Assembly: GCA_013042165.1 (NCBI GenBank) | Contig: JABDQT010000157.1 | Location: 1 to 16,094, forward strand | Direction: 5' to 3' | DNA length: 16,094 nt | Source of the DNA: Kiritimatiellales bacterium | Lineage (GTDB): Bacteria; Verrucomicrobiota; Kiritimatiellia; Kiritimatiellales; Pontiellaceae | Shown here: positions 1 through 16,094 of the stretch, piece by piece | Layout of the letters: each line of letters opens with the position of its first letter | Position numbering within the stretch: position 1 is the first letter of the stretch | Made by a program: the position numbers and the translations under genes | Notes under the pieces: generated by a model | The model's database searches: none | Told to the model about the DNA's origin: nothing | What the model saw: the letters and a program-made list of their open reading frames with translations, nothing else

Positions 1-681
1 CTGCAGCCTGGCCGCCATGTCCTTTTCCAGTACTGCTGGAACAATATATTCCGTATCACCGGTCACATATTTCGCTTCAAAATCATACCATTCCGCCGCC
101 GGCTTGATTTCTACGACCGGAAGCACCTCTCCATCCACAATGCCCACCGTCAACTCCCGCCCGGGAATGTATTCCTCCACCAGCGCCTGGCCGGAATATC
201 CTGCAGCATCCGAAAAGGCCGCGACCCAATGTGCCGCATCGCTGACGATGTGGCATCCCACACTCGATCCCTCCCGCGGCGGCTTGACGACCAGCGGAAA
301 GTCAATGGTCCTTTCGGCGGATTCTTCAATCAACTCGCCCCGGGGTACGGAAACACCGTTTTCCTGCAGGCAATTGCGGGTGAGAACCTTATCGAACGAA
401 ACCCGACACGATGCCGCGCCGGAACCGGTGAAAGGGATGTTCTTGTCGGAAAGCAGCTGCTGAATCTCCCCATCCTCACCAAACTCGCCATGCAGCGCGA
501 TGAAGACCGCCTCGATCCATTCGGGTAAGCTAAAATCCTTTGCCACTATATCGATTTCGAACACGTCATAGCCGCCATCCCGCAATCCCTGTGCAATCGC
601 CGCACCGGAGCGGAGCGAAACCTCGCGCTCCGAAGAAATCCCGCCTTTCAATACCGCTACCTTGTTAAATGTTCTTCCCAT
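1..681 (-). CDS. ddl: D-alanine--D-alanine ligase, C-terminus beyond window
   Basis: ATP-grasp ligase that joins two D-alanines to make the dipeptide end of peptidoglycan precursors in the cytoplasm. Translation of the minus strand from ATG 681 stays open for 227 codons to the window edge. Visible motifs are GGISSERE (13-20), LHGEFGEDGEIQ (63-74), TGS (85-87), VVKPPREGSSVG (131-142), EEYIPGRELTVG (169-180) and YDFEAKYV (199-206), all in the order expected for Ddl. Family members are usually a little over 300 residues, so roughly the last 80 residues, with the C-terminal metal and phosphate site, are missing only because the window ends. An in-frame ATG at 696 has no ribosome site. ATG 681 is preceded by AAGGGA at useful spacing. 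It is transcribed divergently from the arsR operon. Confidence 0.95.
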   Translation of the reverse strand, partial: MGRTFNKVAVLKGGISSEREVSLRSGAAIAQGLRDGGYDVFEIDIVAKDFSLPEWIEAVFIALHGEFGEDGEIQQLLSDKNIPFTGSGAASCRVSFDKVLTRNCLQENGVSVPRGELIEESAERTIDFPLVVKPPREGSSVGCHIVSDAAHWVAAFSDAAGYSGQALVEEYIPGRELTVGIVDGEVLPVVEIKPAAEWYDFEAKYVTGDTEYIVPAVLEKDMAARLQ

Positions 682-802
682 GCCATCCCTTTGCATTCAG
701 TTAAAGACAGTAAACAAGATTCACCAGTTCACGGAAAGCCGGAATGAGCTCGACCATTTATTTGTATGAAACCGCTGGACGCCAGCCATATTTTTGATAG
801 TT

Positions 803-828
803 TATATTTCGTTACTTGTCGAAGTATA
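803..828. promoter_or_regulatory. Candidate ArsR operator dyad
   Basis: Inverted repeat TATATTTCG (803-811) and CGAAGTATA (820-828), separated by 8 bases and matching at 8 of 9 positions. It lies immediately upstream of the arsR ATG at 834, where a self-regulating ArsR dimer normally binds. The dyad covers the alternative TTG start at 816, which favours ATG 834. The role is inferred from position and symmetry. I could not place convincing -35 and -10 boxes for either divergent gene in the 682-833 region, which otherwise holds nothing I recognise. Confidence 0.45.
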
Positions 829-833
829 GATGT

Positions 834-1196
834 ATGATCCAGCAATTCATCAACACAACCAAGGCGCTGTCCGACTCCAACCGGGTCCGTACACTGGCGG
901 CGATGCGTGACCGGGAACTCTGTGTTTGCCGCATCGTGGAATTGCTACAGCTTGCTCCATCGACTGTTTCAAAGCATTTATCTATTCTCAAGCAGACGGG
1001 TTTAATCGAGGGGCGCAAGGAAGGGCGCTGGATGCACTACCGTCTTCCCGATGATAGATCATCTGATGGATGGAAGGCGCTGGACTGGGTTTTCCAGTCG
1101 CTGGAAAACGTCAAAGAGATCGAGGCTGATCAAAAGCGGCTTAAACAGATCCTGAAAATTGATCTGAATGAACTGACACAAATCTACAAGAAGTGA
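834..1196 (+). CDS. arsR: ArsR/SmtB-family metalloregulator with CVC arsenic-type site
   Basis: Winged-helix repressor that releases DNA on binding a soft metal or metalloid. The 120-residue product starts MIQQFINTTKALSDSNRVR. It carries ELCVCRIVELL around residues 26-36, which is the CVC motif used for As(III)/Sb(III) sensing in classical ArsR. The recognition helix region APSTVSKHLSILKQTGLIEG and the wing GRKEGRWMHYRL follow. The reading frame extends to a TTG at 816, but that codon lies inside an inverted repeat and lacks a ribosome site, so I chose ATG 834. The next gene starts 9 bp after the stop. Family and DNA-binding role are clear. The inducer (arsenite, organoarsenical or another thiophilic ion) is inferred from the CVC motif and the downstream genes. 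Confidence 0.9.
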   Translation: MIQQFINTTKALSDSNRVRTLAAMRDRELCVCRIVELLQLAPSTVSKHLSILKQTGLIEGRKEGRWMHYRLPDDRSSDGWKALDWVFQSLENVKEIEADQKRLKQILKIDLNELTQIYKK

Positions 1197-1205
1197 GCAA
1201 ACCCT

Positions 1206-1370
1206 ATGAAAAATGCAGTGATCGTCGTCGTTGTCATCGCAACCATTACCGGTCTCGTAGTCTACAAGAAGCGGAGCGGCGATGGCGAAACTTCAGGCAG
1301 TTGCCCCTGCTCCATGATGCAGCCGGCGGAAACCAATCACACGGAAACAGGAACCACCTCGGGTGAGTGA
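1206..1370 (+). CDS. 54-residue single-pass membrane peptide with CPC motif
   Basis: Small gene lying between arsR (9 bp gap) and the CcdA/ArsG-like gene (8 bp overlap), in the same direction. It has one hydrophobic segment, residues about 4-20 and rich in Val and Ile, followed by KKR (21-23). By the positive-inside rule this would leave the C-terminus in the cytoplasm. The polar tail contains GSCPCSMMQ: Cys33, Pro34, Cys35, Met37 and Met38, a plausible soft-metal or redox site. The tail has two Glu, a His and many Thr/Ser. I do not recognise a family. Tight packing and the GTGAGTGA overlap with the next start suggest translational coupling. It could be a metal-handing or thiol partner for the downstream membrane proteins, or a vestige of a thioredoxin-like gene. 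Function is inference. Confidence 0.7.
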   Translation: MKNAVIVVVVIATITGLVVYKKRSGDGETSGSCPCSMMQPAETNHTETGTTSGE

Positions 1371-2061
1371 TCTTTTCCAGTTTCTGGAATATGCCTTGAC
1401 GCACTCTACCCTGGCAGCGTTCGCGGCCGCCTTTGCCTGGGGTGTTTGCAGCATGGTACTCAGCCCCTGCCACCTTGCAGCCATTCCTCTGATCATTGCC
1501 TACGTCAACGAACAGAACAGCTCGTCGGTGCGCAGCGCGGCCTGGCTGGCCTTCGTTTTTGCCTTCGGCATCCTCATCACCATCGCGCTGGCCGGCGTGG
1601 CAGCTGTTTCGCTGGGCTATGCGGTCGGGGATACAACGCAAGCCGGTACCTTTGTCGTCAGTGCGGTTTTCATCCTCTTTGGCCTGGATATGGTGGATGT
1701 CATCACGATTCCCTGGTTCGGCGCCAAAAAGGAGTCGGTGAAAGCCAAGGGCGCACTCGGTGCTCTGGTGCTGGGTCTGGTGTTTGGATTGGCCGCCGGC
1801 GCCTGTACGTTCGCATTTCTGGCTCCGATTCTGGCCATCGCATTCGACGCCGGCGGATCCAATGTGATATTCGGATGCCTGTTGGTGACTCTTTTTGGTG
1901 TCGGTCATACTTCAGTACTTGTATTCGCAGGCATCTCGGCCGAACGAGCCGCACACTTTGCCAGGTGGAACCGTGCAACGAAGGCCAGCCGGAAAATCCG
2001 CTTTGTTCTGGGCGTGCTGCTGATCGGCATCGGTCTGTACCTTTTATACAAAGCCATTTAG
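1363..2061 (+). CDS. CcdA/DsbD-like membrane protein, ArsG-type arsenical efflux candidate
   Basis: Integral membrane protein of 232 residues, with about six hydrophobic segments, of the cytochrome c biogenesis CcdA/DsbD transmembrane superfamily. It starts at GTG 1363, with AGGAA nine bases upstream. Key features are VCSMVLSPCHLAAIPL (Cys29 and Cys36), AGACTFAFLAP (Cys148) and GCLLVTLFGVGHTS (Cys172). The SPC and GAC cysteines sit where CcdA proteins keep their reactive pair. Within the superfamily, the SPCHLAAIPL form and the arsR/permease neighbourhood resemble ArsG, which is reported in Shewanella to export trivalent aromatic arsenicals together with ArsE and ArsF. No ArsE or ArsF is visible here. 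The alternative is a plain thiol-electron carrier serving an unknown periplasmic partner. Superfamily is confident, substrate is not. Confidence 0.8.
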   Translation: MSDLFQFLEYALTHSTLAAFAAAFAWGVCSMVLSPCHLAAIPLIIAYVNEQNSSSVRSAAWLAFVFAFGILITIALAGVAAVSLGYAVGDTTQAGTFVVSAVFILFGLDMVDVITIPWFGAKKESVKAKGALGALVLGLVFGLAAGACTFAFLAPILAIAFDAGGSNVIFGCLLVTLFGVGHTSVLVFAGISAERAAHFARWNRATKASRKIRFVLGVLLIGIGLYLLYKAI

Positions 2062-2067
2062 GAAATC

Positions 2068-3027
2068 ATGATGTTCAACTGGCTCGATAATCTGATTACC
2101 AAACTTGTTGAAGGCGCATTCGGCATGTCTGTGGAAACACAGCTGGGCAGCAGCATCCATTTCTTTTTCTACGACGTTGTGAAGATCCTCATTCTGCTGT
2201 CCGTGATGATATTCGGCATCTCTTATCTGCGGAGCTATTTTCAGCCACAAAAGACCAAGGAACTGCTGGAGCGCATCCACGGGCCGAAAGCGCATCTTGC
2301 CGCTTCGCTGCTCGGGATCATCACACCCTTCTGCTCCTGCTCATCGGTGCCGATTTTTATCGGGTTTGTCGAAGCCGGCATTCCACTGGGGGTCACCTTT
2401 TCATTCCTGGTGACCTCCCCCATCGTGAACGAGGCGGCCTTCGCGATCCTGCTGGCGGCCTTCGGCGGAAAGGTGGCGGTCACGTATGCGGTCATGGGCG
2501 TGCTTATCGGCGTGGTGAGCGGAATGATCATAGGGCGCTTCAATCCCGAAAAATATCTGGAAGCGGAAGCCTTTAAAGGAGAAGGTTTCAATAAAATCCG
2601 GCCGGACATGAAACAGAAGGAACGGCTCGCCTATGCCGGCGAACACACCATCGACATTCTAAAGCGTATCTGGATCTATCTACTCATCGGCATCGGCATC
2701 GGGGCCGCGATCCACGGCTGGGCCCCGGGCGATATTCTGGCCAAATATGCCGGTTCCGATAATCCGCTCAGTGTCATCATTGCGGTGCTCTGCGGCATAC
2801 CGCTCTATTCCAACGCGCTCGGCACCATCCCGATTGCGGAAGCGCTGATCGGGAAAGGCGTTGGCCTGGGTACTGCCCTTGCGTTCATGATGGCCGTCAC
2901 GGCCCTATCCCTTCCGGAAATGGTGATGCTGCGCAAGGTCATGAAGCCACGGCTTATCGGCACCTTCGTTGCCACCGCCGCGATTGGCATCCTGCTCGTG
3001 GGCTGGATGTTTAACCTGATTTTCTGA
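2068..3027 (+). CDS. ArsP/YraQ-family permease (DUF318), probable organoarsenical exporter
   Basis: Polytopic inner-membrane permease of 319 residues with about eight hydrophobic segments. It carries the family's hallmark TPFCSCSSVPIFIGF (86-100) with vicinal Cys89 and Cys91, then TSPIVNEAAFA (116-126). The second half repeats the architecture with CGIPLYSNALGTIPIAE (about 243-259). A charged cytoplasmic loop with KEYLEAEAF-like content lies around 158-190. ArsP proteins of this family export trivalent organoarsenicals such as MAs(III), and the CSC pair is the likely metalloid site. It lies 6 bp after the ArsG-like gene and 2 bp before the DUF167 gene, so it belongs to the arsR-led operon. 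A second in-frame ATG at 2071 is better spaced (7 bases) from AGGA than the first. Family is certain, substrate inferred. Confidence 0.88.
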   Translation: MMFNWLDNLITKLVEGAFGMSVETQLGSSIHFFFYDVVKILILLSVMIFGISYLRSYFQPQKTKELLERIHGPKAHLAASLLGIITPFCSCSSVPIFIGFVEAGIPLGVTFSFLVTSPIVNEAAFAILLAAFGGKVAVTYAVMGVLIGVVSGMIIGRFNPEKYLEAEAFKGEGFNKIRPDMKQKERLAYAGEHTIDILKRIWIYLLIGIGIGAAIHGWAPGDILAKYAGSDNPLSVIIAVLCGIPLYSNALGTIPIAEALIGKGVGLGTALAFMMAVTALSLPEMVMLRKVMKPRLIGTFVATAAIGILLVGWMFNLIF

Positions 3028-3029
3028 CC

Positions 3030-3326
3030 ATGCCCTGTTTTGACGAAAAGGACGGATATATTCTATTGAACGTACGGGTTGTTCCGAATGCGTCTTGCGA
3101 TGGCATCCAGGGTTTGATGGGCGATGCACTGAAAATCCGCATTCAAGCCCCGCCTGTCGACGGCAAGGCCAATGCCTATCTCATCAAATACCTTTCCCGG
3201 CACTGGAATATTTCCCGGCGCAGTATTCGGATTATCGCGGGTGAGACCGGGCGCAGCAAGCGGCTCCGGATCGACCAGCCATCCGATGAATTGCGCAAAG
3301 AGTTGTTGTCAATCGAATCCGGATAG
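3030..3326 (+). CDS. DUF167 (YggU-family) protein
   Basis: Small cytoplasmic protein of 98 residues, the usual length for DUF167/YggU. It shows the family signature in order: LNVRVVPNASCDGIQG, then GDALKIRIQAPPVDGKANA (about residues 32-50), then IRIIAGETGRSKRLRID near the C-terminus. No molecular function is firmly established for the family. The gene is often found beside unrelated housekeeping genes (for example yggT). Here it sits 2 bp after the permease and 16 bp before znuA, bridging the arsenic-type and zinc modules. I see no clear ribosome site, so translation probably depends on coupling to the preceding stop. Confidence 0.92.
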   Translation: MPCFDEKDGYILLNVRVVPNASCDGIQGLMGDALKIRIQAPPVDGKANAYLIKYLSRHWNISRRSIRIIAGETGRSKRLRIDQPSDELRKELLSIESG

Positions 3327-3342
3327 GCCATCAATACCGCCC

Positions 3343-4221
3343 ATGAAATATGCTACAGCAGTATTGGCCGCAGTCGTACTATCGGGCTGCTCGGATGAAG
3401 GCAGGCTTTCACCGGCTTCCGGACTCACCGCGTTCGTCAGCATCCCGCCGCAGGCCGGCTTGCTGAAGGAACTCGCCGGCGACCGGGCCGAGATCCACAC
3501 ACTGGTTGGCGAAGGTCAATCCCCCCACGCCTATGAACCCACGGCGCGGCAACTGGCAAAGCTGGGTGAAGCCCATATGCTTTTTACGATCGGCGTATCA
3601 TTCGAACAGGCATTGCTGAATAAGATTAGTCCCCTCTATCCCGACCTGGCCATTGTCGAGACCGATGCCGGGGTCGCCCGGCGCACCATGCCGCATGAGC
3701 ATCATGGCGTGGAGTGCGAGCACGACCATGGGGCCAAGGATCCGCATATCTGGCTTCATCCGCTTCATAGCATGGCCGTGGCTCGCAACATGTTGCAGGC
3801 TCTCGAAGATGCCGATCCCGATAACGCGGACTTTTACCGTCAAAACTTTGACGTGCTGGCCCAAAAACTGGATCGCTTGCACGCTACCATACTGCAACGG
3901 CTTAAGCCTTTCGAGGGCAGCCGCTTTTATGTATTCCACCCTTCTTTCGGCTATTTTGCGGACGAATATGGCTTGGAACAGGTTTCGATTGAACTTGATG
4001 GAAAGTCTCCCTCCCCGCGCCAGCTGGCCGGTTTGATCGAACAGGCAAAACAAGATGGCGCCAGAGTGGTTTTTGTGCAAAAGCAGTTTCCGCAGGATAG
4101 CGCCGAAGCAGTTGCGACAGCAATTGGCGGAACCGTTGTTCAGGTGGATCCGCTGGCCGAGGATGTGGTTGCCAACCTGCAAGAAATCGCACAGGGTATC
4201 GAGCAGGCGCTGGCACCATGA
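3343..4221 (+). CDS. znuA: Zinc ABC transporter substrate-binding lipoprotein ZnuA-type
   Basis: Captures Zn(II) outside the inner membrane and passes it to ZnuB. The frame is open from 3172, but the segment before 3343 overlaps the DUF167 gene. ATG 3343 gives a lipoprotein signal MKYATAVLAAVVLSGC with lipobox LSGC (Cys16), so I chose it. The 292-residue product has the cluster A-I fold landmarks: His62 in SPHAYEPT, His135 in DPHIWLHP, His199 in VFHPSFGYFADEYG and Asp269 in QVDPLAED. These are the three His plus one Asp of zinc-type proteins. A short His/Asp/Glu-rich loop at 118-129 (HEHHGVECEHDH) is typical of zinc rather than manganese binders. It overlaps znuC by 4 bases (ATGA). The His set and loop favour zinc, but specificity is not proven. 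Confidence 0.93.
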   Translation: MKYATAVLAAVVLSGCSDEGRLSPASGLTAFVSIPPQAGLLKELAGDRAEIHTLVGEGQSPHAYEPTARQLAKLGEAHMLFTIGVSFEQALLNKISPLYPDLAIVETDAGVARRTMPHEHHGVECEHDHGAKDPHIWLHPLHSMAVARNMLQALEDADPDNADFYRQNFDVLAQKLDRLHATILQRLKPFEGSRFYVFHPSFGYFADEYGLEQVSIELDGKSPSPRQLAGLIEQAKQDGARVVFVQKQFPQDSAEAVATAIGGTVVQVDPLAEDVVANLQEIAQGIEQALAP

Positions 4222-4961
4222 ATCCGCACCCGATCCAAATCGAAAATATGGATTTCTCCTACGGCCCCATCGGGGTGCTGGAGCAGGTGAACCTAACGAT
4301 CAGCGATCATGAGTTTATTTCAGTGGTCGGGCCCAATGGCGGAGGGAAAACCACCCTGCTGAAAATGCTGCTGGGTTTGCTGGAACCTCAAAAAGGTTCT
4401 GTTTCCGTTTTCGGAAAATCCCCGGAGCAGGGCAGAAAATGGATCGGTTATCTCCCGCAGCACGCCAGCCTTGATCCCAAGTTTCCGGTCACCGCCACCG
4501 ATGTTGTCCTGCTGGGCCGGCTTGGAAAAACCCGCACGCTCGGCTTCTATACCAAAGCCGACCACGAAGCCGCGCGGAACATGCTGTCGCGGGTCGGGAT
4601 GGATAAACTGAGAAACCGTCCGCTGGCCGCGTTATCCGGCGGACAGCGCCAGCGGGTATTGATTGCCCGCGCCCTGGTTTCGGAACCCCGGCTGCTGCTG
4701 CTGGACGAACCGACATCCAGCCTCGATGATTATGTGGAACGCGAGCTGTATGATCTGCTCAAGGAGCTGAACCGGGATCTTACCATCGTTGTGGTTTCGC
4801 ACGATATCGGTTTTGTGTCCCGTTATGTGGAGAAGGTGGTCTGCGTAAACCGCCAGGTACACATACACCCCGTGGGTGAAGTCAACGAATCCATCATTCA
4901 CGACATGTACGGTGAACACGTCCATATGGTGCGGCACGATCAGGAGCACGCGCATGACTGA
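4218..4961 (+). CDS. znuC: Zinc ABC transporter ATP-binding protein ZnuC-type
   Basis: Cytoplasmic ATPase that powers the ZnuABC importer. The 247-residue product has Walker A GPNGGGKTT (38-46), Q-loop YLPQHASL (79-86), signature LSGGQRQR (139-146), Walker B LLLLDEP (159-165), D-loop SSLD and switch histidine VVSHD near 192-196. The long Q-loop-side segment FPVTATDVVLLGR and a C-terminal tail rich in His (YGEHVHMVRHDQEHAHD) are usual for zinc/manganese-type ABC ATPases. It starts 4 bases inside znuA and ends 8 bases inside znuB, so all three are translationally coupled. Confidence 0.95.
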   Translation: MNPHPIQIENMDFSYGPIGVLEQVNLTISDHEFISVVGPNGGGKTTLLKMLLGLLEPQKGSVSVFGKSPEQGRKWIGYLPQHASLDPKFPVTATDVVLLGRLGKTRTLGFYTKADHEAARNMLSRVGMDKLRNRPLAALSGGQRQRVLIARALVSEPRLLLLDEPTSSLDDYVERELYDLLKELNRDLTIVVVSHDIGFVSRYVEKVVCVNRQVHIHPVGEVNESIIHDMYGEHVHMVRHDQEHAHD

Positions 4962-5784
4962 GTTTTTTCAGGCCCTGCTCCAGCACAGCTTCCTGCAGCA
5001 TGCCCTGCTCGCCGGATTGCTGGTGAGCATCTCCTGCGGTATCGTGGGCACCTATGTGGTCACGCGTCGCATTACCTATCTCGCCGGCGGGATTGCCCAC
5101 TGCGTACTCGGCGGCATGGGGTTCGCCCGCTACATGCAGGTGGTACACGACTGGGCCTTCATGACGCCCATGCTCGGGGCCATGCTTGCGGCATTGCTCG
5201 CGGCACTGGTTATCGGCTGGGTGAACATCAAGGCTCGGGAGCGGATCGATACGGTCATCAGCGCCTTCTGGGGGCTCGGCATGGCCATCGGCATCCTTTT
5301 TATTGCCAAGACACCCGGATACGGCGAAGACCTGATGGCCTACCTCTTCGGCAATATTCTACTGGTCACTCAACGCGACCTGCTGGTCATCGGCCTCCTC
5401 GATCTGGTCATTATCGCCACCGCACTGCTGTTTCACAAACAGTTTGTGGCGGTCTGTTTCGACGAGGAGTTTGCCCGGCTGCGCGGCATCAATACCAGGC
5501 TGTTCTATTTTCTGATGCTCGCGCTCGTTGCGCTGAGCGTCGTGCTGATGGTTTCGGTCGTCGGGATTGTGATGGTGATCGTCATGCTGACACTCCCCGC
5601 CGCGATCGCGGGCAGGTTTTGCCTTCGGATGGGTTCCATGATGGCCTTGGCCGCCGGGCTCTGTGCCCTGCTGACCTTCGGCGGGCTTGCCGTGAGCTAT
5701 CAGCCCGACCTCCCTGCCGGGGCAACCATCATTGTGCTTTCAGGAATCGCCTACCTGCTGTCACTCCTGTTCAAACGCTCCTGA
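4954..5784 (+). CDS. znuB: Zinc ABC transporter permease ZnuB-type
   Basis: Membrane channel subunit of the zinc importer, ABC-3 family, 276 residues with seven to nine hydrophobic segments. The frame is open from 4876, but ATG 4954 has AGGAG seven bases upstream and begins MTEFFQALLQHSFLQHALLA, a normal ABC-3 N-terminus. Landmarks are TYLAGGIAHCVLGGMG (the site where many relatives have a D-A-L-S-H-A type motif), AYLFGNILLVT, the cytoplasmic loop FDEEFARLRGIN that contacts the ATPase, and LTLPAAIAGRF. It is the last gene of the packed arsR-to-znuB run. No T-tailed hairpin follows in 5785-5905, so read-through into the next pair is possible. Confidence 0.94.
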   Translation: MTEFFQALLQHSFLQHALLAGLLVSISCGIVGTYVVTRRITYLAGGIAHCVLGGMGFARYMQVVHDWAFMTPMLGAMLAALLAALVIGWVNIKARERIDTVISAFWGLGMAIGILFIAKTPGYGEDLMAYLFGNILLVTQRDLLVIGLLDLVIIATALLFHKQFVAVCFDEEFARLRGINTRLFYFLMLALVALSVVLMVSVVGIVMVIVMLTLPAAIAGRFCLRMGSMMALAAGLCALLTFGGLAVSYQPDLPAGATIIVLSGIAYLLSLLFKRS

Positions 5785-5905
5785 TTTCTCAGATCTGATC
5801 GAGCAGCGGTCAGGTGGCCGGAGTCTTTGCATCAAAAACCCGAACGTTCAGATGGTTTCGTAGAATTCCAACATAGCTGGCACATACCCTGCTCTATATC
5901 TGTGC

Positions 5906-6244
5906 ATGCTCTCCAAAACGAAAAAGCTAAGTCTGGTTGACATGGATGTCGGGCTTTTCGTGAGCTACGAATTTACTGCAAAATCAATGACCACAAAACT
6001 TTTTAAATGTATCCCCCTGAAATCCACCCCCCTCAAAAAGGTGATGGATCTGCGCCAGGCGGATGATCGGGACATCACGAAACTCAATCGGGTGAACTGG
6101 TTCAGCTTTATTCCATCCCGGCGTGTTTTGTGCCCGCTGTACACGTTGCAGACTGCCAGAAAATCCCCGCGCATCTTTATGCGGCTGAAACGGGGGTCGC
6201 ATATCGATATGAGAGAAGCTCTGGAGCATGCTTATGAAATCTAA
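5906..6244 (+). CDS. Unknown small protein, paralogue A of tandem pair
   Basis: 112-residue basic soluble protein of no family I can name. It is clearly homologous along most of its length to the next gene. Shared positions include VSYEF (19-23), FKCIPL (33-38), VNWFSF (63-68) and the C-terminal stretch LYTLQTARKSPRIF (78-91) with RLKRGSH (93-99) and REALEHA (103-109). The pattern of alternating hydrophobic strands followed by one C-terminal helix would fit a PH-like barrel, but that is inference. The start is uncertain, as there is no clear ribosome site before 5906. That start gives the same N-terminal length as the paralogue. It overlaps the next gene by 11 bases. No signal peptide or membrane segment is seen. 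Confidence 0.7.
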   Translation: MLSKTKKLSLVDMDVGLFVSYEFTAKSMTTKLFKCIPLKSTPLKKVMDLRQADDRDITKLNRVNWFSFIPSRRVLCPLYTLQTARKSPRIFMRLKRGSHIDMREALEHAYEI

Positions 6245-6596
6245 CGACATTGGAAAAGCAGTCCTTACCCCGGTCGCGCTGGATGCCCCCATTTCATACG
6301 AACTGTGCGGCAACCAAATCATTGGCCGCTTTCTGGGATTCATTCCCATGCAGCACATCGATCTTGATTCGGTTCACTTTCTGCGGCTGGCGGCGCGTTC
6401 GGAGGTGAATCCTTTTCATCTGCTGATCAACTGGCGCCACTTCCTGATTCGCGTGCAAAGCAGATCTCCCATCTATGTTCTCCAGACGCGAAAGCGCCAG
6501 CGCATTTTCCTCAAATTGAGCGGCGGTGCACATTTCAGACTGCGTCAGGCAATTGGACGACACGCCCATAAGGAAGAACGGCGTATAGCCGCATAA
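6234..6596 (+). CDS. Unknown small protein, paralogue B of tandem pair
   Basis: 120-residue basic protein paralogous to the preceding gene. Matching landmarks are ISYEL (20-24), LGFIPM (34-39), INWRHF (65-70), IYVLQTRKRQRIF (80-92) and LKLSGGAHFRLRQAIGRHA (93-111), then a charged tail HKEERRIAA. The frame also has ATG 6228, but GGAG at 6223-6226 is only one base from it and seven bases from ATG 6234, so 6234 is preferred. The stop codon is the first part of an A-run that opens a strong terminator. Overlap with paralogue A means the two are made together and may form a heterodimer. Function unknown. No secretion signal. Confidence 0.75.
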   Translation: MKSNDIGKAVLTPVALDAPISYELCGNQIIGRFLGFIPMQHIDLDSVHFLRLAARSEVNPFHLLINWRHFLIRVQSRSPIYVLQTRKRQRIFLKLSGGAHFRLRQAIGRHAHKEERRIAA

Positions 6597-6625
6597 AAAA
6601 AGCCCGTCTCGAAGACGGGCTTTTT
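6597..6625. terminator. Strong bidirectional intrinsic terminator
   Basis: Perfect 13-bp stem AAAAAGCCCGTCT / AGACGGGCTTTTT with loop CGA. It has a T-run on the plus strand (6621-6625) and an A-run before it (6595-6600) that becomes a T-run on the minus strand. It lies between the paralogous pair (plus) and ppdK (minus), which converge here. It should stop both transcripts. Confidence 0.92.
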
Positions 6626-6648
6626 CAGTTTCGGGCAATCAGGTCACC

Positions 6649-9402
6649 CTATCCCTTAATGGCTGCCTGCGCGGCGGCCAGTCGGGCAATCGGAACGCGG
6701 TATGGCGAACAACTGACATAGTTGAGGCCGGCTTTGGCGCAGAATTTCACGCTTTCGGGATCCCCGCCGTGTTCACCGCAAATACCGCACTTCAGATCGG
6801 GACGTGTTTCACGACCCCGCTGAACGCCGAGCTTGACGAGCTGGCCGACACCGCTCTGGTCCAGATGCTGGAACGGATCGGACGGCAGGATCTTCTCGTT
6901 GAGATAGTCCGGCAGGAAACTTCCGATGTCATCGCGGCTGTACCCGAAGGTCATCTGCGTCAGGTCGTTGGTCCCAAAGCTGAAGAACTCGGCGGTTTCT
7001 GCGATTTCGTCGGCCGTGAGTGCCGCGCGCGGAATTTCGATCATCGTACCCACCAGGTACTTAACCTTTACACCGGTCTTGGCAATAACCTCTTCGGCGT
7101 TTTCGCGTACGATCTTTTCCAAAAAGTCCAGCTCGGCCTTGGTTCCGATAAGCGGAATCATGATCTCGGGCAGCACCTTGACCGGCTTCTTGGCCTTGGC
7201 CACCTTGCAGGCGGCACCGATAATGGCCTTGGTCTGCATGACGCAGAGTTCCGGATAGGTGATCGAGAGACGGCACCCGCGATGACCCAGCATCGGATTG
7301 AACTCATGCAGCTCCTGCACGCGATCCGTGACCTGTTTAAGCGGAACGCCCAGACGCTTGGCCATCTCCTGCTGATCCTTCCGGGTATGCGGAACGAATT
7401 CATGCAGCGGCGGATCCAGCAGGCGCACCGTTACCGGCAGACCGTCCATCGCCTTGAAGATGCCTTCGAAGTCCTTCTGCTGATGCCTAAGCAACTTGGC
7501 CAGCGCGGCTTTGCGGGCTTTTTCATCCTGAGCCAGAATAAATTCGCGGATCGCCCAGATACGGTCGCCTTCGAAGAACATGTGCTCGGTCCGGCACAGG
7601 CCGATCCCCTCGGCACCGAATGCACGGGCCGCCTTGGAATCCTTTGGCGTATCGGCATTGGTGCGAACATTGATCTTGCGATTGGAGTCGGACCACTTGG
7701 AGATCTGTTCATACATTTTGTAGATCGGATCTCTCTTGGCGGCGGCCTTGCCCTCAACCACGGCCGCCACAACCGGGCTGACCTGGGTTGAGATCTGTCC
7801 TTCGTACACCGCACCGGTCGAACCGTTGAGGCTGATCCAGTCACCCTGCTTGAACACCTTCCGGCCGACGGTCAGGGTTTTCTTTTTGTAGTCAATCTTG
7901 AGTTCGGCTGCCCCGCAGATACAGCACTTGCCCCAGCCACGTGCAACGACCGCCGCGTGGGAAGTCATGCCGCCGGTGGAGGTAAGCACGCCCTGCGCCG
8001 CCCACATGCCGCCGACATCCTCGGGGCTGGTTTCATGACGTACGAGAATCAGTTTTTCATCCGCATTCTTCTTCACGGCATCCTCGGTGTCGGCGGCCTC
8101 GAACATAATCTTGCCGACAGCCGCGCCCGGACCGGCCGGAAGACCAGTGGTAACCACCTTGGCTTTTTTCTCGGCCGCGATATCGAAGATCGGAAAGAGC
8201 AACTGTTCCAGATCGTCGCCGGACAGAGTCATCAGCGCTTCTTTTTGCGTGAGGATTTTGGATTGGCTTGCACCGGTGAAGAAATCCTTTCCGGTTGCCA
8301 TTTCCACCGCCCAGCGGACACCGGCCAGACCGGTACGCTTGGCGTTCCGGGTCTGCAGCATGTAGAGCTTGCCTTCCTGCACGGTAAATTCGACATCCTG
8401 CGGATGCTTGTAATGGCGTTCGAGACGATCCATGATTTTCTGCAGGTCGGCATACGCCTTTTTCCAAACCTTGGACTTTTCCTTCGGCATGTGATCCAGA
8501 TCATTCGGAGTGCGGATACCGGCCACCACGTCCTCGCCCTGGGCATCGATGAGGTATTCACCCATCGCTTCGCTGTGGCCTGTACCGCCGCAGCGGGTGA
8601 AGGCCACGCCGGTGCCCGATTTTGCACCCATGTTACCGAAGACCATCACCTGAACATTAACGGCGGTGCCGAGCAGTCCGCTGATCTTGTTGATCTGACG
8701 GTATTTGTCGGCACGTTCAGAGTTCCATGAACCGAATACCGCGCGGATGGAAAGATCAAGCTGTTCGATCGGATCCTGCGGGAACGGTTTCTTAACCTTT
8801 TTCTGGTAGACCTTCTTGTAGATATCCACCAGCTCCTTCAGCTGATCCGCGGTGAGGTCGGTGTCTTCCTTGGCCTTGTATTTTTTCTTGAGGGCTTCGA
8901 GTTCCACTTCAAAATCGTGGTGGGTCAGGCCGGTATAGGGACCCATGACCACATCACCGAACATGTCGATAAAGCGGCGGTAGCAGTCCCAGCCGGTGCG
9001 CTCGTTGCCGCACTGCTCGATAAAACCGAGGACCGACTTGTCGGTGAGGCCCAGGTTCAACACCGTGTCCATCATGCCGGGCATCGAAACGGCCGCGCCG
9101 GAACGGACGGACACCAGCAGCGGATCCTTGGGATCGCCGAGCTTCTTGCCCAGGGCGTTTTCCAGCTTCTTCAGCTGGGTCTTGAGCTGTTTCTCCATTT
9201 CCGGTGCATATTTTCCGCCGGTCTTGGAATAGTACGCGCAGGCTTCGGTTGAAATGGTGAGGCCGGGAGGAACCGGCAGGTTTGCGTTTGCCATTTCGGC
9301 GAGGTTCGCACCCTTGCCGCCGAGAATCGCTTTCATGCTGCTATCGCCTTCGGTGAGCTCCTTCGAAACCCCGTAGAAGTAGACATATTTCTTTTGAGCC
9401 AT
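6649..9402 (-). CDS. ppdK: Pyruvate, phosphate dikinase
   Basis: Interconverts pyruvate + ATP + Pi and phosphoenolpyruvate + AMP + PPi. In fermentative bacteria it often works as a PPi-linked glycolytic step. The product of 917 residues is full length. The ATP-grasp part has KAILGGKGANLAEM (about 23-36), RSGAA (100-104) and DVEFT...YMLQTRNAKRT with Asp336, Glu338, Gln350 and Arg352. The phosphohistidine is His482 in GGMTSHAAVVARGWGK. The barrel has GIGLCRTEHMF, MIEIPRAAL, FFSFGTNDLTQMTFGYSRDD and catalytic Cys875 in GICGEHGGDP. The frame also allows ATG 9408, but AAGGAG (9411-9416) is two bases from it and eight from ATG 9402, so 9402 is chosen. Oddity: the usual TRNP-x-TGE loop reads TRCGGTGHSEAMGEY (about 269-283). 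Confidence 0.97.
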   Translation of the reverse strand: MAQKKYVYFYGVSKELTEGDSSMKAILGGKGANLAEMANANLPVPPGLTISTEACAYYSKTGGKYAPEMEKQLKTQLKKLENALGKKLGDPKDPLLVSVRSGAAVSMPGMMDTVLNLGLTDKSVLGFIEQCGNERTGWDCYRRFIDMFGDVVMGPYTGLTHHDFEVELEALKKKYKAKEDTDLTADQLKELVDIYKKVYQKKVKKPFPQDPIEQLDLSIRAVFGSWNSERADKYRQINKISGLLGTAVNVQVMVFGNMGAKSGTGVAFTRCGGTGHSEAMGEYLIDAQGEDVVAGIRTPNDLDHMPKEKSKVWKKAYADLQKIMDRLERHYKHPQDVEFTVQEGKLYMLQTRNAKRTGLAGVRWAVEMATGKDFFTGASQSKILTQKEALMTLSGDDLEQLLFPIFDIAAEKKAKVVTTGLPAGPGAAVGKIMFEAADTEDAVKKNADEKLILVRHETSPEDVGGMWAAQGVLTSTGGMTSHAAVVARGWGKCCICGAAELKIDYKKKTLTVGRKVFKQGDWISLNGSTGAVYEGQISTQVSPVVAAVVEGKAAAKRDPIYKMYEQISKWSDSNRKINVRTNADTPKDSKAARAFGAEGIGLCRTEHMFFEGDRIWAIREFILAQDEKARKAALAKLLRHQQKDFEGIFKAMDGLPVTVRLLDPPLHEFVPHTRKDQQEMAKRLGVPLKQVTDRVQELHEFNPMLGHRGCRLSITYPELCVMQTKAIIGAACKVAKAKKPVKVLPEIMIPLIGTKAELDFLEKIVRENAEEVIAKTGVKVKYLVGTMIEIPRAALTADEIAETAEFFSFGTNDLTQMTFGYSRDDIGSFLPDYLNEKILPSDPFQHLDQSGVGQLVKLGVQRGRETRPDLKCGICGEHGGDPESVKFCAKAGLNYVSCSPYRVPIARLAAAQAAIKG

Positions 9403-9744
9403 CTTCATTTCTCCTTGTTTTTAAAACACCTTTGGGAACAAAAAACGTGCTATATTTAGCAAAGCGGGAAACAGAGTCAAGGCCGCCTCCTGTTTAATAA
9501 GCCCAGAAAAGCCACCGCATCTTCCGATGCCGTAATTCCCTGCCAAACTAAACAGCAGAAACAGCATCCCAAACGGCAATGTCGCCTCGGTCTTACAGGG
9601 ATTAATCAACGCCACGGAGTTAACGACTTAATGTTTATAATATAAGTCAACACAAGTTCTTGTTTGCTTGCGTTAATATGGTTACCGTTTGTCTTACTTG
9701 TTTTATCAAAGGCTGGGCAGTGAGCGTTAAATAAAAGGACGAAC
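9403..9744. other. Divergent intergenic region between ppdK and propeller gene
   Basis: This stretch of 342 bases holds no convincing gene. It contains the ppdK ribosome site and promoter candidate, then an AT-rich zone from about 9600. That zone has TATAAT at 9636-9641, TAATAT at 9674-9679 and a short dyad ACAAG-TT-CTTGT (9652-9663). None of these has a good -35 partner for the plus-strand gene. A ribosome site AAGGA (9735-9739) lies five bases before ATG 9745. A 64-codon minus-strand frame at 9421-9615 overlaps the ppdK promoter candidate and resembles no known protein. Confidence 0.6.
9452..9480 (-). promoter_or_regulatory. Probable sigma-70-type promoter of ppdK
   Basis: On the minus strand TTGACT (9480-9475) is followed after 16-17 bases by TAAATA/AAATAT (9458-9452). 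This would start transcription near 9445 and leave a leader of about 40 bases before ATG 9402, which has a strong AAGGAG ribosome site. The match to -35 is good (5 of 6). The -10 match is modest. Confidence 0.5.
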
Positions 9745-11199
9745 ATGAAACATTCCACGATCTGCATTATTCTTTTTTCACTTTATCATACGCTCAGTGT
9801 TCACGCGATGTTCAGTAAAGTGCGAGGAATCGATGATTCCCGCATCAACAGTGTCGCGGTCTCGGCGACGCACCCCTCTTTCATGGCGGTTGCTGCAGGA
9901 AATACCCTGTATGTCAGCGATAACGATGGACAGAGTTTCAGAAAAGCCGCCGTGCTAAAAGATGAGCAGGCAAACCATGCATTCATCTCCGCGCGCGATA
10001 ACTCCAACGTCTATCTGGCCGGAACGAGACATTGCTATGTGGTCGGTGCGGAGATTGAAAGAATCTTTTCCGCCGATGAGGGAAGCGCAATCAATTTCAT
10101 CAATGAGCATAATGGTATGATTTACGTGGCAACCACCGCGGGTCTTTATTATGCCAACGAAGGTCGGCTTGACTGGCAGGCGGTTCCCGGCCTGAAAACC
10201 ACCAATGTTAATTCCGTGGAAGGATTTGGCGACCGCATCTATCTGGCTTGCGACAACGGGGCTTATCTTTTCCAGCCCGGTGACGGCATATTGCGCCGGC
10301 TTTTTGTCACCAGAAGCAATGGCGAGGGAGAAAGCCTGAGACCCTACCTGATCAAGGTTGATGCGTTGAGTCCCTCCCGGCTGTGGCTTTGCACCAGTAA
10401 AGGGGTGTTTCGTTCGTCCGACCGAGGCGAGAGCTGGCAGAAGTTTTACATTTCGGGTGCCGACAACGTTTCGGTATATTGCCTGGATCAGCCATCGCTG
10501 GCCGGCAACTACTTTTATATCTGCACCGATGCAGGGTTTTTCAAGGTCAACATCGCCAACGGCAATGCCCAACCGCTGTTCGAAGGGCTTTCCTCCTCCA
10601 AGACAAGGTGGATGGATTTTACCGCATCCGGTGAGATTGTTCTGGCCACGGACCGGGGACTCTTCAGCAATAGACCTCTGGCGGAAACCACCCGCGCCCA
10701 AGGCAGCCTGGAAGACTTGATGCGGTCGGAGCCGCCGATACATCAGATTCAGGAAGCGGCTTTGCGCTATAATTCGGTCCATCCTGAAAAGGTCGGAAGA
10801 TGGCGAAAAAGACTAAAATTCAGAGCATTGTTCCCCAAGGTGAGCGTCGATTACGACAGAACCCTGGGTTCCAGCTTCACGAAAGACAGCCACTATTTTG
10901 CCGAAGGCCCGCATGACTGGGGGGTGTCGTTATCATGGGATGTGGGCAACCTCATCTGGAACTCCTACGAAGACGATATCGACAATCGTAACAAGTTGAC
11001 CACCCAGCTACGCATGGACATTCTCGACGAGGTCAACCGGCTCTATTTTGAACGCGTGCGGCTGATGCGGGAAATTGTCGCAGTGGATCAGTCCGGCGAG
11101 GAGACGACCCTTAAGAAGCTCCGGTTGTATGAGCTGACTGCCACGCTCGACGGTTACACCGGCGGATCATTTACCCGGATGCGCCAGCATATGAATTGA
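9745..11199 (+). CDS. Secreted beta-propeller protein with conserved helical C-terminal domain
   Basis: 484 residues beginning with a signal peptide (about 1-21, ending SVHA), so exported. Residues about 30-310 show propeller-type repeats with two Asp-box motifs, SDNDGQSF (58-65) and SSDRGESW (224-231). There are several [24 protein letters not shown] blade strands of the kind seen in BNR and two-component-regulator propellers. A linker (about 315-350) leads to a C-terminal domain with [11 protein letters not shown] (363-373), [15 protein letters not shown] (392-406), then [19 protein letters not shown] (412-430) and [10 protein letters not shown] (431-440), a long amphipathic helix. I recall similar C-terminal blocks in uncharacterised Gram-negative exported proteins, but cannot name a family. 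It stands alone, with a 118-base gap to the next gene. Function unknown. Envelope location likely. Confidence 0.8.
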
Positions 11200-11317
11200 C
11201 GCTTGGCACCTGCCGGAGTCCAGCCCCTCCCTCGGGGTTCACACCGGCTTGCTCGCCTTTTCGGTTTCCAACGATCGCGAAATCTCCTATACACACCGGA
11301 CGCAATCAGGAAACCCC

Positions 11318-12181
11318 ATGAATATCAGCAACTATCTCAAACAAAAGCAGTCCCTTATCGACACCGCTCTCGAGGATTGTCTTCACGCCGAAGGCCCTCG
11401 TCCATCTATCCTGCACGAAGCCATGCGTTACTGTGTGCTCAACGGAGGGAAGCGTATCCGTCCTATCCTATGCGTCGCCGCCTCGGAACCTTTTGGCGCC
11501 CCGGTATCTTCCGTGATTGCACCGGCCATTGCCGTGGAATTGTTTCACTGCTCAACCTTGATTCACGACGACCTGCCCTGCATGGACGACGATGATCTGC
11601 GCCGCGGCTTGCCCACCTGCCACATCAAGTTCGGCGAAGCCAATGCCGTGCTTGCCGGTGATGCGCTCATGATCCATGCGTTCCAGGTTCTTGCCGAACA
11701 TGGTCAATCGGCACTCTCGCTGGAACTGGCAAGAGCCGCTGGCTCTTGCGGAGTAATTGCCGGGCAGGTTGAAGATCTTGCGGCGGAGGATAAGAAACCC
11801 AATGCGGACCTGGTTGAGTTCATCCATATGCACAAGACGGCTATATTAATCCGGGCGGCCGTTCGCATGGGAGCCATTGCCGGCGGAGCCCGGGAGGATG
11901 AACTGGAAAACCTGAGCCTCTTCGGCGAAAAAATCGGCATGGCCTTTCAGATCGAGGACGACATCCTCGATGAAACCTCGTCCGATGATGTTCTTGGCAA
12001 ACCCGCCCACTCGGATCGTGACCACCACAAGATGACCTACCCCGCCGTGCATGGCATGGAGGCCGCACAGCAAATGGTTCGCGACTTCACCAGCGATGCC
12101 GTCGTATCGCTCAACATGCTCTCCCGCGAAACCTCGGCACTGCGCGCCATTGCGGAATACCTGATGGCCCGCGAATTCTAA
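11318..12181 (+). CDS. Polyprenyl diphosphate synthase (farnesyl/geranylgeranyl type)
   Basis: Head-to-tail isoprenyl diphosphate synthase that condenses IPP with allylic primers in the cytoplasm, feeding quinone, carotenoid or undecaprenyl pathways. The 287-residue product has GGKRIRP (43-49), first Asp-rich motif [14 protein letters not shown] (84-97), KT at 173-174, Q-x-x-DD as FQIEDDILD (210-218) and [16 protein letters not shown]. The frame is open from 11249, but ATG 11318 has AGGAAA upstream and gives the normal N-terminus. The residue five places before the first Asp is Ser79 rather than Tyr/Phe, which in this family points to chains longer than C15, so a GGPP synthase is at least as likely as IspA-type FPP synthase. 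It is followed after 19 bases by ettA, probably one transcript. Confidence 0.93.
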
Positions 12182-12200
12182 CCTTTACGAAGGATCCCCA

Positions 12201-13871
<1,671 letters not shown>

Positions 13872-13874
13872 ACC

Positions 13875-13915
13875 AAGAAAACGGCGCACAGGTGGGGAAG
13901 TCTACCCGTGCGCCG
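13875..13915 (-). terminator. Hairpin terminator for the minus-strand EF-hand gene, shared with ettA end
   Basis: CGGCGCAC (13882-13889) pairs with GTGCGCCG (13908-13915). After one mismatch, six further pairs, two of them G-T, close a GAAG loop. Read on the minus strand, the stem is followed at once by TTTTCTT (13881-13875), as expected of an intrinsic terminator. Read on the plus strand there is no T-run, so any effect on ettA transcripts is weaker. Confidence 0.65.
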
Positions 13916-13944
13916 CCTGGACATCACCTGATGTCGCGTAAAGT

Positions 13945-14454
13945 CTAGTTATTATTACCCTGCCGATTTTTCCGGCGTTTCTGCGTGGCTTCGCGCATGG
14001 CAGCCCGCTCCTCATCGCTGAGCGTTCCGTCGCCATCCGCATCAAAGCGCTTCATCATTTCTTCGCGTGAAGGCCGTTCGCCACCCGACCGGCCGCCCCG
14101 GCGGGTTTCCATCTCGGCCCGCATTGCTTCGCGTTCGGATTCGCTGAGCTGTCCATCACCATCGGTATCAAACCGCTTCATCGCTTCATCGCGGGAAGGC
14201 CGTTCGCCATCCGGCCCGCCCCGGCGTCCGCCTTGCGACTCGCGGGCTTCCTGTGCGGCCGCACGCTCTGATTCGCTCAACACGCCGTCGCCGTCGGTAT
14301 CAAAGCGTTCCATAAACTGTCCGCGTGTCGGCCGGTCGCCTTTGCCCTGCCTACCGGCGCGTTCACCCTTCGATTCTTCTTCTGCCGCTGCAATAGACAT
14401 CGCACCCGCGACTGCCATGCTCAGACCGATCGTTTTCAATACCCGCGTATTCAT
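13945..14454 (-). CDS. Secreted three-EF-hand calcium-binding protein
   Basis: 169-residue exported protein. Signal peptide MNTRVLKTIGLSMAVAGAMS (1-20) with cleavage after IAAA (about 24). The frame opens upstream at 14481, but ATG 14454 has a perfect AGGAGG six bases upstream. The mature part is made of three canonical EF loops: DTDGDGVLSESE (52-63), DTDGDGQLSESE (96-107) and DADGDGTLSDEE (138-149). Each is preceded by RPxRxxxMxRF and separated by Arg/Gly/Glu-rich linkers. All Ca ligands at loop positions 1, 3, 5, 9 and 12 are present. An odd number of hands suggests dimer formation or independent loops. No enzyme domain is attached, so the role (calcium buffer or envelope scaffold) is unknown. 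It lies downstream of the DUF6941-type gene on the same strand. Confidence 0.9.
   Translation of the reverse strand: MNTRVLKTIGLSMAVAGAMSIAAAEEESKGERAGRQGKGDRPTRGQFMERFDTDGDGVLSESERAAAQEARESQGGRRGGPDGERPSRDEAMKRFDTDGDGQLSESEREAMRAEMETRRGGRSGGERPSREEMMKRFDADGDGTLSDEERAAMREATQKRRKNRQGNNN
13999..14334 (-). repeat. Three in-gene tandem repeats encoding EF-hand units
   Basis: Three copies of a unit of about 26 residues, spaced 44 and 42 residues apart, with loop positions 14266-14301, 14134-14169 and 14008-14043. Copies two and three share RPSR-x-E-x-MKRFD and are closest to each other in their lead-in, while copies one and two share the DTDGDG-x-LSESER loop. This indicates duplication within the gene. 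Confidence 0.85.
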
Positions 14455-14546
14455 GCAATACCTCCTGTTGTTGAGTTGCATTTCAGTTGCTGGATATTAA
14501 ACGGACGGCGCAGTGGAATATTGTGCGATTTTTTCAGAACCGGAAA

Positions 14547-14954
14547 CTAGGCCGGCCTCTGAGTCTGCAGTTTGCGTACGCGCAGCGGCAAGGTGGAGAG
14601 GGTTTCATCATCGATGGCCAGATTGATCTGATAGTCCGCAAAAACATCAAATTTTACATTCTGGAAGTTGAGGATGAGGTTGACGGCCACCGAGCCCACA
14701 TCATCGCCCATGCGCGGATTGACCTCGCCTTCCATAGATTGGAAAACAGGAATTCCGTCGGGATTGACCAGTTGAAGGCCGACCTTGTGGGCGCCCTCCT
14801 CCATCTTATCGAAGCGGATACGCAGGGCGATGGCGCAGGCCGGATGAACAACCGGCATCTTGGCGGCGTATATCTGATCAAAAGTTCCGAGTATATTCAG
14901 CTTTCCATGGTTGTCGGTGGCGGCATCGCACAGAGCAAAAACTTCGATTTTCAT
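14547..14954 (-). CDS. DUF6941-type small protein
   Basis: 135-residue soluble protein beginning MKIEVFALCDAATDNHGKLN. The pattern KIEVFALCDAA, GKLNILGTFDQI, then HPACAIALRIRF, and QLVNPDGIPVF matches the DUF6941 proteins I know of in Verrucomicrobiota, Planctomycetota and other bacteria. The fold appears all-beta and no function is known. The frame extends to TTG 14960, but AGGAG lies seven bases before ATG 14954, so that start is chosen. It follows ilvD by 71 bases on the same strand and may share its transcript. No signal peptide, so probably cytoplasmic. Confidence 0.75.
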   Translation of the reverse strand: MKIEVFALCDAATDNHGKLNILGTFDQIYAAKMPVVHPACAIALRIRFDKMEEGAHKVGLQLVNPDGIPVFQSMEGEVNPRMGDDVGSVAVNLILNFQNVKFDVFADYQINLAIDDETLSTLPLRVRKLQTQRPA

Positions 14955-15025
14955 GGTCAATCTCCTGAGGGAAGAGTCGGGCGGAGCGAACTTCTAAATA
15001 AAGCAACCTGCTTCGCGGGTTTGGA

Positions 15026-16094
15026 TTAAATGGTCACGGCACCTTCGGATGCGGAACCTACCAGCTTGGCATACTTGCCCAGCACACCGGTTTTGTGCTT
15101 GGGCCGAGGCGGCTTCCACTGCGCGAACCTGCGCTTCATTTCGGCTTTAGAAAGCTTTAGTTCAATCGAGCGCTTTTTAGCATCGACGGTGATAATATCG
15201 CCGTTTTTGACAATGGCCAAGGGGCCGCCCTCGCAGGCTTCCGGCGCGACATGCCCGATCACAAATCCATGGCTTCCGCCGGAAAAGCGGCCGTCCGTGA
15301 TCAGCGCGACATCCTTTGCCAGCCCGCGACCCATGATGGCGGATGTCGGAGCCAGCATTTCGCGCATGCCCGGCCCGCCCTTGGGACCTTCATAGCGTAT
15401 CACGACGACATGCCCCTTCTTGACCGAGCCGTCGAGAATCTTGCTTAGGGCCTGCTCCTCGGAGTTGAACACCAGGGCTTTGCCTTCGAACGTCAGCCCC
15501 TCTTTGCCGGAAATCTTGGCCACCGCACCATCCGGCGCAAGATTTCCCTTGAGAATAACGAGATGGCCCTCGGGCTTCATCGGTCTACTGATGGGGCGAA
15601 TAATATCCTGTTTTCGCGGATACGGTTTCACGAGTGCGAGATTCTGTCTGATCGTCTTACCTGTAACCGTCATGCAGCTGCCATCGATAAGACCCTCTCT
15701 CAGGAGCCGGGACATGAGCGGGGCAATACCACCAATCGCGGCCAGATCGGCCATGACATATCGTCCGCTTGGTTTGAGGTCGGCCAGCACCGGCACCTTC
15801 TTGCCAATGGCTGTAAAATCGCTCAGCTTCAAATTGACCCGCGCGGCTTTAGCCATGGCGAGCAGATGCAATACGGCATTGGTTGATCCGCCCAGTGCTG
15901 TCACGACCACAATCGCATTGAGAAAAGCCTTTCGCGTCATGATGTCGGAAGGTTTGATCCCGCGCTCGACCAGATGCATGACGGCGCGGCCGGCCGCATG
16001 GGCCTCCTGCGACTTGTCCCGTGACGCCGCGACACGTGAAGAGCTATTGGGCAGACTCATACCGAGCGCCTCGATCGCCGACGCCATCGTATTG
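15026..16094 (-). CDS. ilvD: Dihydroxy-acid dehydratase, N-terminus beyond window
   Basis: Fe-S enzyme of branched-chain amino acid synthesis that dehydrates dihydroxy-isovalerate and dihydroxy-methylvalerate to the 2-keto acids. About 355 C-terminal residues are present. The frame continues upstream of the apparent ATG at 16087 ([15 protein letters not shown] is internal to the family), so the gene runs off the right edge. Landmarks are [102 protein letters not shown] and [13 protein letters not shown]. These favour IlvD over the related Edd (phosphogluconate dehydratase). The cluster-binding cysteines lie in the missing N-terminal part, so they cannot be checked here. Confidence 0.93.

What the first reader, a model, noticed from the sequence alone, without database searches (positions are those of the whole stretch)
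1206..1370. 54-residue membrane peptide with CPC-SMM tail between arsR and an ArsG/CcdA-like gene
As I recall them, related clusters encode a thioredoxin- or ArsF-like partner at this place. Here there is only a one-pass peptide with Cys33-Pro-Cys35 and Met37-Met38, predicted to expose its tail to the cytoplasm. It could hand As(III) or another soft metal to the permeases, or exchange electrons with the CcdA-like protein. It overlaps the next start by 8 bases, so it is likely translated. It is short enough to be missed by gene finders.
Basis: partly seen in the sequence, partly recalled or inferred. Interest (0 to 1): 0.7.

Follow-up and report, generated by a model that had tools for sequence, protein, structure and literature searches.

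The report
Thioredoxin shrunk to membrane-anchored CPC peptide
In an arsenic-type gene cluster of an uncultured Pontiella-like bacterium, the place where relatives carry a membrane-anchored thioredoxin holds only a 54-residue remnant of it (anchor plus a bit of the active site), and the neighbouring electron-transfer protein has changed unusually fast.

Summary
The ORF is as described: 1206-1370, 54 aa, one hydrophobic segment, C33-P-C35, M37-M38, overlapping the next start by 8 nt. I found no second example: one candidate, itself, in a word-based search of 5.8 billion proteins, and none before 152 other arsG genes with a readable upstream slot. In the four nearest relatives with a readable slot, and in 129 of 159 arsG genes overall, a thioredoxin lies directly upstream. 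The peptide's anchor matches those thioredoxins better than 139 control anchors; its CPC-SMM-QP tail resembles their active site CxxCxMMxP. It is most likely an in-frame-shrunken thioredoxin of this slot. ArsG departs at 7 of 53 near-invariant positions, the most of 158 sequences, including loss of the Pro before the second conserved Cys, yet keeps both cysteines. It is 53-59% identical to four kin ArsGs that are 78-84% identical to each other, while the adjacent permease is 86-89%. Two metagenomic ArsGs (78-80%) share the Pro loss, so this ArsG lineage is maintained. Whether the peptide still exchanges electrons or is a leftover is open.

The parts
834..1196 (+). arsR-type metalloregulator (ELCVCRI cysteine pair; that this is the As(III)-type motif is recalled)
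   Evidence: NF033788; PF01022
1206..1370 (+). 54-aa ORF in the thioredoxin slot: probable shrunken membrane-anchored thioredoxin
1215..1265 (+). hydrophobic anchor (residues about 4-20), homologous to the N-terminal anchor of the relatives' thioredoxins
   Evidence: 64 against 53 for the best of 139 controls
1302..1325 (+). CPCSMMQP (residues 33-40), probable remnant of the thioredoxin active site CxxCxMMxP with one residue missing
1363..2061 (+). ArsG/CcdA-like (DsbD_TM) membrane protein, GTG start overlapping the peptide by 8 nt; strongly diverged
1468..1470 (+). Cys36, first conserved Cys, retained
   Evidence: 157 of 157 ungapped, window included
1801..1806 (+). Ala147-Cys148: Pro replaced by Ala (Pro in 156 of 156 other ungapped sequences), Cys retained
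1909..1911 (+). Thr183 where 154 of 156 others have Cys
2068..3027 (+). ArsP_1-type permease, not unusually diverged

Best explanation
The 54-aa ORF descends from the membrane-anchored thioredoxin gene that sits between arsR and arsG in its relatives. In-frame deletions removed most of the linker and nearly all of the thioredoxin fold (131 to 54 residues), leaving the anchor, a shortened active-site motif (CPC-SMM-QP) and the stop that overlaps the arsG start. In relatives the most likely pathway is cytoplasmic reductant to CcdA-like ArsG to periplasmic anchored thioredoxin to an arsenic-related target (inferred from the CcdA family). Here the fold that does thiol exchange is gone. Most likely the peptide is still made because arsG translation is coupled to it, it sits N-in with the CPC tail in the periplasm, and it has at best a weak residual thiol role. 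ArsG has drifted away from its lost partner but keeps both conserved cysteines and probably passes electrons to another thiol protein. Shown: slot, homology of the anchor, resemblance of the motif, ArsG divergence. Inferred: translation, topology, electron path, loss of partner function.
For: Slot: of 159 arsG genes 129 have a thioredoxin within 700 bases upstream, 15 further upstream, 9 none in the held DNA (window included), 6 are at a contig end (corrected for one broken gene counted twice). The nearest four readable (L003, L004, L005, L006) have 130-149 aa anchored thioredoxins. Anchor 64 against 53 for the best of 139 controls. Tail against active sites: 0 of 1000 shuffles reach the mean over 110 slot thioredoxins, 14 of 1000 over the 87 sister ones. 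0 of 87 sister thioredoxins have a linker Cys, and six juxtamembrane Cys stretches of other thioredoxins fit no better than 343-1688 of 2000 shuffles. The stop codon lies in the same frame and place relative to arsG as in L003 (alignment). ArsG: 7 of 53 near-invariant columns changed, maximum of 158; nearest kin 0, 1, 0, 2, 1. Identity 53-59% to L144-L146 and L148, which are 78-84% among themselves, against permease 86-89%; dN 0.345 against 0.105 for ArsG but 0.064 against 0.061 for the permease (window-L144 against L144-L145). P0003 and P0004 share Ala147 and lack Cys183. In the held genome, 86% complete, the only match to the anchored thioredoxin P0090 is a TrxA-like frame at 26%.
Against: Tail resemblance to the nearest kin is only moderate (maximum over 87: 29 of 1000; 29 of 500). 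DNA alignment gives no support. Eight other loci lack an upstream thioredoxin without a comparable ArsG shift (none is in the top-12 list, which reaches down to 2 departures), so loss of the neighbour alone does not explain the ArsG change. L147, which has its thioredoxin, also has a fast ArsG (dN 0.32 to L144; its permease is faster too, 0.137). The tree places the window in an ArsG subclade with other long branches (SH-aLRT 92), so the divergence may be older than the deletion or come from cassette replacement. The slots of P0003 and P0004 could not be seen.
Confidence: 0.64

Rival explanations
1. Functional miniature redox partner: the anchored CPC tail replaces the thioredoxin domain, taking electrons from ArsG in the periplasm, and ArsG adapted to it (Pro147 to Ala, Cys183 lost, Arg86 lost).
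For: As aligned, the deletions flank and spare the active-site motif. ArsG keeps Cys36 and Cys148 and is maintained in three known sequences that share Ala147. By contig-length matching, 0 of 9 ArsG clusters of the window's subclade (window's own left out) but 6 of 12 of the sister group could be paired with one of the 120 listed thioredoxins (weak, thought of afterwards).
Against: No second example of the peptide. A CxC without a fold would be a poor and unselective thiol exchanger (general knowledge). Positions 86 and 183 vary within the lineage (Y/H/L; T/V/V), which looks like relaxation rather than re-tuning.
Confidence: 0.22
2. Soft-metal chaperone: the CPC-SMM tail binds As(III), Cu(I) or similar and passes it to the permease.
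For: [quoted passage not shown]). Cluster with an ArsR-type regulator and an ArsP_1-type permease.
Against: MM fits the thioredoxin motif; only two Cys, where PF12669 peptides have a Cx3-5Cx2-3Cx6-8C motif (PMC8749426, passages); tail probably periplasmic (inference); no recurrence found.
Confidence: 0.08
3. Assembly or binning artefact: a deletion in the contig, or a chimera, made the short ORF.
For: MAG of 329 contigs, 86% complete.
Against: P0001 and the window's ArsG are each listed on two contigs (independence unknown). The ArsG next to it is itself strongly diverged over its length and has 78-80% relatives elsewhere, which an assembly error would not make. Frame and stop are intact.
Confidence: 0.05
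4. Unrelated short leader ORF whose only role is translational coupling to arsG.
For: 8-nt overlap; no conserved relative of the tail as a short peptide.
Against: The anchor matches the thioredoxin anchors above 139 controls, and the tail resembles the active site.
Confidence: 0.04

Closest known systems
CcdA + thioredoxin + redox-active disulfide protein 2 set of ars operons (Castillo and Saier 2010, PMC2963123; passages read)
   Same: Thioredoxin-like and CcdA-like genes in an ars-type operon; four sister loci of the window have arsR-thioredoxin-ccdA-permease.
   Different: Here the thioredoxin is cut to 54 aa without its fold; no redox-active disulfide protein 2 gene follows the permease (DUF167 starts 3 bases behind it).
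ArsEFG (Chen, Zhang and Rosen 2019; seen only as a reference in PMC9144182; details recalled)
   Same: The CcdA-like protein scores to NCBIfam ArsG NF040495 at 47 bits.
   Different: Far under the curated cut-off of 200 bits; the two relatives' slot proteins tested (P0090, P0111) match thioredoxin models only at E 1e-5 in NCBIfam.
[quoted passage not shown]
   Same: Short, one anchor, Cys behind it, beside a metal-type transport gene.
   Different: 15.2 bits against cut-off 27; two Cys instead of four; other neighbours. PMC8749426 (passages) says it is unanswered whether those ORFs give functional peptides.
ResA/CcmG-type thioredoxins reduced by CcdA (PMC4460558, passages)
   Same: Thioredoxin-fold protein outside the membrane kept reduced by a CcdA: likely working model for the relatives.
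   Different: Substrate differs, and the window's version has no thioredoxin fold.

Membership tests
Thioredoxin (PF00085/PF13098) | thioredoxin fold with CxxC | tested here: not met
   P0001 has no thioredoxin hit in Pfam at E 1 or 0.1; relatives P0090 and P0111 hit PF00085 at 38.1 and 36.5 bits
Anchored thioredoxin of the arsR-arsG slot | gene position and overlap with arsG | tested here: met
Anchored thioredoxin of the arsR-arsG slot | homologous N-terminal anchor | tested here: met
Anchored thioredoxin of the arsR-arsG slot | active-site CxxCxMMxP | tested here: inconclusive
   CPCSMMQP lacks one residue between the Cys; resemblance 0 of 1000 shuffles (mean over 110 slot thioredoxins) and 14 of 1000 (mean over 87 sisters)
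ArsG (NF040495) | score over curated cut-off of 200 bits | tested here: not met
   47.1 bits; three of five kin tested 51-60 bits, two not listed at E 1e-5
CcdA/DsbD_TM (PF02683) | domain over gathering score and two conserved Cys | tested here: met
   53.9 bits against 27.1; Cys36 and Cys148 kept
CcdA/DsbD_TM (PF02683) | Pro beside the second Cys (as in the sampled kin) | tested here: not met
   Ala147; 156 of 156 other ungapped sequences have Pro
FeoB-associated Cys-rich (PF12669) | score over 27 bits | tested here: not met
   15.2 bits
Metallochaperone | metal binding by the tail | not testable with these tools
   needs bench work

The most novel reading that the evidence does not exclude
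A CcdA-family electron transporter whose dedicated thioredoxin partner has been pared down to a 54-residue membrane-anchored CxC peptide that still does the thiol exchange, with compensating changes in the transporter.
Probability: 0.2. Interest if true: 0.75.

Novelty: new variant of a known kind. Interest (0 to 1): 0.42.

Why it matters
If the peptide works, it would be a very small natural replacement for a thioredoxin fold next to a CcdA and would show what ArsG needs from its partner. If it is a leftover, it is a natural experiment on how a CcdA evolves once its partner is lost: which conserved residues (Pro147, Cys183, Arg86, Thr81) serve the partner and which (Cys36, Cys148) serve the core reaction.

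Tried and rejected
Protein search with the peptide: one candidate, itself (only proteins of about 30-94 aa that share 5-residue words can be found this way). Peptide search in 58 genomes: best outside hit at E 0.011 in G033, not followed up; two weak hits (G010 C104, G052 C150) lay a few hundred bases upstream of arsG inside longer ORFs and pointed to the thioredoxin N-termini. Viral contigs: 8 pattern matches, none a relative. Origin of the Cys pair from the juxtamembrane CC-GG-C motif of other thioredoxins: rejected, 343-1688 of 2000 shuffles as good for six stretches. DNA-level homology of slot pieces: no better than shuffles. Moved thioredoxin gene in the same genome: only a TrxA-like frame on C155 (26%); Thioredoxin_2 hits on C175, C86 and C155 are a 147-aa protein (C175), the long DsbD-type frame that also matches ArsG (C86) and a 106-aa TrxA (C155). 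Paper searches; I saw no report of a shortened thioredoxin in this slot in their listings or in the passages read, but no search aimed at exactly that, and only open-licence papers are held. No structure prediction was run: a 54-residue peptide alone would not decide between the readings.

Errors found on checking: one search cut the ArsR of L146 to one residue, so the ArsR unique-change counts and ArsR tree of that call are void; only ArsR pair identities not involving L146 are used. One search counts one broken arsG gene (L117) twice, so its 160 entries are 159 genes and its 130 adjacent ones 129; L114 has two genuine copies. In one search the active-site stretch of L016 ended in eight residues that I had filled in without seeing them (the display was cut there); its active-site figures are replaced, which cuts the stretches out of the files. 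The new figures strengthen the tail argument somewhat, so I raised the main confidence from 0.62 to 0.64.

Full report
Observation. The ORF at 1206-1370 is as described: 54 aa, one hydrophobic stretch, KKR, CPC-SMM, stop TGA overlapping the GTG start of the next gene by 8 bases. Neighbours: ArsR-type regulator (834-1196), DsbD_TM/CcdA-like protein (1363-2061; 53.9 bits to PF02683, only 47 bits to NCBIfam ArsG with cut-off 200), ArsP_1-type permease (2068-3027), DUF167 (3030-3326) and a Zn/Mn-type ABC set (about 3340-5784). I call the CcdA-like protein ArsG for short. The window lies in a MAG of 1.85 Mb in 329 contigs. Its nearest named kin are Pontiella-type bacteria: L050, which matches the G003 contig in length, is titled Pontiella sp.; L112, which has the same ArsG DNA as L025 (G004, same genus), is titled Pontiellaceae.

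The form is not a family that I could find. A search of 5.8 billion proteins returned only the peptide itself (limited to proteins of similar length that share 5-residue words). I surveyed the place upstream of arsG (loci; ten partial or contig-edge rows were not fetched for it). Its 160 entries are 159 genes, because one broken gene was counted twice: 129 have a thioredoxin within 700 bases upstream, 15 have one further upstream in the held DNA, 9 have none there (the window and 8 others) and 6 are cut by a contig end. No other locus shows a short anchor + CxC ORF before arsG: the scan (28-95 aa, ending between 250 bases before and 40 behind the arsG start) lists five other short hydrophobic ORFs in four loci, and the one with a CxC (L133) has it inside the hydrophobic stretch. 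The 8 without thioredoxin have other genes upstream, such as ACR3-like transporters behind a methyltransferase-like gene or an ABC ATPase (gene names recalled from sequence).

What the slot holds in the nearest kin. In L003, L004, L005 and L006 (ArsG 59, 56, 53 and 50% identical) the order is arsR, a 130-149 aa anchored thioredoxin, arsG, followed by the permease. L007/L148 starts inside arsG and cannot be read. Aligned with them, the peptide follows their N-terminus (MK-hydrophobic-KK), then skips linker and first strand, then has CPCSMMQP where L003 has C-T-A-C-T-M-M-E-P, then lacks the rest; its stop sits at the same place relative to arsG as in L003. The anchor scores 64 against the anchors of 87 sister thioredoxins; the best of 139 other hydrophobic N-termini scores 53. 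Tail: against the active sites of 110 slot thioredoxins (of 130 adjacent entries; the pattern missed 20) 0 of 1000 shuffles reach the mean and 0 the maximum, and for 97 of 110 single thioredoxins at most 10 of 1000 shuffles reach the score; against the 87 sister thioredoxins 14 of 1000 reach the mean, 29 of 1000 the maximum, and only 16 of 87 single ones have at most 10 of 1000. Earlier runs: 52 of 5000 against L003, 29 of 500 for the best of 87 whole sister sequences. So the resemblance is good to the family and moderate to the nearest kin. The competing origin, the juxtamembrane Cys cluster of other thioredoxins of the order, fits no better than shuffles, and none of 87 sister thioredoxins has a linker Cys. 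At DNA level nothing stands out.

The partner changed too. Among 158 ArsG sequences (one per locus) the window departs at 7 of 53 columns that are at least 97% conserved in the others, the largest number of all (next 5, 4, 4; median 0; nearest kin 0, 1, 0, 2, 1): S40A, T81A, R86Y, G92T, L110M, P147A, C183T. P147 sits beside the second conserved Cys and is Pro in 156 of 156 other ungapped sequences. Cys36 and Cys148 are kept. Against L144, L145, L146 and L148 the window's ArsG is 53-59% identical while these are 78-84% among themselves; the permease beside it is 86-89% against 88-92%. Against the more distant L147, ArsG is 49% for the window and 60-62% for those kin, so part of the excess is on the window's side. 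Nonsynonymous change, window-L144 against L144-L145, is 0.345 against 0.105 in ArsG but 0.064 against 0.061 in the permease; synonymous sites are near saturation, so no precise ratio is claimed. L147, which has its thioredoxin, is also fast in ArsG (0.32 to L144), though its permease is faster as well (0.137). ArsR is 64-72% against 73% between L144 and L145. The protein search with ArsG found P0003 (80%) and P0004 (78%), both with Ala147 and Val183, so the altered ArsG is a maintained lineage, not a decaying frame. In the tree the window groups with them (99) inside a subclade of 10 rows (SH-aLRT 92) in which Arg86 is replaced in 9 of 10. The slots of these relatives are out of reach here. 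A weak hint: matching contig lengths between the ArsG list and the 120 listed thioredoxins pairs 6 of 12 sister-group clusters but 0 of 9 of the window's subclade; thioredoxins ranked below 120 are unseen and the test was thought of afterwards.

Against a simple story: the 8 other loci without a neighbouring thioredoxin are not among the 12 most departing ArsGs, so the loss of the neighbour alone does not force the change; divergence of the ArsG subclade may be older than the deletion, or the thioredoxin-arsG pair may have been replaced as a cassette.

Mechanism. In CcdA systems electrons go from cytoplasmic thioredoxin through CcdA to a thioredoxin-fold protein outside the membrane such as ResA/CcmG (PMC4460558, passages). 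[quoted passage not shown] The exported look of several slot thioredoxins (signal-peptide-like N-termini in L024 and L031; KKKGRR loop in L008) makes a periplasmic thioredoxin the better reading, and hence a periplasmic tail for the peptide; this is inference. With the fold gone, the peptide most likely persists as anchor and coupling ORF with at best a slight thiol role, and ArsG hands electrons to something else or less specifically. The bolder reading, that the CPC tail has taken over, is not excluded: as aligned, the deletions flank and spare the motif, and ArsG keeps its cysteines and stays under constraint.

Verdict.

Noticed in passing
L120, L166, L170 (upstream of arsG): arsG directly behind an ACR3-like transporter and a methyltransferase-like (ArsM-like, names recalled) gene, without a thioredoxin: a second arrangement of ArsG in the class.
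   Followed up: partly
L016, L020, L025, L028, L029, L030: Anchored thioredoxins of other genus and order members carry an extra Cys cluster (mostly CC-GG-C or C-xG-C type) just behind the anchor, absent from the linkers of 87 sister thioredoxins; possible metal or redox relay.
   Followed up: partly
L014, L023, L026, L066 (and a shorter form in L027): Slot thioredoxins with a Cys-rich stretch (ACGCxxGxCC; CGCGGG in L027) before the anchor.
   Followed up: no
window 3030-5784: DUF167 and a Zn/Mn-type ABC transporter follow the permease in one direction; they are not apparent behind the permease in the ORF lists of L144, L145, L147 and L148.
   Followed up: no
P0013, P0019 (proteins): ArsG relatives with Ser at position 183 and His at 86 but Pro147 kept: intermediate states between the usual ArsG and the window's.
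   Followed up: partly
L117 1166-1890: arsG broken into two frames in this contig, with a thioredoxin upstream.
   Followed up: no
window 13945-14481 (-): 178-aa protein with repeated RFDxDGDGxLSxxER units (EF-hand-like).
   Followed up: no
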